From: Antarctobacter sediminis
GTDB lineage: Bacteria; Pseudomonadota; Alphaproteobacteria; Rhodobacterales; Rhodobacteraceae
Assembly: GCF_019218285.1 (NCBI RefSeq)
Contig: NZ_JAHUZG010000002.1
Location: 434,001-498,000, forward strand
DNA length: 64,000 nucleotides
Direction of reading: 5' to 3'
The translations under genes and the position numbers were made by a program. The notes under the pieces were generated by a model. It worked only from the letters and a program-made list of their open reading frames with translations. It had not been told where the DNA came from and did no database searches. Each line of letters begins with the position of its first letter. Position 1 is the first letter of the stretch. This document shows positions 1 to 64,000 of this stretch, in pieces.

Positions 1-564
1 GATGAAGTCATCAGGGCTGAGCCATGTGGACAGCATCCGGTGGTCACGCGGTTCTGGAAAGCAGGAGCCGATGCGGATGCTGGCGGTCTCGATGCCGAAC
101 TTGTCGTGGTACATGCTGGCCATCGCCTCGCCAAAGACCTTGGACACGCCATAAAGCCCGTCAGGCCGGGGCGTGACATTGGCATCCAGCCGCTGGGTCT
201 GCTTGTAAAAGCCGATGGCGTGGTTGGAACTGGCAAAGATGATGCGCGGCGTGACCGACGATTTGCGCGCCGCCTCGTACAGGTGAAAGACACCGTCGAT
301 ATTGGCGTGGCGCACCGTGTCCCAATCGGCCTCGGTCGACTGGCCGCCCATGTGGACGATGCCGTCACAGCCTTCGACCAATGCCTCGACCGCCTGCTTG
401 TCCCCCAGATCGCAGGGTAGGATTTCTTCATGCGGGGCGGCCTGCCCCATATCAGCCCCCGGCAGATCGCTGAGGCGGATGGTTTCGGCGATGGGTTTCA
501 GCCGCGTGCGGCATACCGCACCAAGGTTGCCAGTGGCCCCTGTGATCAGCAATTTCTTCAGCAT
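1..564 (-). CDS. udh: Uronate dehydrogenase, N-terminal part (runs off window)
   Basis: Short-chain NAD-dependent epimerase/dehydratase family protein. The first 188 residues are present and the gene continues beyond the left edge. The start at 564 gives an N-terminal Rossmann motif (LLITGATGNLG) and the catalytic Tyr-x3-Lys as YGVSKVFGE, followed by SIRIGSCFPEPRDHRM, which is typical of uronate dehydrogenases. The family oxidises galacturonate or glucuronate to the aldarolactone with NAD+. It lies directly downstream of an SMP-30-type lactonase and a FadR-type regulator on the same strand, so this looks like an oxidative uronate pathway. Substrate is inferred from family and context. Confidence 0.8.
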   Translation of the reverse strand, partial: MLKKLLITGATGNLGAVCRTRLKPIAETIRLSDLPGADMGQAAPHEEILPCDLGDKQAVEALVEGCDGIVHMGGQSTEADWDTVRHANIDGVFHLYEAARKSSVTPRIIFASSNHAIGFYKQTQRLDANVTPRPDGLYGVSKVFGEAMASMYHDKFGIETASIRIGSCFPEPRDHRMLSTWLSPDDFI

Positions 565-609
565 GGTATCCTCTCGTTCAAAATCCGATGCAAAATCCGC
601 GCGGCGGGA

Positions 610-1491
610 TCATCCCTGAAAGCGGGTTTGCGGCAGGCCCTTGATGCCCAGACCGGTGATCGCGAACAGGCCTCCGGCCTGTGGTTGGGCGCGCGTCTCA
701 TCCAGACCAACGCCCAGCGATGTGACATACAGCGTGTCCAGCCCGCGACCGCCGAACATCGGCTTGCTGGGCTTTTCGACCGGCATGTCGATGGTCAGAA
801 GGACCTCGCCCTCGGGCGACAGACGGTACAACTGCCAACCCGAAACGCCCGCCTGCCAGTAACACCCTTCGGCATCTACCGTGCCGCCGTCAGGCCGGCC
901 CGCAACGTCCCGCGTGTCAAAGAACAATTCCGGGACGCCCGGCGTGCCCGTATCGATGTCATAGTCACAGACCCAGATCTTGCGCACGCCGGCATAGCTG
1001 TCGGACAGGTACATGCGCCCGCCATCAGGTGAAAACGCCAGACCATTGGTGGTGTAAAACCCGCCCCGCCAAAAAGTGACGCTTCCGTCCGAATCCAGCC
1101 GGTAAAAGCTGCCCTGAGGTTCGGGATCGCCGCCGTCCTTCATTGTCCCGGCCCAGAACCGGCCCTGCGCATCGGTCGCGCCGTCGTTGAAACGGTTTTC
1201 GGGCAGCTGCGCCTCCGGGTCGTGGATCGGCCTGCGCGCACCGGTTTCGGGATCAAAGAACCAGAACCCCGATTTCAGGGCCAGAACCAGCCCGCCCGCC
1301 TCGCGCAGGGCAAGGCAGCCAACAGGTTCGCCCATGTCGTAGGACAGGTTCTGCCCGGTGGCCGGATCAAAGCGATGCACCAGTCCGGCGGGAATATCGA
1401 CCCACCAAAGGCACTGGGCGCGGTCGTCCCAAACCGCGCCTTCGCCTACCTGGCTGTGCGTGTCCGCGACGCAGGTGATCTCAATCGCCAT
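610..1491 (-). CDS. SMP-30/gluconolactonase/LRE family lactonase
   Basis: A 293-residue six-bladed beta-propeller hydrolase of the SMP-30/regucalcin family. Visible signatures are GEGAVWDD near the N-terminus (metal-ligand Glu), ENRFNDGATDAQGRFWAGTM in the middle (Asn ligand) and LAFSPDGGRMYLSDS (Asp region). I chose the start MAIEITCV at 1491 because homologues begin there; it overlaps the end of the regulator gene by 11 bp, which suggests translational coupling. The enzyme probably opens a sugar-acid lactone, plausibly the aldarolactone made by the neighbouring uronate dehydrogenase. Confidence 0.88.
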   Translation of the reverse strand: MAIEITCVADTHSQVGEGAVWDDRAQCLWWVDIPAGLVHRFDPATGQNLSYDMGEPVGCLALREAGGLVLALKSGFWFFDPETGARRPIHDPEAQLPENRFNDGATDAQGRFWAGTMKDGGDPEPQGSFYRLDSDGSVTFWRGGFYTTNGLAFSPDGGRMYLSDSYAGVRKIWVCDYDIDTGTPGVPELFFDTRDVAGRPDGGTVDAEGCYWQAGVSGWQLYRLSPEGEVLLTIDMPVEKPSKPMFGGRGLDTLYVTSLGVGLDETRAQPQAGGLFAITGLGIKGLPQTRFQG

Positions 1492-2185
1492 CCATCTTTC
1501 CTTTGAAAACGCGCCGTTCCGATCCGTCGACATGGGCCAACATGGCCGCTCGGGCACCTTCGGCGTTCCTCGCGGCGATGGCATCGGCAATGGCCTGATG
1601 TTCTTCGATCATGCTGCCGCCCGTCCGGGTGCCTGCCCAGCCAAGGCTTTTCACGAAATTGCCCACGAAGATCCAACTGGGGCGCAGCATGTCGATGGTT
1701 TCAACGAGGAACCGGTTGCCGGACAATTCAGCAATGGCGGTGTGAAACCGGATGTCCTCTCCGACCGCATCTTCTCCGCGTGCCAGCAGGTCCTGCATGT
1801 CGCGGATGATCGCGTGCAACCGCGCCGCCCCGTCCGGGGTGCCGTTCAGCGCAGCCTGTGCGGCGCACTCGGCCTCGATCAAGCGGCGAAACCTGAAATA
1901 GCTGGCAATGTCGGAAACGCTGCCCAGCGCGGAAAAGCCCCGCACCTCTTGCAACGTGCCGCTGTTGACGAAAGATCCCGCCCCCTGCCGCGAGACGATC
2001 AGACCGGAATCGCGCAGCTTGGACAGCGCCGCGCGCACCACTGGGCGCGAAACACCATGCGCTTCGCACAGTTCATGCTCGCTGGGCAGCTTCTCGCCAA
2101 GCGCGTAGGTGCCGAAACGAATCTTGTCCAACAACTCGCGATAGACTTGGTTTTCCAATCGGTCGGCGGGGGCGTGATCAGACAT
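1481..2185 (-). CDS. FadR-subfamily GntR transcriptional regulator
   Basis: A 234-residue regulator. An N-terminal winged helix (LGEKLPSEHELCEAHGVSRP, then VVRAALSKLRDSGLIVSRQG) is followed by an all-helical FCD ligand domain carrying the usual Asp, His and Asn metal-site neighbourhoods (RFHTAIAELSGNRFLVETI). The start at 2185 (MSDHAPADR) is preferred over the upstream Met at 2215. It is the first gene of the uronate operon and probably represses it until a uronate or aldarate ligand binds. A matching operator lies 40 bp upstream. Confidence 0.9.
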   Translation of the reverse strand: MSDHAPADRLENQVYRELLDKIRFGTYALGEKLPSEHELCEAHGVSRPVVRAALSKLRDSGLIVSRQGAGSFVNSGTLQEVRGFSALGSVSDIASYFRFRRLIEAECAAQAALNGTPDGAARLHAIIRDMQDLLARGEDAVGEDIRFHTAIAELSGNRFLVETIDMLRPSWIFVGNFVKSLGWAGTRTGGSMIEEHQAIADAIAARNAEGARAAMLAHVDGSERRVFKGKMDGD

Positions 2186-2226
2186 GGGCATCCTTGCCAT
2201 CAACCTGCAAGACAACCTTTACAAAT

Positions 2227-2243
2227 TTGTCTGACAACTTGTC
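2227..2243 (-). promoter_or_regulatory. Candidate FadR/GntR operator
   Basis: TTGTCTGACAA (2227-2237) matches the FadR-subfamily consensus TNGTNNNACNA exactly and overlaps a second dyad, GACAACTTGTC (2233-2243). It lies about 40 bp upstream of the regulator start, where an autoregulatory site is expected. Binding is inferred from pattern and position. Confidence 0.6.
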
Positions 2244-2305
2244 AACTGCGCAAGAAAAGAGGAGCGACGGGGAATGATCCGCCGCCCCAAGACCTGTCAG
2301 GACGT

Positions 2306-2780
2306 TCAGTCCATGCCGTAGGTCGTCACGTCCAGCTTGTCGTAGAGGTTGGCCTTGACCAACGCGGTCAGGTCGTCTTCGTCTGTGCGGTCGACACCGT
2401 CCAAGAGGCCCGCCCATTTGGCGATGTACCCTGAAAGGCGGTGAACAGCGCCTCGGGATCGTCCATGCGAAATTTGGACTCGGCAATGCCCAAAGCGGTT
2501 TCACCGACCGCCGCCACCCATGCGTCATAGGCGGCCTGCAACTCTGGCGAGTCGACCAATTCGACGCCGCTGGCGCGGGCCGACCCGTCAAAGGAAGCCC
2601 GCTTTCGCGGACGGCCGGGGCCGTGATGCGGGTGGGAAGTTCCAGCAACTCGACGATGCCCGGACCGGTGGCCGAAGGATCGGGATCGCGCTCGAACAGG
2701 TGCAGGCCGGTCACACGTGGACCTTCGCGGCTGACGCGATAGGTGCCCCAATGCGAAGACGTCAAAAGCGGACGTGTCAT
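2306..2780 (-). pseudogene. Fused remnants: S/N-oxide reductase N-terminus and possible solute-receptor C-terminus
   Basis: The ATG at 2780 opens about 65 residues (MTRPLLTSSHWGTYRV, LFERDPDPSATGPGIVELL) resembling the N-terminus of BisC/TorA-type molybdopterin S- or N-oxide reductases. Those enzymes have about 770 residues, so almost everything is missing. After a break near 2590 a different coding signal begins (VELVDSPELQAAYDAW). It shifts frame near 2428 and ends at 2306 with LYDKLDVTTYGMD. The second part may be the end of a TRAP-type solute receptor, but I am not sure. The two pieces look joined by an internal deletion. Confidence 0.55.
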
Positions 2781-2790
2781 GACCATCCCG

Positions 2791-4810
2791 TCAGGCCGCA
2801 TGCCGGGCGCTGCCCGCGATGCTTTCCAGTGCCGCCAACAGGCGGGTCCGTTCGGCGTCAGCTTTTTCGACGGCGGCCAGTTTGACCGGTCCATAACCGC
2901 GAATGCAGTCCGGCCATTCTGCAAGAGCCAGCACCCGGTCGCAGGTCTCGCGGGGCAACCGGGCCAGCCCCTTGTCCAACATGGCCCTGTAATCGTGGAT
3001 CAATCGCCGCTCTTCCCGCCGTTTAGCGGTTCGGCCAAAGGGCTCGGCCCATGTCCCGCGCAGGTGTTTCAACCGCGCCATCCCCCGCAGCAAGGGCCGA
3101 ACCCACGGGCCAAAGGCGCCTTTGCGCGGACATCCCGTGGCCGGATCACGGCCCGGAAGAAACGGCATCGCCAGGTGATAGGTCAGACGTGGCGCCCCTT
3201 CGAAGGTTTCGGCCAGATGCGCATCAAACGCACCGTCCGGGATCAGCCGGGCGACCTCGTATTCATCCTTGTAGGCCATAACCTTGTAAAGAATCCCGGC
3301 CACCGCCAACGCGATGGGCTGACCTGCTCCGGTGTCCTGTTGGGACACTTTCAAAACAAAGCTCTGATACAGACCCGCATACTCCGCATCCTGATAGGCG
3401 GTTAGTCGGCGCACGCGGTCCGCCTTGATCTGCGCGGGATCGCGCGCAAGGCGGATGTGCGTGGTGACTGCCCCGCCCTTTTGGGCCAGACCCGCCATGT
3501 CGATCAGGCCAACCCCATTGCCTTCCAGATGCGCCGCCATGCCCATCAAGGCCCCGACAGTCACCACCCCGATGCCACCAACCCCGGTAAGGGAATGCTG
3601 ACGGGGCGATCCAGCGTCAGCATGGGCCCGGGCGCGGGTAGCTCCGCGTCCACGGCCTTGTGGCCAGTCGGCTTGCGCAGCTTGCCGCCCTCGACCGTGA
3701 CGAAACTGCCTCCCCCTGAGGCACGAGAAATCCTTGTTGCAAGCGCTTTGGTCGATGGCGCGCTTGCGGCCCAGTGCCGTGCCCAGCGGCAGGATCGCGA
3801 CACAGTTGCTTTGCACACCGCAATCGCCGCAACCTTCGCAGACCTCTGGATAAATCGCCACGCAGCGATCGGGATCGGGCATCGTTCCGCGCTTGCGCCG
3901 GCGGCGTTTTTCGGTGGCGCAGGTTTGCTGGTAAACCAGTGCCGTGACACCCGGACCCGCGCCAGCTCGCCCCGCACCGACTGAAGGTTGCCACGGTGGT
4001 GAACGGTCAGTTCCCCGGGCAGGTCCGCGTGATCTACCGCTTTTGGGTCATCAGAAACGACCTCAAGCCGCGTCACCCCCGCCGCGCGCAATTCCGCAAT
4101 GATCTGCCCCGGTCCCAGCCCCCCTTCGTGGCTTTGCCCGCCGGTCATGGCGACCGCGTCACTGTAGAAGATCTTGTAGGTGATGTTCACACCGGCGGCG
4201 ATGGCCGCTCGCACCGCCATCAGGCCCGAATGGTTATAGGTGCCGTCCCCAAGATTCTGGAACACATGCGACCGACTGGAAAACGGCGCTTCGCCGAACC
4301 AGTTGCCCCCTTCACCGCCCATGTGGGTGTACCCTTCGGTTGACCGGTCCATCATCTGGCTCATCCAGTGGCAACCAATTCCGGCATATCCCCGTGCGCC
4401 CTCGGGCAGGGCGGCCTTGGGCAGCACAGGCGCGGGCCGATCCGGCGGCAAAGCAACAGAGGCGTTGCTTTCGACGTTATCCTTGACGCATTTCAGCCCG
4501 ACCCAAAGCCCGGCAAATCGGCTGAGCGCCCAGCCATGCATGCCAAAGTCCACGATCTCGGAGATGTCCGCCGGGTGCAGCACAGGCATCATCGCGTCGA
4601 CCAGCGCATATTCGCTTTGGTGGCAGGTGGTCGAGCTTTCGCAGGTGTGATCGTCCCCCACCAGCGCCACAACGCCGCCCGGAGCCGCGCCGCCTGCATC
4701 AGGCACATGCGGACAAGCGCCTGGGTGCCCGTCAGATAGACCCGCCCGGTCGACAGGTCGAACTTGTCGGCAAGGGTCACGTCGCGAAGCGTCAGGGCAG
4801 GGTCGGTCAT
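2791..4810 (-). pseudogene. Indolepyruvate ferredoxin oxidoreductase remnant
   Basis: Remnant of the large fused alpha/gamma indolepyruvate ferredoxin oxidoreductase (intact proteins have about 1,100 residues; only 2.0 kb remain). It starts MTDPALTLRDVTLADKFDLS at 4810. About 115 codons are missing after LVRMCLMQ, where the thiamine-pyrophosphate N-domain should be. It then continues in a second frame (GDDHTCESSTTCHQSEYALV). A second deletion and shift precede the 4Fe-4S segment (CEGCGDCGVQSNC, about 3800-3850). A further shift near 3590 leads into the gamma-type domain (TGVGGIGVVTVGALMGMAAH) and the C-terminus at 2791. No functional protein can be made. Confidence 0.85.
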
Positions 4811-4855
4811 GCCGCAAACTTTTCATGGTGGGAAAAGGGCACCTCACCACGGCTA

Positions 4856-4871
4856 GATATTAATTGATATC
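4856..4871. repeat. 16-bp AT-rich dyad between divergent pseudogenes
   Basis: GATATTAATTGATATC has perfect 5-bp arms. It sits in the 91-bp gap between the divergent starts of the indolepyruvate oxidoreductase and PanB-like remnants. It may be the former operator of the decayed catabolic cluster, perhaps for the broken GntR gene at 7.0 kb. This is inference from position only. Confidence 0.3.
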
Positions 4872-4901
4872 CTAAACAAGTGAGATCTTGGGAGGCCTCT
4901 C

Positions 4902-5699
4902 ATGGCAACAAAATTGGCGATCCCCGAACTGGCTGCCCGGAAACGCCGGTGACCGGTTGGTCATGGTCGCCGTTGGCGAAGTGCTGACCGCCACATGGGT
5001 GGAACGCCCCGGGTTCGACATCGTGGGTGTCGGGGACAGCCTTGGCGTGACGCTGGACCACATGATCCAGCACACGCGCGCCGTACACGCTCTGCCTGGT
5101 CTCGGTGCCCTAAGGTTCTTTCGCGACGCGGGACATGGCGGTGCAGAACGCCGTGCGCCTGATGAAGGAAAGCGGCGCGGACGCGGTCAATCTGCAAGGC
5201 GGACGCGAGAATTTCGACAGCATCAAGGCCGTGGCCGTTGCCGGTGTCCCGGTCATGAGCCATGTCGGCCTGCTCCCGCATTACGTGCACCGTTTTGGCG
5301 GCTTCAAGATGCAGGGGCGCACAGCCGAAGCCGCGATCGAGATCGTCGACAACGCCCGCGCCATTCAGGAGGCGGGGGCGATCAGGCTGGAAATCGAGGC
5401 CATGCCCTATGAGGTCGGCAAGGCCGGGGACGAAGCCGTGGACATCTTTACCTTTTCCATCGGCGCAGGCAGGGCCGGGAGCTGCCAGTTTCTGAATGGC
5501 TATGACCTGCTGGGGGCCTTCGACCGCTTCAAGCCGAAATTCGCCAAACGCTATGCGAACCTTGCCGAAATCGCGGTCAGGGCCTTCGCCGACTACGCCG
5601 AGGACATGCAATCCGGCGCGTTCCCCGACGCCGAGCATTCTTACCGGATGAAACCCGAAGAAATCGCACGTTTCCAAGACATACCCAGGGGAAAGGCAA
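4902..5699 (+). pseudogene. PanB-like ketopantoate hydroxymethyltransferase remnant
   Basis: A GGGAGG ribosome-binding site precedes the ATG at 4902. Residues such as LVMVAVGEVLTATWVERPG and DIVGVGDSLGVTL match the N-terminal third of PanB-family TIM-barrel proteins. The conserved His-Pro-Asn active-site loop after GDSLG is deleted (the text jumps to DHMIQHTRAVH). A frameshift and a second deletion follow near 5100. The rest is readable in another frame from about 5135 (VMSHVGLLPHYVHRFGGFKM, FTFSIGAGRAG, FPDAEHSYRMKPEE). The clustering with Rieske and DmdA-like genes suggests a catabolic paralogue rather than the housekeeping pantothenate enzyme. Confidence 0.8.
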
Positions 5700-6525
5700 A
5701 TGAACGATCATGCAAACGGCCTGACCAAAGGTGGGCAACTGATCCCGAACGGCATGCTGGAGGACAACTATCCCCGCAACATGTGGTGGTGTACCGCCCA
5801 CACGGACGAAGTGAACACGAAACCCATGGCACGATGGCTGCTGGAAAAACCTATTGTGATGTATCGTCTGAAGGATGGAACTCGGTCGCGCTGGACAACC
5901 GTTGTCCACATCGCTGCCCCCTCTGCCCGAGGGCCGCATGGTCGACGACCAGTTGGTCAACCCTTGTCACGGCATGGCCTTTGGCGCCGACGGCGGCTGT
6001 ACCAAGGTTCCGACCCAGGCCAGCGTCCCGAAATCCGCGCGGGTCCAAAGCTATCCCCTGCGCCAATCCGGTGCCTTTCTGTGGATCTGGATAGGTGATC
6101 CCGAGGCCATAGATCACGAACCCGTCGACATGGCCGATACCACCGATCCCGGCTGGTCCTTCGTCACCGGCTAAATGGAGGTCGACGCCAATTGGGTGCT
6201 GATCCGCGAAAACGTGCTGGACCTGACGCATATCGCCTTCTTGCATGCCGACACTTTCAAACAGGGCGACTGGGACAATGTTCCCGAGGTCACGGTCGAG
6301 GGGGAAACCGTCATCTACCGACAGGATGTTGCCCCCTCCCCGCTTGGCCCGCTGTTCTGCGCCGGTTTCGGCTTTCCCGATGGCAAGGTCGTCAAACGCG
6401 AACAGTAAGGTCGGACGCCGTCGCTGGCGATCTCATTTTCGGACTGGGCCGCACATGACATCGAGGCTGCGCGCGGGTCGACTACCTTATGCGGGGCTGC
6501 CATATCGTCGCGCCCTCGGTCCGGG
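5700..6525 (+). pseudogene. VanA-like Rieske oxygenase remnant
   Basis: Remnant of an aromatic-ring or O-demethylating Rieske monooxygenase alpha subunit (VanA type, normally about 350 residues). The start MNDHANGLTKGG leads to NYPRNMWWCTAHTDEV and WLLEKPIVMYRLKDG. Frameshifts surround the first Rieske half (LDNRCPHR near 5895). The second half reads NPCHGMAF where CPYHG is expected, so a cluster cysteine is lost. In-frame stops replace sense codons near 6173 and 6406. The catalytic-domain text ENVLDLTHIAFLHADTFKQG is still clear. The 3' part is deleted and runs straight into the next remnant near 6525. Confidence 0.85.
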
Positions 6526-6985
6526 GCATCCCGGTCAGGATCGCCCGCTCCGGCTACTCCAATCAGGACGGCTTCGAGCTTTACCTGATGGACGGTCGCC
6601 GGGGCGCCGACCCGTGGAACATCATGCGCGAGGCTGGCGCGCCCTGAGGCATAGGCCCCGGCAATCCCAACCCGGTGGAACGGCTCGAAAGCGGGTTGTT
6701 GTCATTTGGCGGAGATACCGATGACGACACAAATCCCTTCGAGGTCCGGCTGGATCGCTCCATGGATCTCGGCCTTGGATACGACATGATCGGGATCCGG
6801 GCGCTGCGCCGGATCCGCGACGAGGGGCCAAGACGGCACAAACTGGATGACGAGACACCGCGGGCCGGGCATACGGTCTGGTACGACGTCTTCGCCGAAG
6901 GTGAACGGATTGGCAGCATGACCAACGGCGGATGATCGCCGCGTTTGCGGCGTGTGATCGGCTTTGCGCTGGTCGGGCGGGCAGA
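6526..6985 (+). pseudogene. DmdA/GcvT-like aminomethyltransferase C-terminal remnant
   Basis: From about 6526 the text GIPVRIARSGYSNQDGFELY is typical of the DMSP demethylase DmdA and related folate-dependent GcvT-family proteins. It continues, after an in-frame TGA near 6645, with NPVERLESGLLSFGGDTDD and PRAGHTVWYDVFAEGERIGS. The N-terminal half is absent, because a deletion fused it to the Rieske remnant. The C-terminal end is shifted after SMTNG and tails off near 6985. DmdA itself or a paralogue acting on another methylated compound cannot be told apart. Confidence 0.75.
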
Positions 6986-7021
6986 CCTGCCCGCACATCG
7001 GAGCGGCAGAAAGGACCGGGT

Positions 7022-7604
7022 TTGAGCGAACAGGACAGCAAGGCAATCGACACGGGCAGCCTCGTCGACAGGCTGGTGGTCGTGATCCATGACGCAATCA
7101 TTAGCGGCGAGCTTGCCCCCGGGGCACCTATTCGCCCCAAGACCATCGCCAACCAGCACGGCGTCAGCATGATCCCCGTGCTTGAGGCGCTCGCCCGGCT
7201 TCTGGCGTCGCGCCTTGTCCGCGAGGAACCCAACCGCGGCTGTTTTTGTCGCCGCACCCCCCCCCGCGGACATTCGCAAATTGCGCCGCCTGAACGACAA
7301 GATGCGCGCCATCGCGTCGGCATCCCGGCGCAACGTGACGGTCGAATGGGGCACCATGAACAGCGAATTCCACCAGACTCTGGCGGGGCTGGCCCGGAAT
7401 GTCATTGTCGACGAACAGTACCGCAATCTGTCCTTCGGATTTCAGCATTTCCAGCTGGCGCAGGCCGCGAATGTCGAATTCACCAGCCTTTCATCGCTGG
7501 TGGAACAGCATGACGGCATGATCGACGCGCTGGAAAAGGGCGGCAAGCCGCTGTTACTTCGCCTGTTGTCGCCACACATCAACAACCTCAGCCTTTCGGA
7601 TTGA
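7022..7604 (+). pseudogene. GntR-family regulator, frameshifted
   Basis: A TTG start at 7022, preceded by AAAGGA, opens a winged-helix domain (VVVIHDAIISGELAPGAPIR, IANQHGVSMIPVLEALARL). The reading frame breaks at a run of nine C residues (7257-7265). The rest of the FCD-like domain continues in the next frame (FHQTLAGLARNVIVDEQYRN, ALEKGGKPLLLRLLSPHINN) to a stop at 7604. Some codons between the halves also appear to be missing. It presumably controlled the decayed catabolic genes upstream. Confidence 0.8.
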
Positions 7605-7758
7605 CGCGCCGTTGACGTGCCCGGGACGGCGCGCACGGCGGGCGACCCGCCGCCGGTCGGGCATTCCTTACCCGTCGAAACTCCTGCTCGAAACGCCCCG
7701 TGCATTGGGCATCGGCGGCCAGAACGGCCCCGATCAGATCCAGACAGGAGACACGACA

Positions 7759-8136
7759 ATGACCATTGCAACAAAGACCGTTTCGACCTTTCGCCAGTTC
7801 GCAGCAGCGGCGCTACTGGCGTCTTTGGCCGCAACCTCGATCCTTCCGGCCCCGGCCATGGCCCGCGACGAGGCAAGGACCGAGCGCAGCATCCTGACCG
7901 AACGCAAGACAGAAGCCGCCAAGGGCAAAGGCACCATCGTGATGAAGTGCGGCTATATCAAGAAAAAGCACAAGCCCTACAAGCCGAGCCACGTAAAGGT
8001 CAAAGCCTACAAGACCAAGGTCAACTGCAACACGCTGCACAAGGGCAGCATCGTCATCCGCAGCTTCCGTGGCGAAACCGCCAACAAAACCATAAAGGAG
8101 TCGGTGGCAAAGACGGCGAACCAACATTACAGCTGA
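7759..8136 (+). CDS. Small secreted basic protein, unknown function
   Basis: A 125-residue protein with ribosome-binding site AGGAG just upstream of the ATG at 7759. Residues 1-35 form a signal peptide (hydrophobic AAALLASLAATSILPAPAMA, cleavage after AMA). The mature part is lysine-rich (GYIKKKHKPYKPSHVKVKAY) with two cysteines (KCGYIK and VNCNT) that could form one disulfide, and lacks other recognised motifs. It is not frameshifted, unlike the genes to its left. I do not recognise a family. Confidence 0.65.
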   Translation: MTIATKTVSTFRQFAAAALLASLAATSILPAPAMARDEARTERSILTERKTEAAKGKGTIVMKCGYIKKKHKPYKPSHVKVKAYKTKVNCNTLHKGSIVIRSFRGETANKTIKESVAKTANQHYS

Positions 8137-8146
8137 GGCCTTTTCG

Positions 8147-8182
8147 AAAAAACCGCGCCCCGCCGGAAGCTTCTGCGCGGGG
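8147..8182 (-). terminator. Terminator for the DUF3592 gene
   Basis: Stem CCCCGC (8158-8163) / GCGGGG (8177-8182) with a GAAGCTTC-containing loop. On the minus strand it is followed by a run of six T (8147-8152 complement). It lies between convergent genes and fits intrinsic termination of the leftward gene. Confidence 0.6.
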
Positions 8183-8217
8183 TGCCTATCGGTTCAGGGA
8201 TGGGCCAACGTCACGGA

Positions 8218-8877
8218 TCAACCCGGCGCATTGGCCAGCCGGGCGTTGTGGGGGGCCTCGGGATCGTAGAGGATCTCAACCGTGTCACCGGGGGCAAATG
8301 CGCCCTGCATACGGGCCACCTGCACCTCTTGCCGCCGCCCCGCGCGATCATCGAAGGACACGGCCAGCTTGTGGACAATCCCCGATTGCACCAGTTCGGT
8401 GATCTTTGCCTCTGTCCGCACGCCCTGCCTGTCCAGCCGCCACGCACGGCGGCCTGACTGCCACCCGAACCGCCCGAGGGCCGCAGCCCCCGCAACGGCC
8501 AGAACGCCAATCGCCAGCGCCCAGATCGACGAGGCCCTCAGGCGTGCCGGCTCCACCCGGTACTGCGGCGGGTCGCCTTCCAGCTTGAGCACCGGCAGGG
8601 TCTGGCCCTCTCGGAGGCTCTCGTAAAAGGCGCGGTTGACCGACTCGCGATGCTGGTCGCCCGTCGCCACGACGGTCACGCGGTAGGTGGTACTGGTTGT
8701 GCCCGACTGCGTGCGCGAGAACTTTTCCAGCCGGACAACCCGACCTTCAACCGTGGGCGCATCGGCAAACGCGTTGGATTGCAGGGTTTGCGCCACCCCG
8801 GCATAAAGACCGGCAAGGCCCATCAACCCCAATACCAATGCAAGGCCGACGCCGCGCTTGAAGACATACCAGATCAT
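8218..8877 (-). CDS. DUF3592 domain membrane protein
   Basis: A 219-residue protein with two membrane segments (about residues 9-31 and 117-137). Between and after them lie beta-rich domains of the DUF3592 type (VEGRVVRLEKFSRTQ, TTYRVTVVATGDQH and the repeated YDPEAPHNARLA ending). The topology suggests a periplasmic domain between the helices. The molecular role of the family is not known. It sits downstream of the tonB gene on the same strand but 180 bp away with no clear coupling, so it is probably a separate unit. Confidence 0.8.
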   Translation of the reverse strand: MIWYVFKRGVGLALVLGLMGLAGLYAGVAQTLQSNAFADAPTVEGRVVRLEKFSRTQSGTTSTTYRVTVVATGDQHRESVNRAFYESLREGQTLPVLKLEGDPPQYRVEPARLRASSIWALAIGVLAVAGAAALGRFGWQSGRRAWRLDRQGVRTEAKITELVQSGIVHKLAVSFDDRAGRRQEVQVARMQGAFAPGDTVEILYDPEAPHNARLANAPG

Positions 8878-9057
8878 GATCTGACCCCTTTGCAGGCCCT
8901 TGCGAAGACCGGTGTCGTTTCAGCCATGTGCCCTCCGGGTCTTCTTGCCTGCCTACGCTGCCAGACAAGGCGCATTCCCGGCCCGACGTCTTCAGTTATT
9001 TCATGGCCGTTTCCGACTTGCCAAGCCCTGATGCCGCCTGCGGGCCACGCGGTTTTT

Positions 9058-9936
9058 CTAGCGTCCCTTGATCTCGACCGAGAAACTGCGGCGTGCATTT
9101 GCCGGAGGTCTGGGGAATGGCGCGGCATTGCGAACGATCTGGATCGCCGCTCGGTCAAGTGCCGCCGAGCCAGAACTGCGCGCAACCGTGGCAGAGGCCA
9201 CACCGCCGCTGGCCGATATGGTAAAGGACACAAGCGCTGCGCCGCGCGTATTGACACGCGGACGCCCGGCGCGGGACAGCACCCGCATCACTTGACCGGG
9301 ATAGTTGCTGGCCTCGGCATTTCCCGGCGCGGGTTTGCCAGTTGGGGCACCGCTGGTCAGCGCCTTGGCGTTTTCAGTACCCGCAGCCTTGCCCGCGCGG
9401 GCATTGCGCGCGGCGCCACCGCCCTGTGGCGCCGGTTTCGGCCTGTTCGCGGTCTCAAGCTCTGGCGACCGCATCCGGGGGCGCAAGGACCGGGACACAG
9501 CCGCCGTGCGGGGCATGTCCGCAGTGATCCGTTCGGTCGTGTCAGCGGCAGGTGCGGCCGGTGTCGGCAGGACCGCCGGGGCCGACGATGCAACCGGGGC
9601 AGCGGCGCTTGGCGCGGGTGTCGCAGGCGTGACGGGCTCGGCTTGCACCGCCGCGGCGGCAGTCGGCGGCGGCGTCACACGTCGCGCCATCACACTGGTC
9701 TGTTGCGGCACGGCCCGGTCCGGCGCGTTGGCCATGGCAACCTCGACAGGCGCTTCGGCAGCGACCCGGTCAACCGCCATATCCGCAAAAGAAGAGCCAA
9801 GCCGCACTTCGGCACCGCCCGCCCCGCCCTCTGTCCGCACCGGCTCGGGCCCGGAAAGGGTCAACGCAAAGGCCCCGTGCGCAGCCAGCGCCACCGCGCC
9901 TGCGGCCAACTTGGCAATACGCGACGTCACAATCAT
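9058..9936 (-). CDS. tonB: TonB-type energy transducer
   Basis: A 292-residue TonB-family protein with one N-terminal membrane helix (LAAGAVALAAHGAFALTL). A long Ala/Pro-rich periplasmic linker (PVTPATPAPSAAAPVASSAP) follows. The C-terminal TonB domain spans residues 215-292 (YPGQVMRVLSRAGRPRVNTR, SSGSAALDRAAIQIVRNAAP). It should couple the ExbB/ExbD motor to the outer-membrane receptor HmuR. The start overlaps the preceding exbD by 4 bp (ATGA). It is the last gene of the long heme operon. Confidence 0.9.
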   Translation of the reverse strand: MIVTSRIAKLAAGAVALAAHGAFALTLSGPEPVRTEGGAGGAEVRLGSSFADMAVDRVAAEAPVEVAMANAPDRAVPQQTSVMARRVTPPPTAAAAVQAEPVTPATPAPSAAAPVASSAPAVLPTPAAPAADTTERITADMPRTAAVSRSLRPRMRSPELETANRPKPAPQGGGAARNARAGKAAGTENAKALTSGAPTGKPAPGNAEASNYPGQVMRVLSRAGRPRVNTRGAALVSFTISASGGVASATVARSSGSAALDRAAIQIVRNAAPFPRPPANARRSFSVEIKGR

Positions 9937-10322
9937 TCCAGTCCCCTTTCGGTGACGATGACGACCTTTCCCGCACCGGCCAGCCGCAGGGCGCGGCCAA
10001 TACGGATCAACTCTTCGGCGGGCAAGGCGCGGTCCGGCACGACACGGACGATCTCACGCGCCTCGACAGACAAGAGGGCCACTGCCTCGGCAGGCCCCGC
10101 GACGGCCGCCCCCTGCCACGCCATGCGCCCATCCGCATGGATGACAAATGCATCTTGCGGCGGCGCGCCTTCCAGCGCGGCAGTGCGCACCAAGGTCAAC
10201 TCCTTGTCCAACGGCCGCGCCAATGTCCCCGCAACGAGGAAAAAGATCAGCATCAGGAAAACGATGTTGATCAGCGCGATCGTCGGCTCCCGGTTTGACC
10301 TGTGCCGGCTTACTCGGGTCAT
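9933..10322 (-). CDS. ExbD-type protein with Asn in place of the membrane Asp
   Basis: A 129-residue ExbD/TolR-family protein with one membrane helix and a periplasmic domain. The helix reads TIALINIVFLMLIFFLVAG. The position normally held by the proton-carrying Asp (LIDVIF in most ExbD) is Asn here. It overlaps the upstream exbD by 4 bp and tonB by 4 bp, so all three are translationally coupled. In E. coli ExbD the Asp25Asn change abolishes function. This copy therefore probably works only as partner of the Asp-bearing paralogue. Confidence 0.88.
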   Translation of the reverse strand: MTRVSRHRSNREPTIALINIVFLMLIFFLVAGTLARPLDKELTLVRTAALEGAPPQDAFVIHADGRMAWQGAAVAGPAEAVALLSVEAREIVRVVPDRALPAEELIRIGRALRLAGAGKVVIVTERGLE

Positions 10323-10702
10323 ACTGCCCCCAGAACGGTGATGCGCAGGCCGGACATCCCGCGCAATGCGGCCAGCAGATCGGTCAGGCGTTGCGCCGAG
10401 ACACCGCCCTGCAAGGCCACGACGACAGGCAGGTCATCCGCGACGCCCGCCTGACGCGCTTGCAGGACCTCCGGCAGGGCAGCCAGCGGATGTTGCGTGC
10501 CGTTCAGACTCAGCTGGTCCTCCCCCAAGCGCAGAAAGACCGGCGAGACCGGGGACAAAGCGCCAGATCCAACCCCTGCGGCCAGCTCCACCTCGCCAAA
10601 CCGGGTAAATGTCGAACTCAGCATGAAAAACAGCAGCAGCAGAAAGATCACGTCGATCAACGAGGTCATGGACAACCTGCGCCGTGGCCTGCGCCTACGC
10701 AT
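10319..10702 (-). CDS. exbD: ExbD biopolymer transport protein (Asp-containing copy)
   Basis: A 127-residue ExbD-family protein. The start MRRRRPRRRLSM at 10702 gives a strongly positive cytoplasmic tail before the helix SLIDVIFLLLLFFMLSSTF, which carries the conserved Asp. A periplasmic domain follows (PLAALPEVLQARQAGVADDL). It overlaps the end of exbB by 8 bp and the second exbD by 4 bp. It should form the proton-driven stator with ExbB that energises TonB. Confidence 0.9.
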   Translation of the reverse strand: MRRRRPRRRLSMTSLIDVIFLLLLFFMLSSTFTRFGEVELAAGVGSGALSPVSPVFLRLGEDQLSLNGTQHPLAALPEVLQARQAGVADDLPVVVALQGGVSAQRLTDLLAALRGMSGLRITVLGAV

Positions 10703-11348
10703 GGGCGGGCACCGCCGATGGCGCGGCCATGGCGTGTTCGGCCCCGGCCGGGGACAGGACGCTGCGCAATGCCTTTTGCGCCAGAACGCGCTCTGCATCC
10801 ATCCGCGACTCGAACCAGCTGAGCACCAAGGCCGTGGGCATGGCGACGGCCAGCCCGACAGCCGTGGTCAGAAGGGCAACCCAGATCCCCCCCGCAAGGA
10901 TGGATGGATCAACCTGCGCGCCCGCCGATTGCAGCGCCTGAAAGGCCGAGATCATGCCAAGGACAGTCCCGAACAAACCCAGCAGCGGCGCCAGTTGCGC
11001 CACGGAATCCAGCAGGCGAAACCCGGTTTCCAACCGGGCAAACCGGGCCTCTGCCTCGGCCTCCAGCCGCTGAGCGTCGGCCTGTCCGTCAAAGGCCATC
11101 GCCAGAACCGGACGCAGATAGCTGCGCGACTGGTCCAACTGTCGCCGCGCGGCCAATCGGTTGCCCATGTCCCAGGCTTCGACCGCCTCGCGCAGGGCCT
11201 TGTGCCGTCCAACCCCTGCCGCCGCGAACTGCCACAGCTTGTACAGGACAACGGCCAGAACAAGGATCGAAACCACGCCCAGCACTACGACAACCGGACC
11301 GCCCAAATCATAGACGCGGACCAGCGCGTCCGTCAGGGTTGCGATCAT
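10695..11348 (-). CDS. exbB: ExbB/MotA/TolQ proton channel
   Basis: A 217-residue integral membrane protein with three helices: about residues 18-38, 117-140 (LAPLLGLFGTVLGMISAF) and 155-178 (WVALLTTAVGLAVAMPTALV). The second and third carry the GLFGTVLGM and TTAVGLAVA motifs diagnostic of ExbB/TolQ. The preceding cytoplasmic helix region contains the usual charged stretch (EAEARFARLETGFRLLD). It is coupled by 4 bp to the upstream periplasmic protein gene, so the whole heme operon is continuous. It forms the pentameric channel around the ExbD pair. Confidence 0.92.
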   Translation of the reverse strand: MIATLTDALVRVYDLGGPVVVVLGVVSILVLAVVLYKLWQFAAAGVGRHKALREAVEAWDMGNRLAARRQLDQSRSYLRPVLAMAFDGQADAQRLEAEAEARFARLETGFRLLDSVAQLAPLLGLFGTVLGMISAFQALQSAGAQVDPSILAGGIWVALLTTAVGLAVAMPTALVLSWFESRMDAERVLAQKALRSVLSPAGAEHAMAAPSAVPAHA

Positions 11349-11779
11349 CCCAGAACCTCCACGTCGGTACGGCTGCGCAGGTCGAGACCGTCTGTGCAGG
11401 CTCCGCCAGGCAGGCCCGTCCCTTCACAGGTTTCCGCGCCATTGATCAGCAGCCGCCCAAGATCCGCGCAGGCCAGACCCGCCAGAACAAACTGGCGCAC
11501 ACGCGGGCGGGCCGCGGGCAGTTCGCCGAAATCAAACAGGGTCATGCGGTTCACCCGGCCCTGGGTGTCAAAAAGGACCGCCTCATAGACCGCCTGCGCA
11601 ATGTCGGCCTCATGGCCATTCTGCACCACAAAGCTGATCCGGCAGGCACCATCCACCGGTTCCAGCGCGTTGAGCTCCAGCGCCACATGTGGGCCCTGCA
11701 TGGTTTCGGCCCAAACCGGTGTGGCCAAAAAGGTTGCGGTGCAAACTGCCGCCACGGCCCTGTTAAGAAAAGAGATCAT
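11345..11779 (-). CDS. Conserved periplasmic protein of the heme operon
   Basis: A 144-residue protein with a cleavable signal peptide (AVAAVCTATFLATPVWAE). The mature part is a small domain with paired cysteines (GACRISFVVQNGHEADIAQA, LAGLACADLGRLLINGAETC, GGACTDG). Proteins of this type are commonly found beside exbB in alphaproteobacterial heme/siderophore loci. Its exact job is unknown. It lies 118 bp downstream of hmuV and overlaps exbB by 4 bp. Confidence 0.7.
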   Translation of the reverse strand: MISFLNRAVAAVCTATFLATPVWAETMQGPHVALELNALEPVDGACRISFVVQNGHEADIAQAVYEAVLFDTQGRVNRMTLFDFGELPAARPRVRQFVLAGLACADLGRLLINGAETCEGTGLPGGACTDGLDLRSRTDVEVLG

Positions 11780-11897
11780 CCAGCCCTCGTCGATCGGATT
11801 GACAATTGGCTGGGGCCGCGGCCCTGGCTGGATAGGTGCGTGGTATCATTCGCCACGCGCCCGAACAATACCTGACAAAAACAATACGCCATTTTCA

Positions 11898-12680
11898 TCA
11901 GGCCGTCGCCGCATGTGGCAAAACAAAGGGCACATCTTCCGGCGGTGGTGCCGAAACGCGCAGGGAACACCCATAGGCGCGCGACAGGATCTGATCCGTC
12001 AGCACCTTGGTCGGAGTACCGGCGGCAACGCAACGCCCCTCGGCCAGCACGGCGACGCAGTCAGCGAACAGGGCTGTCAGGTTCAGGTCGTGCATCACGG
12101 CAAGAACACCGCCTCCGGCCCGGGCGAAATCTCGGGCAATCTGCATGACTTGCAACTGGTGCCCGATGTCCAGACTGGAAACGGGCTCGTCCAACAGCAA
12201 CCAGCGGGGCACGCCCTCTGACACCGGCGACCAGACCTGTGCCAGCACGCGGGCCAGCATGACGCGCTGCGCCTCACCGCCGGAGAGGTCCTGAAAGAAC
12301 CGATCAGCGTAATGTGCCAACCCCACGCGGGCCAGCGCCTGCATCGGCACCTCGGGACGGTCGCCGGCAGTGCCGGATTGCAACCCGATCCGCACCACCT
12401 CGATCACGGTAAAGGGAAAGGCAAGGCGCGAGGATTGTGGCAGAACCGCCCGTTGCGCGGCCAGTTCATGAGCGGCCTGCCCGGACGTTATGCGCCCGTT
12501 CAGGGAAACCCGCCCCTCATACGGCAAGGTCCCGTCTATGGCGCCCAGCAGAGTCGATTTCCCCGATCCGTTTGGCCCCACGATGGCTGTGACCTCTCCG
12601 GGGCGCGCCAGCAGGTCGACGCCACGCAGGACTTCGCGCCGACCATAGCGCACACGGATGTTTTCGGCGTGCAGCGTCAT
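11898..12680 (-). CDS. hmuV: Heme ABC transporter ATP-binding protein HmuV
   Basis: A 260-residue ABC ATPase. It has Walker A GPNGSGKST, Q-loop AVLPQSSRL, signature LSGGEAQR, Walker B WLLLDEPVSSLD and switch His in VMHDLN. The start at 12680 (MTLHAENIRVRYG) overlaps the permease gene by 4 bp. It powers HmuU-mediated import of heme from the periplasm. The region upstream in the same frame is not coding. Confidence 0.93.
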   Translation of the reverse strand: MTLHAENIRVRYGRREVLRGVDLLARPGEVTAIVGPNGSGKSTLLGAIDGTLPYEGRVSLNGRITSGQAAHELAAQRAVLPQSSRLAFPFTVIEVVRIGLQSGTAGDRPEVPMQALARVGLAHYADRFFQDLSGGEAQRVMLARVLAQVWSPVSEGVPRWLLLDEPVSSLDIGHQLQVMQIARDFARAGGGVLAVMHDLNLTALFADCVAVLAEGRCVAAGTPTKVLTDQILSRAYGCSLRVSAPPPEDVPFVLPHAATA

Positions 12681-13744
12681 GTATCGACCAGCCCCCGGCG
12701 TTGCAGAAGGATCCAAAGGAACACCGGCGCGCCCAGCACGGCGGTCACGATGCCTATGGGCAGTTCCGCAGGCGCGATCACCACGCGGGCAATCACATCG
12801 GCCAGGATCAAGAGACTGGCCCCCAGAAGCGCCGCGTTCAACAACAGGGTCCGGTGATCCGGCCCGGACCACAGCCGCAGCAGGTGTGGCACGACGATGC
12901 CGATGAACCCGATGCCGCCGGATACGGCCACCGCCGCCCCGGCCGCCCCCGCGACGGCAAGGATGGCAATGTTTTTCATGCGCTGAACATTGATGCCGAT
13001 ATGGGCAGCGGTCGCCTCGCCCAGCGCCAGCCCGTTCAACCCCCGCCCAAGCGCCAAGGCCGCGCCGATAGACAGCAGGATCAGCGGCCCGGCAGACAGA
13101 ACCTTGGCCCAGCTTGCACCGGCAAGCGATCCCATTCCCCAAAAGGTCAGATCGCGCAGTTGCCGGTCATCGGCGATGTAGACAAGGATGCCCGACAACG
13201 CCCCCGACAGCGCCCCCAGCGCGATCCCGGCCAGCAACATTGTCGCCACAGAAGTCCGGCCCTGCCGAGTCGACACGCGGTACAGGATCAGCGTCGCGCC
13301 CCATCCCCCCAGAAAGGCCGCGAAAGGCGTCAGATGCGCCCCCGTGACCGCCTGAACGGACGGTGGGAGCGCCGCGCCCAGCACGATGGCAAGGATCGCC
13401 CCAAGGCCCGCACCGGCCCCGACCCCGACGATACCTGGATCGGCCAAAGGGTTGCGGAACAGGCCCTGCATCGCAGCCCCGGACACCGCCAGTGCCGCCC
13501 CCACAAGGACACCCAGCGCAAGCCGCGGCAGTCGAATGTCCAACAGGACGACCTTTTCGACCTGACTTAGGTCCGCCCCGCTCAGCAGTTTGCCCAGCAG
13601 TGCCGTCAGGGTCACATCCGCCGCCCCGACCTGAAGGCTTGCCAAAGCACAGAGCAACAGGACCCCAGTCAGGACGACATGCAGCGACCTTGCCCGGTCC
13701 AGCCGGTCGCGTGGCGGCATCAGTGGTTCGCTAAGTGCGGCCAT
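12677..13744 (-). CDS. hmuU: Heme ABC transporter permease HmuU
   Basis: A 355-residue FecCD-family permease with about ten membrane helices. Family signatures are RLPRLALGVLVGAALAVSGA and FRNPLADPGIVGVGAGAG near the N-terminus and GGIGFIGIVVPHLLRL in the coupling region. I took the ATG at 13744 (MAALSEPLMPP), four bases after the hmuT stop. Together with HmuT and HmuV it forms the inner-membrane heme importer. Confidence 0.93.
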   Translation of the reverse strand: MAALSEPLMPPRDRLDRARSLHVVLTGVLLLCALASLQVGAADVTLTALLGKLLSGADLSQVEKVVLLDIRLPRLALGVLVGAALAVSGAAMQGLFRNPLADPGIVGVGAGAGLGAILAIVLGAALPPSVQAVTGAHLTPFAAFLGGWGATLILYRVSTRQGRTSVATMLLAGIALGALSGALSGILVYIADDRQLRDLTFWGMGSLAGASWAKVLSAGPLILLSIGAALALGRGLNGLALGEATAAHIGINVQRMKNIAILAVAGAAGAAVAVSGGIGFIGIVVPHLLRLWSGPDHRTLLLNAALLGASLLILADVIARVVIAPAELPIGIVTAVLGAPVFLWILLQRRGLVDT

Positions 13745-13748
13745 CGGC

Positions 13749-14648
13749 TTATCCCGCGCCGCCGTACAGCGCACCATGCAGCGTCTCGACCGCTTCGGCA
13801 GTGCGCGGCCCGAAGCCAAGCATCAACAACCCGTCCAGACGCACGACAGAGCGCGTCGCGGCCGCCGGGGTCAACCGGATTGCGGGCATGTCAAACAGCG
13901 CGTCGTCCGGGGCTGCATGATCGCCTTGCCGTGTCATCATCAGGATAACGTCGGGCGCAGCACGGCCAACTGCCTCGTCCGTAAGCTGCTTGTAGCCGTC
14001 GAAAGCGTCGATCGCGTTGACACCGCCCGCCATGCGGATGATCGCATCAGCCGCAGTCCCGGTGCCCGAGGCGTTGATCTTGCCTCCCTGCGTCGACAGC
14101 ACAAAAAGCACGCGCTTGCGATCCGCAGGTGCCACATCCGCTTGGGCGCGCGCCCTGTCCAGCGCTTGGCCGACCTCCTGTGCCAATGTCTCGGCCCGGT
14201 CCGGAACGCCCAGCGCATCTCCGATGACTGCGATTTTGCGCAGGATCCCCTCGGCATCCAGCGCATCGGGCACTTCGACAAAGTCCACTTCTGCCGCACG
14301 GATCACATCCAGTGTTTCCGGTGGCCCCGCCCCCTCTTCCGACAAGATCAGCGACGGCCCGACAGACAGCACACCTTCGGGAGACAGCGCGCGCATGTAA
14401 CCCACGTCCGGCAGATGCGTCACCTCCGGCGGAAAGCTGGAGGTCGTGTCCCGCGCCAACAGGCGATGCTGTTGCCCAAGCGCAACGATGATCTCTGTCA
14501 CCGACCCGCCAATGGACAGCACGTCCGCTGTCGGATGTTTCGGGTCCGGTTGCTGTGCCGAAACGGTCAGGGCGACAAGCGCGCCAAAGATCGCGGTCGA
14601 CAGCCCGGTGAACAGGGCAATGCTCCGGGATGCAGACGTGCAGGTCAT
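13749..14648 (-). CDS. hmuT: Periplasmic heme-binding protein HmuT
   Basis: A 299-residue cluster A substrate-binding protein. The start MTCTSASRS at 14648 overlaps hmuS by 4 bp and is followed by a signal segment (LFTGLSTAIFGALVALTVSA). The mature part shows the expected VLSIGGSVTEIIVALGQQHR and YMRALSPEGVLSVGPSLILS lobe motifs. It should pass heme from the outer-membrane receptor to HmuUV. Confidence 0.92.
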   Translation of the reverse strand: MTCTSASRSIALFTGLSTAIFGALVALTVSAQQPDPKHPTADVLSIGGSVTEIIVALGQQHRLLARDTTSSFPPEVTHLPDVGYMRALSPEGVLSVGPSLILSEEGAGPPETLDVIRAAEVDFVEVPDALDAEGILRKIAVIGDALGVPDRAETLAQEVGQALDRARAQADVAPADRKRVLFVLSTQGGKINASGTGTAADAIIRMAGGVNAIDAFDGYKQLTDEAVGRAAPDVILMMTRQGDHAAPDDALFDMPAIRLTPAAATRSVVRLDGLLMLGFGPRTAEAVETLHGALYGGAG

Positions 14649-15703
14649 GCCGGCACCTCGTCCAGAACTGGCAGCGCCTCGACAATCCGGCCCCAAGCGG
14701 GACGGGAATCGCGGCCCTCCTTTCCGACACCGAAAATCTGAAAGATGATCCCGCCCTCGGCATCGAAGGCTTCGACCGAAATGGCCGGGCCGCGCTGCGT
14801 CGGTTTTTCCACGGCCCAAAGCTCGGCCACTTTGTCCAGTCGCAGGTGCAGGTTAAAGTCAGGATCCATCACGTTCTGCCACGGCCCCATCGGGTGAAGG
14901 GTCTCCAATGGGCCAGAGTGGATCTGGATGCAGCCACGGTTGCCGACAAAGACCATGACCTCGATCCCGGCGTCGCGCACCGCGTGCAACATCAGGTTGG
15001 TGGCCTGCGGGGCAAGCCTGTGCGCAAACGGAGCCCCGGCGATGCGGTAAGCCCCGAGCCGGTTCATCTTCAGCTTGGAACACAGGCGCAGGAACTGGTG
15101 CGTGTCGGTCAGCCGCGCCCATTCCTGCCGAAGGACGTCCAGCTTGTCAGGGCGCGATTTCGGCGCCTCCGTCGGCTGGCGTGGTTGAACCGCCTGCCCT
15201 TCGGACTGATCCTCCGACGCAAGATCCGAAACCAGCGAGGCCCAGTCCGCATGGGCCGACCCCTCACGCAGATGGATCTTGTGGATCGCATCCCCGGCTG
15301 CATCGAAGATCTGCAAGGACCGGCGCGGTGTGCCGCCCTCCCCGTCCGGCGCTTCCACCGCGAAAGCATGGACCCAATGGGACGGAAAGATCCGCAGGTC
15401 GATCTCTTCGGTCAGCACCATCGCCGCATGTTCGCCCGGGTGGTAATTGGAATAGCGCCCGACCTTTTCGTGAACACAGGCCTCGACTCGCGTCAGGGCC
15501 ATGACCTCGCCCAGCCGCCCGGCGGCGGGCATCAGCACATCGGGATGCGCCGCGATGCGGGTCACGCCCTGACCGATACGTGCGGCGACAAGCTGAGCCT
15601 CGGCGATGCCGAGCTTTGAAGCCAGATCGCGGGCACGGAGTTTCGGGTTTTCCGCTGCGGCGGAGCGGATTTCGGCTGGCGACGGCGCAAGCTGCTCGGT
15701 CAT
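14645..15703 (-). CDS. hmuS: Hemin-degrading/heme-binding protein HmuS
   Basis: A 352-residue cytoplasmic HemS/HmuS-family protein built from two repeated halves. In the N-terminal half LGEVMALTRVEACVHEKVG and RIFPSHWVHAFAVE are recognisable. In the C-terminal half GIEVMVFVGNRGCIQIHSG and MGPWQNVMDPDFNLHLRLDK match the HemS fold. It accepts imported heme and releases iron or hands heme on. It is the first gene of the minus-strand operon ending in tonB and is divergent from hmuR. Confidence 0.93.
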   Translation of the reverse strand: MTEQLAPSPAEIRSAAAENPKLRARDLASKLGIAEAQLVAARIGQGVTRIAAHPDVLMPAAGRLGEVMALTRVEACVHEKVGRYSNYHPGEHAAMVLTEEIDLRIFPSHWVHAFAVEAPDGEGGTPRRSLQIFDAAGDAIHKIHLREGSAHADWASLVSDLASEDQSEGQAVQPRQPTEAPKSRPDKLDVLRQEWARLTDTHQFLRLCSKLKMNRLGAYRIAGAPFAHRLAPQATNLMLHAVRDAGIEVMVFVGNRGCIQIHSGPLETLHPMGPWQNVMDPDFNLHLRLDKVAELWAVEKPTQRGPAISVEAFDAEGGIIFQIFGVGKEGRDSRPAWGRIVEALPVLDEVPA

Positions 15704-15903
15704 GACATCCTCGGGGTTGGGAAGGTCTGCTGGCTTCGCACACCCAAGGTATGCGTGGCTTACGCTAATTACTTGACTGTTTTAGTCTGGATATCGTAAC
15801 CCTGCAACCCGTCACGATAAGATTTATCGCATCGGCAACAATTCGCCCGCGCCAGCCCTTCGCAAGCCACGGCCCAGACCCATGGACATGAAGGACTGCA
15901 CCC
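15704..15903. promoter_or_regulatory. hmuS-hmuR divergent promoter region with a 15-bp dyad
   Basis: The 200-bp gap between the divergent heme genes holds CGATAAGATTTATCG (15815-15829; perfect 6-bp arms, 3-bp spacer). A second dyad is GACTGTTTTAGTC (15775-15787). TATCGT (15792-15797) and ACGATA (15814-15819) form a wider inverted pair. Position makes the CGATAA dyad the best candidate for an iron- or heme-responsive operator. It matches neither the RirA IRO box nor the Irr ICE box that I know. Confidence 0.45.
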
Positions 15904-17931
15904 ATGCTCACCCATTTCTTGCGCGGCACAACCGCGCTGGCCTGCCTGTCGCTGACGGCCCCCGCCACGGCGCAGGAAGACCCCGGTTTTCTTGGCACCT
16001 TGATCCTGACCGCAGGCAAGCGCGATCTCAGCTTTGGCACCGCCCTGTCACGCACCGTTATCGACGAGACCGAAATTCAGGACAGGCAGGCCAGCACCGT
16101 GGCCCAGCTGATCGACTCGGTCCCCGGTGTCACCCTGGTCAACGGCACCACGCCGCAAGGGTCGGGAATCAACATCCGGGGCTTTGGCGCCAACACGACC
16201 TACGGGTCGGACCAAAAGATTGCCGTTCTGGTGGATGGCGCGGCTGTGGGATCCGAAGAACTGTACCGGATCGGCACCCAGCTGTTCACCGACCCCCTGC
16301 TGTACAAACAGGCCGAAGTCCTGCGTGGCACCATCGGCAGCTTTGCCTACGGGTCCGGGATCATCGGCGGTGTCGTCCGGCTTGAAAGCAAGGATGCTTC
16401 GGATTTCACCGGCGGCGAACCGGGGCTGGCCGGATCCCAAACGCTGGAGTTCAGCTCGAACGGCGGTGGTGTGGTCAGTTCCTCGACGCTGGCTTGGCAA
16501 CCGACCCGCCGGGCCGAGTTCCTGCTGAACTACACAATCCGCGATCAGGACGACCTGACAGCAGGGGATGGCAGGACCATCGGCAACAGCGCCTTTCGCA
16601 CGCCCTCGGGGTTGGCAAAGGCCAAGTTCACCTTTGGCGAGGCCGACGCGCATGAACTGACCTTCAGCTATTCCCAGACCGTGGCTGACGACAAGGATGT
16701 GCCCTATGACCAGTTCGCCACCACCGGCGGCACCTTTGGCAATGTCGACCGGCTGACCGATACTAGGCAGGCCGTGATCGACTATCGCTACAACCCGGCC
16801 AGCGACCTGATCGACCTGCGCCTGAACCTGTCCTATGCGGATCAAATCATCGAATATGACTATGTGCCGGGATCGTCGCCCCTGGAAGGCACTCCGACCT
16901 TCGCCTTTCTGGAAAGCACGGTAAACGCCGACCAGCGTTACCAGACCAGCAAGCTGACCCTGTCGAACAGGTCTTTGTTCGGATCCGACGCCATGGAACA
17001 TGACCTGTTGACGGGCGTCGAATTCATCAAACGCGACCGCAAGGACAACTCTGCCGCCAGCGCCCCGGGCGGGACGGACCGCCGCATCGCCCTGTTCCTT
17101 GTCGACGAAATCACCATGGGCGCGTTCACGGTGACACCCGCGCTGCGCTATGAAACCTCGATGATAGAAAGCGCGACAACCTACGGAAAGTTCACCAATG
17201 ATGCGCTGATGGGCGGACTGGCCCTGGCCTATGATTTCGGCAACGGCCTGTCGGTCTTTGGCAGCGTTGCCTACACCGAGGGATTGCCGATCATCGACGA
17301 TCTGGGGGCCAGCGCCGCCGCGCTTGCCCGGATGCACACGACCGAGAAATCACACACCTTCGAATTCGGCGCGGAATACACCGGGGCCGATGTTTTTGCC
17401 GCAGGCGACAGCCTGACCCTTCGCGGCAATGCCTACGCCACGACCATGTGGGACATCACAAGTTACACCGCCTCTGGTTCGACCTCGACGAACCTCGACC
17501 GGATCGAAACGCGGGGGTTCGAGCTTGAAGCCTCTTACGGCCATGCAACCGGGGTCTACGTCGATGTTGCAGGGCATATCGGCTCTGGCAAGGAATACGC
17601 GCCGGGGGTGGATGCGGTTGTCTGGCGCAACACGGCGGCCGACCGTTTGCAGGTGACGCTGGGCCGCAAATGGGGCGACACCCTCGACCTCAGCTGGGAA
17701 GCCGTGCATTCGGCCGACCGGCGCGACGCCCTTGGTGCCGATCTGCCCAAGGCGACCGTTCATAACCTGCGGGCAACATGGCGCCCGGAACAATCCGGCT
17801 GGATGGACGGCACCGAAGTCCGCTTCGGGATCGAGAATGCGCTGGACCTTGACTATGTCGGCCACCTGTCCTCGCCCACGCGCAAGGCCCCGGGCCGTAC
17901 CTTCAAAATCAGCCTGACCAAGACGTTCTGA
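15904..17931 (+). CDS. hmuR: TonB-dependent heme receptor HmuR
   Basis: A 675-residue outer-membrane receptor. A signal peptide (FLRGTTALACLSLTAPATAQ) is followed by a TonB-box-like FLGTLILTAG. The plug domain (VAQLIDSVPGVTLVNGTTPQ, INIRGFGANTTYG, VLVDGAAVG) and a 22-strand barrel ending in aromatic Phe (SLTKTF) complete it. AAGGA precedes the ATG. The FRAP motif of many heme receptors is not evident; at its expected place the text reads AYTEGLPIIDDLGAS. Heme as substrate is inferred from the divergent hmuSTUV operon. Confidence 0.9.
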   Translation: MLTHFLRGTTALACLSLTAPATAQEDPGFLGTLILTAGKRDLSFGTALSRTVIDETEIQDRQASTVAQLIDSVPGVTLVNGTTPQGSGINIRGFGANTTYGSDQKIAVLVDGAAVGSEELYRIGTQLFTDPLLYKQAEVLRGTIGSFAYGSGIIGGVVRLESKDASDFTGGEPGLAGSQTLEFSSNGGGVVSSSTLAWQPTRRAEFLLNYTIRDQDDLTAGDGRTIGNSAFRTPSGLAKAKFTFGEADAHELTFSYSQTVADDKDVPYDQFATTGGTFGNVDRLTDTRQAVIDYRYNPASDLIDLRLNLSYADQIIEYDYVPGSSPLEGTPTFAFLESTVNADQRYQTSKLTLSNRSLFGSDAMEHDLLTGVEFIKRDRKDNSAASAPGGTDRRIALFLVDEITMGAFTVTPALRYETSMIESATTYGKFTNDALMGGLALAYDFGNGLSVFGSVAYTEGLPIIDDLGASAAALARMHTTEKSHTFEFGAEYTGADVFAAGDSLTLRGNAYATTMWDITSYTASGSTSTNLDRIETRGFELEASYGHATGVYVDVAGHIGSGKEYAPGVDAVVWRNTAADRLQVTLGRKWGDTLDLSWEAVHSADRRDALGADLPKATVHNLRATWRPEQSGWMDGTEVRFGIENALDLDYVGHLSSPTRKAPGRTFKISLTKTF

Positions 17932-17948
17932 CCCCGGCCACAGCACAA

Positions 17949-17979
17949 GAAAGGCGACGCACGCGCTGCGCCGCCTTTC
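17949..17979 (+). terminator. Stem-loop after hmuR
   Basis: GAAAGGCG-A-CGCA / TGCG-C-CGCCTTTC forms a 12-bp stem with one mismatch around a CGCGC loop, starting 18 bp after the hmuR stop. There is no T-tract, so it may protect the mRNA 3' end or act with Rho. Confidence 0.5.
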
Positions 17980-18195
17980 CACCCCTCCCGGCGCATCTCT
18001 CCTGCACGTGGAATGACCATGGTTTCAGCGGGGCCCCCGCGCAACTGGCCCGCAGGCTTTGTTTCTTGGGTCCGGCCATGCAGACACGTTGCAATCGCAG
18101 GGCCAATCGGCTCTACGACCGACAAGACATTTGCTCGCCGAGGATGATTGATGAAGTAACAGCCTCACATTGATGGGCTCAGAACAGTTGCCGTT

Positions 18196-20058
18196 TTGCC
18201 CGTCGTCATTTTCCACCTCGGAAGCCCGCTGTTCCCCGGAGGTTACGTCGGCGTCGATGTCTTTTTCGTCATCAGCGGATTTCTCATCACGAGCATCCTT
18301 CTCGAAGACATCGAGAAAGACCGTTATTCGCTGCTGGACTTTTACAAGCGGCGCATTCTCCGAATATTGCCCGCTTTGTCGGTGGTCCTGCTGGCCACAT
18401 TCTTCCTGTCCGGCCTGCTGTTCTTCGAGGCCGAAAGGGTCGAGACCGGCAAATCGATCATCGCCGCGGCGGCCTTCATTTCGAACTTCTACTTCTGGGC
18501 CGACGCCGGCTATTTTACCGCGCCGGCGGAATCGAAACTCTTGCTGCACACCTGGTCGCTGGCCGTCGAAGAGCAGTTCTACATCTTCTTCCCGCCACTT
18601 CTTTTTGCCATCGCGAAATTCGCCCAGCGCTACATGATCCAGATCGTCATTGGCCTGATCGTTCTGTCGCTTGCGGGCTGCATCGTGCTGACCATCAAGG
18701 ACCAACCCACGGCATTCTACCTGCTGCCACCGCGGGCTTGGGAGTTGGGCATCGGCTCGCTGCTGGCAATACTCGCGCAAAGACAGCTTGCCCCGAAATT
18801 CGAAAAAGGCTGGATCGTCGGCTTGTTCGGTCTGGCCCTGACCATCCTGCCAATGGTCTTGCTGAACCGGACCTCTGCCTTCCCCGGCTGGAATGCCATC
18901 GCCCCGGTCCTTGGCGCCGCGCTCTTGATCGGTTGGGGCCAAAGCGGACCGGTCGGAGCGTTGCTGTCTTCCCGGCTTTTCGTCGAGATCGGCAAGGTCA
19001 GCTACAGCCTCTACCTTTGGCACTGGCCGGTCATCGTCTTCTGGAAAGCACATTCGGGCGAACATCTGTCCCTGACCGAAATGACCTTTCTTGCCGTTTT
19101 GTCGATTGCCTTGGCCGTGGCGTCCACCTACGGGATCGAACGCCCCTTTCGCACGTCGCGTGCCCGCGCATTCGCCCCGGCCAAGGTCACGTTTTGCGGC
19201 CTGATCGTTCTGGTCGCCTTTGGCGGTCTGGGATGGCTGGGAATGTCCGGCCTTGTTACCCTGCGCAGCTTTCCCGACAATGTCAGCCGCATCGCATCCT
19301 ATGCGGACTACCGCAGCTGGCCCGATCACAAGGATCAGTTCCGCACCGGAACCTGCTTTATCACGCAATCCGACGCCTCGTTCGACGCTTTTGACCAACC
19401 CGGATGCGCAACCCCTGATCCGCAAAAGATAAATGTGCTTTTGATCGGTGACAGTCATGCCGCCCAATACCGCAACGCCCTGAACACGGCACTGCCGGAG
19501 GCACACGTGATGCAGGCGACGTCGTCTGGCTGCCGCGCGCTATTGGACGCAGAAGGGGCACCAAGATGCACCGACCTTCGTTCGTGGGTCTTCACCGAAT
19601 TCCTTCCCGCCAACGATGTCGATCTTGTTGTCCTTGCCGGGCGGTGGCGTGAGGCAGAAATGCCATTTGTCTCCCCGACCCTGTCGCGGCTGTCGTCCTT
19701 GGCGGAACATGTCGTGGTGATTGGCCCCACCGTTGAATACGATGGCGTCTTTCCCGAAATTCTCGCGCGGAGCGAACTTACCGGGGACCACGTCGACTTT
19801 GATACGGTTCGGAAACCCGGCATGACCGCCATCAACGATGTGATGCGCCAAGCCACGGAAGCCTCCGGGGCGACCTATGTCGATGTTCTCGGCACCATCT
19901 GTCCCGACCAAACCTGCCATCTTGTTGCGCCTGACGGGGCACCGATGCAGTTCGACTATGGCCACCTGACAGCCTCTGGCGCGCGCTTTGTGATCCAAGA
20001 ACACATCGAAACCCTCAAGGCGCTGACCGGGCGTGCAACAAATGATGACATGAAGTGA
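18196..20058 (+). CDS. OafA-type membrane acyltransferase with SGNH domain; stop codon at codon 3 of the usual start
   Basis: The 620-codon open frame encodes an acyltransferase-3 domain of about ten membrane helices (GVDVFFVISGFLITSILLED, HTWSLAVEEQFYIFFPPLLF). A C-terminal periplasmic SGNH hydrolase domain follows (catalytic Ser in LLIGDSHAAQ, His in DYGHLTASGA). Such proteins O-acetylate surface glycans. The natural ATG at 18151 reads ATG-AAG-TAA, so codon 3 is a stop, where the downstream paralogue has TAC. Only non-standard or TTG starts (18196) remain, and they would lose the N-terminal QPHIDGLRTVAVLP motif with its start of helix 1. It is probably inactive or poorly expressed unless the stop is read through. 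Confidence 0.75.
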   Translation: MPVVIFHLGSPLFPGGYVGVDVFFVISGFLITSILLEDIEKDRYSLLDFYKRRILRILPALSVVLLATFFLSGLLFFEAERVETGKSIIAAAAFISNFYFWADAGYFTAPAESKLLLHTWSLAVEEQFYIFFPPLLFAIAKFAQRYMIQIVIGLIVLSLAGCIVLTIKDQPTAFYLLPPRAWELGIGSLLAILAQRQLAPKFEKGWIVGLFGLALTILPMVLLNRTSAFPGWNAIAPVLGAALLIGWGQSGPVGALLSSRLFVEIGKVSYSLYLWHWPVIVFWKAHSGEHLSLTEMTFLAVLSIALAVASTYGIERPFRTSRARAFAPAKVTFCGLIVLVAFGGLGWLGMSGLVTLRSFPDNVSRIASYADYRSWPDHKDQFRTGTCFITQSDASFDAFDQPGCATPDPQKINVLLIGDSHAAQYRNALNTALPEAHVMQATSSGCRALLDAEGAPRCTDLRSWVFTEFLPANDVDLVVLAGRWREAEMPFVSPTLSRLSSLAEHVVVIGPTVEYDGVFPEILARSELTGDHVDFDTVRKPGMTAINDVMRQATEASGATYVDVLGTICPDQTCHLVAPDGAPMQFDYGHLTASGARFVIQEHIETLKALTGRATNDDMK

Positions 20059-20261
20059 CCTGACCACGGCCCAGCCAGGAACCCGCACACCTTTAGGTCC
20101 AAAAGCAGCTTGAGGATGCAATCCAGGCATCGCGCCCTGGCATTCCCGGGTTTGTCTTTGCGATCATCCAACTTGCGTGCAATAACCGCCGCGCGTTGTG
20201 ACACGGCGGTCACCAAAGACCGCTACATTTTTTCTCGATTCTGCAATTCCAGGCGAACCAA

Positions 20262-22151
20262 ATGAAGTACCAGCCTCACATTGATGGGCTCAGAACCGTT
20301 GCCGTGGTTCCTGTCATCGCGTTCCACGCCGCACATGACATTGCACCGGGCGGATTTATCGGGGTCGATGTCTTCTTTGTGATCAGCGGGTTTCTGATCA
20401 CCTCGCTGCTTTTGTCGGACCTGGAGTCTGGAAAGTATACGATCGCGGAATTTTATGAACGCCGTGCCCGGCGCATCCTGCCCGCACTGCTATTCGTTGT
20501 CGCCTGTTCGTCGATCGCCGCTCTGGCGTTGCTGCCGGCGAACGATCTGCGCACCTTCGGGCTTAGCGTCACGGCCACAATGACCTTTGTGTCGAACATG
20601 TTCTTTTGGCGGGAAATCGACTATTTCGCCAACAACGCCGAGCTCAACCCGCTTCTCCATACGTGGAGCCTTGCGGTCGAAGAACAGTTCTACATCTTCT
20701 ACCCGCTTGCTCTTGCCTTCATCTTCAAGTTCGGGCGCCGGGTCCTGCTGATCTCGATGGTCGCGGTTGGCATCCTGAGTTTCGGGCTGACGGTCGCGGC
20801 CATGGACATCAGTCCTTCGGCCGCCTTCTACCTGTTTCCATTGCGGGCATGGGAACTGCTGATCGGCGCGGTGGCGGTGTTTTTCTTTCGGCCGGCCGGA
20901 TCGTCCGACCGCCCTGTCCTTGACAACCTTTTGTCGGCACTGGGCTTGCTTGCGATCCTGCTGAGCATTGCCTTTCTTGACGAAAGCCAGCCCTTTCCGG
21001 GCCTTCTGGCGCTGCCCGCCTGCGCCGGAACCGCATTGGTCATTCTGTTCGCCAGACCCGGAACCCTTGTTCATGCGGTTCTGACCCGCAAATGGATGGT
21101 CCTGCTGGGGCTGATTTCCTACAGCGCCTACCTTTGGCACCAGCCACTGATCGTCTTTTACAAACACGTATTCCCAGACGACACCATCGGTGTGATCGTC
21201 GCGGCCGTCGCGACGTTCCCCATGGCCTTCCTCAGCTGGAAATACATCGAACAGCCCTTCCGCAAGAAAACTTCGGGCCTGTCGAGGGCGCAGGTTCTGA
21301 AATATGCGTCAGTATCGCTTGCGGGGTTTGCATTGCTTGGCTTGTCGCTGACGGCCAACAACGGCTGGGAATTTCGCCACAGTCCCGCCGAACGAAAGGT
21401 GCTGAGCAGTTTCATCGACGGCAAGGACTATGTACCGGGACGGTTCAATGCCCTGCGTGGCCGGGCTTTTCCCGACGACACGGCCAAACCCAAGATCCTT
21501 GTCATCGGCGATTCCTACGGGCAGGACCTTGTAAACGCGATCTACGAGATCGGGCTGGACAAGGAACTGGAACTTTCGACCTACCATATCTCGGCCCGCT
21601 GCGGGAATCTGATGCTGGAGGATCTGGCCACCTATCAGGATGCCGCCGACCGTCGGCGATGCGCAAAAGCGTCGGACTATGATGATCCGCGTCTGGCGGC
21701 GCGGTTGCGTCAGGCGGACCAGGTGTGGCTCGTTTCGTCGTGGAACGCGTGGTCGGCCCCCCTGTTGCCCGCGTCCCTTGACGCGATGGCCAAGGCAACA
21801 GACGCAAGGATCGTCGTCTTTGGCCGGAAACACTTTGGTCTGCGCTCGACACACCGGTTCTTTTCGGGCGGGGTCGCTGCGCTGGTTGGCGAACGCGATC
21901 TTCCCCTCGATCTGGCCGAGGTCAGTCGTGAGATGAGCCAAACCATCCCACCACATGCCGACTATGTCGATCTTCAGAAGTTGCTTTGCGCAAGTTATGA
22001 AACCTGCACCAATGCGGATGCCGATGGAACGCCGCTGACCTTCGATGGCACGCATCTGACGCCTGAGGGCGCAAGGCACATGGGTGCCCTTTTGCGCCCC
22101 GTCCTTGACCAAATACTGTCCGCTCAAGTGGACATCGGGACCGACCCATAA
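20262..22151 (+). CDS. OafA-type membrane acyltransferase with SGNH domain
   Basis: A 629-residue intact paralogue of the gene upstream. The N-terminus (KYQPHIDGLRTVAVVPVIAF) carries the conserved His of acyltransferase-3 proteins. It is followed by IGVDVFFVISGFLITSLLLS and HTWSLAVEEQFYIFYPLALA. About ten membrane helices precede a C-terminal SGNH domain (Ser in VIGDSYGQD; Asp/His in DGTHLTPEG). It is expected to acetylate a cell-surface polysaccharide from cytoplasmic acetyl-CoA. The first 44 coding bases differ from the upstream copy at only two positions, which points to tandem duplication or gene conversion at the 5' end. Confidence 0.88.
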   Translation: MKYQPHIDGLRTVAVVPVIAFHAAHDIAPGGFIGVDVFFVISGFLITSLLLSDLESGKYTIAEFYERRARRILPALLFVVACSSIAALALLPANDLRTFGLSVTATMTFVSNMFFWREIDYFANNAELNPLLHTWSLAVEEQFYIFYPLALAFIFKFGRRVLLISMVAVGILSFGLTVAAMDISPSAAFYLFPLRAWELLIGAVAVFFFRPAGSSDRPVLDNLLSALGLLAILLSIAFLDESQPFPGLLALPACAGTALVILFARPGTLVHAVLTRKWMVLLGLISYSAYLWHQPLIVFYKHVFPDDTIGVIVAAVATFPMAFLSWKYIEQPFRKKTSGLSRAQVLKYASVSLAGFALLGLSLTANNGWEFRHSPAERKVLSSFIDGKDYVPGRFNALRGRAFPDDTAKPKILVIGDSYGQDLVNAIYEIGLDKELELSTYHISARCGNLMLEDLATYQDAADRRRCAKASDYDDPRLAARLRQADQVWLVSSWNAWSAPLLPASLDAMAKATDARIVVFGRKHFGLRSTHRFFSGGVAALVGERDLPLDLAEVSREMSQTIPPHADYVDLQKLLCASYETCTNADADGTPLTFDGTHLTPEGARHMGALLRPVLDQILSAQVDIGTDP

Positions 22152-22176
22152 GGGCCGGCCCCGCGCCGGTCGCGGA

Positions 22177-23106
22177 TCAGAACGCGACCTTGTCTTTCCC
22201 CTTCAGCGCGAGCGCGGCGCGCGCTTCGTCGGGCGTCGCGATCTCCAGCCCGAGGTCTTCCAGAATGCCGCGGATCTTTGTGACCTGCTGGGCGTTTGAA
22301 ACGGCCAGTTCGCCCTTTCCGATATACACCGAGTCTTCCAGTCCCACGCGCACATTGCCCCCAAGGATGGCCGCCATGGTCAGAAAGCTCATCTGGACGC
22401 GCCCGATGGCGAAGGCCGAAAGCCTGTAGTCCGACCCAAAAAGCTTGTCCGCGGTCTGCTTGAAATAGATCAGGTTCTCGGGGTCGGCCCCCATGCCTCC
22501 GGTCACTCCGAAAATCCCCTGGATCATGAAGGGTCCGGTGACCAGGCCTTTGTTTACCAGCGTCTTGAGGTTGTACAGGTGACCCAGATCATAGCATTCG
22601 TACTCAAAGCGGGTGCCATGCGCCTGCCCCACGTCGCGCATGATCTGTTCGATCATCTCGAAGGTATTGGGATAAATCGTCCCCCAGGTCTTTTCGAGGT
22701 AGGGCTTTTCCCAGCCGTATTTCCAGTTGTCGATCTTGTCGGCGACAGCTGCGGCTGAGAAATTCATCGAGCCCATGTTGAGCGAGGCAAGCTCGGGTTT
22801 GGCGCGGTGTGCCGGGGCCAGCCTTTCCTCCATCGACATGCCAATGCCGCCGCCGGTGGTGATTTTCACGATGGCGTCGGTGGACTCCTTGATCCTTGGC
22901 AGGAATTGCATGAACAGTTCCGGATCTTGTGTCGGGCGTCCATCGTCGGGGTTGCGGGCGTGCATGTGCAAGACAGCCGCGCCGGCCTCGGCGGCCTCGA
23001 TGGCCGAGGCTGCGATCTCGTCGGGCGTGATCGGCAGGTAGGGTGACATCGTGGGCGTGTGAATCCCCCCTGTGATCGCGCAGGTAATGACGACTTTGCC
23101 GGTCAT
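22177..23106 (-). CDS. BKACE family beta-keto acid cleavage enzyme (likely dehydrocarnitine cleavage)
   Basis: A 309-residue TIM-barrel enzyme of the BKACE (DUF849) family. The zinc-binding HMHAR motif is at about residues 46-50. VKITTGGGIGMSMEERL and LEDSVYIGKGELA are other family landmarks. A GGAGG ribosome-binding site precedes the ATG at 23106. BKACE enzymes condense a beta-keto acid with acetyl-CoA. Beside an L-carnitine dehydrogenase the likely substrate is 3-dehydrocarnitine, giving betainyl-CoA and acetoacetate. The assignment rests on the neighbour, not on active-site analysis. Confidence 0.85.
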   Translation of the reverse strand: MTGKVVITCAITGGIHTPTMSPYLPITPDEIAASAIEAAEAGAAVLHMHARNPDDGRPTQDPELFMQFLPRIKESTDAIVKITTGGGIGMSMEERLAPAHRAKPELASLNMGSMNFSAAAVADKIDNWKYGWEKPYLEKTWGTIYPNTFEMIEQIMRDVGQAHGTRFEYECYDLGHLYNLKTLVNKGLVTGPFMIQGIFGVTGGMGADPENLIYFKQTADKLFGSDYRLSAFAIGRVQMSFLTMAAILGGNVRVGLEDSVYIGKGELAVSNAQQVTKIRGILEDLGLEIATPDEARAALALKGKDKVAF

Positions 23107-24043
23107 GATTGGGCCTCCAGTTCCGATTTCAAGGCAAGCAGCTTCATCAACGCCCGGTCGCGACGCTGCATTTCCCGCGCAAGGGTTCCTGCGGGCCGTT
23201 CCGACCGGCAGGCGGTTTCGATCTTTTTCAGGGTCTCGTCCGACCATGGTGCATCAACGGTCACCCCCGGCCCATGGATTGATAGTGAGCGCCAAACCGG
23301 CTGGCGTAGTCATAAAAACCGGACGGCGCATTCAGATCCATGGTCTGGAACGGCCCCATCAACGCCCAGCGCAGTCCAAGACTGTGCTTCATCACCGCAT
23401 CCAGTCCTTCGGGGCTTATGACCCCCCGTGCAACCAACGCGACTGCCTCATTGACCACGGCTGTTTGCAGGCGGTTCATGACAAACCCTTCGATCTCTTT
23501 TTCGACGACCACAGGCACCTGCCCGACCGACTGCAAAAGCTCGCTGAACCGTTGCGTGATGGCAGAAGAGTGCCAGCCCGATGGGACAAGCTCGACCACC
23601 GGCATCAGGTGTGGAGGGTTCGCGGGATGCGCCACCATGGCCCGATCCCGGCCAGCAACCGCTTGCAGGAACTGCGAACCGGGGATGGTGCTTGTCGAAC
23701 TGCCAATCAGGGCCTCAAGCCGCGCGGCCGCGTCAATTTCCGCGATCATCGCGGCCTTGACCTCGGCGTTTTCCGGACCGCATTCCTGAATATACGCGGC
23801 CTCTGCCACCGCGTCGGCGAGCGTTTCGCACAGGTGGATATCGCCCATCTGTGCGCCGCCGCCGGGCAACATCCCCGCCGTTTTCAGGTCCGCCAGCGAG
23901 GTGTGAACCGATGCCAACGCGAGCCGCGCTGCTTTGGGATCGTGGTCCCAAAGGTGGACGGCCCATCCCGCGCGGGCAAAGACAACCGCCCAGCCCCGCC
24001 CGATCAGCCCCGTGCCAACAATCGCGGCGCATTTCACCGTCAT
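23103..24043 (-). pseudogene. L-carnitine dehydrogenase, frameshifted near the 3' end
   Basis: The ATG at 24043 (preceded by GGGAGGA) opens a Rossmann domain (AAIVGTGLIGRGWAVVFARA) and a 3-hydroxyacyl-CoA-dehydrogenase-like helical domain (MVAHPANPPHLMPVVELVPS, GFVMNRLQTAVVNEAV). The frame stops after HYQSMGRG at 23261. The expected last 53 residues (VTVDAPWSDETLKKIETACR onwards) continue in the next frame to 23103, overlapping the BKACE start. The break is in a G-run (GGGCCGGGGG) and fits loss of one G. Most of the enzyme, including the catalytic part, would still be made, so partial function is possible. Confidence 0.8.
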
Positions 24044-24053
24044 TCCTCCCACT

Positions 24054-24483
24054 CGATACCAGCCTCGCAACCGGCGTGATCGATGGCGCGGCGAGTTCCA
24101 ATCTCATCGATTATCGGGATGGCGCATGGTTCGAACAGGCCGCCTATATCTGCCCGCACCCGCTGACGGGCGCTCAGGTCGCACCGACAATCGCCAACAA
24201 GGCACGTTTTGACAGCCTGCCTGACGACCTCAAGTCGATCCTTGAAAACGGCTCCTTGGTGCATGGCATCGATCAGGCCAACAAATCGACCACATGGGTG
24301 TCCGAGGCCGTCAATGAAATGGCCTCGAAAGGCATGAAATGGGGCCCGACCCTGTCGCCAGAGGATCAACAGAAATGGGCGGCTGCGGGCGACGCCGTCC
24401 TTGAGGAATATGCCGCCAACGATCCGTTCAGCGCCCGCCTGATCGAGATCCAGCGCCAGTTCGTCAAACGGATGCGCGCCTGA
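24054..24483 (+). pseudogene. TRAP solute receptor DctP, C-terminal half only
   Basis: From SLATGVIDGAASSNLIDYRD onward the text is the C-terminal 140 residues of a TRAP-type periplasmic receptor (HPLTGAQVAPTIANKARFDS, ending QRQFVKRMRA). The signal peptide and first lobe are missing. The fragment begins about 10 bp from the divergent carnitine dehydrogenase start, so a deletion has removed the 5' half together with the intergenic promoters. The dctQ and dctM genes downstream are intact but have lost their receptor. Confidence 0.85.
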
Positions 24484-24491
24484 CGCAAAGT

Positions 24492-24522
24492 GGCTGTCCC
24501 GGCACCAACCGCCGGGACAGCC
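24492..24522 (+). promoter_or_regulatory. dctP-dctQ intergenic hairpin
   Basis: GGCTGTCCCGGC / GCCGGGACAGCC is a perfect 12-bp stem with a 7-nt loop, starting 9 bp after the dctP stop. Hairpins here commonly stabilise the abundant receptor mRNA and limit read-through to the membrane genes. No T-tract follows. Confidence 0.6.
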
Positions 24523-24585
24523 CGGACCTGCAAAAGCGGTTCCTCTTTCGAAACATGACGACTTGAACGCACCGGGGGCAGGCTC

Positions 24586-25101
24586 ATGGAAGTTGTAAAG
24601 CGGCTGGTCAGAGCAATTGACTGGATCAGCGCGAAGACAGGTTTGATCGTGGCCTTCCTTTTGCCGCTCATGGTGCTGGTGCTATTTGTTGAAGTGTTCA
24701 GCCGCTACGTCTTTCGCAGCCCAACCAGTTGGGCGCAGGAAGCTGCCATATACATGTTCGCCGCGATCGGTCTTGTTGCAGGTGCGGACGCCATGCGGAA
24801 AAAGGCCCACATCAGCGTCGATCTGTTCTACAGCATGTTTCCCGCGCGTGTCCGAGCCTGCGTCGACATTCTTGTGGCGGCCGTCGTCTTGTTCTTTCTT
24901 GGGCTGGTTATCTACTTCGGCAGCTTGGCCGCAATGGATGCCTTTTCCTTCGGAATGAAACGCCCGATGCGCCCTCAGCTGCCGCTGGGCCCGTTCCTTG
25001 CGCTGATCCCGCTTGGTGGACTGCTGCTGTTTCTGCAAACCGTCGCGAATACGCTCCGCAGCCTTGTCATGCTGCTGACTGGCAAGGAGCTTGAGGCATG
25101 A
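24586..25101 (+). CDS. dctQ: TRAP transporter small permease DctQ
   Basis: A 171-residue four-helix membrane protein. Family landmarks are LVLFVEVFSRYVFRSPTSWA, then EAAIYMFAAIGLVAGADAMR with KKAHISVDLFYS. It overlaps dctM by 4 bp. With DctM it forms the sodium-driven TRAP membrane unit. The substrate is unknown; the carnitine-type neighbours suggest a quaternary amine or related organic acid. Confidence 0.9.
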   Translation: MEVVKRLVRAIDWISAKTGLIVAFLLPLMVLVLFVEVFSRYVFRSPTSWAQEAAIYMFAAIGLVAGADAMRKKAHISVDLFYSMFPARVRACVDILVAAVVLFFLGLVIYFGSLAAMDAFSFGMKRPMRPQLPLGPFLALIPLGGLLLFLQTVANTLRSLVMLLTGKELEA

Positions 25102-26411
25102 GTCCCGAAGAAATCCTCCTCATTCTTTTGGGGCTTGGCCTGATGGCACTGATCTCGGGCGGCCCGATCGGGTTGTTGTTCGGCGGCATGGCCATGGGGT
25201 TGGCCTATTTCAGTTGGGGGCCGCAAGCATTCCAACTGGTGGCCACGACCGCCAAGAGCAGCGTCGATTCTTTCCTACTGTTGTCGATCCCCATGTTTGT
25301 TTTCATGGGCCAGAACCTGACGCGCTCCGGCCTGGGCGAAGCAATGTTCCACGCAGGCCACGTATTGGCAGGACGCCTGAAAGGCGGGCTTGCCATTGCG
25401 GTCATCCTTGTGTGCAGTCTGATTGGCGCGATGGTGGGGATTGTCGGTGCCGGGATCATGACGGCCGGAACGGTTGCACTCAAACCCATGTTCGACCGTG
25501 GCTATGACCGCCGGCTTGCGCTTGGGGTGATCATGGCCGGTGGAGGTCTGGGCATTCTGATACCGCCCAGCGTGCCGATGATCGTCTTTGCATCGGTCAC
25601 ACAGACCTCGGTCGGCCAGATGTTCGCCGCAGCCCTTGGGCCGGCGGCTCTGATGATCGCGTGCTACATCCTTTACGTCGTCATCTATTGTCGGATCAAT
25701 CCAGAGGCCGGGCCACCCCTGCCCCGCGAAGTCCTCGGCGGCACGAGGGAAAAACTGGTTGCCGCGCGCGATGGCGCAATGGCCTTCGGCCTGATCATCA
25801 TCGTGCTCGGTTCGATCCTGGGCGGCATCGCCACCCCGACCGAAGCGGGTGCCGTTGGGGCCGTGGCCGCCATCGGCATTGCGATGATCTATCGCCGCTA
25901 CAGTTTTTCCGTCCTGAAAGAATCGTCGGTCGAGGCCATGCGCCTGACCGGCGTTATCGTCTGGATCCTGATCGGCGTAACCGTCTTTACCAATTACATC
26001 ATGTTCAGCGGCGGCGGCCGGTTGTTCCGCGAGTTCGCAGGCGACCTTGGCGTCGATCCGATCATGGTCATCATCCTGATGCAGGTCAGCATGTTGATCA
26101 TGGGCTTTTTCATCGACGAGTTCATCATCGTCGTCGTCTGCGCCCCGATCTACACGCCTATCGCGGTCTCACTTGGGTTCGATCCGGTCTGGTTCGGTAT
26201 CCTGATGATCCTGAACATGCAAATCGCCATCCAGACGCCGCCCTATGGGTTTGCCTTGTTCTATCTAAAAGCAGTCGCGCCCAGGGATGTCTCGATGGTC
26301 GAGGTCTATCGCTCGGTCGGTCCATTCGTGCTGATCCAGTTGACTGTGCTGATCACCTGCATGCTGGTTCCCGGCATCGTCACATGGTTGCCGAGCCTGC
26401 TGTTCCCCTGA
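25098..26411 (+). CDS. dctM: TRAP transporter large permease DctM
   Basis: A 437-residue protein with about twelve membrane helices. Signatures include LLSIPMFVFMGQNLTRSGLG, IMAGGGLGILIPPSVPMIVF and GSILGGIATPTEAGAVGAVA, all typical of DctM. The C-terminal FFIDEFIIVVVCAPIYTPIA is also conserved. It is coupled to dctQ by a 4-bp overlap and is the last host gene before the prophage attL. Confidence 0.93.
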   Translation: MSPEEILLILLGLGLMALISGGPIGLLFGGMAMGLAYFSWGPQAFQLVATTAKSSVDSFLLLSIPMFVFMGQNLTRSGLGEAMFHAGHVLAGRLKGGLAIAVILVCSLIGAMVGIVGAGIMTAGTVALKPMFDRGYDRRLALGVIMAGGGLGILIPPSVPMIVFASVTQTSVGQMFAAALGPAALMIACYILYVVIYCRINPEAGPPLPREVLGGTREKLVAARDGAMAFGLIIIVLGSILGGIATPTEAGAVGAVAAIGIAMIYRRYSFSVLKESSVEAMRLTGVIVWILIGVTVFTNYIMFSGGGRLFREFAGDLGVDPIMVIILMQVSMLIMGFFIDEFIIVVVCAPIYTPIAVSLGFDPVWFGILMILNMQIAIQTPPYGFALFYLKAVAPRDVSMVEVYRSVGPFVLIQLTVLITCMLVPGIVTWLPSLLFP

Positions 26412-26503
26412 CCAATCTATTCGCCGCGCACGAAAGCAATGCTGCGCCGCCGCCCCTAGCCGGTGGCGAAAAACGATCAGTTTTCAAAGCGAAATGGCAG
26501 ATA

Positions 26504-26520
26504 TGGCGACCCCGGCAGGA
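26504..26520. repeat. attL: 17-bp copy of the tRNA-Arg 3' end
   Basis: TGGCGACCCCGGCAGGA is identical to 61950-61966, the 3' end (CCA, acceptor and part of the T arm) of the tRNA-Arg gene, and in the same orientation. It is the displaced tRNA tail expected at the far end of an element integrated by the tyrosine recombinase beside that tRNA. Confidence 0.85.
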
Positions 26521-26768
26521 CTTCCTAAAATCCTAAAAACATGGGGAAATTTCGGCTATCCGGAAACCAAAACTCGCACGAGCCATCAATGGCTTACCCG
26601 GCGCGTGGAAACCGACCACCGGGGACCGCCACCGATGGTTTTCCACAAACGCAAAGCACGGCGCCAGCTTCCCAGCGGCCCTTTTTGAGGTGAGCCGGTC
26701 AAGGTTGGACGATCAATCAACCCTGACTGCGGGACTTCCGAAACAGCGCCCGCACCGCCTCGGAAAGT

Positions 26769-26784
26769 GTGTATTTATTTACAC
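26769..26784. promoter_or_regulatory. Candidate HicB operator 1
   Basis: GTGTATTTATTTACAC has perfect 5-bp arms. It is one of two similar 16-bp dyads upstream of hicA, 43 bp apart centre to centre (about four helical turns). Confidence 0.55.
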
Positions 26785-26811
26785 CAGCCTATTTACATCA
26801 CCCATCAATCG

Positions 26812-26827
26812 GTGTATCTATATACAC
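26812..26827. promoter_or_regulatory. Candidate HicB operator 2
   Basis: GTGTATCTATATACAC has 6-bp arms and ends 16 bp before the hicA ATG. It would overlap the promoter -10 or ribosome-binding region and is a likely autoregulatory site. Confidence 0.6.
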
Positions 26828-26842
26828 ACGAAAGGAGGGGCG

Positions 26843-27031
26843 ATGCAGCTTGAAACAAACTCCAGAAAGCTGCTGAAGGTTCTAAAAGGCGCAGGTTTCG
26901 AGGTGGTCTCGATCAAAGGCGATCACCACAAACTTCGGAAAGACGACATGACCGTGATTGTCCCGCACCCGAAGAAAGACCTGCCAATCGGAACCGTCAG
27001 AAGCATCTACAAAATGGCCGGGCTTCTTTAG
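26843..27031 (+). CDS. hicA: HicA-type mRNA interferase toxin
   Basis: A 62-residue dsRBD-like HicA (YcfA) toxin. It has KLLKVLKGAGFEVVSIKGDH with the catalytic His in GDHHKLRK, then a VPHPKKDLPIGTVRSIYKMA tail. The ribosome-binding site AAAGGAGG precedes the ATG at 26843. In this family the toxin cleaves mRNA when not bound by HicB. It is the first prophage gene inside attL and probably helps retain the element. Confidence 0.88.
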   Translation: MQLETNSRKLLKVLKGAGFEVVSIKGDHHKLRKDDMTVIVPHPKKDLPIGTVRSIYKMAGLL

Positions 27032-27094
27032 CCCGGTCAACCAGTCCAATCAGTCTGTCCATCGCCCCTCCAACATCACGTTCGGAGTCTTATC

Positions 27095-27523
27095 ATGCGC
27101 TATTACACAGCGATCGTTCACCAAGACGAAGGCAGCGCCTACGGCCTGACCTTCCCCGACCTCCCCGGCGCCTTTGCCGCCGCTGACTCTTGGGACCAGA
27201 TCCCCCAAGTCACGGCGGAAGCGCTTGACCTCTGGTTTGAAGATCAACCGGATGTCGAGGCAGCTTCGCTGGAAGAGATCCGCCAAAGGCCGGAAGTTGC
27301 CGAAGAACTGGCGACTGGCGCCGTGCTGATGCCCGTCCCCTACATCCCCGCCGACACGGCCGCGGCGCGCGTCAATATCACCTTGGAACGTGGATTGCTG
27401 CGCGCGATCGACGAAACAGCCAAAGCGCGCAAGATGACCAGGTCGTCCTTCCTTGCATCCGCGGCCCGGAGGGAACTGACCGGAGTGAATCAGCAAAACA
27501 TCGGCCGGATCAGCAAAGAGTAA
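27095..27523 (+). CDS. hicB: HicB-type antitoxin
   Basis: A 142-residue antitoxin. The N-terminal partially degraded RNase H fold (YYTAIVHQDEGSAYGLTFPD, LPGAFAAADSWDQ) is followed by a C-terminal ribbon-helix-helix DNA-binding segment (ARVNITLERGLLRAIDETAK). It lies 63 bp after hicA and is probably co-transcribed. The ribbon-helix-helix part is expected to bind the two GTGTA dyads upstream. Confidence 0.9.
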   Translation: MRYYTAIVHQDEGSAYGLTFPDLPGAFAAADSWDQIPQVTAEALDLWFEDQPDVEAASLEEIRQRPEVAEELATGAVLMPVPYIPADTAAARVNITLERGLLRAIDETAKARKMTRSSFLASAARRELTGVNQQNIGRISKE

Positions 27524-27775
27524 AGCGGCAATATTTCTAAACCATTACGAAACAAGAAAAAAAACACCCAACAGTGGAGGTCTTGCCCTGACTAATCCGA
27601 AACTGGTAAAAAATGAATCACAGGAGCTTGAAGGGGCGACTTCCACACCAACCCCTTCAAGCTGAAACCTCAATACACGCCTGCAGCGTGGGGCTCCCTG
27701 TACCTCGGATATGACGAATAGTGTCAGATCCGTCAAGCCGCGCTGCAGCACAAATTGTCGCAGAAAGGCTTTGTG
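27524..27775. other. Intergenic region with a 12-bp inverted repeat
   Basis: The 252-bp gap between hicB and the KilA-N gene contains AGCTTGAAGGGG (27625-27636) and its exact reverse complement (27652-27663) around a 15-nt loop. No T-tract follows, so it may be an operator, an RNA structure or a small RNA rather than a simple terminator. I see no gene here. Confidence 0.5.
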
Positions 27776-28591
27776 ATGAGTAACATCGGTCCGGTAAGCC
27801 CGGAGAAAAGAGAAGCTGTCAGACGGCTGAATGTCCAATACAGCATGCAGCTGATCGAGCACGAGGTGCGAGGCGAACCCGTCCAACAGAGATCGACGGA
27901 CGGCTACATAAACGCCACCGCTATGTGCCGAATCGCGGGAAAATCGTGGGGGCACTATCGCGAGAACGCCGGAACAACTGCGTTCCTGACAGCCCTCGAA
28001 AACGATGTCGGAATTCCGATATCGGTCCTCGTAAAGTCTGTGATAGGTGGTGCTCCCCATACACAGGGCACTTGGGTTCACCCTCAAGTTGCCATTCATC
28101 TCGCGCAATGGCTCTCGCCCGAGTTTGCAGTGAAAGTCAGCAAGTGGGTTTACGACTGGCTGAGCGGGACAAACCAGCAACCGGCCTATAGCTACCACCT
28201 GCGCCGCTACACTACCAACTTGCAGAACGTCCCGTACGGACATTGGTCCATGTTACAAGAATTGATGATCGGGCTCATTGGTCCGATGGAGGCGCGCGGC
28301 TATGTTCTCCCTGAGAACCTTCTGCCAGACATTTCGGAAGGGCGAATGTTCTGTAAGTTCCTTCGTGACGAAATGGGCGTAAACACTGACGAGTTGCCGA
28401 CCTACCGGCACACCTTCGAGGACGGTAGAATAGTTTGGCCGAAAGCCTATCCGAACAAGCTCTTGCCACCGTTTCGAGAACACTTCTTTGAGATCTGGGT
28501 GCCCCAGAAAGCCGAGGGATACTTCCAAAAAAAGGACCCGAAAGCTCTTGAGTTCCTTCCTTACCTTCTTCCGAAGCCCTTCGCTGTGTGA
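27776..28591 (+). CDS. KilA-N domain protein
   Basis: A 271-residue protein with a KilA-N DNA-binding domain in the first half. GYINATAMCRIAGKSWGHYR and GGAPHTQGTWVHPQVAIHLA then WLSPEFAVKVSKWVYDWLSG are the family core. The C-terminal half (LPENLLPDISEGRMFCKFLR) is of unknown function and may bind DNA or a partner. The ATG at 27776 is preferred over a TTG 21 bp upstream because AAAGG lies 7 bp before it. KilA-N proteins are common in phages as regulators or anti-repressors. This one is isolated among attL cargo genes. Confidence 0.8.
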   Translation: MSNIGPVSPEKREAVRRLNVQYSMQLIEHEVRGEPVQQRSTDGYINATAMCRIAGKSWGHYRENAGTTAFLTALENDVGIPISVLVKSVIGGAPHTQGTWVHPQVAIHLAQWLSPEFAVKVSKWVYDWLSGTNQQPAYSYHLRRYTTNLQNVPYGHWSMLQELMIGLIGPMEARGYVLPENLLPDISEGRMFCKFLRDEMGVNTDELPTYRHTFEDGRIVWPKAYPNKLLPPFREHFFEIWVPQKAEGYFQKKDPKALEFLPYLLPKPFAV

Positions 28592-28598
28592 GGCTATC

Positions 28599-28625
28599 GC
28601 TGGCCCTTCGGGGCCAGCATTATTC
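28599..28625 (+). terminator. UUCG hairpin after the KilA-N gene
   Basis: GCTGGCCC-TTCG-GGGCCAGC, an 8-bp stem with an extra-stable UUCG tetraloop, 7 bp after the stop and followed by ATTATTCT. It is a good intrinsic terminator. A near-copy lies at 29753-29772. Confidence 0.75.
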
Positions 28626-28784
28626 TGCGACCAGCACCCCTCCCTCACCCAGAAACCCGCGCATCCAACCTAAGTTCATGAGCATCCGCCTACAGCCCAA
28701 ACCTCACTCGCCCCAGCGGTCACAAGCCCGGCCATTGCCCAAGCGCGGTTGACTCTTCTCTGCCAAAAGCGCTCTCCTCGCATT

Positions 28785-29537
28785 ATGTACGACCATTATA
28801 AGCCAAGCATCCCTTTTCAAGACTACTCCATTTTTGCCGATGAGAGTGGGATAAGCAATGATCGGCACATGCTCGTCGGAGCTACAATTGTGCGCAGGGC
28901 ATTCATGGAGTCCCTGTACGATAGGATGCAGAGGCTTCGCGAAGAACATTCAATGTTCGCAGAACTGAAATGGAGCAAGATTTCCAATCAAAAAATCGAA
29001 GCCTACAGGGCATTCGTTGATCTTTTTTTTGAGTTTACGGCGCGTGGAGCGGCTTCTTTTAGGGCCACCACGTTCGACAACCATATGTGGGATCATAACA
29101 GGTTTAACGATGGAGACGCCGACATCGGTGTCTCCAAGCTTTACTATCAGATGTTATTGCATCAGGTTATTGGTTGGTACGGTGATGTAGCTTCACTGTA
29201 TATTTGCCTTGACCGTCGCTTGAGCACGACACCGCTCGAAAAGCTGCAACGGATATTAAACGCAGGCGCGGCCAAAGACTACAAGCTTACGTTCGGCCCA
29301 GTTCGAATTCTAACAGCGAGGGACTCCAAGAAGGAGGACTTGCTTCAACTGAACGATATTATTCTTGGTGCGGTAGCCTCTTACAAAAACAAACGCCACC
29401 TTGAGACTGGCGCAAGAGCGGCCAAGGTTGAAATAGCAAACTATGTCTTTGAGCGATCTGGTCTCAAAAGTTACGACACAGACAGCCCAAAATCTAAAAA
29501 AGACTTCCAGATCTGGAACAGAAAACCAAGGAAATGA
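28785..29537 (+). CDS. DUF3800 domain protein
   Basis: A 250-residue DUF3800 protein, a family with a predicted RNase H-like fold. Landmarks are the N-terminal FADESGISNDRHMLVGATIV (acidic DES), the middle SLYICLDRRLSTTPLEKL and the C-terminal QLNDIILGAVASYKNK. The family is frequent in mobile elements and some members are linked to defence; its biochemical role is not established. No clear ribosome-binding site precedes the ATG at 28785, and a TTG at 28749 is the alternative. The gene is A/T-rich compared with its surroundings and stands alone between two similar hairpins. Confidence 0.75.
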   Translation: MYDHYKPSIPFQDYSIFADESGISNDRHMLVGATIVRRAFMESLYDRMQRLREEHSMFAELKWSKISNQKIEAYRAFVDLFFEFTARGAASFRATTFDNHMWDHNRFNDGDADIGVSKLYYQMLLHQVIGWYGDVASLYICLDRRLSTTPLEKLQRILNAGAAKDYKLTFGPVRILTARDSKKEDLLQLNDIILGAVASYKNKRHLETGARAAKVEIANYVFERSGLKSYDTDSPKSKKDFQIWNRKPRK

Positions 29538-29918
29538 GAGGAGCCCCATGTATCTAGGACTGTCTAGCAGTCTACGCTCATCGACGTTCTCCTGACCTCA
29601 TCAGGATTTTCGACACATGATGACCCCTCGCAAATTTTATTGCACATCCCATGACCTTGACACAACCGTCTACTTTGTGTTTCGCGCGCGAGGCAAAAAT
29701 TGGGCCCTTCGTGGGTGAGCCGCCTTCAGTAGGGCGGCATAGTGGCTCACCGGCTGGTCCTATAGGGCCAGCGACCCCCTCCAACCAACTCTATCCTTCG
29801 CCCCCTTAACAGCCCCGCGATCACCAAGAGCCTGCCCCCCGTTCCCCCCTACGCGTCACTTCCAAAACCCAGCCGCGCGTCTGCAATTTTCTTGCCCAAC
29901 CCTACACCACCCCACCCG
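29538..29918. other. Gene-free junction between cargo and lysis module, with hairpins
   Basis: No convincing gene is visible in these 381 bp. GGTGAGCC (29714-29721) pairs with GGCTCACC (29744-29751) and encloses CCGCC/GGCGG, a possible branched structure. It is followed at 29753-29772 by GCTGGTCC-TATA-GGGCCAGC, which has nearly the same arms as the terminator at 28599. These may terminate both the rightward cargo genes and the leftward late operon. Confidence 0.55.
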
Positions 29919-30143
29919 CTACTCCACGCACCCCCAGCGGTCGCAGGCGCGGTCCTGGTAGATCACCCATGCGCCGAAATCGGGATCTTCGACCAGCGCG
30001 TCAATTGTCTCCGGGCGGGCGTCGGGCGGCCGGCGCGACACGTCGCGGAACAGCGCGTCAGTCTGGACCGGGCCGGGACAGGCGGCGGTCCAGCTCACGG
30101 CGCAGAGCATCCCCATCGCGCGCCAGATCGTCAGTCTCATCAT
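29919..30143 (-). CDS. Putative o-spanin (Rz1-like lipoprotein)
   Basis: A 74-residue protein with an N-terminal signal (LTIWRAMGMLCAVSWTAACP) ending in a possible lipobox (WTAAC; Thr at -3 is unusual). A short, Pro-containing periplasmic part follows. It overlaps the end of the preceding spanin-like gene in another frame by 86 bp, the arrangement of Rz/Rz1 pairs. If real, it would bridge the outer membrane to the inner-membrane partner at lysis. The call depends on gene order and lipobox only. Confidence 0.55.
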   Translation of the reverse strand: MMRLTIWRAMGMLCAVSWTAACPGPVQTDALFRDVSRRPPDARPETIDALVEDPDFGAWVIYQDRACDRWGCVE

Positions 30144-30300
30144 GCAGCTCCGTTGCGTCCTTCACCGTCTCGACGCGGCCGCGCGCCGCGTCCCGTTCGA
30201 CCTCCAGCCGGGCGGCACGCCCGCCAAGCGCATAGACCGCCACCAGCAGCAGCACCGCCCCGGCCGCCCCGGCCAGAACCAACCGCAGCCGCCCGGTCAC
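30058..30300 (-). CDS. Putative i-spanin (Rz-like)
   Basis: An 80-residue protein starting with GTG at 30300, in 4-bp overlap (GTGA) with the amidase stop. It has one membrane helix (LVLAGAAGAVLLLVAVYALG). A charged helical, coiled-coil-like tail follows (LEVERDAARGRVETVKDATE). Size, topology and position between the amidase and the overlapping lipoprotein fit an inner-membrane spanin. Confidence 0.6.
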   Translation of the reverse strand: MTGRLRLVLAGAAGAVLLLVAVYALGGRAARLEVERDAARGRVETVKDATELHDETDDLARDGDALRRELDRRLSRPGPD

Positions 30301-30782
30301 GCGGCCAGCCAGTCGCGTTGATCGACGCGCCAGCCCGGACAGCTCTTGTGGTCGGTGTAATCGTTGTGGCCCGTGACCCATTTCAGCGGGGTCAGCTCGC
30401 CCAGCTCGGCCAGGTAGTCTTGCAGGGCCACGCGCTGCGCCTCGGTGTAGTAATCCTCGAACCGGGCGCGATGCCGCAGAACCGAGGGCACCTCGCGCAG
30501 CGGGATCAGGCAGATCCCGATGGTCCCCCGGTTGCGCTCTTTCACATGGGCGCCAATCTCGGACAGCGAGCGCAGCAGGCTGGTGTCCCAAAGCAGCCGG
30601 CCATCGGTGCGGATGATCCGGTGATAGCCGATCTTGCGCCAGCCCTTCTGAACCACGTGCCAGCGCCAGAACGCATCGAGGATTTCTTGATCGCTCAGGC
30701 GTAGATCCCAATTCGCCGCCGTGGCCGAGGTGTGCAGAACTGCCTCGTGGACCGGGTATCGTGCCTTGCCTTGATAAATCAT
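30297..30782 (-). CDS. N-acetylmuramoyl-L-alanine amidase (endolysin)
   Basis: A 161-residue amidase-2/PGRP-type domain. VLHTSATAANWD carries the first zinc His, YHRIIRTDGRLLWD the middle motif and WVTGHNDYTDHKSCPGWRVD the later His and the Cys ligand. It hydrolyses the amide between muramic acid and the stem peptide during phage lysis. It has no signal peptide, so a holin should release it. It lies directly downstream of a three-helix membrane protein. Confidence 0.88.
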   Translation of the reverse strand: MIYQGKARYPVHEAVLHTSATAANWDLRLSDQEILDAFWRWHVVQKGWRKIGYHRIIRTDGRLLWDTSLLRSLSEIGAHVKERNRGTIGICLIPLREVPSVLRHRARFEDYYTEAQRVALQDYLAELGELTPLKWVTGHNDYTDHKSCPGWRVDQRDWLAA

Positions 30783-30785
30783 CGC

Positions 30786-31217
30786 TCAGTCCTCGTCTTG
30801 CTTCAGGCCACGGCGCAGCGCCAGCATCCGGTGCGGGTAAAACGCCATTTCAAGGGTGCGCCACTGGTGCCGCTCGCCGGCCGGCAGGCTCAGCCAGAGC
30901 GCGCGCAGATGCAGGTAGGCGGCCACGGCCCCGCCGCCCTTGAAAAACAGGTCAAGGTAATCGCCCAGGTTCCGCTGCCCCTCGATGGTCAGAAGCCCCG
31001 AATAGACCAGCGGATGCCCCAGCACCTGCCAGTAGAAGGCGTTGCCGCCATGGGCGAGAAAGCCCAGGAAAATGGCCAGCGCCAGCGTCCGCTCCGGGCG
31101 GTTCCGGCTGCCTTTTGGCCGGTAGGCCACCACGACCAGGCAACCCAGGGCCATGAGCGCCAGACCTGACGCAAAGCTGATCCAGTCGCCCGTGGCGGCG
31201 CAGATTTCACCGCACAT
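30786..31217 (-). CDS. Phage membrane protein, candidate holin
   Basis: A 143-residue protein with about three hydrophobic segments (near residues 13-31, 46-64 and 93-112). A charged C-terminal tail follows (YPHRMLALRRGLKQDED). It lies 3 bp upstream of the endolysin gene and overlaps the small gene before it by 11 bp. Position and topology suggest a holin, but I recognise no family. Confidence 0.55.
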   Translation of the reverse strand: MCGEICAATGDWISFASGLALMALGCLVVVAYRPKGSRNRPERTLALAIFLGFLAHGGNAFYWQVLGHPLVYSGLLTIEGQRNLGDYLDLFFKGGGAVAAYLHLRALWLSLPAGERHQWRTLEMAFYPHRMLALRRGLKQDED

Positions 31218-31389
31218 CGTCCGGCCTCCTGTCGTTGAGTTCCAGTGTCAGGCGCAGCAACCGGTCCTGCCGGTCGCGCATCGCGGCCTTGGCCGCCTCG
31301 ATCTGCTCGCGCCGCGCCGCTTCTTCCTTGTCGAAGCGGGCGCGCTTGGTGCTGGCAGGGGTCAGCCTGCGGAACAGGTCACGGATCAT
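31207..31389 (-). CDS. Small charged phage protein
   Basis: A 60-residue, highly charged, helical protein (KRARFDKEEAARREQIEAAK) without membrane segment. It starts at 31389 in 4-bp overlap with the gene before it and ends inside the start of the candidate holin gene. Function is unknown; translational coupling within the lysis module supports it as a real gene. Confidence 0.55.
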   Translation of the reverse strand: MIRDLFRRLTPASTKRARFDKEEAARREQIEAAKAAMRDRQDRLLRLTLELNDRRPDDVR

Positions 31390-31607
31390 CGCCGGTCCCC
31401 CGCTGCGCGCTCCAGCGCGCGAATGGCCTCTTCCATGGTGCGCGACCCGTCCGCCGTGACCTGCATCATTTCGCGGAAATCGTTGAACCGCGCATCTTGC
31501 AGCTGATCGACGCGGCGGCGCTCGATCCACCAGGCCACGGCCAGCGCCACGATCACCACCGCGTTCAGGCCACCCCCCAGCATGTCGATCAGGGCGATCC
31601 AGTCCAT
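31386..31607 (-). CDS. Small membrane protein with coiled coil
   Basis: A 73-residue protein with one N-terminal membrane helix (LNAVVIVALAVAWWIERRRV) and a helical cytoplasmic or periplasmic part (REMMQVTADGSRTMEEAIRA). It lies 3 bp after the tail-fibre stop. It could be a second holin component; no family is recognised. Confidence 0.6.
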   Translation of the reverse strand: MDWIALIDMLGGGLNAVVIVALAVAWWIERRRVDQLQDARFNDFREMMQVTADGSRTMEEAIRALERAAGDRR

Positions 31608-31610
31608 CGG

Positions 31611-33839
31611 TCACAGATCCCGCAGGGTCCAGCGGAACGTCACATCCGCGCCGGGGTCCACATCCACCAGCGCGACGACATTCGTTGCGGTCACATTCGC
31701 CCACCATTTCGTGGCGCTGCCCCAGGTGCCCTCCGGGAAAATCGTCAACGCGCCGTTGCCCGGATCATAGGGCAGCCCATGCGCCTCGCTGGCGTTGGTG
31801 TTGCCGCTGGTGATCGTCACGGTCCCCGTCGCCAGCAGGCCATGTGACGGCACCCAGACCTCGCCGTTGAAATAGGCCCGGGCGCCGCCATAGTCCTGGC
31901 ATTGCTCGACTTCCATGCCCTTGAACGGTGCGCCACCATTCAGGTCGTTCATTTCGGCCAGCGTATAGGCGCCACGGAAGATGATCTTGTTGTCTTGCTG
32001 GGTGCGGTTGTTGACGAAGGTCACGATCTCGCCTTGCCGCCTCGGGATGTACAGCGTGTTGTCAAAGCTGCCCGACCCGATGGTGATGGTGCCAACCAGA
32101 TGCGAAAACTCCAGAACGCAGCTGGCGCAGTTGGTGACATTGACCCCGCCGCTGATCCGCGACCCGGGCAGCAGGTGAAAACCGTTCAACTGTGCCGTTT
32201 CACCCAGCTCAAGCCCAACGCCGCTGGCCGGCGCGGTCTGCAAGGCAATGCACGCCGATCCGCTCACGCCACCGTCGATCCTGACGCCCGAGGCGTAACT
32301 GGAAATGCAGTTCAGCTGAAGGTTCTCCAGCGTCCCGTCCTGAATGTCGGCGGCCCATTCGCAAAACGTGTCGCTGCCGCCCGCGATCCGCAGGGTGCCG
32401 GAAACGTAGGGGCTGACAGCCGAGGCGGGGTCTTTCTCGATCAGCAACCCCACGCCCGCCTCTGCGGTCGCACAACCGCGCACGATACCGGACAGGTCCC
32501 ACCAGCCCTGCCGGATCTTCACGGCGGTCCCGTCGCTCTGCTCGCAGGCGAATGTCACGGCCCCGGACATTTTGCTGGCCCCCTCACAGGTGAAGAAGGT
32601 TGTGCAGTTGTGCGCGTTCATGAACAGCAGCAGCTCGTCCGGCGTGGTCGCGCCATTGGGCCGGATCAACAGCCCCGTGTCGCAGCCATCGGCCTGCACA
32701 AAAGCAGTGATATACTCGACCTGATTGGTGATCTCGACGCCGACATGACAGTCGGACGCCCCGAGGTGCAAAAGGCTCTGGTCGCGCTTCACCTGGTTCA
32801 GCACGATGCCGGTCACATCGGCGGTATTGTTCGACCGGTTGCCGTCAACACGCAGATCGACAGCGGCCGCGCGCGCATCGGCCCCATTGCTCAGGGTCAC
32901 GCGGATCAGCTCGCCCAGCTCCGCGCCGTCCGCCTGTTTGAACACCACGTCGCCCAGCCGGGCAAGTGCCGCGTTCTGGCGCAAGTGCACAGGGTTCGAC
33001 AGGGTTACATCGGAAAGGCTCTGATCGAGGTAGAATTTTACGCCGGCCGCATTGGTCAGGTGATGATCCGTTGCCTCGGCCGCCGCCACGGTCAAAACGG
33101 TATCCTCCGCGCGGGATCTGACCCGCGTCCCCTCGTCAAACCCGCCGTCAGAGGCCGCCAGGGCCAGCAATAGGCTGTCATAAAGGATCTCGCCCAGCCA
33201 ACCGGTGCGCGAGGCCGTCGCGGCCCCCATCAGGTAGACCTGCATTCCCGGTGTCGAAGACACGAGAAAAACATCGTTCTCCGAAGAGGCCGCCTCACCC
33301 GCAGAAACGTTGGAAAAGATCGGCCTGCCCGCGGCGATGGCCGCCAGTTCGGATTGCGACTGCGCCGCCTCAGAGGCCGCACGGGCCGTCTCTGCGGCGG
33401 TCTGCGCGGTCTCCGCCGACCCCTGCGCCGTTTCAGCCCCGGTCTGCGCAGAAAGAGCGCTGTCGCGGGCGCTTTCAGCGGCCGCAACCGTCCCCGGCAG
33501 ATGATTGACAACCCGGTATTGCGTGCCGTCAAACACGAAATCGAGCGCAGACCCGACAACCAGATCACCACCCGCCAGCGCATCGCCGGTGTTCGAGATC
33601 AGCGGCAATGCGGCGGTGCCGTCCAGCGCAAGGGACACCGGGCCGGTGTTCGCCGCGGCCACGATCATTCGGAACACGGCCTCTAGCGCGCCGCTGTTGT
33701 AGGACCGCCCGGAGGTTGCGGTGATTTCATCCCCCGAGCCTGTCGCCGTGACCGCAATCGGGCCGATCCGCGCGAGGATCGCCTGCAACTGGTCAAAATT
33801 CGCCACCTGTCCGGTAAGCGTGATCTCTGGATCCGCCAT
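31611..33839 (-). CDS. Tail fibre / receptor-binding protein
   Basis: A 742-residue protein. Residues 1-115 are a virion-attachment-like domain (DPEITLTGQVANFDQLQAIL). Residues 120-165 are an Ala/Ser/Gln-rich trimeric coiled coil with heptad-like repeats (SAETAQTAAETARAASEAAQ). The rest is a long beta-helix-like region rich in Gly, Asn and Thr (VSGTLRIAGGSDTFCEW). The C-terminal domain may bind the host. It is the last structural gene of the late operon, where fibres usually lie. Confidence 0.75.
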   Translation of the reverse strand: MADPEITLTGQVANFDQLQAILARIGPIAVTATGSGDEITATSGRSYNSGALEAVFRMIVAAANTGPVSLALDGTAALPLISNTGDALAGGDLVVGSALDFVFDGTQYRVVNHLPGTVAAAESARDSALSAQTGAETAQGSAETAQTAAETARAASEAAQSQSELAAIAAGRPIFSNVSAGEAASSENDVFLVSSTPGMQVYLMGAATASRTGWLGEILYDSLLLALAASDGGFDEGTRVRSRAEDTVLTVAAAEATDHHLTNAAGVKFYLDQSLSDVTLSNPVHLRQNAALARLGDVVFKQADGAELGELIRVTLSNGADARAAAVDLRVDGNRSNNTADVTGIVLNQVKRDQSLLHLGASDCHVGVEITNQVEYITAFVQADGCDTGLLIRPNGATTPDELLLFMNAHNCTTFFTCEGASKMSGAVTFACEQSDGTAVKIRQGWWDLSGIVRGCATAEAGVGLLIEKDPASAVSPYVSGTLRIAGGSDTFCEWAADIQDGTLENLQLNCISSYASGVRIDGGVSGSACIALQTAPASGVGLELGETAQLNGFHLLPGSRISGGVNVTNCASCVLEFSHLVGTITIGSGSFDNTLYIPRRQGEIVTFVNNRTQQDNKIIFRGAYTLAEMNDLNGGAPFKGMEVEQCQDYGGARAYFNGEVWVPSHGLLATGTVTITSGNTNASEAHGLPYDPGNGALTIFPEGTWGSATKWWANVTATNVVALVDVDPGADVTFRWTLRDL

Positions 33840-33851
33840 GCTTTGTATTCC

Positions 33852-35786
33852 TTAAACTACGGTAAGTGCGTGCGGCCCGTCAGGCGGGCCGAGACTGTCA
33901 GCCGACCAGGGCACGAGGTAAAAATCCGCCGCCCCCGTTGGCACGCCCGCGAAGGTCAGCGAAAAGATGCCGCCCGCGCTGACGGTTTGCGCCGCGCCCA
34001 CTGGCTGCGCCGAGGCAAAGCCCGCGCCAGCAGACGCGCGGTACAGGCGGATCTGCGTATATTCCGCGTCGGGCGGCACGTCCCCGTCCGCGTCCACTTC
34101 GCCAGTGCTGGCGCCGAGGCTCAGAACCACGTCTTCCAGCGGCTCAAGCGGATCGACAATTTCCAATTCGTCCGTGGTTTCGTCCCAGTCATAAAAGGTC
34201 GAAACCTCCTCGCTGGCAGAGATCGGGACGCGCATCGCCACGCCGCTGCCGTCACCCCCGCCCGCCCCGGACAGCCACAGTCCGGGGTCCGCGCTGGTCA
34301 CGCGATACACCCCACCCATGTGCGCCAATCCGTCGAGGTCAACCGTGAGCGTGCTGCCGGGCAGCAGGTCAAAGGCCGAGGGCGGCGCGGTGCAGGACAG
34401 CATTTTCTGCGCCTCCAAGCGGCGCGCCTCGATCAACTGGATACGCCGCGCCTGCGACGCGCTGGTGACCATGCCCAGGTCGAGCGCGCGCTCCTCGCCC
34501 GCGCCATCGCGGACCGCAACCGATGGCAGTTCCGCCGTCTCCCAAAGCCGCTGCGGGCGGGTGTAGGATGCCACCAGCCGCCGGGGAATGTCCCGCCCGC
34601 GCTGCATGGTCGTAAACTCGATAGGGCTGTCGTCCAGAACGTCGCTCAGCGTATAGCCCGGCGCTGTGTACTCGCCGGGGTAATAGCCGATCTTGCCGCC
34701 CGCGTAGAACAGCCTCCCTGCCCCGGCCCGCTCCAAGGGGCGCAACTGGCTGTAAAGCTCGCTTTCGGACCAATTGATCACGCCGGAAACCTCGTAGCGC
34801 GCTTCGGCTCCGCCGTTCAGCAGATCAATGGCCTCGTCGGCAACGTTGGCGGCATCCTCAAAAAGGCTCAGGATGATCTGCGTGTCGGGCCATGGCTGCG
34901 CCGGGTTCTGCCGGATAGCGTCCAGCAAGCAAAGCGCTTGGTTCCTGCTAAAGGACCATGTGGCCGGATCGTCCTTGTCCTGCGCCCCGTCCCGCGGATC
35001 CCAGACCCTGCTATAATCCATCACCACGTCAAAGGCGGGTGAGCGGGGATAATTGGGCCAGCGGTTCGGACGCTTTTCCAGCCCATCGGTGCCGCCGCCG
35101 CCGGTGTTCCAGCGATACCAGAGAACCGTCAGCCCGGTCCCGGCGTCGTTTTCTGTGAAATACCCCTCGGCCTCGTCGAGGATCCGCTGCGGCGGTTTCG
35201 TCTGGTCGCCCAGACCGATCCAGACACGCAGGAAATCATCGGTCAGGAAGCTACTGAAATCCTTGGGCTTGATGCTGTATCCGTCGCTGTCGAAATCGAA
35301 GGGATCGCCCTGCGTGTAGACCGGATCGCCACCACCGCCGAGGCCGAAGGTGTTGCCGATCTCTGCGGGCAGCGTAACCGGGCGGCTGTCCACGAAGATT
35401 TCCAGATCCCCGCCCTCGGACGGGCGCGACGACAGGATTACGCAGCCGTAGACCACCTTTTTGTTCGGCTCTACCGTCCCGCGATAGAAGCGCAGCGGCG
35501 TGCCCGAGGCCATCGTGCGGCCATAGGCATAGCGGATTTCCGGCTGGCTGGTCGGCTGTTTCAAGACTTGCCTTTGCCGAGACTGGCTGGCTGTCGGGAT
35601 CCGCAACGCCGACGCGCCAAACGCGATCACAGCCCCCGCCGCCAGCACGCCAAGCACGTTCGCGGCCACACCTCCAAGGCCCGCCGCCGAGGCCCACATG
35701 GCGACCTGAATTGCAATCCCGCCAGCATCCGCAACGCTTGGCCAGACGGCCAGCGCCAGCAGGGAAATCACCGCTGCACTACGCAT
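33852..35786 (-). CDS. Tail tip / central hub protein (J-like)
   Basis: A 644-residue tail protein of the lambda J/GTA type. It starts with a hydrophobic segment containing GIAIQVAMWASAAGLGGVAA (about residues 1-60). A conserved block follows (QPEIRYAYGRTMASGTPLRF, YGCVILSSRPSEGG), then hub-like domains (AGRLFYAGGKIGYYPGEYTA) and a C-terminal fibronectin-like domain. It is translationally coupled (8-bp overlap) to the NlpC-like gene upstream. It should form the tip that contacts the cell surface. Confidence 0.8.
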   Translation of the reverse strand: MRSAAVISLLALAVWPSVADAGGIAIQVAMWASAAGLGGVAANVLGVLAAGAVIAFGASALRIPTASQSRQRQVLKQPTSQPEIRYAYGRTMASGTPLRFYRGTVEPNKKVVYGCVILSSRPSEGGDLEIFVDSRPVTLPAEIGNTFGLGGGGDPVYTQGDPFDFDSDGYSIKPKDFSSFLTDDFLRVWIGLGDQTKPPQRILDEAEGYFTENDAGTGLTVLWYRWNTGGGGTDGLEKRPNRWPNYPRSPAFDVVMDYSRVWDPRDGAQDKDDPATWSFSRNQALCLLDAIRQNPAQPWPDTQIILSLFEDAANVADEAIDLLNGGAEARYEVSGVINWSESELYSQLRPLERAGAGRLFYAGGKIGYYPGEYTAPGYTLSDVLDDSPIEFTTMQRGRDIPRRLVASYTRPQRLWETAELPSVAVRDGAGEERALDLGMVTSASQARRIQLIEARRLEAQKMLSCTAPPSAFDLLPGSTLTVDLDGLAHMGGVYRVTSADPGLWLSGAGGGDGSGVAMRVPISASEEVSTFYDWDETTDELEIVDPLEPLEDVVLSLGASTGEVDADGDVPPDAEYTQIRLYRASAGAGFASAQPVGAAQTVSAGGIFSLTFAGVPTGAADFYLVPWSADSLGPPDGPHALTVV

Positions 35787-36171
35787 TCCACGACTCCACG
35801 ACAGACGCGGGCGGCAGGATCAGAACGCCGCCCTCGGTTTTGACCCACCAGCCGCGCGAAAACCGCACGCCAAGAGCCGCGCCGAAACCGCGATGATGGC
35901 GGCCCTCGGGCATGGTCACGACGCCAAACTCGCCCAGATCGCCCGCGCCCTCGACCAAACCGGCCCGCGCCGCGCAATCCCGCGCGACCTGCAACAACCC
36001 GCCGCCGGACCTGACCAGCCGCAAAGCGCCGGGGAGGTCGGAACAGGCTCCGCGCAGAGAGCGCATCGGGTCGATGCCATGCCACCGTTCGAAGGCGTCA
36101 CAGGCCGCCGTGCAACAATCAGAAACGCCCCACCCGAAGGGGCGGGCGTAAATATCCGCAATGTCCCGCAT
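35779..36171 (-). CDS. NlpC/P60-like tail protein (DUF6950-type)
   Basis: A 130-residue protein with the motif FGWGVSDCCTAACDAFERWH, where the Cys after SD is the expected catalytic residue of NlpC-like peptidases. It continues with GRHHRGFGAALGVRFSRGWW (candidate His). Phages carry such proteins at the tail tip to open peptidoglycan. It overlaps neighbours by 1 and 8 bp. Confidence 0.75.
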   Translation of the reverse strand: MRDIADIYARPFGWGVSDCCTAACDAFERWHGIDPMRSLRGACSDLPGALRLVRSGGGLLQVARDCAARAGLVEGAGDLGEFGVVTMPEGRHHRGFGAALGVRFSRGWWVKTEGGVLILPPASVVESWNA

Positions 36172-36755
36172 CAGCTTTCCTGATTTTCCACGCCCAGCAC
36201 GAAAGCCGCCTCGACCCCCGCCGCATGGCGCAGCAGGGTGTCGCCCGGATGGCTGCGCTGGTGCTGCTCAGAGGTATGGAACAATCCGCTTCGCAGACGC
36301 TGTGACGGCCCCGTTGTCGCGCCAAGCCGCAATGAACGCGTGCGGCCAAGGTCAGAGGCGGCGATGCTTTCGCGCATCTGGTCGCCGCGCCCTCGAAAGA
36401 TTTCCTGCGGCGTGCCTATCAACGCAGTCCCGGCCCGTTGCGTGACAGCGCCGAACCAGACCGCGCAATCGATGTCTCGCGCGTCCTCGGTGACAAGCGA
36501 TGCCAGATCATCGGGCACACCCACCAGCGAGAATGCCGCCGTATCCGCCGCTGTCCCACGCTGTTCCGCCGGAAGCGCGATGCTTGCATACCCCGCGACG
36601 CCCGCCCATGTCTGGCCGTCAAAGGAAATGTCGCCCACGCCGGAATGCGCGTAAACCGGATCACTCGGCCAATCGACAAAGACCAGAAAGACCGGGAAAA
36701 AGAACGGCTTGCTGATCTCGGCCAGCAGGGCGCTGTCAACGTTGCGGCTCACCAT
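36171..36755 (-). CDS. Minor tail protein, unknown fold
   Basis: A 194-residue protein (LAEISKPFFFPVFLVFVDWP, AGVAGYASIALPAEQRGTAA). It occupies the slot of the tail-completion/tip proteins between the tape measure module and the NlpC-like peptidase, as in GTA-like tails. I do not recognise a specific family. It overlaps the upstream gene by 7 bp. Confidence 0.65.
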   Translation of the reverse strand: MVSRNVDSALLAEISKPFFFPVFLVFVDWPSDPVYAHSGVGDISFDGQTWAGVAGYASIALPAEQRGTAADTAAFSLVGVPDDLASLVTEDARDIDCAVWFGAVTQRAGTALIGTPQEIFRGRGDQMRESIAASDLGRTRSLRLGATTGPSQRLRSGLFHTSEQHQRSHPGDTLLRHAAGVEAAFVLGVENQES

Positions 36756-37489
36756 GGGTCAATCTCGTTAAAGCTGCCGGAAACCTCGTCTTCGAACACC
36801 TCGCGAAACTTCCAAGTGTAGAACCACTGACCAGAAACCGGGACCATGGCGCGCGGGTACTCTATCGGGAAAAAAACCGCTGTGTCTCGCGTGCCGATGC
36901 TCACGCGCGCGGCCGTGGCCGGGGTCAATGGTCCGAATGTCCTGATCGTTGCGGCGCCGACAGCATCCGTGGTCGCCATGGCGACGATCTGCACAGTTTC
37001 GCCTGTGTCGTGCACCGTCAAAAACTCCCCGGGCCGGGCGATGATCACGCCCGGCGGCGCGCCGGTGACCGAAACTGTGTCAAAGCCGAGCCCATCGGTT
37101 CCGGTAGTCCCCTCGATATACCTGCCGGTGATCCAGATTACGGCACCGCCGGCATCCTCCCAGGTCACGGCACCGCCGGCATCCTCCCAGGAAACCGCTT
37201 GCGATTGCCGGTAGTCATCGGCGCCGATGCTTTCGCGGTTGATCTGCCACGAGTAGAGCCGCACAGCGTGCTGCCCCGCAAGCAATCGCTTGAGGATTTC
37301 CATGTAGCCGGCCCCGGCCTCGCTTACATCCACGCCGCCCACGGTCACGGTTGCCAGCTTGCGCGCGCGCTGCGTGGCGCTGCGTAGATCTCGGCCGGTG
37401 ATCAGGCTGCGCGATTGCTCGACCGGATCAATGCGCGTCCACTCATGAGCAACCGCCCCCACCGGCGGCCACGCGTAGACATTCGTCAT
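36749..37489 (-). CDS. Distal-tail-type protein with internal WEDAGGAV repeat
   Basis: A 246-residue protein immediately after the tape measure gene, the usual place of distal tail proteins. The middle contains the nine-residue unit WEDAGGAVT/I twice in tandem (SWEDAGGAVTWEDAGGAVIW) encoded by a 27-bp DNA repeat. The C-terminal half (PIEYPRAMVPVSGQWFYTWK) is conserved-looking. It overlaps the tape measure gene by 4 bp. Confidence 0.65.
   Translation of the reverse strand: MTNVYAWPPVGAVAHEWTRIDPVEQSRSLITGRDLRSATQRARKLATVTVGGVDVSEAGAGYMEILKRLLAGQHAVRLYSWQINRESIGADDYRQSQAVSWEDAGGAVTWEDAGGAVIWITGRYIEGTTGTDGLGFDTVSVTGAPPGVIIARPGEFLTVHDTGETVQIVAMATTDAVGAATIRTFGPLTPATAARVSIGTRDTAVFFPIEYPRAMVPVSGQWFYTWKFREVFEDEVSGSFNEIDPW
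37141..37194. repeat. 27-bp tandem duplication inside a tail gene
   Basis: Two copies of a 27-bp unit beginning CGGCACCGCCGGCATCCTCC (37141-37167 and 37168-37194); the first 24 bases are identical. The duplication keeps frame, adds nine residues and looks recent. Confidence 0.8.
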
Positions 37490-39762
37490 CCGATTGGCTC
37501 CTCGCGGGCGGTGGCATAGGTGGCGCGCACCGCCTCGGAAACGATGCCAGGCGCGGCGCGACCGACCGCGGCCTGCGCCTGACGGGCAACGTAGGCCACA
37601 AGCCGGCCGTCATCATCCACCGAAACCCGCACGTCTACGCCCTGGCTCGCGCCTTGCATCTTGCCGTGCGGGATGATCCGCGCCGGCCCCACGACAGCTT
37701 CCGGGCCAGCTTCGCCGGCAATCCCCCACTCCCCGGCGCCGAGCGTGCCCCCCTTGGCGAAGAACCCTTTGAAGCCGCCAAAAAGGCCACCGCCGCCGCC
37801 GCCGCCCAAAAGACCGCCAAACAAGCCGCCAATCAGGTTTCGAATACCGGATGCGATCAGATCATTTGCGATCTGCCTGAACACCCCGCGCAAAGCTGCG
37901 CCCATATTTTTGCCCTCCAGGATTGCTTGCGCCATCGCGTCGGAGATTTGCCCGACATAGCCCTCGAGCTGCGACGGCCCGGCGGCCTCGACGGCCTGAT
38001 CCATCGCCGCCGTCGCCATTTCCCCGGCGGTGCGCGCCGCCGCCGCAGCCTCGCCGGCTTTCTGGCTGATCCCGATGCGCGCGCCGTTCATCAGGTCGCG
38101 GCCGATCTGCATGAACACCCGCGAGGGCGAATGACTGTCAACCGTCTCTTTCGCGACCCCGATCAGCCCGGTGAAGGCGCCCCGGATCGAGGCTTTCGCC
38201 GCCTCGATCTTTTCCGCGATCCCGAGCCTGATCCCCTCCACCAAGTCGGTCCCGAGCTGCTTGGCCGCGGCGATGATCGAGGCGGCCATTTCACCAATGG
38301 CCGCCACGATCTTAGGGCCAATGCCCTTCACGTATCTGACCGCATCCCCGACCATGGCCTGAACGCCGGTGGAAATGTAAATTCCAATATCCATGCCGGC
38401 GCGCGTCAGCACCGCACCTTGCGCGGCGATCCCTGACTTGATCTTGGTGACCAGATCACTGCCCAGCTTTGTGAAACCCGGGAAAGCCTCAGTGAATTTT
38501 GCCTTGATCCCCGAGATCGCGGTGATCACAGAGGTGGCACCGCCTAGAGTAAACAGGTCGAGCGCCGAGATCGCGCTTTGCGTGGCGGCTTCAACCACCT
38601 GCTTGAGGCCGCCCATGACGGCCGAAAAATCGCCCTCGATCAGCGCGCGGTAAGTCTCGAGCCCCGCGCGCAAAGCCAATTCGCCGGCCGCAAAATTGCG
38701 CCGCGCCGCATCTGCCATCCCTGCGCCGATTTTCTGGCCCGCGGCACCCACCTTTTCGAGCGCCTGCGCGGTGGCGGGATAATCGCGCTTGATACCGTCC
38801 CAATTTGCTACAACGTAACCGGCCGCCGCGGCCACCGCCGCCAGGCCGAGGATAACAAGGCCGATTGGCGACGCCAGCGAGGCCAGGCCCGCCGCAACAA
38901 AACCCAGCCCAATAGCAAGCGGCCCCACCGCCGCCGCCAGGGCCGCGGCCCCGGCGATGATCGCTTTCATGCGGGGGTCAAGTGCAGAAAACCGCGCCGC
39001 CCATTGCGCCAGGGTTTCAGCAATGCGGTTGAGCGCCGGCGCCAGTGCAACCGCCAACTGGTTGCCCAGGCCGCGCGCCACCAGGCCCAGGCCCGAGATC
39101 GCATCATTTGCGGTTTCGATGGCGTCCGCGTCCACCTCGGACACGACAACCCCGAACTTTTCCATCTCGAGGCGCGCCGCTTCGATTGTCGCGGCGTCCA
39201 GGCGCCCGGCCACCAGGCCCGCGCGCGAACCGAAAAGAGCCATCGAAACCGCCGCCTGTTCCGCCTCGGGCACGGTTTCGGAAATCGCCTTATTGATCGT
39301 GGCGATCTTTTGGTCGAGGTCCATTTTCGCCAGATCATCGGCGCGGATCCCCAACCGTTTCAGGGCATCGGCCGCCGGGCCTTTGCCCGTGGCGGCCACC
39401 TGGGAAAGCCGCTTTGTGAGCTGGCGCGAAACTTGCTCGAGCTCGCCCTGCGAAAGGCCGGCGCGATCCGCTGCACGTGCAAGCACCTGCACCGCCGCCG
39501 TCGAGGCGCCGAGGCTCTGCGCCATCTTGCTTTGCGCATCAATCGTCGCCATCGAGCTTTTGACCGCCGCGCCGGCGATCCCGACAATTGGCAAAGTCAC
39601 GCGCGTTGTCATTTTGCGGCCAATGCTGCCCATCTTGTCGGCCGCGGCTTTCATCGAACGTTGCAGCCCGTTCATGCTCGATTGTGCCCGCTTGGCGCCG
39701 CGCTCGAATGCGGCGCTGTCCAGGCTCAGGAGGGCGCGCAGCGCGCCGATTTCAACTGCCAT
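37486..39762 (-). CDS. Tail tape measure protein
   Basis: A 758-residue tape measure protein. The N-terminal helical region (LRALLSLDSAAFERGAKRAQ, SSMNGLQRSMKAAADKM) is typical. Hydrophobic segments lie near residues 270-340 (AIIAGAAALAAAVGPLAIGL). A Gly-rich stretch and the C-terminal FFAKGGTLGAGEWGIAGEAG, PEAVVGPARI motif are common to lambda-like tape measures. The length predicts a fairly short tail. It starts within the end of the frameshifted chaperone product. Confidence 0.9.
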   Translation of the reverse strand: MAVEIGALRALLSLDSAAFERGAKRAQSSMNGLQRSMKAAADKMGSIGRKMTTRVTLPIVGIAGAAVKSSMATIDAQSKMAQSLGASTAAVQVLARAADRAGLSQGELEQVSRQLTKRLSQVAATGKGPAADALKRLGIRADDLAKMDLDQKIATINKAISETVPEAEQAAVSMALFGSRAGLVAGRLDAATIEAARLEMEKFGVVVSEVDADAIETANDAISGLGLVARGLGNQLAVALAPALNRIAETLAQWAARFSALDPRMKAIIAGAAALAAAVGPLAIGLGFVAAGLASLASPIGLVILGLAAVAAAAGYVVANWDGIKRDYPATAQALEKVGAAGQKIGAGMADAARRNFAAGELALRAGLETYRALIEGDFSAVMGGLKQVVEAATQSAISALDLFTLGGATSVITAISGIKAKFTEAFPGFTKLGSDLVTKIKSGIAAQGAVLTRAGMDIGIYISTGVQAMVGDAVRYVKGIGPKIVAAIGEMAASIIAAAKQLGTDLVEGIRLGIAEKIEAAKASIRGAFTGLIGVAKETVDSHSPSRVFMQIGRDLMNGARIGISQKAGEAAAAARTAGEMATAAMDQAVEAAGPSQLEGYVGQISDAMAQAILEGKNMGAALRGVFRQIANDLIASGIRNLIGGLFGGLLGGGGGGGLFGGFKGFFAKGGTLGAGEWGIAGEAGPEAVVGPARIIPHGKMQGASQGVDVRVSVDDDGRLVAYVARQAQAAVGRAAPGIVSEAVRATYATAREEPIG

Positions 39763-40082
39763 GCTTTTGCCCCGCCTTTTTCGTGTCGTGCGCCACCTGC
39801 ACCGCGCGCCGGATCGCCGCGATCTCGCCCTCGACGCCAGAGGCGCGCGGCGCGAAATCGATCAGCTTGGGCGCTGTCGGGTAGTCGCTTGGTTGGTGAT
39901 AGCCCTGGGCCACAAAGCGCCCGATGAGCCAGGCCTGCGCGTGATCGCGATAGGCCGCGCCGCGCAGAATATGATCGATCTCGCGCGGCGTATGCCCCCA
40001 GAGCGCGGCGGGGTCTTGCCCCGCCGCGGTCCAATGTTCGAGGAGGCGCCCGAAGTCCTGGCGCCGTCCATCTGTTACTTTT
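39752..40082 (-). CDS. Tail assembly chaperone, downstream part made by -1 frameshift
   Basis: This frame (TDGRRQDFGRLLEHWTAAGQ, then PREIDHILRGAAYRDHAQAW and LIGRFVAQGYHQPSDYPTAP) is clearly coding but has no start codon of its own. It is open leftwards from the CAAAAAG sequence at the end of the upstream chaperone gene (about 40075-40082). A -1 slip there (AAA-AAG to CAA-AAA) would fuse the two, as in the G/GT chaperones of lambda-like phages. The stop at 39752 overlaps the tape measure start. The fusion product should chaperone the tape measure during tail assembly. Confidence 0.75.
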
Positions 40083-40416
40083 TGCCCTGGGGGATCGGCT
40101 TTCCCGGCGCCGGCGGCGCGGCATCGGGAAAGGCCGCCTCGCAGGCCTCTTCAAAGGCCGCCATCCCTGGCACAAGGCCCACCTGATCGAGGAGATCGAA
40201 AGCGGCCTCCTCATCGGCGCCGCGGCCGCCGTCCATGAGCTCGGCAAACACACCCACCAGGCCGGCAAAAGAGGTGCCGCCCTCCTCTGTCGTCATGCCG
40301 TCGAGGATCTTGTCGATCCCCTTTTTGTGCTTGCGCTCGAGCCGCACAATCGCGCGGGCCGAGAGCTTCAACACCGTGGCGCACTCCCCCGCGCCAAGGG
40401 GCACCTCGCCCAGCAT
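40075..40416 (-). CDS. Tail assembly chaperone, upstream part (G-like)
   Basis: A 113-residue GTA/TAC-type protein (LKLSARAIVRLERKHKKGID, GLVGVFAELMDGGRGADEEA) between the tail tube and tape measure genes. It ends GKPIPQGKK-stop on the sequence GGCAAAAAGTAA, which contains a run of five A followed by G, a plausible slippery site. The start overlaps the tail tube stop (TGATG). Confidence 0.85.
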   Translation of the reverse strand: MLGEVPLGAGECATVLKLSARAIVRLERKHKKGIDKILDGMTTEEGGTSFAGLVGVFAELMDGGRGADEEAAFDLLDQVGLVPGMAAFEEACEAAFPDAAPPAPGKPIPQGKK

Positions 40417-40859
40417 CAGGCCGAGGCCGCGGTGAAGGTCGCCACGCCCGAGCGCTTGATCGTTGCCGATACCTCGGCCACGCCCTCAACCTCGCGCGTG
40501 CCGCCGGCCAGCTCGACAAAGCCCTTGTATTCGTACCGCGCGCCGGTGGCGGTGCCGTCCTCGGTCGCGAGCGTATGGCGCCAGTCAACCACCGTTCCGG
40601 CCACCTCGAGCGCATAGAGCGCCGCGTAATCGTCGGAATTGAAGTTGAAGGCAAAAGCCACGTCCTGCGGATCGCGCAGGCCCGGCGTGTATTCCTTTGT
40701 CCGGTTGGGCGAACTCATATGCGTGCGCTCGATCTTCTCGACCGCGTGCGCGGGCACGTCGCAGGTTTTCAGCTCGGCCACCGCGTTCCAGGTCGTGCCG
40801 CCATCCTCGGACCATTCCAAGGCATCGCCGTAACCGATTGTCGAAACACTTTCAGACAT
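40416..40859 (-). CDS. Major tail tube protein
   Basis: A 147-residue tail tube protein. The text STIGYGDALEWSEDGGTTWN and VEKIERTHMSSPNRTKEYTP matches the major-tail-protein beta-sandwich of siphophages. The C-terminus (EVEGVAEVSATIKRSGVATF) is also typical. Hexamers of this protein should form the tail shaft. It lies in standard order, directly before the chaperone genes. Confidence 0.85.
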   Translation of the reverse strand: MSESVSTIGYGDALEWSEDGGTTWNAVAELKTCDVPAHAVEKIERTHMSSPNRTKEYTPGLRDPQDVAFAFNFNSDDYAALYALEVAGTVVDWRHTLATEDGTATGARYEYKGFVELAGGTREVEGVAEVSATIKRSGVATFTAASA

Positions 40860-40899
40860 TCCGTTTCCTTTTCACAGATTGCGGGCCGCAGCCCGCGGT

Positions 40900-41253
40900 T
40901 TAGTCCCGATGCACAATCGAGAAGATCAGCGAGCGGCGCGCCAGGATCGAAACGTCTTTGCGCTCATCGTCGCGCACCAGTTTCAAAAACGCGCCCTTGA
41001 TGGCGCCGCCGCGATAGCCGGAAAGCACCGCCTGCACCTCGCGCGCCGCGCCGATGGCTTGGCCGGCCGTCGCGCCGTAGCAATCAATTTGAATGCGGCT
41101 CGACACCAGGCCCGGCCCGCGTTGCGTATGATCCTGATCGCCGCCGGTTCGGAAGATCGCGGCGCGCGGCAGGCCGTCGCCATCGCCCAGCGATCCCCAG
41201 GAAATCCGCCAGGAAATCGCGGCCTCGAGGAGGGCGATCAATTCCTCCTCCAT
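40900..41253 (-). CDS. Tail completion protein (DUF3168-type)
   Basis: A 117-residue protein starting at 41253 (MEEELIALLEAAISWRISWG). It continues with DHTQRGPGLVSSRIQIDCYG and GAIKGAFLKLVRDDERKDVS, characteristic of DUF3168 tail terminators. It should cap the tail tube at the head-proximal end. The ATG overlaps the stop of the small membrane gene upstream. Confidence 0.8.
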   Translation of the reverse strand: MEEELIALLEAAISWRISWGSLGDGDGLPRAAIFRTGGDQDHTQRGPGLVSSRIQIDCYGATAGQAIGAAREVQAVLSGYRGGAIKGAFLKLVRDDERKDVSILARRSLIFSIVHRD

Positions 41254-41390
41254 CACGCCGCCCCCACGCGAAAGAACACCCGCAAGGGCAAGCCGAGGCG
41301 CAGCCCCGCCCAAAGCATCAAGAGGCCCGCAAACCCCAGGCACCGCCACCAGCGGCGCGGCGCAATGCGCAAGGTAATCTCTGCCATCAT
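41253..41390 (-). CDS. 45-residue phage membrane protein
   Basis: Starts at 41390 within the last codons of the HK97-gp10-like gene (GGGGAAATGATGG, coupled) and ends at the start of the tail completion gene. It has one hydrophobic helix (WWRCLGFAGLLMLWAGLRLG) flanked by Arg. Its function is unknown. Tight coupling on both sides supports expression. Confidence 0.5.
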   Translation of the reverse strand: MMAEITLRIAPRRWWRCLGFAGLLMLWAGLRLGLPLRVFFRVGAA

Positions 41391-41851
41391 TTCCCCTTTG
41401 CTGCGCGCCGCTTCATTGTCCGTTCGATCTCGGCCCATAGCGCTGCGCCAAGGCCCTCGATCATTCCGTGTTTGTGCATGTCCCAAGCCGGCCCGAGCAT
41501 CGGAGACGGCGCCACCGCGCCGACATATTTTCCGCTTTTGTGCTGGCGCGGGCCGGTGCCAAATTCGATCAGGTGAGCCTCTGGCGTGCCGTTCATGCCG
41601 CCCGGAGCCCCTACATAGAGCGTTGAAACACTGCGCGAGGCGCGCGGGCCACGCTGCCCGCGGGCCAGTCGCGCCGCGACCCTGAAAACGTCCTCACTCG
41701 CGCCCGGCCAAAGCGCGTTTGCGGTGGCGGCAACCGGCTTGAGCTCGGCCCGCATGGCACGGCGCGCAACCCCCTTGGCCGTCGAGGCCGGAAGCTCGGC
41801 AAGCGCTTTCTCGATCTCGCGAAACCCCTTGGCCTGCATCTTGACTTTCAC
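41387..41851 (-). CDS. HK97 gp10-like neck/tail-joining protein
   Basis: A 154-residue HK97-gp10 family protein beginning with GTG at 41851 in GTGA overlap with the preceding stop. Landmarks are REIEKALAELPASTAKGVAR and HLIEFGTGPRQHKSGKYVGA, with the usual IEFGT motif. It joins head and tail in siphophages. Confidence 0.82.
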   Translation of the reverse strand: MKVKMQAKGFREIEKALAELPASTAKGVARRAMRAELKPVAATANALWPGASEDVFRVAARLARGQRGPRASRSVSTLYVGAPGGMNGTPEAHLIEFGTGPRQHKSGKYVGAVAPSPMLGPAWDMHKHGMIEGLGAALWAEIERTMKRRAAKGK

Positions 41852-42186
41852 GGCATGGGCCCCTCGACCACAACCCAGACAAAGGCCCGGCCCGTCACCG
41901 CGTCCACCTCCTGCACATCCCAAAGCGTGCCCGCCGGCAGGAACCGCGCGCGCCACCCCACCTTGATCGAGCGCGCGCCGGTGCCGGTGCGCAGCTTGAT
42001 CTTGACCGCCTGGCGGCCGGCCTCGCGCGCGGCGGCAACCGCATCGGTGCCGCGCTGATAAATCAGCTCACCGCGGGTTTCGTGCTGCACCTCCCAAGGC
42101 CCGGCCACGTCCTCGCCAAAATCGTTGCGCGTCACGGTCGGCGCCTCAAACGCCAGACGTTGCCGCAGCGATCCGGCGCCGCTCAT
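41848..42186 (-). CDS. Phage head closure / head-tail adaptor protein
   Basis: A 112-residue protein. The start at 42186 (MSGAGSLRQRLAFEAPTVTR) overlaps the connector gene by 4 bp. VTRNDFGEDVAGPWEVQHET and LRTGTGARSIKVGWRARFLP are characteristic of SPP1 gp16-type head closure proteins. It should seal the portal after packaging. Confidence 0.82.
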   Translation of the reverse strand: MSGAGSLRQRLAFEAPTVTRNDFGEDVAGPWEVQHETRGELIYQRGTDAVAAAREAGRQAVKIKLRTGTGARSIKVGWRARFLPAGTLWDVQEVDAVTGRAFVWVVVEGPMP

Positions 42187-42755
42187 GAGAACACCCGGAA
42201 CGGCGCCAGGAGATCCGCCGCGCCCAGGGGCAAAGCCGCGAGATCGCCCTTTTCGACACCCTCGCGATGGCGGAAATAATGCGCCGCCGTCAGGCGCATG
42301 GCTTGCAGGATCGGCGCCGGGATCGCGGCCGCATCGGTATAGCCGGCGCGGAAATCGATCTGCACCTCGCCGCCCTGGGCCGAGGCCGGCCACGCGGCGC
42401 CAAAGGCCGGCGCCGCGTGGTGGCGCCCGGCGATCCGCATCAAGCGAAACGCGCCAGGATCGAGCGCGGCGAGCGATCCATCGGCTTGCGTGTAGCGCAC
42501 CGCCTCGATCTCGATCACCGGCGCCAGAGGCAAGGCGATCTCGCAGGCCGGAAAGCCGGCCAGCGTCAGGCGCCAGCTCTGCGGCAGGAGCGCGCGCCGG
42601 GTATAGCCCTCGACATAGACGCGGGCCGCGGCCGCCTGCGCATCGATCAGCCCATCCTCATCGGTTTCCCCAGGCTCGAGCCGGAGCTGCGCGCGCAGGG
42701 TCACATCGGCCGAGGTCAACACCTCGGCCGCCGGTGGCGTCAGTTGCTCGAGCAT
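42183..42755 (-). CDS. Head-tail connector protein (gp6-like)
   Basis: A 190-residue connector. The N-terminal helical part (LTSADVTLRAQLRLEPGETD, DEDGLIDAQAAAARVYVEGY) and the C-terminal PAPILQAMRLTAAHYFRHRE match HK97 gp6-type adaptors. It binds beneath the portal. It lies 6 bp after the small gene upstream. Confidence 0.82.
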   Translation of the reverse strand: MLEQLTPPAAEVLTSADVTLRAQLRLEPGETDEDGLIDAQAAAARVYVEGYTRRALLPQSWRLTLAGFPACEIALPLAPVIEIEAVRYTQADGSLAALDPGAFRLMRIAGRHHAAPAFGAAWPASAQGGEVQIDFRAGYTDAAAIPAPILQAMRLTAAHYFRHREGVEKGDLAALPLGAADLLAPFRVFS

Positions 42756-42761
42756 CGCCGC

Positions 42762-43022
42762 TTATTCCGCCGGCTTTTCGGGCTTGTCGGCCGCGGGTTT
42801 CGCCGGCCCCCCGGTCCCGGCTGGATCGCCAGCGGGATTAGCGGCGGCCGTGAGCGCGTCAACCTCTTCTTGCGTGAGCCTCTCGGCAAAGCCGCGCTTG
42901 ATGTAGTGCGCGAGCGCGGCTTTGGTTTTCGCGTTGGGCTCATAGATCACCCCCGCGTGAAACGTGCCGGCATCGCCGGTCTGCGTGCGCGTCATGCGCA
43001 CAAATTTTGGTGCTGCGGCCAT
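42762..43022 (-). CDS. Small phage head-module protein
   Basis: An 86-residue protein (FVRMTRTQTGDAGTFHAGVI, YEPNAKTKAALAHYIKRGFA). It has an Ala/Pro/Lys-rich tail. Small proteins like this lie between the capsid and connector genes in HK97-like phages. Its function is unknown and it may decorate the head. Confidence 0.6.
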   Translation of the reverse strand: MAAAPKFVRMTRTQTGDAGTFHAGVIYEPNAKTKAALAHYIKRGFAERLTQEEVDALTAAANPAGDPAGTGGPAKPAADKPEKPAE

Positions 43023-43090
43023 CGGTTTTCCCTTTCATGGCGGTTGCACCTGGGGCGAGATCAGGCCGCCCCAGGCGTCACGGTTTCAGA

Positions 43091-44383
43091 TCAGGCGAAA
43101 GTGAAATCGCCCGTAACCAGCGAGGCCCCGCGCTTGACCGCCAGGGCAACCCGCTTGCTGCCCTTCATGGTTTTCATGCCGTCCACGAAATTGGTCCCGT
43201 GTTCGCTCGAGATCAGGATTTCATTTTCCTGGCGATCATAGAGCGTTGCGGCCATGAACATGGCGCCCACCAGCCAGGAACCGGCCGACATGCTGTTGCT
43301 TTCGACCACCGGCAGGCGCCACAGGCGCGGCCCCGCCGGGCTGTCCGCGTTGCCAATGACAAACCGGCCGTAATCGTCCTTGGTCAGCTCGATAGCCGTC
43401 CAATCGGTCGGATTGAGCACCATGGCATCGGCCGCGTAATCGTTCAGCACCACTTGCAGCATGGCAAGGCGCAGCCGCTCGATCCGGTTGGTGTTCGGCA
43501 AGCCCGCGGCGGCCGAGAAGGCCGTGGCCTCGGTGATCAGCCCCGAGAGGTTTTGACCGGTGCCGTCACCGGCGAGGATTTGTGTCTCCTCTTTCAGATC
43601 GAGGCCATAGCGCAATTCACCGTCAACGGTCGCTTGCAGGCCCACCACATCCGCGAGCGCCTCATCGGAGAGGTGCACCACATGCGAGATTTTGCGCACC
43701 ACCGCATCGGCCTTGGTCCAGCCGTAATCCGAGGTCGGCGCGGTGCCGCCCTCGGCCACCATGGCCGCGGCATCGGTGCGCGTGGTCTGCTTGAGGTACT
43801 CGCGCGAATTGGAGCCGATCGGCACCACGTCGAGGAGCGAGCGCAGGAGCAAGCGCCGGCGCGGCATGTTGACCGGCGCCGCCTCGCGTTCGGACCAGGC
43901 CGCGCCCGAGCCGTCAACGGTCGTGATCGCCGCTTGCGGCTTGTAGGTCAGCGAGCCGGAAAGGCCGCCGGCAACATAGGCTTTCAGCTCGTCAGAGCCG
44001 GCAAATTCGGCACCCACGGTCTGCGCGCCCTGGGCGCCGCCGGCGCCGCTTGCGGCGAGCTGTTCCACGTCCAGCGTGCGCGCCTCGAGCGCCTCGAGCT
44101 TGCCCTCGAGCTTGGCCTGCGCCTGCGTGGCCTCGTTGAACTTGGGCATGATCTCATCGATCTTTGCCTTCAGCTCACCCGAGAGCGTTTCGCCCTTTTC
44201 GGCCTTCTGCACCGCCGCCTCGGCCGTGCGCATCACATCATCGCGCAGGCCGGAAACAGAGGCTTTCACCTCCGCGAGCATCTGCGCCACGTTGCCGGCA
44301 TCGGCGCGCGGATTGCCCAGGACGCCGGCAGGCGTGTTTGCCACCATGGCCGCGGCCATGACGTTGAACGGAATGCGTTTCAT
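43091..44383 (-). CDS. HK97-fold major capsid protein
   Basis: A 430-residue capsid protein. Residues 1-120 form a helical scaffold-like delta domain (AQMLAEVKASVSGLRDDVMR, KLEGKLEALEARTLDVEQLA). The HK97 fold proper follows (LLRSLLDVVPIGSNSREYLK, GWTKADAVVRKISHVVHLSD, LPVVESNSMSAGSWLVGAMF). The delta domain is probably removed by the ClpP-like protease upstream. The protein forms the icosahedral head. Confidence 0.92.
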   Translation of the reverse strand: MKRIPFNVMAAAMVANTPAGVLGNPRADAGNVAQMLAEVKASVSGLRDDVMRTAEAAVQKAEKGETLSGELKAKIDEIMPKFNEATQAQAKLEGKLEALEARTLDVEQLAASGAGGAQGAQTVGAEFAGSDELKAYVAGGLSGSLTYKPQAAITTVDGSGAAWSEREAAPVNMPRRRLLLRSLLDVVPIGSNSREYLKQTTRTDAAAMVAEGGTAPTSDYGWTKADAVVRKISHVVHLSDEALADVVGLQATVDGELRYGLDLKEETQILAGDGTGQNLSGLITEATAFSAAAGLPNTNRIERLRLAMLQVVLNDYAADAMVLNPTDWTAIELTKDDYGRFVIGNADSPAGPRLWRLPVVESNSMSAGSWLVGAMFMAATLYDRQENEILISSEHGTNFVDGMKTMKGSKRVALAVKRGASLVTGDFTFA

Positions 44384-44396
44384 TTTGGTTTCCTTG

Positions 44397-45242
44397 TCAG
44401 GTTTTCAGATCGGCCAGGAGCGCCCGCACCTCGGCCTCGAGATCGGCCGCGCCAGGCAAGCCGATTGCGGCCGCGCCAGGCTGGCCGCCTTTCAAATCGC
44501 GCAGGATCTCCCGCGCGTCATTGCGTCCGATGCCGGCCCGCGCCGCCACCAGGTCAAAGCGTTTTTCTGCGCGGATCGCCTCGGCCGCCTGGGCATCAGC
44601 CCCGGCCCGCGTCACCGCCTCGGCATCGAGATAGCCATCGGCAAAGCCGAGCTCGATGGATTTGGCCGCCGTCATCCAGGTTTCGCGATCCATCAGCCGC
44701 GCGATCTCGGCCTGATCCTGGCCGGTGCGCGCCGCGTAAACCTCGGCCATGGCCGTATCGAAGGGCTTGAGCCACTCGGCCACCTCGGCAAAGGTGTTGC
44801 GGTTGCCGGCGGCCACCACCCAGGAATTATGCACCATGAAGAAAGCCGAGCGGCCGATCAGCACCTCATCGCCGGCCATGGCGATGATCGAGGCGGCCGA
44901 GGCCGCCAGGCCCAGGACATGCACGCGCACCGGCCCCCGGTCGCGGGAATGCTGCCGCAGGAGCTCATAGATCGCGCCGCCCTCGAACACGTCGCCGCCT
45001 GGGCTGTTGATCTTGACAGTGACCGCGCGGCCGCCGATCCGGCGCAGCGCGCCCTCGATCCGCTTGGCCGTCACTCCCTCGCCCCACATATCGGCACCGA
45101 TAGGGTCGAGGATCGAGATCGAGGCCTCATCCTCGGCCGAGGCGCGGATCGCCGCGTCCCAGCGCTTGATTGCGCCCGAGGTCACATCGGCGCGCACGTC
45201 AGGGCGCGCGCCCAGGGTCAGCGGTGGCATATTGTCGGGCAT
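44397..45242 (-). CDS. ClpP-like head maturation protease
   Basis: A 281-residue S14 peptidase. KINSPGGDVFEGGAIYELLR precedes the catalytic Ser region (GLAASAASIIAMAG) and VHNSWVVAAGNRNTF holds the His. The start MPDNMPPLTLG at 45242 has AGGAG about 10 bp upstream, so I prefer it to the Met at 45275. It cleaves the capsid scaffold domain. The gene order portal-protease-capsid is standard. Confidence 0.9.
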   Translation of the reverse strand: MPDNMPPLTLGARPDVRADVTSGAIKRWDAAIRASAEDEASISILDPIGADMWGEGVTAKRIEGALRRIGGRAVTVKINSPGGDVFEGGAIYELLRQHSRDRGPVRVHVLGLAASAASIIAMAGDEVLIGRSAFFMVHNSWVVAAGNRNTFAEVAEWLKPFDTAMAEVYAARTGQDQAEIARLMDRETWMTAAKSIELGFADGYLDAEAVTRAGADAQAAEAIRAEKRFDLVAARAGIGRNDAREILRDLKGGQPGAAAIGLPGAADLEAEVRALLADLKT

Positions 45243-45255
45243 GTCGTAAACACTC

Positions 45256-45393
45256 CTAAAGTCTGTCGAGGGCATGGCGCGGGTAGGCGTAGGCGATCCG
45301 CCCAAGCTTGCGCATACGCCAGGCGCGCAGGTGCGCGGTGATCGGGCCGCAGCCATTGGCGCGGAAAAGCAAGGCCCATTGCCAAAAGCTCAT
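45256..45393 (-). CDS. 45-residue protein between portal and protease
   Basis: The frame starting ATG at 45393 (MSFWQWALLFRANGCGPITA) ends at the TAG at 45256, ten bases after the portal stop and just before the protease ribosome-binding site. It has one short hydrophobic stretch and many Arg. The tight fit between neighbours suggests a real small gene. I do not recognise it. Confidence 0.45.
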   Translation of the reverse strand: MSFWQWALLFRANGCGPITAHLRAWRMRKLGRIAYAYPRHALDRL

Positions 45394-45403
45394 GGGGCCG
45401 GGA

Positions 45404-46648
45404 TCACTCGCCGCCATTGCCGGGTTCCCTTCCGGTCAGATCGCGCAGCGGGGCAAGCGCGGTTTGCGCGAGAAGGGCATTTGCCTGCGGATCGCCATGC
45501 GGCTCGAGGCCCAGCACCTCGCGGCGCTCGTTTGCGCTCATGGTGCCGCTTGTCGCCATGGCCGAGAGGTAAACCCCCTTGGCCTTGCTATCCATTTGCA
45601 GCATGGCCTCGCGGTCATACTCGACAAACCATTTCCCCCGCCGCTCGGGCGGGATCACATCGATATTCAGCCGCGCCTCGTTGCGCTTCAGAATCGGATT
45701 GATCCCGGTGCGCAACCAGGCCAGTTGAATAGCCTCGACGCCGGTGCCCCACATGGTCTGCCCTTTGCCGGCGTGGCCGATCACAACCGGCGGCGTGCCA
45801 AACCAGCGGCAAATTTCCTCCACCTGAAAGGCGCGGGTTTCGAGGAGCTGCACATCCTCGGGGTTCCACTGCACATCCTTCCACTCGAGGCCCGCCTCGA
45901 GCACCATGGCTTTCCCGGCCTTGTCCGATCCGGCAAAGCGGCCGAGGTGCGCGGCGAGCTGCGCGCGCTGATCCTCGGTCAGCGTGTCCTTTGATTGCAG
46001 CACGGCCGAGGGCTGCATCCCGTTCACAAACACCCGCGCGGCGGATCGCTCGGCCGCCAGGGCGGCGCCGAAACTCTGCGTGCCGTAGCGCACCGCCGAA
46101 AGCCCGAGGCCGCCACCCACGCCAAAGCCGCGCAGGTGCAACACCTCATCGGCTTTCAGGCGATAGCGCCGGCCCTCCTCGCGCAGCTCATACTCGAAAC
46201 CGCCCGCAACCCGTTTCGGGGTCACATCGAGAAGCGGCTCGAAACCCACCGTGCGGCGCCCCACCTTGAGCCGGCGCGCGTAGGCATTGCCGCCGATGAG
46301 CTGTTGCGCGGTCATGCCTTCCCAAAACTCGACGCCGGTTTGCGTGGCGTTGGGCTGGCGAAAGGTGATCGCCTCGATCTCGGGCTCGATCCGCCGGCGC
46401 CGGCCATCGGCCGACACCTCGAAAACCCGGCAGGGCAGCGATGCCACCAGTTGCGCATTGGCCGCGGTACAAGCCCAGGCCGTCGAGAGGTTCATGATCG
46501 TCTCAGGGCTCACCACCGGCCCGGCATCGGATTTGCGGCCAAAGCCGGAAAGCGGCGCGGCCTGTCCGCTCACCACCTGCCAGCCCCCGCCGGCCGAGGC
46601 CAGCTCGGCCCGGATGCCACGCATTGCGGCCGAGAGAAAACGGATCAT
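45404..46648 (-). CDS. HK97-type portal protein
   Basis: A 414-residue portal protein. VVSPETIMNLSTAWACTAAN, GNAYARRLKVGRRTVGFEPL and PPVVIGHAGKGQTMWGTGVE with QLAWLRTGINPILKRNEARL are classic HK97-portal landmarks. The dodecamer is the DNA entry channel of the head. It overlaps the terminase gene by 4 bp. Confidence 0.93.
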   Translation of the reverse strand: MIRFLSAAMRGIRAELASAGGGWQVVSGQAAPLSGFGRKSDAGPVVSPETIMNLSTAWACTAANAQLVASLPCRVFEVSADGRRRRIEPEIEAITFRQPNATQTGVEFWEGMTAQQLIGGNAYARRLKVGRRTVGFEPLLDVTPKRVAGGFEYELREEGRRYRLKADEVLHLRGFGVGGGLGLSAVRYGTQSFGAALAAERSAARVFVNGMQPSAVLQSKDTLTEDQRAQLAAHLGRFAGSDKAGKAMVLEAGLEWKDVQWNPEDVQLLETRAFQVEEICRWFGTPPVVIGHAGKGQTMWGTGVEAIQLAWLRTGINPILKRNEARLNIDVIPPERRGKWFVEYDREAMLQMDSKAKGVYLSAMATSGTMSANERREVLGLEPHGDPQANALLAQTALAPLRDLTGREPGNGGE

Positions 46649-48381
46649 GCAATCACCACCATATTCGAGATCACCTTGCCCAGGTCGCGGCGCGGTGCCG
46701 CCTGCGGATGCAAGCTCATGAGCTGAAACGCATTCAGCATCGCGATCACCGGATCGATCTTGGCCGAGCCAGCCTCGGATTTATCCATCATCACCGCGGC
46801 CGTGGTCGCGCGCACCCGCGCATTGCCCACGCACCAGGTCATAAGCCTTTGCCCACCGTGCACCAGGCGCTTGTTTTTCAACATCACCGGCGCGCTCTGG
46901 ATCGCGCCCTTGAGCTTGTAGCCCTGGCCCACCGCGACAACGTGATCGGCATCGAGGCCCTCACCCTCGAGGGCATCGAGGATCGCGGAAACGCCGTAGG
47001 CATCAAAACCCAGGCCGCCGGCCTCGGGAAACAACCCCAAGTCATACACCTGGCGACACAGCGTTGCGATCTCGAGATTTGCCTCCTCGAGGTCATCCAC
47101 CAAGATCAGATCCCCCGAGGCCTCGAGCTCCTCGAGCTCGGCCGCGATCTTGGGGCGCAGCCCCAGCACCGTGCGGTCTGCCCAGGCACGCGCCCAGGCC
47201 TGCCAGCGCTTGGTTTTCGCGTGGCGCCCGATCAGGGCGAAGCCCAGGAGATCATCGAGGCCGCCGCCGTCGAGGCCGCCCACCACCACCTCGGAGGTCT
47301 CGAGGATATGCTCGAGCGTGAGCTCGGGCCGCGCCGCGCCAAGCCAATAATCTGCGCCCAGCCATCGGCCGGATTTGAGGCCGAGGCCCACCTGCACGTT
47401 GAGATGTTGGGAGGCAAATTTTGCCAGCGCCTCGATCCCATCCTCCTCGGCCTTGGTGAATTGCTGGCGCAGGAAGGCCTCGGACACCGAAAGGCCGAGG
47501 TTTGGATTGACAAGGCCCCAGGTCGCCGGATCGCGCCAAGCCTCTTTTTCCGCCATTTTGGGCGGCAGCTCATACATGACCGCCAAGAGCGGCAGCTCGA
47601 GCTTTCCATCCCGCACCGCGCGGGCGGTGTTCAGCTGCTTTTCGAACTCCCCTGTCGGGCGGTCCTTGCTCTGCGTCGTGATCTGCAAAACAAAGCCCTC
47701 GGGCCGCGAGGTCAGCCCGCCGCGCAGCTCGATCATAATATCCGCCGCCTTGGCCTTGGACAAAAGCACGTGGCTTTCATCGATCAGCACAAAGGCCGCT
47801 TTCGATCCCGTCACCACGTCGCCATCAGCCGAGAGGATGCGGATCACCGCCCCGGTCGTTTGATGCGTGATCTCCTGCTTGTGAGCGGCAACCTTGAAGA
47901 TGCCGCCCTCGGCCCCCATGCCATCCGGCCCGCCGAGAACCGGATCGAGGCGGATAATCCCCTTTGCTTGCTTAAAGGCGATCCCGGCGATTTTCTGCGT
48001 CGGCGCGATCAGGACAAGCTCGTTTTCCGGCCGGTCGTTTAGGATCGCGGCCGTGACGATGATCGCCGCCGCAATCGAGCTCTTGCCGTTCTTTTTCGGG
48101 ATCAGGAGGAAAAACTCGCTGATCATCCGTTGCCGGGTTTCCGGGTCGTAACTGCCAAAGATGGCCCGCACGAAATCGAAAACCCACTCCTCGCACACCT
48201 CGCCATAGGTCGGGTTTTCGTAAATGTCGGGCACCCGCAGGCGCTTGAAAATCCGCAGCGCCTTGTCGGCCGAGGCCGCAAAAAGCGGCAGCTCGGGCAC
48301 CAGCGAGCGGCCCTCTAAAAGGCGCTCCTCCCAATCCGGCAGCGCTGTTGACCAGACGCCCCCCGCGACCGATGCGGCCAT
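46645..48381 (-). CDS. Terminase large subunit
   Basis: A 578-residue packaging motor. The ATPase centre shows Walker A as LLIPKKNGKSSIAAAIIV and Walker B as AFVLIDESHVL. The nuclease domain follows (VVGGLDGGGLDDLLGFALIG with its acidic residues, LGFDAYGVSAILDALEG). It cuts and translocates phage DNA into the prohead through the portal. The start directly follows the small-subunit stop. Confidence 0.93.
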   Translation of the reverse strand: MAASVAGGVWSTALPDWEERLLEGRSLVPELPLFAASADKALRIFKRLRVPDIYENPTYGEVCEEWVFDFVRAIFGSYDPETRQRMISEFFLLIPKKNGKSSIAAAIIVTAAILNDRPENELVLIAPTQKIAGIAFKQAKGIIRLDPVLGGPDGMGAEGGIFKVAAHKQEITHQTTGAVIRILSADGDVVTGSKAAFVLIDESHVLLSKAKAADIMIELRGGLTSRPEGFVLQITTQSKDRPTGEFEKQLNTARAVRDGKLELPLLAVMYELPPKMAEKEAWRDPATWGLVNPNLGLSVSEAFLRQQFTKAEEDGIEALAKFASQHLNVQVGLGLKSGRWLGADYWLGAARPELTLEHILETSEVVVGGLDGGGLDDLLGFALIGRHAKTKRWQAWARAWADRTVLGLRPKIAAELEELEASGDLILVDDLEEANLEIATLCRQVYDLGLFPEAGGLGFDAYGVSAILDALEGEGLDADHVVAVGQGYKLKGAIQSAPVMLKNKRLVHGGQRLMTWCVGNARVRATTAAVMMDKSEAGSAKIDPVIAMLNAFQLMSLHPQAAPRRDLGKVISNMVVIA

Positions 48382-48855
48382 TTAGTGAATGCCCGGCGAG
48401 AGGTCGCCGCCCCATCCCTCTTGCGCCGCGGCCTCGGCCGCCTTTTTCGCCGCCGCCTTTTTCCCGAGCTTGGCAGCCGCCGGCTTCTCAGGTGCCGCCG
48501 CGGCCGCGCGCGTTAGCTGCTTTCGGTCGAATTGCTCGACCATCTTTTGCAACTGGCGATCCGCGCCGACATTGCCGGCGAGCGCCTGAGTCGCCAGGGT
48601 TTCGAGCCGCGCCAGGTCAAGCCGCGTGCGGTGCATGTCCCGCATTTTGAGCTCGGAAAAATAATGCTTGCGCAAAGTCGGCACCGATACCCCGAGCCCC
48701 TTTGCGATTTCCTCGACGCTGAGGCCCACCGCACAGCCCAGAATTACCCGGTTTGCCGCGCTTTGGCTCCTCTGGTGAGCTGGCCGCCCACGGCGCCCTG
48801 AGGGCATCACCGTGAGCTCCCCGAACAGGTCGCGGGTCGGTTTTTCATCGCTCAT
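48382..48855 (-). CDS. Terminase small subunit
   Basis: A 157-residue protein with a helix-turn-helix (LSVEEIAKGLGVSVPTLRKH), a helical middle (TRLDLARLETLATQALAGNV) and an Ala/Lys-rich tail. It should bind the packaging site and regulate the large subunit. It is immediately upstream of the terminase large subunit gene. Confidence 0.85.
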   Translation of the reverse strand: MSDEKPTRDLFGELTVMPSGRRGRPAHQRSQSAANRVILGCAVGLSVEEIAKGLGVSVPTLRKHYFSELKMRDMHRTRLDLARLETLATQALAGNVGADRQLQKMVEQFDRKQLTRAAAAAPEKPAAAKLGKKAAAKKAAEAAAQEGWGGDLSPGIH

Positions 48856-48940
48856 GAAAAAAAATCTCCGCGTGGGGGGGCTGTCGGTTTCCGTCTAACG
48901 GCCCCTGCGACTTTCAACCCACCCCTCCCCATTGAGGCGG

Positions 48941-49297
48941 TCAGGCAAGGCCCCGCTTTTCGAGCCGCTGCTTTTCGCTGTCGTGCCATTGCTTGCAGAC
49001 CGCGTGCAGGTTGTTTTCATCCCAGAACAAGGCCGGATTGCCGCGGTGCGGGCGGATATGGTCAACCACCGCAGCATTCGGCGCGGTCCTGCCCGAGACC
49101 AGCGCCACGCCGGTGGTCTGGCAAACCCAGAGATCGCGGGCCAGCACCTTGCGGCGCAGGCGCGCCCATCGCGCGGTCGAGTACCACTTGCGCCAGGCAT
49201 CGCCGCCCGGTTCCGTTCGGCGCTCCGGGGCTGGGGCCACACGCGAAGGCGCAGAACCCAAACGCCCCGGCAGGCCGCGACCTGCCAGCCTGCCCAT
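48941..49297 (-). CDS. HNH endonuclease
   Basis: A 118-residue HNH protein starting at 49297. The core reads VLARDLWVCQTTG, then VVDHIRPHRGNPALFWDENN and LHAVCKQWHDSEKQ, giving the His-Asn-His triad and a paired Cys. HNH proteins next to terminase genes in HK97-like phages assist DNA packaging cleavage. It lies just upstream of terS. Confidence 0.88.
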   Translation of the reverse strand: MGRLAGRGLPGRLGSAPSRVAPAPERRTEPGGDAWRKWYSTARWARLRRKVLARDLWVCQTTGVALVSGRTAPNAAVVDHIRPHRGNPALFWDENNLHAVCKQWHDSEKQRLEKRGLA

Positions 49298-49406
49298 GCC
49301 TGCCCCTCTTGTCTGGATGGATGAAACACAAAGCGCCCGATGACCTCTCGGCCCCGGGCGCATCTCGTGATGATGACATAGTCGTAAGATCCGGCGGACC
49401 TTCGTG

Positions 49407-50315
49407 TCAAGGCAGATTTTGCGGTCGGACCAAGTCGTACCCCCGCATCCTGTCCAATGCAGCGCCCAAAGCCTCACGCAAGAGGGTCCTCATCCGTTTG
49501 TTCGCGCCCCATCCATGTGCCACCAGCACCTGAGAAATCGTCGCGCCGCCAAGACAGACCTCATCCACCAGCGCCCGAACCCGGATCGCCGACCGCAACC
49601 CGCCTTTCGACGGGCGCACCGCATCTTTGGCCAGCCCGTCGCCAATCCGTCGGCGCAGCGCCGCCAGCCTCATCATGTCCCGCGCAACCGCTTCGGATAC
49701 ACCGCCAGCGCCGCCCCCGACCGCCTCGACTGACGAGCATTTGATGCCTGAGGCCGCAACCCGCTCGACCAGCGCCGCATAATCGCGCGCCACCGCCACC
49801 TGCCCGGGCGTAAAGGGCGCCTCGAACACAGGTTCAAAGAACTTCGGTGGGCGGAACCGGACAGGCTTCTCGCCTCGCGCAATCCGCGCTTTGTCCAACG
49901 CCAAGTGCCGCGCCCGCGCCTTCGCGATCACATCCGGATGTGCCTTGCGCGCGGCCTCGACCACACGGGGCCAACCGCGCCGGGCCTGCTCTTCCATCAC
50001 GTCGAAGGCATCGCCGACTCGCAGCCGATCAAACCCGATCGGCGAGGCGCGGCGGTCGCGCGGCCCACTGGCGGTCATTACCGTCTCGCGCGGAACCTCG
50101 GCAATGCAGGGGCCGCGCGCCGGTGCCGCAGCGATATGCGGGCTAACCCGCCCGGGCAAACCCGCCGCATCGACCCGCGCCCGGGCGCGGGCATCCGCTT
50201 CGGCCAGGCGCGCGCGCCCAACACCGCTCCAGGGCCAATCCAGCCGCGCAACGCCGAAGGGCGAGACGTAGATAACCTCCGGCAACCGGTCGGACAGCTT
50301 GGGTTTCGTGCTCAT
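49407..50315 (-). CDS. Phage protein of unknown function (302 residues)
   Basis: The start at 50315 is supported by GAGG six bases upstream. Residues 1-60 resemble a conserved N-terminal block (LPEVIYVSPFGVARLDWPWS). The rest is helical and charged (DVIAKARARHLALDKARIAR), and the C-terminal part (VDEVCLGGATISQVLVAHGW) could include a helix-turn-helix for DNA binding. I do not recognise a family. It lies between the replication and packaging genes. Confidence 0.65.
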   Translation of the reverse strand: MSTKPKLSDRLPEVIYVSPFGVARLDWPWSGVGRARLAEADARARARVDAAGLPGRVSPHIAAAPARGPCIAEVPRETVMTASGPRDRRASPIGFDRLRVGDAFDVMEEQARRGWPRVVEAARKAHPDVIAKARARHLALDKARIARGEKPVRFRPPKFFEPVFEAPFTPGQVAVARDYAALVERVAASGIKCSSVEAVGGGAGGVSEAVARDMMRLAALRRRIGDGLAKDAVRPSKGGLRSAIRVRALVDEVCLGGATISQVLVAHGWGANKRMRTLLREALGAALDRMRGYDLVRPQNLP

Positions 50316-50777
50316 GTCGGTCCTCAATTCCATATTTCGTCTTTTCTTTTGGTTTTGAAACAAGATGTTGATTTCAGGGAGGCAGGTATGGGGCAGCCGG
50401 GGCAGAACGCGCCAAGACGGGGCAGAACTTCCCGCAGGAAGCGGAACCGGCAAGACGCTGAAAACACGGCGCAAATCGGGGCGGTGGGGCACGCGGGGCA
50501 GATGGGGCGCAAGATTTCACCCTACACACGAGGAACACCACCCCCGGACCCCCGTAGTCTCGCGCGCGTGTGTAACCCGCAAATAACTGCCCCAAGCGCC
50601 CCGCCTGCCCCAAGAAGGCATCAACGCCTTGATCCGGCGGGATTTCCCATGAACGACCGCGCGCCAAGACATGCCCCGTTCGGGGCAGAACTCGGGACTT
50701 CTGCCCCGAATTTTCGAATTGGAGGATGCAGGGGTGCGGGGTGCGGGCGGCGCTCTGGCGGCTCACACCCCGCGCGG
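50316..50777. other. GGGGCAG repeat region, candidate replication origin
   Basis: No convincing gene is visible here. GGGGCAG occurs at 50390, 50399, 50419, 50495 and 50682, and its complement at 50587, 50605 (approximately) and 50702. At 50679-50710 two copies form a perfect 12-bp inverted repeat (TTCGGGGCAGAA, 8-nt loop, TTCTGCCCCGAA) next to an A/T-rich stretch (ATTTTCGAATT). Repeats, dyad and A/T-rich DNA just downstream of the primase-helicase genes fit a phage origin. An alternative is a repressor-binding array. Confidence 0.5.
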
Positions 50778-51068
50778 TCATGGCGTTTGACCCGTGTCAG
50801 GCGGCAGAGTGCGCAGCCAGGCGTTGACCTCGCGCGCCGGGATCTCGCAGAGGGACCGGCGCACCGGCACGGCGCTTCGGGACATCTGCCGGCGATCCCA
50901 CTCCGCCGATCGCGCCCTTTGCAGCCAAGCGCGGCGCGCGACGTTGGTCGACAACCTGGATGTCGGGATGTGGCCGCACTGTTGGGCCTGCAGGATCATG
51001 TCCTGCAGCTCGGCCTTGCGGGCGGCCCTTGTAGGCTCCAGCAGCCAGTAGTCCTTGGGCAAGCTCAT
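50778..51068 (-). CDS. Phage protein of unknown function (96 residues)
   Basis: Starts at 51068 in 4-bp overlap with the primase-helicase stop (MSLPKDYWLLEPTRAARKAE). It is helical and rich in Arg (ARRAWLQRARSAEWDRRQMS). Translational coupling suggests a replication accessory role. No family is recognised. Confidence 0.6.
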   Translation of the reverse strand: MSLPKDYWLLEPTRAARKAELQDMILQAQQCGHIPTSRLSTNVARRAWLQRARSAEWDRRQMSRSAVPVRRSLCEIPAREVNAWLRTLPPDTGQTP

Positions 51069-52918
51069 GTGCCCCAGTCCTCGCCTGCGCCGGACCCGCC
51101 GCTGTCCTTGCGGATCAGGGGCAGGCCCTTGGCATCGCGCGGGGCATCGTCCAGCCGGGCGCGCATGTCCTTGGTCAGCCGGATCCCGGAATAGCCCCAA
51201 GTCCCGTTCTTCTTGTGCCGGGTATAGGTCTTGCCCGTCGCCGGGTGCATGTACTTGCCCGACCGCTCTTTCAGCTTGCGCTGCAGGTTCCCGGGCTGCC
51301 AGGCGTGGCTGGTGTTCTCCAGCAGGTAGAGATAGCAGGCCTCGACCAGCTCGCGGGCGGGCAGGAAATCACCGCCGCCGTCGATCTCGCACCCCGTCGC
51401 CAGGAAGTCGCCCAGCGGGTCGCTGTCCTTGCGGTAATCCTCGGTCGCCTGGACCACCTGCGCCGGTTCCTGCAGACCGCCCTCAAGGTAATCCAGCAGA
51501 CCCGCGATCATCCAGTTCAGGATCCCTGATCGCTCTTCCGAGAACAGCGCATCGCCCAGCTTCTCGTCCCGCTCCCCTTCCGGGATCTGCACATCGAAGG
51601 GGCACAACAGCGGCCGGCGCCAGATCCCGTCATCGGTGCCGCGGATCTCCAGCTTGTGGTTGCCGGTGAAAGTCAGCTTGAAATAGGGCGTGAAGGCAAC
51701 AAAGTCGGAATGCAGGTTGCGCACCAGCATTTCATCCCCGCCGGTCATTTCCTTGACCTTCTGTTCCTGCAGGCGCTCGCCCTCTTCCGGCTCGTTGGTG
51801 ATGGCCGCGCGCGCGCCGATCAGGCGCATCAGGTCAGGCGTCGCATCCGATCCGGACTTGCGGTTCTTTCCCGTCAGGCTCTCGATCCGGACCATCGTGG
51901 CATAGTCGCCCATCATCCGGCGCATCAGGTTGGTTAGCAGCGACTTTCCGTTGGCGCCCATGCCGTAGCAGTAGAGGAACTTCTGCACCGGAAGGGCCGT
52001 CATCGACAGGCCAAACCAACGCTGCAGGAAGGCCCGCATTTCGGGATCCGGCTGAACCCTGGCCAGGAACTTGTCGAACCGGGGACAGGTGGCCGTCGCA
52101 TCGTATTCAGCCGGCATCATCTTAGTGATGTATTGCGCCCGGTTCCGGCCGGGGATCGTGACCTCGCGCGCATGGGGCAGCACGGACAACTCCGCCTGTT
52201 TGCTGCCCCCCTCTTCGCGCATATCGACCACGTTGAAGTGCAAGAGCCCGCTTGCGGTGTTCACGGTCAGTGGGTCCGCGTCCAGATCCTCGACATCGCG
52301 GTGCAGGCTGGTGACCGCCTCGGTCAGCATGTTCTTGATCGCGTTGGAATTGCCCGCCGACTTGGCAAAGGTCAGGTGCCGTTGTCGGCTGCTGCCCTTG
52401 CCCCAAAGCGCGCTGTTCAGAGTATCTTTTTCCTCCAGCAGCTTGCCGCGCCGTTCCAGCCTATCCTCTTCGCTCATCCGGTCGTTCGGGTGTTCAAGGT
52501 CGCGCAGCTCGGCGCGCACGTCGCTCAGCCGGTCCAGCTTGCGCTGTTCGGCCTCTTTCAACTGCAGATGCGGGATCTCTTTTGTAATCCGGTCATGAAT
52601 GGTCTGGGCATGGCGCCGCACGGCGATCCCGTCCGGGTCCAGCTTCCAGCGCTTCTCATCCCAGATGTGCCAGCCGACGCGGGGCACATAGAGCGCCTCA
52701 CCCCCGCAGTAGAGCGCGAAGCGCAACCCGTTCCCGGTGTCATTGAGGGGCAAGAGCGCCCCTTCGGTCTCGGGCGGCGGCGGATCATCCGGGCCACCCA
52801 TGTCATGGGGCGGCCCGGGCGGGGGCATATCACCCGGACCGCCCGGATTCCAATCCTCGGGCGGGGTCACGTCCTCGGCCGCGTCCAGCGTGGCGCGCAC
52901 GTCCTCGATGCCTGTCAT
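51065..52918 (-). CDS. D5/P4-type primase-helicase (SF3)
   Basis: A 617-residue replicative helicase of the phage/plasmid primase P4 family. A Pro-rich N-terminus precedes a D5_N-like domain (PRFDKFLARVQPDPEMRAFL, QRWFGLSMTALP). The SF3 ATPase follows, with Walker A YGMGANGKSLLTNL, Walker B near ARAAITNEPEEGERL and the sensor LTFTGNHKLEIRGTDDGIWR. It should unwind phage DNA at the origin. The toprim primase gene lies upstream. Confidence 0.9.
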   Translation of the reverse strand: MTGIEDVRATLDAAEDVTPPEDWNPGGPGDMPPPGPPHDMGGPDDPPPPETEGALLPLNDTGNGLRFALYCGGEALYVPRVGWHIWDEKRWKLDPDGIAVRRHAQTIHDRITKEIPHLQLKEAEQRKLDRLSDVRAELRDLEHPNDRMSEEDRLERRGKLLEEKDTLNSALWGKGSSRQRHLTFAKSAGNSNAIKNMLTEAVTSLHRDVEDLDADPLTVNTASGLLHFNVVDMREEGGSKQAELSVLPHAREVTIPGRNRAQYITKMMPAEYDATATCPRFDKFLARVQPDPEMRAFLQRWFGLSMTALPVQKFLYCYGMGANGKSLLTNLMRRMMGDYATMVRIESLTGKNRKSGSDATPDLMRLIGARAAITNEPEEGERLQEQKVKEMTGGDEMLVRNLHSDFVAFTPYFKLTFTGNHKLEIRGTDDGIWRRPLLCPFDVQIPEGERDEKLGDALFSEERSGILNWMIAGLLDYLEGGLQEPAQVVQATEDYRKDSDPLGDFLATGCEIDGGGDFLPARELVEACYLYLLENTSHAWQPGNLQRKLKERSGKYMHPATGKTYTRHKKNGTWGYSGIRLTKDMRARLDDAPRDAKGLPLIRKDSGGSGAGEDWGT

Positions 52919-52944
52919 GACTGCCTCCGCCGCTTTGCGGCTTG

Positions 52945-53388
52945 TTATTTGCCCACCTTGCGCAGGCCGAACTCTTGATCCATCTTTCCGCCCGCCCGGC
53001 TAGGGCGACAGAAATCCGGAAGCTCCAGGATCAATTCCCCTTGGCGCTCAAAGGGTTTCAACCGACAAGGCTCGGCCTTGCGGGGCGATTTCGGCAAGAG
53101 GTCCCAAGCCGCTACATAGAGTGTGGCCCCGCCTTTGATTCCCGCCCGCGCTTCGAAGGCGCCCATGGCATCAAGAAAGATTCGCAACCGGCCTTCATCA
53201 GATCCACGCCCGATCTGCACTGCAAATCGCTTTCCGGCGACAGGCCCGCCGAAACGCGCGGTCTGGACATCCTCACGCAGGGTCAAACGGACCTTGCCGC
53301 CCCCGGCCTTGTTGATTGCCAAGCTGATCGAAACCCCTGTGCCGGGCCCTGCGGCTTGGACAGGTGGTCTTGCATCTTTGAAAGGCAT
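52945..53388 (-). CDS. Phage protein of unknown function (147 residues)
   Basis: A 147-residue, beta-rich protein (GVSISLAINKAGGGKVRLTL, GGATLYVAAWDLLPKSPRKA). It lies between the two replication proteins. A single-stranded DNA-binding or accessory role is conceivable, but no motif shows it. Confidence 0.6.
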   Translation of the reverse strand: MPFKDARPPVQAAGPGTGVSISLAINKAGGGKVRLTLREDVQTARFGGPVAGKRFAVQIGRGSDEGRLRIFLDAMGAFEARAGIKGGATLYVAAWDLLPKSPRKAEPCRLKPFERQGELILELPDFCRPSRAGGKMDQEFGLRKVGK

Positions 53389-53409
53389 GAATAGTTTCCT
53401 TGTTGCTGG

Positions 53410-53613
53410 TTACAGATGGAATGAACGGCCCAAAAAGCACCCAAAAATCATTATTTTGCAGACCGCTAGCCGAGACCAAAGCCCACACCTGAAGCCGGTG
53501 ATCGCAATTCGAGCGAACCAGTCAAAACGGTCGAATCCGCGCGCGCTAAAGGCCGCAGAAAAACACGCTTCCAAGTCCTTCTTCGCACTGTCGCGCTGTT
53601 CCCATCCTGTCAT
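53410..53613 (-). CDS. Small phage protein (67 residues)
   Basis: The ATG at 53613 has a strong GGGAGG site and begins 13 bp after the toprim primase stop (TGWEQRDSAKKDLEACFSAA). A hydrophobic, aromatic-rich C-terminus follows. No family is recognised. Good translation signals and position are the only support. Confidence 0.45.
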   Translation of the reverse strand: MTGWEQRDSAKKDLEACFSAAFSARGFDRFDWFARIAITGFRCGLWSRLAVCKIMIFGCFLGRSFHL

Positions 53614-53626
53614 CACGTCCTCCCTC

Positions 53627-54793
53627 TCAGTTGATCAAATCGTTCAGGTCGACACCTTCGCCCGCGGGGACGATCTGCCCCCGCAGCCCAGGCGTCAGGC
53701 GCATGGCCCGGCGGATTCCGCATTCCAGCTTGGCGCGGGTCGGGCCGGGGTCGGAATCGCCGTCCATGACGAAGATCAGGCGACGCACCCAGGGCGGCGG
53801 ATAGAACCCGTCCTCGCAGGCCATGTCCGGCAGGCCGGAATACCGTTTGCCCGGGATCTTGCGCATCTTGCCCGCCATGTGGCCCAGGCTGATCCCGGCC
53901 CAATAGGCCACCTCCGGCCCCAGCGCCTCGCGCCAGGCGACGGCGGCGGTCAGCGTGGTTTCGATGCCCTCACCCATGACCAGCGTGTCAAAGCGATCCG
54001 GTGTGATCAGGCGGATCGCGGCACGGCGCTGCGATCCCCGGGTCAGCTTGTTGCGCTGCCGGTCGCCCCGCCAAAAGATCTCGGGCTTGCCCTTCGGCCG
54101 GGACAGGTCGAACCATGTCTGGTGCACACAGGTCAGGCGCCCGTCCGGCCCCTGGATCGCGGCGATCATGGCCGGGCCGCGATGCATGGTCACCAGCTCG
54201 CGGCGCCCATCGACGACCCGTTTCAGCACATAGGCCTGGTCGTGCAGGCAGCGCAGGCACGCGGGTAGATCCGGCAACCGCTCCGGCGTGAGGCCCCGCA
54301 GGGCCAAGTAGTCCCGCACCGGCTGCATCCCCTGCCCCCTGGCCCGGGTCCAGATCCCGCGCGCGCCCTCGATCGCCTTTTCGCGGTGCCGCTCGGCCTC
54401 GGCCGCACGCCTTTCCTCGGCTTTGGCACGCTGCGCACGGCGGCGGTCAAGCTCCTCCTGCGTGACCTTCTCGGGCAGATCGCCGTGCATTTCCCGGACC
54501 GCGTCCATGAACTCCAGCCGCAGGGCCACCATGACCAGGTCGATCGGCCCGGATCCCCGCGCCTCGCAGCCCTTGCGGCAGAAGAACCCGCCGTCCCGCG
54601 TGTTGATGTTGAACCGGTCATGACCGCCGCAGACCGGACAGGGACCGGACAGCCAGCCCGACTTTTCCTCAAGGCCAAGCTGCAACTCCGCCACAACCTC
54701 GCGGATCGGGCGCGCCCGGCAATCCTCGATCGCGGCTTCGACGGCCATGCGCCGTGCCGTTTCAGCCCGCTGGCGATCCTTGGCGGTGGTCAT
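53627..54793 (-). CDS. Toprim primase with CHC2-type zinc finger
   Basis: A 388-residue primase. The N-terminal zinc finger reads CPVCGGHDRFNINTRDGGFF with CRKGC. A DUF7146-like middle follows, and then the Toprim domain (VMGEGIETTLTAA with the catalytic Glu, FVMDGDSDPG with the acidic pair). It should lay primers for phage replication with the SF3 helicase downstream. The start at 54793 overlaps the preceding stop by 4 bp. Confidence 0.88.
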   Translation of the reverse strand: MTTAKDRQRAETARRMAVEAAIEDCRARPIREVVAELQLGLEEKSGWLSGPCPVCGGHDRFNINTRDGGFFCRKGCEARGSGPIDLVMVALRLEFMDAVREMHGDLPEKVTQEELDRRRAQRAKAEERRAAEAERHREKAIEGARGIWTRARGQGMQPVRDYLALRGLTPERLPDLPACLRCLHDQAYVLKRVVDGRRELVTMHRGPAMIAAIQGPDGRLTCVHQTWFDLSRPKGKPEIFWRGDRQRNKLTRGSQRRAAIRLITPDRFDTLVMGEGIETTLTAAVAWREALGPEVAYWAGISLGHMAGKMRKIPGKRYSGLPDMACEDGFYPPPWVRRLIFVMDGDSDPGPTRAKLECGIRRAMRLTPGLRGQIVPAGEGVDLNDLIN

Positions 54794-55119
54794 TCCACGA
54801 CCTCCCCACCCGCCTGCCGCGCGCGCCAAGCCTCCACCCAGTGGCCGGCGGCACCCAGGTAGTAGCGATGCACCTCGACTCGCAGCCGCGCCAGCGCCGC
54901 CGCCTGCGCGTCCATCGCCCTCGCACGGCACAGCGCCTCGGCGCTGGTCAGCATGGCGCTCATCGGTTTGGGGCAATGCCCGCAATCCTCGGCGATAGCT
55001 TGCAATTCCTGCAGCCAGAGCGCCAGATTCTCATCCTGCACCGTGGTCATGCACAAATGCGTGCAGATCGCGCGCAGGGCGTTTTCTGCCTCGGGGCTGG
55101 GCTTGCGAACCTTGATCAT
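54790..55119 (-). CDS. Phage protein of unknown function (109 residues)
   Basis: A helical 109-residue protein (PSPEAENALRAICTHLCMTT, AGHWVEAWRARQAGGEVVE) with four cysteines (ICTHLC, CGHC). It is coupled by 4 bp at both ends within the replication operon. Function is unknown; the CxxxC/CxxC pairs might bind metal. Confidence 0.6.
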   Translation of the reverse strand: MIKVRKPSPEAENALRAICTHLCMTTVQDENLALWLQELQAIAEDCGHCPKPMSAMLTSAEALCRARAMDAQAAALARLRVEVHRYYLGAAGHWVEAWRARQAGGEVVE

Positions 55120-55439
55120 TGCAGATCCCTCCGCCCCTGCCAGTCAAAGAGCAGACCTGCAGCTTCGCCCTGCATCACGCCCTCTGCCTCTCGCGGGCTG
55201 ACTCGGTCCAGCCACCCCTCAAGGAAAGCCTGCAAGGCGGCGCTGGACGCTATTGGATGATCCTCGACCGTGACGAGGAAATCCGCCACCGCGGCGCAGG
55301 CCTCGGGATCCTCGGGCACCTGCCGCAGGACAGTGGCGGCAAAGCCGACCCGGTCGCGCAGGGTGAAACGTCCGGATTTCGCCGCCAGGGCGGCGGCGCT
55401 CACGGCCAGTCCGAAGGCGATGATGGGGTTGCCGCTCAT
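55116..55439 (-). CDS. Phage protein of unknown function (107 residues)
   Basis: A 107-residue protein with a short hydrophobic N-terminus (IIAFGLAVSAAALAAKSGRF) followed by a helical acidic part. It starts at 55439 in 4-bp overlap with the methyltransferase-like gene. No family is recognised. Confidence 0.6.
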   Translation of the reverse strand: MSGNPIIAFGLAVSAAALAAKSGRFTLRDRVGFAATVLRQVPEDPEACAAVADFLVTVEDHPIASSAALQAFLEGWLDRVSPREAEGVMQGEAAGLLFDWQGRRDLQ

Positions 55440-56068
55440 GGATAATCCCCCGGGCGTTCCAGCCGGCGACGGCAGGGCGCGATCCAGTGAAGGCGCGGAT
55501 GATCCCCGACCCGGCTCAAATCCCAGACCAGCCAGCAATAGCTGGTTGCGGAACTGCCTTTCGCAACCAGCTTGCCCCGGTGCATCACGACACGCTCGGT
55601 GAACTGCAGGATGTCCGTGGGCGGTCTCCGCGAGAACAACTCACCGTGCCGGGCCACGCCTTCCAAAAAGGACGTCCGGACCAGCATCGCCACGCCGCGA
55701 AAACTGGTGTCCAGCGCCCGTTCGATGAACTGCTGTGCCAGTCGGAACGGCGGATTGGTGATCGTCCAGGCCGTTCGATCCAAAGGACCGAACAGGTAGT
55801 CCCGCACCGGCAGATGAACGCCGTAATCATGCACGTCGCTTGCCTCGACCGCGTGGAAATACTCCATCAGCGGCCGCACCATGTGGCCCCGATTCGCGGC
55901 GGGCTCGCGCACCACGAAACCGGACGGGCATTCGTCGAAGATCTTCGCACGTTCGGCAATCCACTCGCACAGCGCTCGTGTCGCCCAGGGCGGCGTCGGG
56001 AAATCATCGAGGCTGTTGTGTGGTTCGGATCGCCGCTGCATGACGGCGGATGATCTGTTCTGGCTCAT
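55436..56068 (-). CDS. DNA adenine methyltransferase-like protein
   Basis: A 210-residue protein. FPTPPWATRALCEWI and REPAANRGHMVRPLMEYF resemble SAM-binding motif I. TITNPPFRLAQQFIERALDT contains the NPPF catalytic tetrad of N6-adenine methyltransferases. The target is not evident, as there is no obvious target-recognition domain. It may methylate phage DNA against host restriction or control packaging. No partner endonuclease is adjacent. Confidence 0.75.
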   Translation of the reverse strand: MSQNRSSAVMQRRSEPHNSLDDFPTPPWATRALCEWIAERAKIFDECPSGFVVREPAANRGHMVRPLMEYFHAVEASDVHDYGVHLPVRDYLFGPLDRTAWTITNPPFRLAQQFIERALDTSFRGVAMLVRTSFLEGVARHGELFSRRPPTDILQFTERVVMHRGKLVAKGSSATSYCWLVWDLSRVGDHPRLHWIAPCRRRLERPGDYP

Positions 56069-56283
56069 GCCGCCCCCCCCCGGAAAAAGCGGGGGGCGCG
56101 GGACAGGCGCCCCCCGAAGTCTGACAGGGAGTCAGGTGGCGCGACATGACCCCGCGCGCCGAAGGGATTTGGCGTTTTCGGGGCGATATGAGAAAAACTC
56201 ATAATCCGGGAGAATTTTCCGGAGAACTTTCCGGAGAACTTTCCGCAGCCCTGCGGGATTGGATATCCGGCCAGCCACATCAT
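56065..56283 (-). CDS. Small protein with GKFS repeats
   Basis: A 73-residue frame starting ATG at 56283 inside the stop of the preceding gene and ending in 4-bp overlap with the methyltransferase start. It carries three repeats of GKFS (encoded by 12-bp DNA repeats) before SFSHIAPKTPNPFGARGHVA. Coupling on both sides favours a real gene. The repeat DNA could instead be a regulatory or binding array. Confidence 0.4.
   Translation of the reverse strand: MMWLAGYPIPQGCGKFSGKFSGKFSRIMSFSHIAPKTPNPFGARGHVAPPDSLSDFGGRLSRAPRFFRGGAA
56216..56245. repeat. 12-bp tandem repeat TTTCCGGAGAAC
   Basis: Two full copies (56216-56227, 56228-56239) and a partial third (TTTCCG, 56240-56245). The unit contains TCCGGA, also seen in CTCCGGAGAA text near 56540-56565 in the preceding gene. 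It is either an iteron-like site or a coding repeat (GKFS). Confidence 0.6.
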
Positions 56284-56762
56284 TCCGCAGCCCACCGACC
56301 GGCCTTAGGCAACATGTGATCCTGGAACCCGCCCGGAAAGGACATCTGCGCAAAAAGCGCCTTGTCCACGGTCGGGCGCCCGACACCATTCCACCAGTTG
56401 CGTCCAGTCTTGCCGTCGACATCGAAGAAGGCCGAAACCGCCTGCGCGCCGGAGAAATGTGCATGTAGAAAGGACATCCAGCGCGCCGGTGTCTGGTCGC
56501 GGAACTGGCGCAGGATCGACTCGCGCGACCCGGAGTTTTCTCCGGAGAAGTCTCCGGATGACGGCGGCCCGCTTTCCTGTCCATGCTGAGGGTATGAAAC
56601 AGACACCCCCGACTCATTGGCCCGCTGTTCCGCCAGAGGCACCGCGTGGCGCAGATGATCCGCTTTCAGGCGAGCGCCATAGCCCCGCTCGTCAAAAGGC
56701 GCCGTGCTATTGGCATAGACGACAACAACCGGCGCATTTGGGAACTCGGAAGGACGAGTCAT
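56280..56762 (-). CDS. Phage protein of unknown function, possible regulator
   Basis: A 160-residue protein. The N-terminal half is low complexity (SGVSVSYPQHGQESGPPSSG). The C-terminal half (ARWMSFLHAHFSGAQAVSAF, TGRNWWNGVGRPTVDKALFA) could be a DNA-binding winged helix. It is divergent from the lipoprotein gene at 56846 and begins the leftward replication operon, so it may be an early regulator. Confidence 0.55.
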   Translation of the reverse strand: MTRPSEFPNAPVVVVYANSTAPFDERGYGARLKADHLRHAVPLAEQRANESGVSVSYPQHGQESGPPSSGDFSGENSGSRESILRQFRDQTPARWMSFLHAHFSGAQAVSAFFDVDGKTGRNWWNGVGRPTVDKALFAQMSFPGGFQDHMLPKAGRWAAE

Positions 56763-56845
56763 GAAACACCCCCACTCAACATTGACCGGGTTACGGCGCT
56801 GTGATCGTGTGCAAGCACGAATTGTACGAATGAAAAGGATTCCCG

Positions 56846-57208
56846 ATGTTCGCCCGAATTGCAGGCGCCGCCATTCTCGCCCTCAGCCTGACCGCATGTG
56901 TCCCCTCGACTGTCGTTTCGAAAACGCCGATTACCGGCAAGCAGTTGACGACAATTCAGGACACGGTTGCCGAAAAGCTCAAAGACCCACGATCGGCGCA
57001 ATTCAGGGACGTGTTTCAAATCGTCCGGCGCTACGAAAATGGAAAGATGGAGACCTACGTCTGCGGCGAGGTGAACGGGAAAAACAGCTTCGGCGGATAC
57101 GTCGGCTTCACCTACTTCAAGGGCCACTTCGTCGGCAAATCCTTCCGGGTGGACGACATAGCAACGCCCGACTCCAACTGGCTGCTGGAAATGCACTGCC
57201 CCGTCTGA
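56846..57208 (+). CDS. Prophage lipoprotein
   Basis: A 120-residue protein with signal and lipobox (ILALSLTACV). The mature part (ITGKQLTTIQDTVAEKLKDP, RSAQFRDVFQIVRRYENGKM, YVCGEVNGKNSFGGYVGF) is of a type often found in phage and host alphaproteobacterial genomes. It is on the opposite strand to the replication operon, typical of a gene expressed in the lysogen. It may alter the envelope or block superinfection; this is not shown. Confidence 0.65.
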   Translation: MFARIAGAAILALSLTACVPSTVVSKTPITGKQLTTIQDTVAEKLKDPRSAQFRDVFQIVRRYENGKMETYVCGEVNGKNSFGGYVGFTYFKGHFVGKSFRVDDIATPDSNWLLEMHCPV

Positions 57209-57289
57209 TTGACGATCCGACCAGCGGGCGCGCCGGGCGGCAACCCGGACGCGCCCAACCACATGACGCAAAGTTAAAGGACACGTCAC

Positions 57290-57616
57290 ATGGAAACCGA
57301 CGACAACCATTCAGAGGCCCCCACGATTTCGGTCAACGGCACCAGCCACCCGATCCTTTGCGGCCTCTGCCGCGCGCCGATAGCCTTCCGCGGAGAACCG
57401 GATGCGGACAGCGGCGATGTCGGTTGCGCAGCCTGCGACAACTGGGCGGACGTCCAGGAGGCTGCCGAGGTGGTCAAGCAATACGTCGTGGACGAAGGGC
57501 AGATGGCCCTCAACCGGGCCTTGCGGGACACCGCCCGCCGCAGCGAGCTCATGACATTCGAAGGCAAGACCCAAAGCCAGCAGACGCACGCCTTCATCAT
57601 CGACCTTCAAATCTGA
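57290..57616 (+). CDS. Phage protein with CxxC pairs
   Basis: A 108-residue protein with two CxxC pairs (LCGLCRAPIAF and VGCAACDNWAD) that could bind a structural zinc. A helical C-terminus follows (VDEGQMALNRALRDTARRSE). It lies 81 bp after the lipoprotein gene on the same strand. Function is unknown. Confidence 0.6.
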   Translation: METDDNHSEAPTISVNGTSHPILCGLCRAPIAFRGEPDADSGDVGCAACDNWADVQEAAEVVKQYVVDEGQMALNRALRDTARRSELMTFEGKTQSQQTHAFIIDLQI

Positions 57617-57675
57617 CACCCAGGCATCAGAGACCGCGGCCCGCTCCCGAACGATTTGAGGTCCTGACCGCGCCA

Positions 57676-57879
57676 TCATGCGGCGTCCTCCGTCTTCGGC
57701 GGGTTGTCAGCCATGTAAGCACGCAGCCGGTCCACGCGGGCCATGGTTGGGCTGGATCGGCCCGCCTTCCACGACTCCCATTCGCGCCCACCCGCGTCGA
57801 TGGCCGCACGCAACACAGCCTGCGGCGTACGCTCAACAGCGCGCGCATAGGCCTCGATCTCTGAGATGAGCTGTTCCAT
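57676..57879 (-). CDS. Cro-like helix-turn-helix regulator
   Basis: A 67-residue protein starting at 57879 (MEQLISEIEAYARAVERTPQ). A compact helix-turn-helix follows (AVLRAAIDAGGREWESWKAG, RSSPTMARVDRLRAYM). It is divergent from the CI repressor with three operator palindromes between them, the classic Cro position. Its promoter would be TTGACG-N17-CATTTT on the minus strand with operator 1 in the spacer. Confidence 0.72.
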   Translation of the reverse strand: MEQLISEIEAYARAVERTPQAVLRAAIDAGGREWESWKAGRSSPTMARVDRLRAYMADNPPKTEDAA

Positions 57880-57891
57880 GCTGGCAAAATG

Positions 57892-57949
57892 GGGATATTT
57901 CCCGATTTCGTCAACGGGAAATTTCCCGGTGGAAGCTGGGAAGCTTCCC
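57892..57949. promoter_or_regulatory. cro-cI operators O1-O3 (12-bp palindromes)
   Basis: O1 GGGATATTTCCC (57892-57903), O2 GGGAAATTTCCC (57916-57927) and O3 GGGAAGCTTCCC (57938-57949), spaced 24 and 22 bp centre to centre. O2 and O3 are perfect palindromes. They lie between the divergent cro and cI starts and fit a three-site right operator. Confidence 0.82.
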
Positions 57950-57964
57950 CGGCACTTTAGTTGC

Positions 57965-58606
57965 ATGGAGCGCTCAGAGAAATTCCTTGTCGGTTTGAAG
58001 GCAGTTATGTCTTCCAGAGGGCTGAAAGACGCTCCACTCGCTGAGCGCGCCGGGTTGGGTACATCCTTCATTCGCGACCTGTATCGAAAGAAGGCCGCGT
58101 CCCCGAAACTTGAAAACGCTCTGCGGATTGCTGATGCTCTCGACCTCACCGTCGAAGAGATCATTGCAGCAGCAGACGGACTATCTGCCGCCAATTCAAT
58201 CACCATCGCGGGCAAGGTTGGCGCTGGGGCGCGGGTTCCGGTATTCGATGCCTATGAGAAAGGCGCAGGCCCCCAGGTCGAGGCACCGCCGGGCCTACCC
58301 CCTTCCGGCGTCGTAGCGGTTGAGATCCAAGGCGACAGCATGGAACCCGTTTTTAGCGCGGGAGACCTGCTGTTCTACAGCCGCAACAGCCACGACGGCG
58401 TACCCGTTGAAGTCATCGGGAAACGCTGCGTCTGCGAGGACACGGAGGGCATGGGCTGGGTGAAACTGGTCCGCTTGGGCCGCGACGAGGGCACATTCGA
58501 CCTCCACAGCTTCAACGACGCCAGCCCAACCATGTACGGTGTCCGGTTGAAATGGGCCGCACCCGTGCGCCTGCACTGGCCGGCGGACCTGGTGAAGAAG
58601 CTGTGA
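57965..58606 (+). CDS. CI-like repressor with S24 peptidase domain
   Basis: A 213-residue lysogeny repressor. The N-terminal helix-turn-helix is LKDAPLAERAGLGTSFIRDL. A linker with IAGKVGAGARVPV includes a candidate Ala-Gly cleavage site. The LexA/S24 domain has catalytic Ser in EIQGDSMEPVF and Lys in VEVIGKRCVCEDT. The start at 57965 has no ribosome-binding site, as often with leaderless cI mRNA. Self-cleavage upon RecA activation would induce the phage, and the protein probably binds the GGGAWRYTTCCC operators. Confidence 0.9.
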   Translation: MERSEKFLVGLKAVMSSRGLKDAPLAERAGLGTSFIRDLYRKKAASPKLENALRIADALDLTVEEIIAAADGLSAANSITIAGKVGAGARVPVFDAYEKGAGPQVEAPPGLPPSGVVAVEIQGDSMEPVFSAGDLLFYSRNSHDGVPVEVIGKRCVCEDTEGMGWVKLVRLGRDEGTFDLHSFNDASPTMYGVRLKWAAPVRLHWPADLVKKL

Positions 58607-59115
58607 TTTCAGCTTGGCTGGAGGTCGCGGTTCAGGCCACCACGATTGTGACTTCGGTCGCGGCCATCGCCATATCAATTCTCGCCTATCGTCGCTCGGC
58701 AGCCCCAAAGACACCGTCGGCGTGGACGACCTTTGTGGGGGCCGGCGAGCAAGGCTGCACGGTAACCGTGCACATCAGGAACGACTTGAGGTCAACCGTA
58801 CGCCTGCAAGAGATCGAAGGCAGAGGGACAGAGATATCATGGCCCCCAAAAGCCGTATACACCGAGAAACGCTTTCCGCCCAAACTGTCGCATCATGAAC
58901 CGCCGCACTGGTCGAGACGCTTATCGCGATCAGAAGAACTCGCCCCCGGCGCCGAGGCCGCCATTAATATCTGCTTGTCGCGCAAGGCGATGAGCTCTCG
59001 GACCAACGTATCCATCCGCCTCTGGGTCCAGACCAGCTCTCGGACGATGAAAAGAAGGGCGATTACCGTCCCGATTATCGTGCCCACCAACACCTCCAGC
59101 ATCACATCCTCCTGA
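58603..59115 (+). CDS. Membrane-anchored protein co-expressed with CI
   Basis: A 170-residue protein beginning with GTG at 58603 in 4-bp overlap (GTGA) with the cI stop. One N-terminal membrane helix (VTSVAAIAISILAYRRSAAP) is followed by a beta-rich domain (TVTVHIRNDLRSTVRLQEIE, TNVSIRLWVQTSSRTMKRRA). Coupling to the repressor means it is made in the lysogen. A superinfection-exclusion or defence role is plausible but not shown by sequence. Confidence 0.6.
   Translation: MISAWLEVAVQATTIVTSVAAIAISILAYRRSAAPKTPSAWTTFVGAGEQGCTVTVHIRNDLRSTVRLQEIEGRGTEISWPPKAVYTEKRFPPKLSHHEPPHWSRRLSRSEELAPGAEAAINICLSRKAMSSRTNVSIRLWVQTSSRTMKRRAITVPIIVPTNTSSITSS
58893..59102 (-). CDS. Alternative small membrane gene on the opposite strand
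   Basis: Opposite the 3' end of the CI-coupled gene, an ATG at 59102 preceded by AGGAGG opens a 69-residue frame. It has one membrane helix (LVGTIIGTVIALLFIVRELV) and a helical tail (RRMDTLVRELIALRDKQILM). Size and layout resemble the small membrane protein at 31386. The two overlapping frames cannot both be judged from sequence alone. Confidence 0.35.
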   Translation of the reverse strand: MLEVLVGTIIGTVIALLFIVRELVWTQRRMDTLVRELIALRDKQILMAASAPGASSSDRDKRLDQCGGS

Positions 59116-59193
59116 TCTTGGTTCGCCCAACTTAAACACAGGCATCCAGTGTTGCGCACACCCCGGGACCACCGAACGGTCACTTAACTTTTC

Positions 59194-59226
59194 AAAAACC
59201 CCGCCATCGCGCGGGGCTTTTCTTTA
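59194..59226 (+). terminator. Terminator after the CI operon
   Basis: CCCCGC (59199-59204) / GCGGGG (59211-59216) with loop CATCGC, followed by CTTTTCTTTA and preceded by five A. It can act on both strands. Confidence 0.75.
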
Positions 59227-59289
59227 TTCACGGCCCGGGCCGTGACGGCCCGTCTCTAGCACGCTACACCCGCCCGCGCCATCGTTTTC

Positions 59290-59338
59290 GGGATATTTCC
59301 CCATTATCAATTGACTTCGGGAAGTTTCCCCATATTCT
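59290..59338 (+). promoter_or_regulatory. Operators O4-O5 overlapping the integrase-operon promoter
   Basis: O4 GGGATATTTCCC (59290-59301) and O5 GGGAAGTTTCCC (59319-59330) match O1-O3. A promoter TTGACT (59311-59316)-N16-TATTCT (59333-59338) reads rightwards, with O5 inside its spacer, so binding should block it. This looks like the second operator region of the CI system. Confidence 0.78.
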
Positions 59339-59364
59339 GGCCACCATCAACCGATGGAGGCACC

Positions 59365-59619
59365 ATGCTCATCCCAACCGATCCCATGATCCCGGCCCAG
59401 GCCTATTGCGGCCTGCCCGTTCGGATCGAACACCCCGACCCCGCCGAAGTCTTCGCTGACTGGTTCCATTTCTGCGCCAGCGGCTTCGACCTGCGTGACA
59501 TGCGCCCGCGTGCGGATTTCGACGGCGGGGCGATGGGCCTTCCCCGGATCCGAAACGGCTTCACCGCGCAATGGTGCCCCCGCCTGCGCTGCGCCGTCGC
59601 CGACCAGTTTCGCCACTGA
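59365..59619 (+). CDS. First gene of the rightward operon, unknown function
   Basis: An 84-residue protein (PTDPMIPAQAYCGLPVRIEH, FADWFHFCASGFDLRDMRPR). GGAGG precedes the ATG at 59365. It has three scattered cysteines and no recognised fold. As the first gene under the CI-controlled promoter it is probably expressed early after induction. Confidence 0.6.
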   Translation: MLIPTDPMIPAQAYCGLPVRIEHPDPAEVFADWFHFCASGFDLRDMRPRADFDGGAMGLPRIRNGFTAQWCPRLRCAVADQFRH

Positions 59620-59641
59620 CCCAGTCAAAGGGAGGCCCACC

Positions 59642-59983
59642 ATGCCCACCACTCACGGACCCGCGCCGGGCCTTCCGCCAGCGCCAGCGCTCGATCGCAA
59701 CCGCATCGCGGCGGCGGTCGAGCTGCTGGCCCAGGTCAGCCCCGAGGCGCGGCTGCTGCAGCTCCGCAACCTCTGCGTCAACAATGGCCTCTGGTGTGTT
59801 CCCGAGGACGCCCGCGACTACCGCCCGGTCCTGTTCGAAGTGCAGCTTTTCGGCGTTCCGGCGGTGGCCGAGACGCCCGGCGAACTGCCCGCCAACTGGA
59901 TCCGCGCCGCCCGCCGCATTCTGGAGGGCGCACCCGCCGCGCCCGCCGCCGCCCACCCCATTCAATCGGAGAAGTTATCATGA
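59642..59983 (+). CDS. Phage early protein, unknown function (113 residues)
   Basis: GGGAGG lies upstream of the ATG at 59642. The protein is Pro/Ala-rich at both ends with a helical core (AAAVELLAQVSPEARLLQLR, YRPVLFEVQLFGVPAVAETP). It is followed in 4-bp overlap by the next gene. No family is recognised. Confidence 0.6.
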   Translation: MPTTHGPAPGLPPAPALDRNRIAAAVELLAQVSPEARLLQLRNLCVNNGLWCVPEDARDYRPVLFEVQLFGVPAVAETPGELPANWIRAARRILEGAPAAPAAAHPIQSEKLS

Positions 59984-60288
59984 CCCGCATCCCTCGCGAT
60001 TTCACCGGCGATCTGATCGTGCCGCCCTCAGGCCAGGTCCATCCCGTCGCTGCCATCGACGCATGGCTGCGCCTGAAAGAACGCCAGCGGCTGGAGGACG
60101 GCAGCAGCGCGGCCATCCCCCCGCACCGCCTCGCGCGCCTTCTGGGCCAGCCAGATCCCGTTGACGAGATCGACGCTGCCCGCATCCGCGCCCTGCCCGC
60201 AACCCGCGCCGCGATCGCCACGCTGGACGCCCGCGCCGGCTCGCGCGAAATCGCGACCCATATCTACGGCCCGGAGGGCGCAGCATGA
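59980..60288 (+). CDS. Phage early protein, unknown function (102 residues)
   Basis: A helical 102-residue protein (AIDAWLRLKERQRLEDGSSA, PDPVDEIDAARIRALPATRA). It is coupled by 4-bp overlaps to both neighbours. No motif is recognised. Confidence 0.58.
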   Translation: MTRIPRDFTGDLIVPPSGQVHPVAAIDAWLRLKERQRLEDGSSAAIPPHRLARLLGQPDPVDEIDAARIRALPATRAAIATLDARAGSREIATHIYGPEGAA

Positions 60289-60482
60289 TCCACCCGGCCA
60301 TTAACGCGCTGTTGTCCGGGCTTGTGACGGTCTTTCTGCCCGCCGCCCTCGCCGCGACCTTCATCCTCGCCGCCCACTGGCACCACCTGCCCAACGGCTG
60401 GCGGCTAGTCGGCGGGTGCGCAGCCTTCTGGCTCTGGACCGTGGTCATGGTCATCGCCATCGTCAATTGGGGGACCGCATGA
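60285..60482 (+). CDS. Small two-helix membrane protein
   Basis: A 65-residue protein with two membrane helices (LLSGLVTVFLPAALAATFIL and FWLWTVVMVIAIVNWGTA). It is coupled to both neighbours by 4-bp overlaps. Such proteins in early phage operons can affect host membranes; the role here is unknown. Confidence 0.6.
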   Translation: MIHPAINALLSGLVTVFLPAALAATFILAAHWHHLPNGWRLVGGCAAFWLWTVVMVIAIVNWGTA

Positions 60483-60670
60483 ACGCCTCCCTGACCCGCG
60501 AAGATGCGGACCCGCTCTGGTACGCCCGCACCGTCCTCGCCGACATCGCAGCCCAGGACGGTGCCGTCGTGATCGAAGCCTGCCGCACGATCGAAACACA
60601 CAGCGCCGATCCAAGCGAGTGCCGCGACGCACGGGATCTGCGACACCGGCTTGAAGGCGAGACCGCTTGA
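60479..60670 (+). CDS. Small phage protein (63 residues)
   Basis: A 63-residue soluble, acidic protein (MNASLTREDADPLWYARTVL) starting at 60479 inside the previous stop. No family is recognised. It overlaps the next gene start by 4 bp. Confidence 0.52.
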   Translation: MNASLTREDADPLWYARTVLADIAAQDGAVVIEACRTIETHSADPSECRDARDLRHRLEGETA

Positions 60671-60861
60671 CCGCCCCCCGCCCGCTCACTGAAAAGGCAC
60701 TTCGTGAGGCCGCTCAGGTCGCGGTCGATACCGGCTGCCCTATTGTGATCGAGAGCGGCGGGCGGGTTTACAAGGTCATGCCACCGGGCGCATCCTATCC
60801 GATCACGGTAGAGGAAAAGGATCAGGCGGAGTGCGACGCAGCGTTCGGGGTGTCAGATTGA
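60667..60861 (+). CDS. Small protein before the integrase, possible excisionase slot
   Basis: A 64-residue protein from a TTG at 60667 (LTEKALREAAQVAVDTGCPI, RVYKVMPPGASYPITVEEKD). It overlaps the integrase start. The position is where an excisionase often lies, but I see no clear winged-helix motif, so the role is open. Confidence 0.5.
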   Translation: MTAPRPLTEKALREAAQVAVDTGCPIVIESGGRVYKVMPPGASYPITVEEKDQAECDAAFGVSD

Positions 60862-61931
60862 AGGGACTGTGGAGGCACCCTCGCACCGGGCTCCCATATT
60901 ACCGCACTCGCAGGGGAGGAAAGACGTTGCTGGTTCCGCTGCCTGTGGACCTAGCAGAAGACCACCCGGACTTCATCGCGGCCTGGGCCGAGGCCGCGCG
61001 CGGCGCGAAAGTTGAAAAACCCGCAGGCGGTACCCTGGCCAGCACATGGAATGCCGCGCTCGCCTCTGACAGTTTTTACACCTACAGCCGCGGATACCGC
61101 GCCATCATTGAGCGCGAGGCCGGGCGGATCACTGAGAAAGCCGGGAAGGTCAAAGCTGCGGCCATTGCAACCCGTCACGTCCGGGCCGATGTGATGCAAG
61201 CCGAGAACCCGGAGGCGCGGCTAAAAGCATGGCGCGTCTGGGCTGCGATCTGCCTGCCGATGGGGTGGATTATCGAAGACCCAACACACGGAATCAAAAA
61301 GCCGCGCCGCGCCGCGTCCACGGGACATCCGACATGGGCGCGTCCCGAGATCGACGCTTTCCGCAATGCATACCGTATCGGAACCACCGCCCGTGCGGTG
61401 ATGGAATTGACCTACTGGACCGGCGCACGGATCGGGGACGTGGTGATGATAGGCCCTCAGCACGTCGAAAAGGACGGCGTCCTGTGCTTTCGCCAATCCA
61501 AGACCGGCGACATGGCCTATGTTCCCTGGTCCTGCGCCCTCCCGGATTGGGCTGCGCATATGGAAGACGATAGGGAGCTTTGCAAGGAAGCGGTCGCGCA
61601 CCTATCAGGCGGGCTGACATTCCTGCAAACCAACAGGAAACGCCCGAGGTCGCACAAGAGTGCCGGCCAGGACATTTCGGCCGCCTGTCGTGCCATCGGA
61701 CTCGAACGCAGCGCTCACGGTCTCAGAAAGGCGCGCGCCGTGGCACTGGCCGACTCAGGTGCCACCACCTCGCAGATCGGTGCCTGGACCGGGCATCGCA
61801 GCCTCTCTGAGATAGCCCATTACACCCGCGAATGGGACCGGCGCAGCGCCGTGCGCGGAACGAGAACAGAACGTGAATTGGAAACCAGAACCGACCAGAT
61901 TGGAAACCAGATCCGCAAGGCTCAGAAATAA
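60858..61931 (+). CDS. int: Tyrosine recombinase integrase
   Basis: A 357-residue phage integrase. An N-terminal arm (RHPRTGLPYYRTRRGGKTLL) and a SAM-like core-binding domain (SFYTYSRGYRAIIEREAGRI) precede the catalytic domain. Its Arg I is in YWTGARIGDVVMIG, the His-x2-Arg in SAHGLRKARAVAL, and the His and nucleophile Tyr in TGHRSLSEIAHYTREWDRRS. A TTG start at 60858 overlaps the preceding stop. It lies 19 bp from attR in tRNA-Arg and should integrate and, with help, excise the element. Confidence 0.92.
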   Translation: MKGLWRHPRTGLPYYRTRRGGKTLLVPLPVDLAEDHPDFIAAWAEAARGAKVEKPAGGTLASTWNAALASDSFYTYSRGYRAIIEREAGRITEKAGKVKAAAIATRHVRADVMQAENPEARLKAWRVWAAICLPMGWIIEDPTHGIKKPRRAASTGHPTWARPEIDAFRNAYRIGTTARAVMELTYWTGARIGDVVMIGPQHVEKDGVLCFRQSKTGDMAYVPWSCALPDWAAHMEDDRELCKEAVAHLSGGLTFLQTNRKRPRSHKSAGQDISAACRAIGLERSAHGLRKARAVALADSGATTSQIGAWTGHRSLSEIAHYTREWDRRSAVRGTRTERELETRTDQIGNQIRKAQK

Positions 61932-61949
61932 AAAGACTTTTTTGGAAGG

Positions 61950-61966
61950 TGGCGACCCCGGCAGGA
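61950..61966. repeat. attR: 17-bp core in the tRNA-Arg 3' end
   Basis: TGGCGACCCCGGCAGGA, identical to attL at 26504-26520. Integration here leaves the tRNA intact because the phage end restores its 3' part. Confidence 0.85.
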
Positions 61967-62026
61967 TTCGAACCTGCAACCTGCCCCTTAGGAGGGGGCT
62001 GCTCTATCCAGTTGAGCCACGGGGCC
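61950..62026 (-). tRNA. tRNA-Arg(CCT)
   Basis: A 77-nt tRNA gene with encoded CCA. The acceptor stem is GGCCCCG / CGGGGTC, the D-stem GCTC/GAGC, and the anticodon loop CTCCTAA gives CCT for Arg (AGG). The T arm is GCAGG-TTCGAAT-CCTGC. It serves as the prophage attachment site, with its 3' end facing the element. Confidence 0.95.
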
Positions 62027-62148
62027 GTGCTAGCCTCCTTAACCTGCCTTGCAAGCCTTGTCATCCCGGATGCACAAGGTGACGCCCGCCCTTGCGCAGC
62101 GCCCTGATTGCGGTAACGTATCGCTATCTTTCGAAAAGGAATTCCCCC

Positions 62149-63174
62149 TTGGCCGCCGACGATACCCGCCCCCTGACCCTTCGCGATGTCTCCGAAGCTT
62201 CCGGCGTTTCGGAAATGACAGTCAGCCGCGTCCTGCGCAACCGTGGTGACGTGAGTCAGGCGACCCGTGAAAAGGTGTTGGAAGCCGCCAAAACACTGGG
62301 ATACGTGCCGAACAAGATCGCCGGGGCACTGGCCAGCCAGCGGGTCAACCTTGTCGCGGTGATCATTCCGTCCCTGCGCAACATGGTCTTCCCCGAGGTT
62401 TTGTCCGGTATCAGCAGCGTGCTGGAAGAAACCGAATTACAGCCTGTCGTCGGCGTCACCGACTACCTGCCCGAGAAAGAAGAGCGCGTTCTTTACGAAA
62501 TGCTCTCATGGCGGCCATCGGGCGTCATCGTCGCCGGTCTGGAACATACCGAAGCCGCGCGCGCCATGCTCAAGGCCAGCGGCATTCCCGTGGTCGAGAT
62601 CATGGACACGGACGGCAAGCCGATCGACTGCGCCGTGGGGATTTCGCATCGCCGCGCCGGGCGCGAGATGGCCCGTGCGATCCTGAAACAGGGCTACCGA
62701 AACATCGGGTTCATGGGCACAAAGATGCCGCTGGACCACCGGGCCCGCAAACGCTTTGAAGGCTTCACCGAGGCGCTGGCCAAGGAAGGCGTCGAAGTCG
62801 TCGACCAGGAATTCTACTCGGGCGGTTCGGCGCTGGCCAAGGGCCGCGAGATGACCAAGGCCATGCTTGAGCGCGAGCCCGAGCTGGACTTCCTTTACTA
62901 CTCGAATGACATGATCGCGGCGGGTGGCCTTTTGCACCTGCTGGACGCGGGCATCGACATCCCCGGCCAAGTTGGGCTTGCAGGTTTCAACGGGGTCGAG
63001 TTGCTGGACGGCCTGCCGCGCAAACTGGCCACTATGGATGCCTGCCGGGCCGAGATCGGCCGGAAAGCGGCTCAGATCATCGCCAGCCGCGTCGAAAACC
63101 CCGAGGCTGAGATCGATCCGATCCTTGAACTGACGCCCAAGCTGGACTTCGGGGATACGTTGAAACGGCGCTGA
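62149..63174 (+). CDS. LacI-family transcriptional regulator
   Basis: A 341-residue regulator. The DNA-binding head LRDVSEASGVSEMTVSRVLR and hinge PNKIAGALASQRVNLVAVII are typical. A periplasmic-binding-like sugar domain follows (FLYYSNDMIAAGGLLHLLDA). I prefer the TTG at 62149 (preceded by AAAAGGAA) over the upstream ATG at 62092, because homologues start about ten residues before the helix-turn-helix. The text resembles gluconate/GntR-like LacI members. Its target is unknown; no sugar genes lie beside it on this side. Confidence 0.85.
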   Translation: MAADDTRPLTLRDVSEASGVSEMTVSRVLRNRGDVSQATREKVLEAAKTLGYVPNKIAGALASQRVNLVAVIIPSLRNMVFPEVLSGISSVLEETELQPVVGVTDYLPEKEERVLYEMLSWRPSGVIVAGLEHTEAARAMLKASGIPVVEIMDTDGKPIDCAVGISHRRAGREMARAILKQGYRNIGFMGTKMPLDHRARKRFEGFTEALAKEGVEVVDQEFYSGGSALAKGREMTKAMLEREPELDFLYYSNDMIAAGGLLHLLDAGIDIPGQVGLAGFNGVELLDGLPRKLATMDACRAEIGRKAAQIIASRVENPEAEIDPILELTPKLDFGDTLKRR

Positions 63175-63186
63175 GGCGCCGTTTCA
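63161..63186. terminator. Bidirectional terminator overlapping both stop codons
   Basis: TGAAACGGCGC-TGAG-GCGCCGTTTCA, an 11-bp perfect stem with a 4-nt loop. The loop starts with the LacI-gene TGA (63172-63174) and the right arm contains the cmk stop (63184-63186). It separates the two convergent genes. Confidence 0.7.
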
Positions 63187-63798
63187 CTCGGTCGCACCTG
63201 CGCGTTTCACGATGGCAATCGCCTCGGCCACCGCGGCCTCGATGCTCATGCGCGACGTGTCCAGCGTGACTGCATCCTCGGCAGGTTTCAGCGGTGCATC
63301 TGCACGGTTCATGTCGCGCGCATCCCGGGCCAGCACGTCGGCCAGAACCTCGTTCTGCGTCACCTCGTGACCAGACGCCAACAGTTCACGCCAACGACGC
63401 TCTGCCCGCACCTCGGGCCCCGCGATCACGAACAGCTTGGCCTCGGCCTCCGGACAAATCACGGTCCCGATATCCCGTCCGTCAAGAACCGCGCCGCCCG
63501 CACGCCGGGCAAAGGCGCGCTGCACATCAATCAGCGCCGCCCGCACCTCGGGCAACGCCGCCACTTTCGAGGCTGCCTGCGCCACGTCGGGCCCGCGCAG
63601 GTCGGCCGCATCCAGTCCGGTCAGGTCCAGCTGCAACGCCGCGTCCAGTGGCGGCGTGCCTTTCAGCATCTCACGGCCGACGGCACGATACAGCAACCCG
63701 GTGTCCAAATGGGCAAACCCGAAATGCGCCGCCAACTGGCGTGCGATCGTGCCTTTGCCGCTGGCCGCCGGACCGTCAATGGCGATGGTAAAGCTCAC
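63184..63798 (-). CDS. cmk: Cytidylate kinase
   Basis: A 204-residue nucleoside monophosphate kinase. P-loop [30 protein letters not shown], the CMP-binding [20 protein letters not shown] and the lid region [12 protein letters not shown] are all present. It phosphorylates CMP and dCMP. It lies directly downstream of aroA, the usual order in Rhodobacterales. Confidence 0.95.
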
Positions 63799-63830
63799 AA
63801 CTGCCTCCTTCGGATCCAGACGCGGCCTGG

Positions 63831-64000
<170 letters not shown>

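Follow-up and report, generated by a model that had tools for sequence, protein, structure and literature searches.

The window analysed here, a 64,000-nucleotide stretch of the Antarctobacter sediminis genome, contains a prophage of about 35.5 kb (26504-61966, with its end in a tRNA-Arg gene) that carries five short sites in two clusters, three between cro and cI and two at the promoter of the operon containing the integrase gene. It is very likely that these sites are operators read by the prophage CI protein, very probably by Cro too, and that they act at both promoters. The control of both promoters by CI and Cro is well supported by the sites themselves, their conserved spacings, the site pairs found downstream of cI in related loci and the co-variation of the operators with the DNA-reading head of CI. 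The five sites and their layout had been predicted from the DNA alone, and all five were recovered on the forward strand where they had been placed, as was the TTGACT-N16-TATTCT promoter with one site inside its spacer at 59311-59338 (Table 1). The accompanying claim that the sites define a CI regulon stands as far as their operator-like character goes, which is borne out by comparison, but it leaves out Cro as a very probable user of the same sites.

Table 1 Features of the switch region and prophage ends, as positions in the window (L006 and L007 are viral contigs with related cI genes)
Feature	Position	Strand	Basis or remark
Probable attL	26504..26520		17 bp identical to tRNA-Arg 3' end
cro-like gene, 67 aa	57676..57879	-	named from place and size
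Proposed cro promoter, TTGACG-N17-CATTTT	57886..57914	-	site 1 in spacer; read by eye
Operator site 1, GGGATATTTCCC	57892..57903	+	motif match; counterpart in same place in L006 and L007
Operator site 2, GGGAAATTTCCC	57916..57927	+	motif match; comparison with L006 and L007
Operator site 3, GGGAAGCTTCCC	57938..57949	+	motif match; comparison with L006 and L007
cI repressor gene, 213 aa	57965..58606	+	Cro/CI-type HTH at residues 11-68, Peptidase_S24 at residues 83-191
Terminator-like hairpin, then CTTTTCTTT	59199..59216	+	73 bp ahead of site 4
Operator site 4, GGGATATTTCCC	59290..59301	+	upstream of left-promoter -35; kept in relatives
Left-operon (int operon) promoter, TTGACT-N16-TATTCT	59311..59338	+	consensus match; site 5 in spacer
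Operator site 5, GGGAAGTTTCCC	59319..59330	+	within left-promoter spacer; kept in relatives
Six small genes, promoter to int	59365..60861	+	starts at 59365, 59642, 59980, 60285, 60479 and 60667
Tyrosine integrase gene, 366 aa if GTG at 60831 is the start	60831..61931	+	Phage_integrase, 54.2 bits
Probable attR	61950..61966		within 3' end of tRNA-Arg(CCT), 61950-62026, - strand

Exact sites of the motif GGGAWRYTTCCC exceed the chance expectation by far, and almost all of them lie in the prophage. The window holds eight matches, counting both strands, against 0.15 expected, and none of 100 shuffles reached eight. The genome-wide count that the original prediction had suggested as a check gave six sites, or 10 strand matches, in 5.12 Mb on 21 contigs, compared with 3 strand matches for a control in which the pattern was reversed; the one copy besides the five lies on another contig inside a coding frame that by eye encodes a short-chain dehydrogenase. 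When two mismatches are allowed the window contains 34 matches against 35 by chance, so that only the exact sites stand out. The description of the sites as 12-bp palindromes holds fully for two of them (57916 and 57938), while the other three pair in only five of six base pairs.

The prophage has the hallmarks of integration into a tRNA gene, with a tyrosine integrase beside the tRNA 3' end and the tRNA end repeated at the other edge. The integrase gene, which starts at GTG 60831 or, in ORF calling, at 60927, ends at 61931, 18 bp ahead of the tRNA end. The CI protein combines a helix-turn-helix with an S24/LexA-type domain, as expected for a lambda-type switch, and the Pfam scores of HTH_26 (31.8 bits) and Peptidase_S24 (31.6 bits) both exceed their cut-offs. 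Its best PHROG is phrog_4, a transcriptional repressor, and one chain among solved structures is similar through the HTH (E 0.0019). The cro-like protein matched neither Pfam nor PHROG families at E 0.1, and its comparison with solved structure chains gave none of note (E 0.11). The six small genes of the left operon have weak family matches or none (Pfam, PHROG), and some of them have relatives in the related loci L066, L067 and L077. Between cI and the hairpin two ORFs overlap on opposite strands (58552-59115 on the + strand and 58893-59102 on the - strand); both have counterparts of about 89% identity in L067 and none in the other 42 distinct loci of the survey described below at E 1e-4. 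Beside attL, at 26843-27523, lie two small genes that by eye resemble a HicA/HicB toxin-antitoxin pair. Outside the prophage the neighbouring genes at 18196-20058 and 20262-22151 (called lengths 620 and 629 aa; 2.1 kb apart) resemble each other and are probably a tandem duplication, with stretches that are 71-85% identical.

A promoter scan of 4.6 kb gave two promoter-like matches, of which the left-operon promoter is one, against a shuffle mean of 0.6. The candidate cro promoter agrees with the consensus at 8 of 12 bases, which is under the limit of that scan. Its transcription start would fall approximately on the cro ATG, and the cro mRNA may therefore be leaderless or nearly so. Terminator-like matches in this region of the window are not above shuffles (6 against 4.3), and a GC-rich terminator-like hairpin is located 70-75 bp ahead of the downstream site pair in the window, L066 and L067. 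The left promoter is followed in the window by a leader, CATCAACCGATGGAGG (59345-59360), that is common to L068, L070 and L081, loci of several operator types.

In phage lambda, cI, OL/PL, the left early operon, xis-int and attP run in one direction. The window shows the same order and direction with cI, the terminator-like hairpin, the site pair and promoter, the small genes, int and att. As in lambda, cI and cro are divergent with three operators between them, a second operator cluster overlaps the promoter (assigned by consensus) of an early operon transcribed in the same direction as cI, with int and att at its end, and the two sites on the cro side are spaced by about 24 bp. The OR/OL-like layout put forward in the original prediction is thus found, with clusters between cro and cI and at a second early promoter. 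The additional proposal that the second cluster stands in place of a lambda-like left operon did not survive: the cluster occupies the position of the lambda left operator, and int ends the operon as it does in lambda. The lambda order, together with 17 of 19 integrase-containing records and the genes of the Paracoccus phage Pyei1 (both below), identifies the int operon of the window as a short left operon. Unlike lambda, the sites are of the form GGGA..TTCCC, they are arranged as 3+2 instead of 3+3, the left operon is short, and CI scores 13.7 bits where the cut-off of the Pfam family Phage_CI_repr is 22, which leaves it outside that family. No match to N, CII or CIII was found among the ten proteins scanned, a set taken from outside the part of the prophage where cII would lie.

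The closest relatives of the window CI are encoded by L006 and L007 (85% and 79% identical). Both contigs carry five such sites, three of them at -73, -49 and -27 from cI, giving spacings of 24 and 22, and a downstream pair that is 29 bp apart as in the window. The search pattern used for these two contigs itself fixes GGGA and TCCC, so the constancy of these letters proves nothing and it is the places and spacings that count. The distance from the cI start to the downstream pair is 1325 bp in the window, 1470 bp in L007 and 1879 bp in L006; the spacing within the clusters is thus kept while the intervening DNA changes. The TTGACT-N16-TATTCT hexamers and the length of their spacer are the same in the window and in both close relatives (L066, L067). 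No relatives of CI were found in five other genomes of the genus at E 1e-20, and among 394 genomes of the family a threshold of 1e-80 returned only the own genome and one other (locus L101).

More distant relatives were collected with six peptide patterns, four of them within the C-terminal half of CI, which gave 53 loci including the window and, after nine duplicates were dropped, 44 distinct loci. Eight remote loci (L058-L065, 27-35% identical) were excluded from the start. Five loci with C-terminal-only matches (L079, L094, L095, L042, L044) were excluded from the downstream-pair test and from the CI-domain and Cro comparisons, and L071, which has little downstream DNA, from the downstream-pair test. 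Judging by record titles, most of the named hosts belong to the Rhodobacterales; titles outside this order are a Methylocystaceae bin (L041), Nocardioides marinus (L047) and the excluded Devosia and Methylopila loci. Operator types were assigned by hand and doubtful extra sites were passed over by eye. The half-sites are GGGAWW, GGGTAA, GGGTAW, GGGAAT, GGGGTA, GGGACA, CGGTAA, TAGGAT, TTTACA and TAGCGA, some of which are alike. Counted by hand over the 44 loci, sites 1 and 2 are separated by 23-24 bp in 28 and by 32-34 bp in 8, and a further 8 gave no clear set of cro-cI sites. The spacing of sites 2 and 3 is 22 bp in the three loci of the window type and 33-36 bp in 24 loci.

The downstream pair was sought with a model built from the two best cro-cI sites of each locus, allowing gaps of 20-44 bp and using 20 local shuffles per locus. 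In 34 of 38 loci the pair beats all 20 shuffles, with gaps of 29 bp (18 loci), 30 bp (4), 28 bp (3), 27 and 31 bp (once each) or 34-35 bp (7); the loci are related, so these counts are not independent events. No such pair was found in L080, L086, L089 and L055. TTGAC lies between the members of the pair in 26 of the 34 loci, which places the site corresponding to site 5 in the promoter spacer. This test replaced one with permuted motifs that considered gaps of 27-31 bp only and missed the types with sites 34-35 bp apart; there all 30 permuted models were surpassed in 25 of 43 loci, 21 of which also had TTGA between the sites, and ties came from permutations that leave the motif unchanged (1 of 30 for the window). 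A Pfam Phage_integrase model, run over whole records in place of a regular-expression search that gave false and missed matches, matched 19 of 27 viral records at E 0.001, 18 of them above the cut-off. In 17 of these 19 the integrase has the same strand as cI and follows the cI start at a distance of 3.1-12 kb (positions by hand), and in two, the records of L068 and L069 with the same cI region, it is on the opposite strand. Given these two records and the eight of 27 without a Phage_integrase match, the operon does not always show an int gene; many of the records may be fragments.

The operators change along with the DNA-binding part of CI. Across 37 CI proteins of eleven types the mean identity of the N-terminal domains is 19% for the 606 between-type pairs and 65% for the 60 within-type pairs, compared with 75% and 78%, respectively, for the C-terminal domains over all pairs. 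The between-type means of the N-domain range from 9% to 38%, with the exception of the type of the window and type N1 (55%), and identity within the TAGCGA type is only 39%. The C-domain means of type pairs range from 67% to 89%. Taken in blocks of ten residues, identity between types stays at 0.12-0.32 as far as residue 80 and rises to 0.88 at residues 81-90. The high identity of the C-domain is in part a product of selection, given that four of the six search patterns lie there, but this does not apply to the low identity of the N-domain or to the abrupt rise near residue 80. As judged by these comparisons, the operator type follows the DNA-reading domain of CI, and the C-terminal domain is common to the types.

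A Cro-size ORF adjoins site 1 in all 37 typed loci, at a distance of 9-14 nt in 32 of them. One kind of Cro is present in the GGGAWW, GGGTAA (N1 and N3), GGGTAW, GGGAAT and GGGGTA types, where it is 50-78% identical between types, and its mean identities to the Cro of other types are 38% or less. Single-linkage clustering joined 30 of 37 Cro proteins into one group, and the kinds are therefore distinguished only by eye and by all-pairs identities. Cro follows the operators more coarsely than the CI head does. Residues 28-34 of Cro (window 57778-57798) read DAGGREW in all three members of the GGGAWW type, and in all of the 13 other Cro proteins of the same kind the fourth position is W (GAGW, GASW, GANW); these residues may form the recognition region of the GGGAWW-type Cro.

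Locus L077 looks like a natural operator swap, with operators matching its different CI head. Its integrase is 95% identical to that of the window (integrase identity is 95-96% in L066 and L077), four small genes have relatives there, and the promoter and leader sequences that surround the sites can be aligned between L077 (about 11193-11235) and the window (59290-59338). At the same promoter positions, however, L077 has the GGGTA-type sites GGGTAGTTTTACCC and GGGTTATTTTACCC, and its CI N-domain is of another kind. At the DNA level the two are 83-85% identical on the cro side, 35-48% over most of the cI head and 67-85% in the C-domain, with one block at 43%. A different situation is met with N1 and N3, where the CI heads, in a comparison over part of the pairs, are only 16% identical and the sites in both are of the GGGTAA type. 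The Cro proteins of N1 and N3 are 73% identical between the types, the same as within N1, and those of L070 and L081 are 89% identical, which suggests that the operators can be kept constant by Cro when CI is changed; unrelated heads have perhaps been fitted to the same operators in this manner.

The N1 and N3 pattern bears directly on the question of which protein the sites serve, as it implies that the operators can go with Cro and not with the CI head. Whether CI or Cro reads a particular site cannot be told from co-variation, and the sites could belong mainly to Cro or to another phage regulator, with CI using only a part of them, a situation for which Staphylococcus phage phi11 offers a parallel, since neither of its repressors was found to bind all three operators (PMC3991615). 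This division of labour is nevertheless unlikely. For most pairs of types a different CI N-domain comes with different operators, while the Cro proteins of six GGG-type groups remain alike at the identities given above. Moreover, a maintenance repressor would need sites at both promoters, and control by Cro only would presumably leave the lysogen unrepressed.

The position of the second pair ahead of the int operon would also suit arm-type sites for integration and excision, bound by Int or an excisionase, or a structural element, and the region of site 3 yielded a weak hairpin in the terminator scan. Such a role is highly improbable, as the pair shares the sequence type of the cro-cI sites in 34 of 38 loci, mostly straddling a -35 element, and in the window is 2.6 kb away from att. 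That the motif represents chance or a background repeat of the genome can be practically dismissed: the two-mismatch counts at chance level speak for it, but it is contradicted by the excess of exact matches, the six genomic sites and the spacing kept in two relatives. The sites are best regarded as operators for CI and, very probably, Cro.

On this reading sites 1-3 would be the equivalent of the right operator and sites 4-5 that of the left operator. A CI dimer at site 1 would cover the spacer of the cro promoter and site 2 adjoins its -35 element, whereas at site 3, located just ahead of cI, either Cro or an excess of CI may limit cI expression. As site 5 fills the space between -35 and -10 of the left promoter, with site 4 upstream of that -35, CI would shut off the left early operon with int as its last gene. 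In the lysogen both promoters would be off, and transcripts from cI would end at the 59199 hairpin before reaching int; silencing of the int operon in the lysogen is a natural prediction from this arrangement. Cro would compete with CI for the same sites, and upon DNA damage CI would cut itself by means of its S24 domain and so turn on both operons, including Int. Cooperativity between neighbouring sites is possible, as is looping between the two clusters, which are about 1.4 kb apart.

A named relative is the Paracoccus phage vB_PyeM_Pyei1 (MK291445; host Paracoccus yeei), whose CI is 46% identical to that of the window. Its genome has the palindromes TGGGGGAACTCCCCCA and TAGGGGAATTCCCCCA ahead of cI and a pair of sites 29 bp apart with TTGACA between them; the genes behind this pair finish with int and a tRNA attachment site. 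It differs in its operator sequence, in having two clear sites before cI that are 26 bp apart (a third is weak by eye), and in its long left operon with genes for pol III beta, an endonuclease, a helicase and a methylase and one small gene on the other strand. No operators are among the features listed in the two stretches of the record that were inspected. An arrangement with two left sites only is known from the lambdoid phage 933W, which has an unrelated host. For 933W PMC3317979 names OL1 and OL2, so that its repressor, like that of the window, has right sites and two named left sites, and this repressor is reported there as apparently not cooperative in binding adjacent sites. In phi11 three operators are located between divergent cI and cro as in the window, and PMC3991615 describes its PL-OL system as yet to be identified, whereas the window has a candidate. 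Staphylococcal CI is also the subject of PMC10584840. Among the open-licence matches listed, titles and the beginnings of abstracts gave no published description of the operators reported here.

The lambda plan is old and well known, and the related prophages, as far as their sequences tell, keep this plan and change the operator sequence. Eleven head types with about ten kinds of half-site are built on one layout, and Pyei1 adds another half-site. It is somewhat more likely than not that in this wide group of prophages, with mostly Rhodobacterales hosts, immunity evolves by swapping nothing of CI but its DNA-reading head, along with operators at two promoters that can be kilobases apart. The joint of the swap would then lie around residue 80, at the start of the S24 domain, with the C-domain, the spacing and the layout with a -35 between sites remaining unchanged. 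Taken as a single locus, the window indicates that alphaproteobacterial prophages, too, make use of the two operator clusters of the lambda plan. Of greater interest is the wider pattern, in which the operator layout stays fixed while repressor heads are swapped and operators retuned at two promoters. The relatives would make an old question testable, namely how immunity changes when several operators at two distant promoters must shift together with CI and Cro, and they provide a natural set of matched repressors and operators that have a single C-terminal domain and almost the same geometry.
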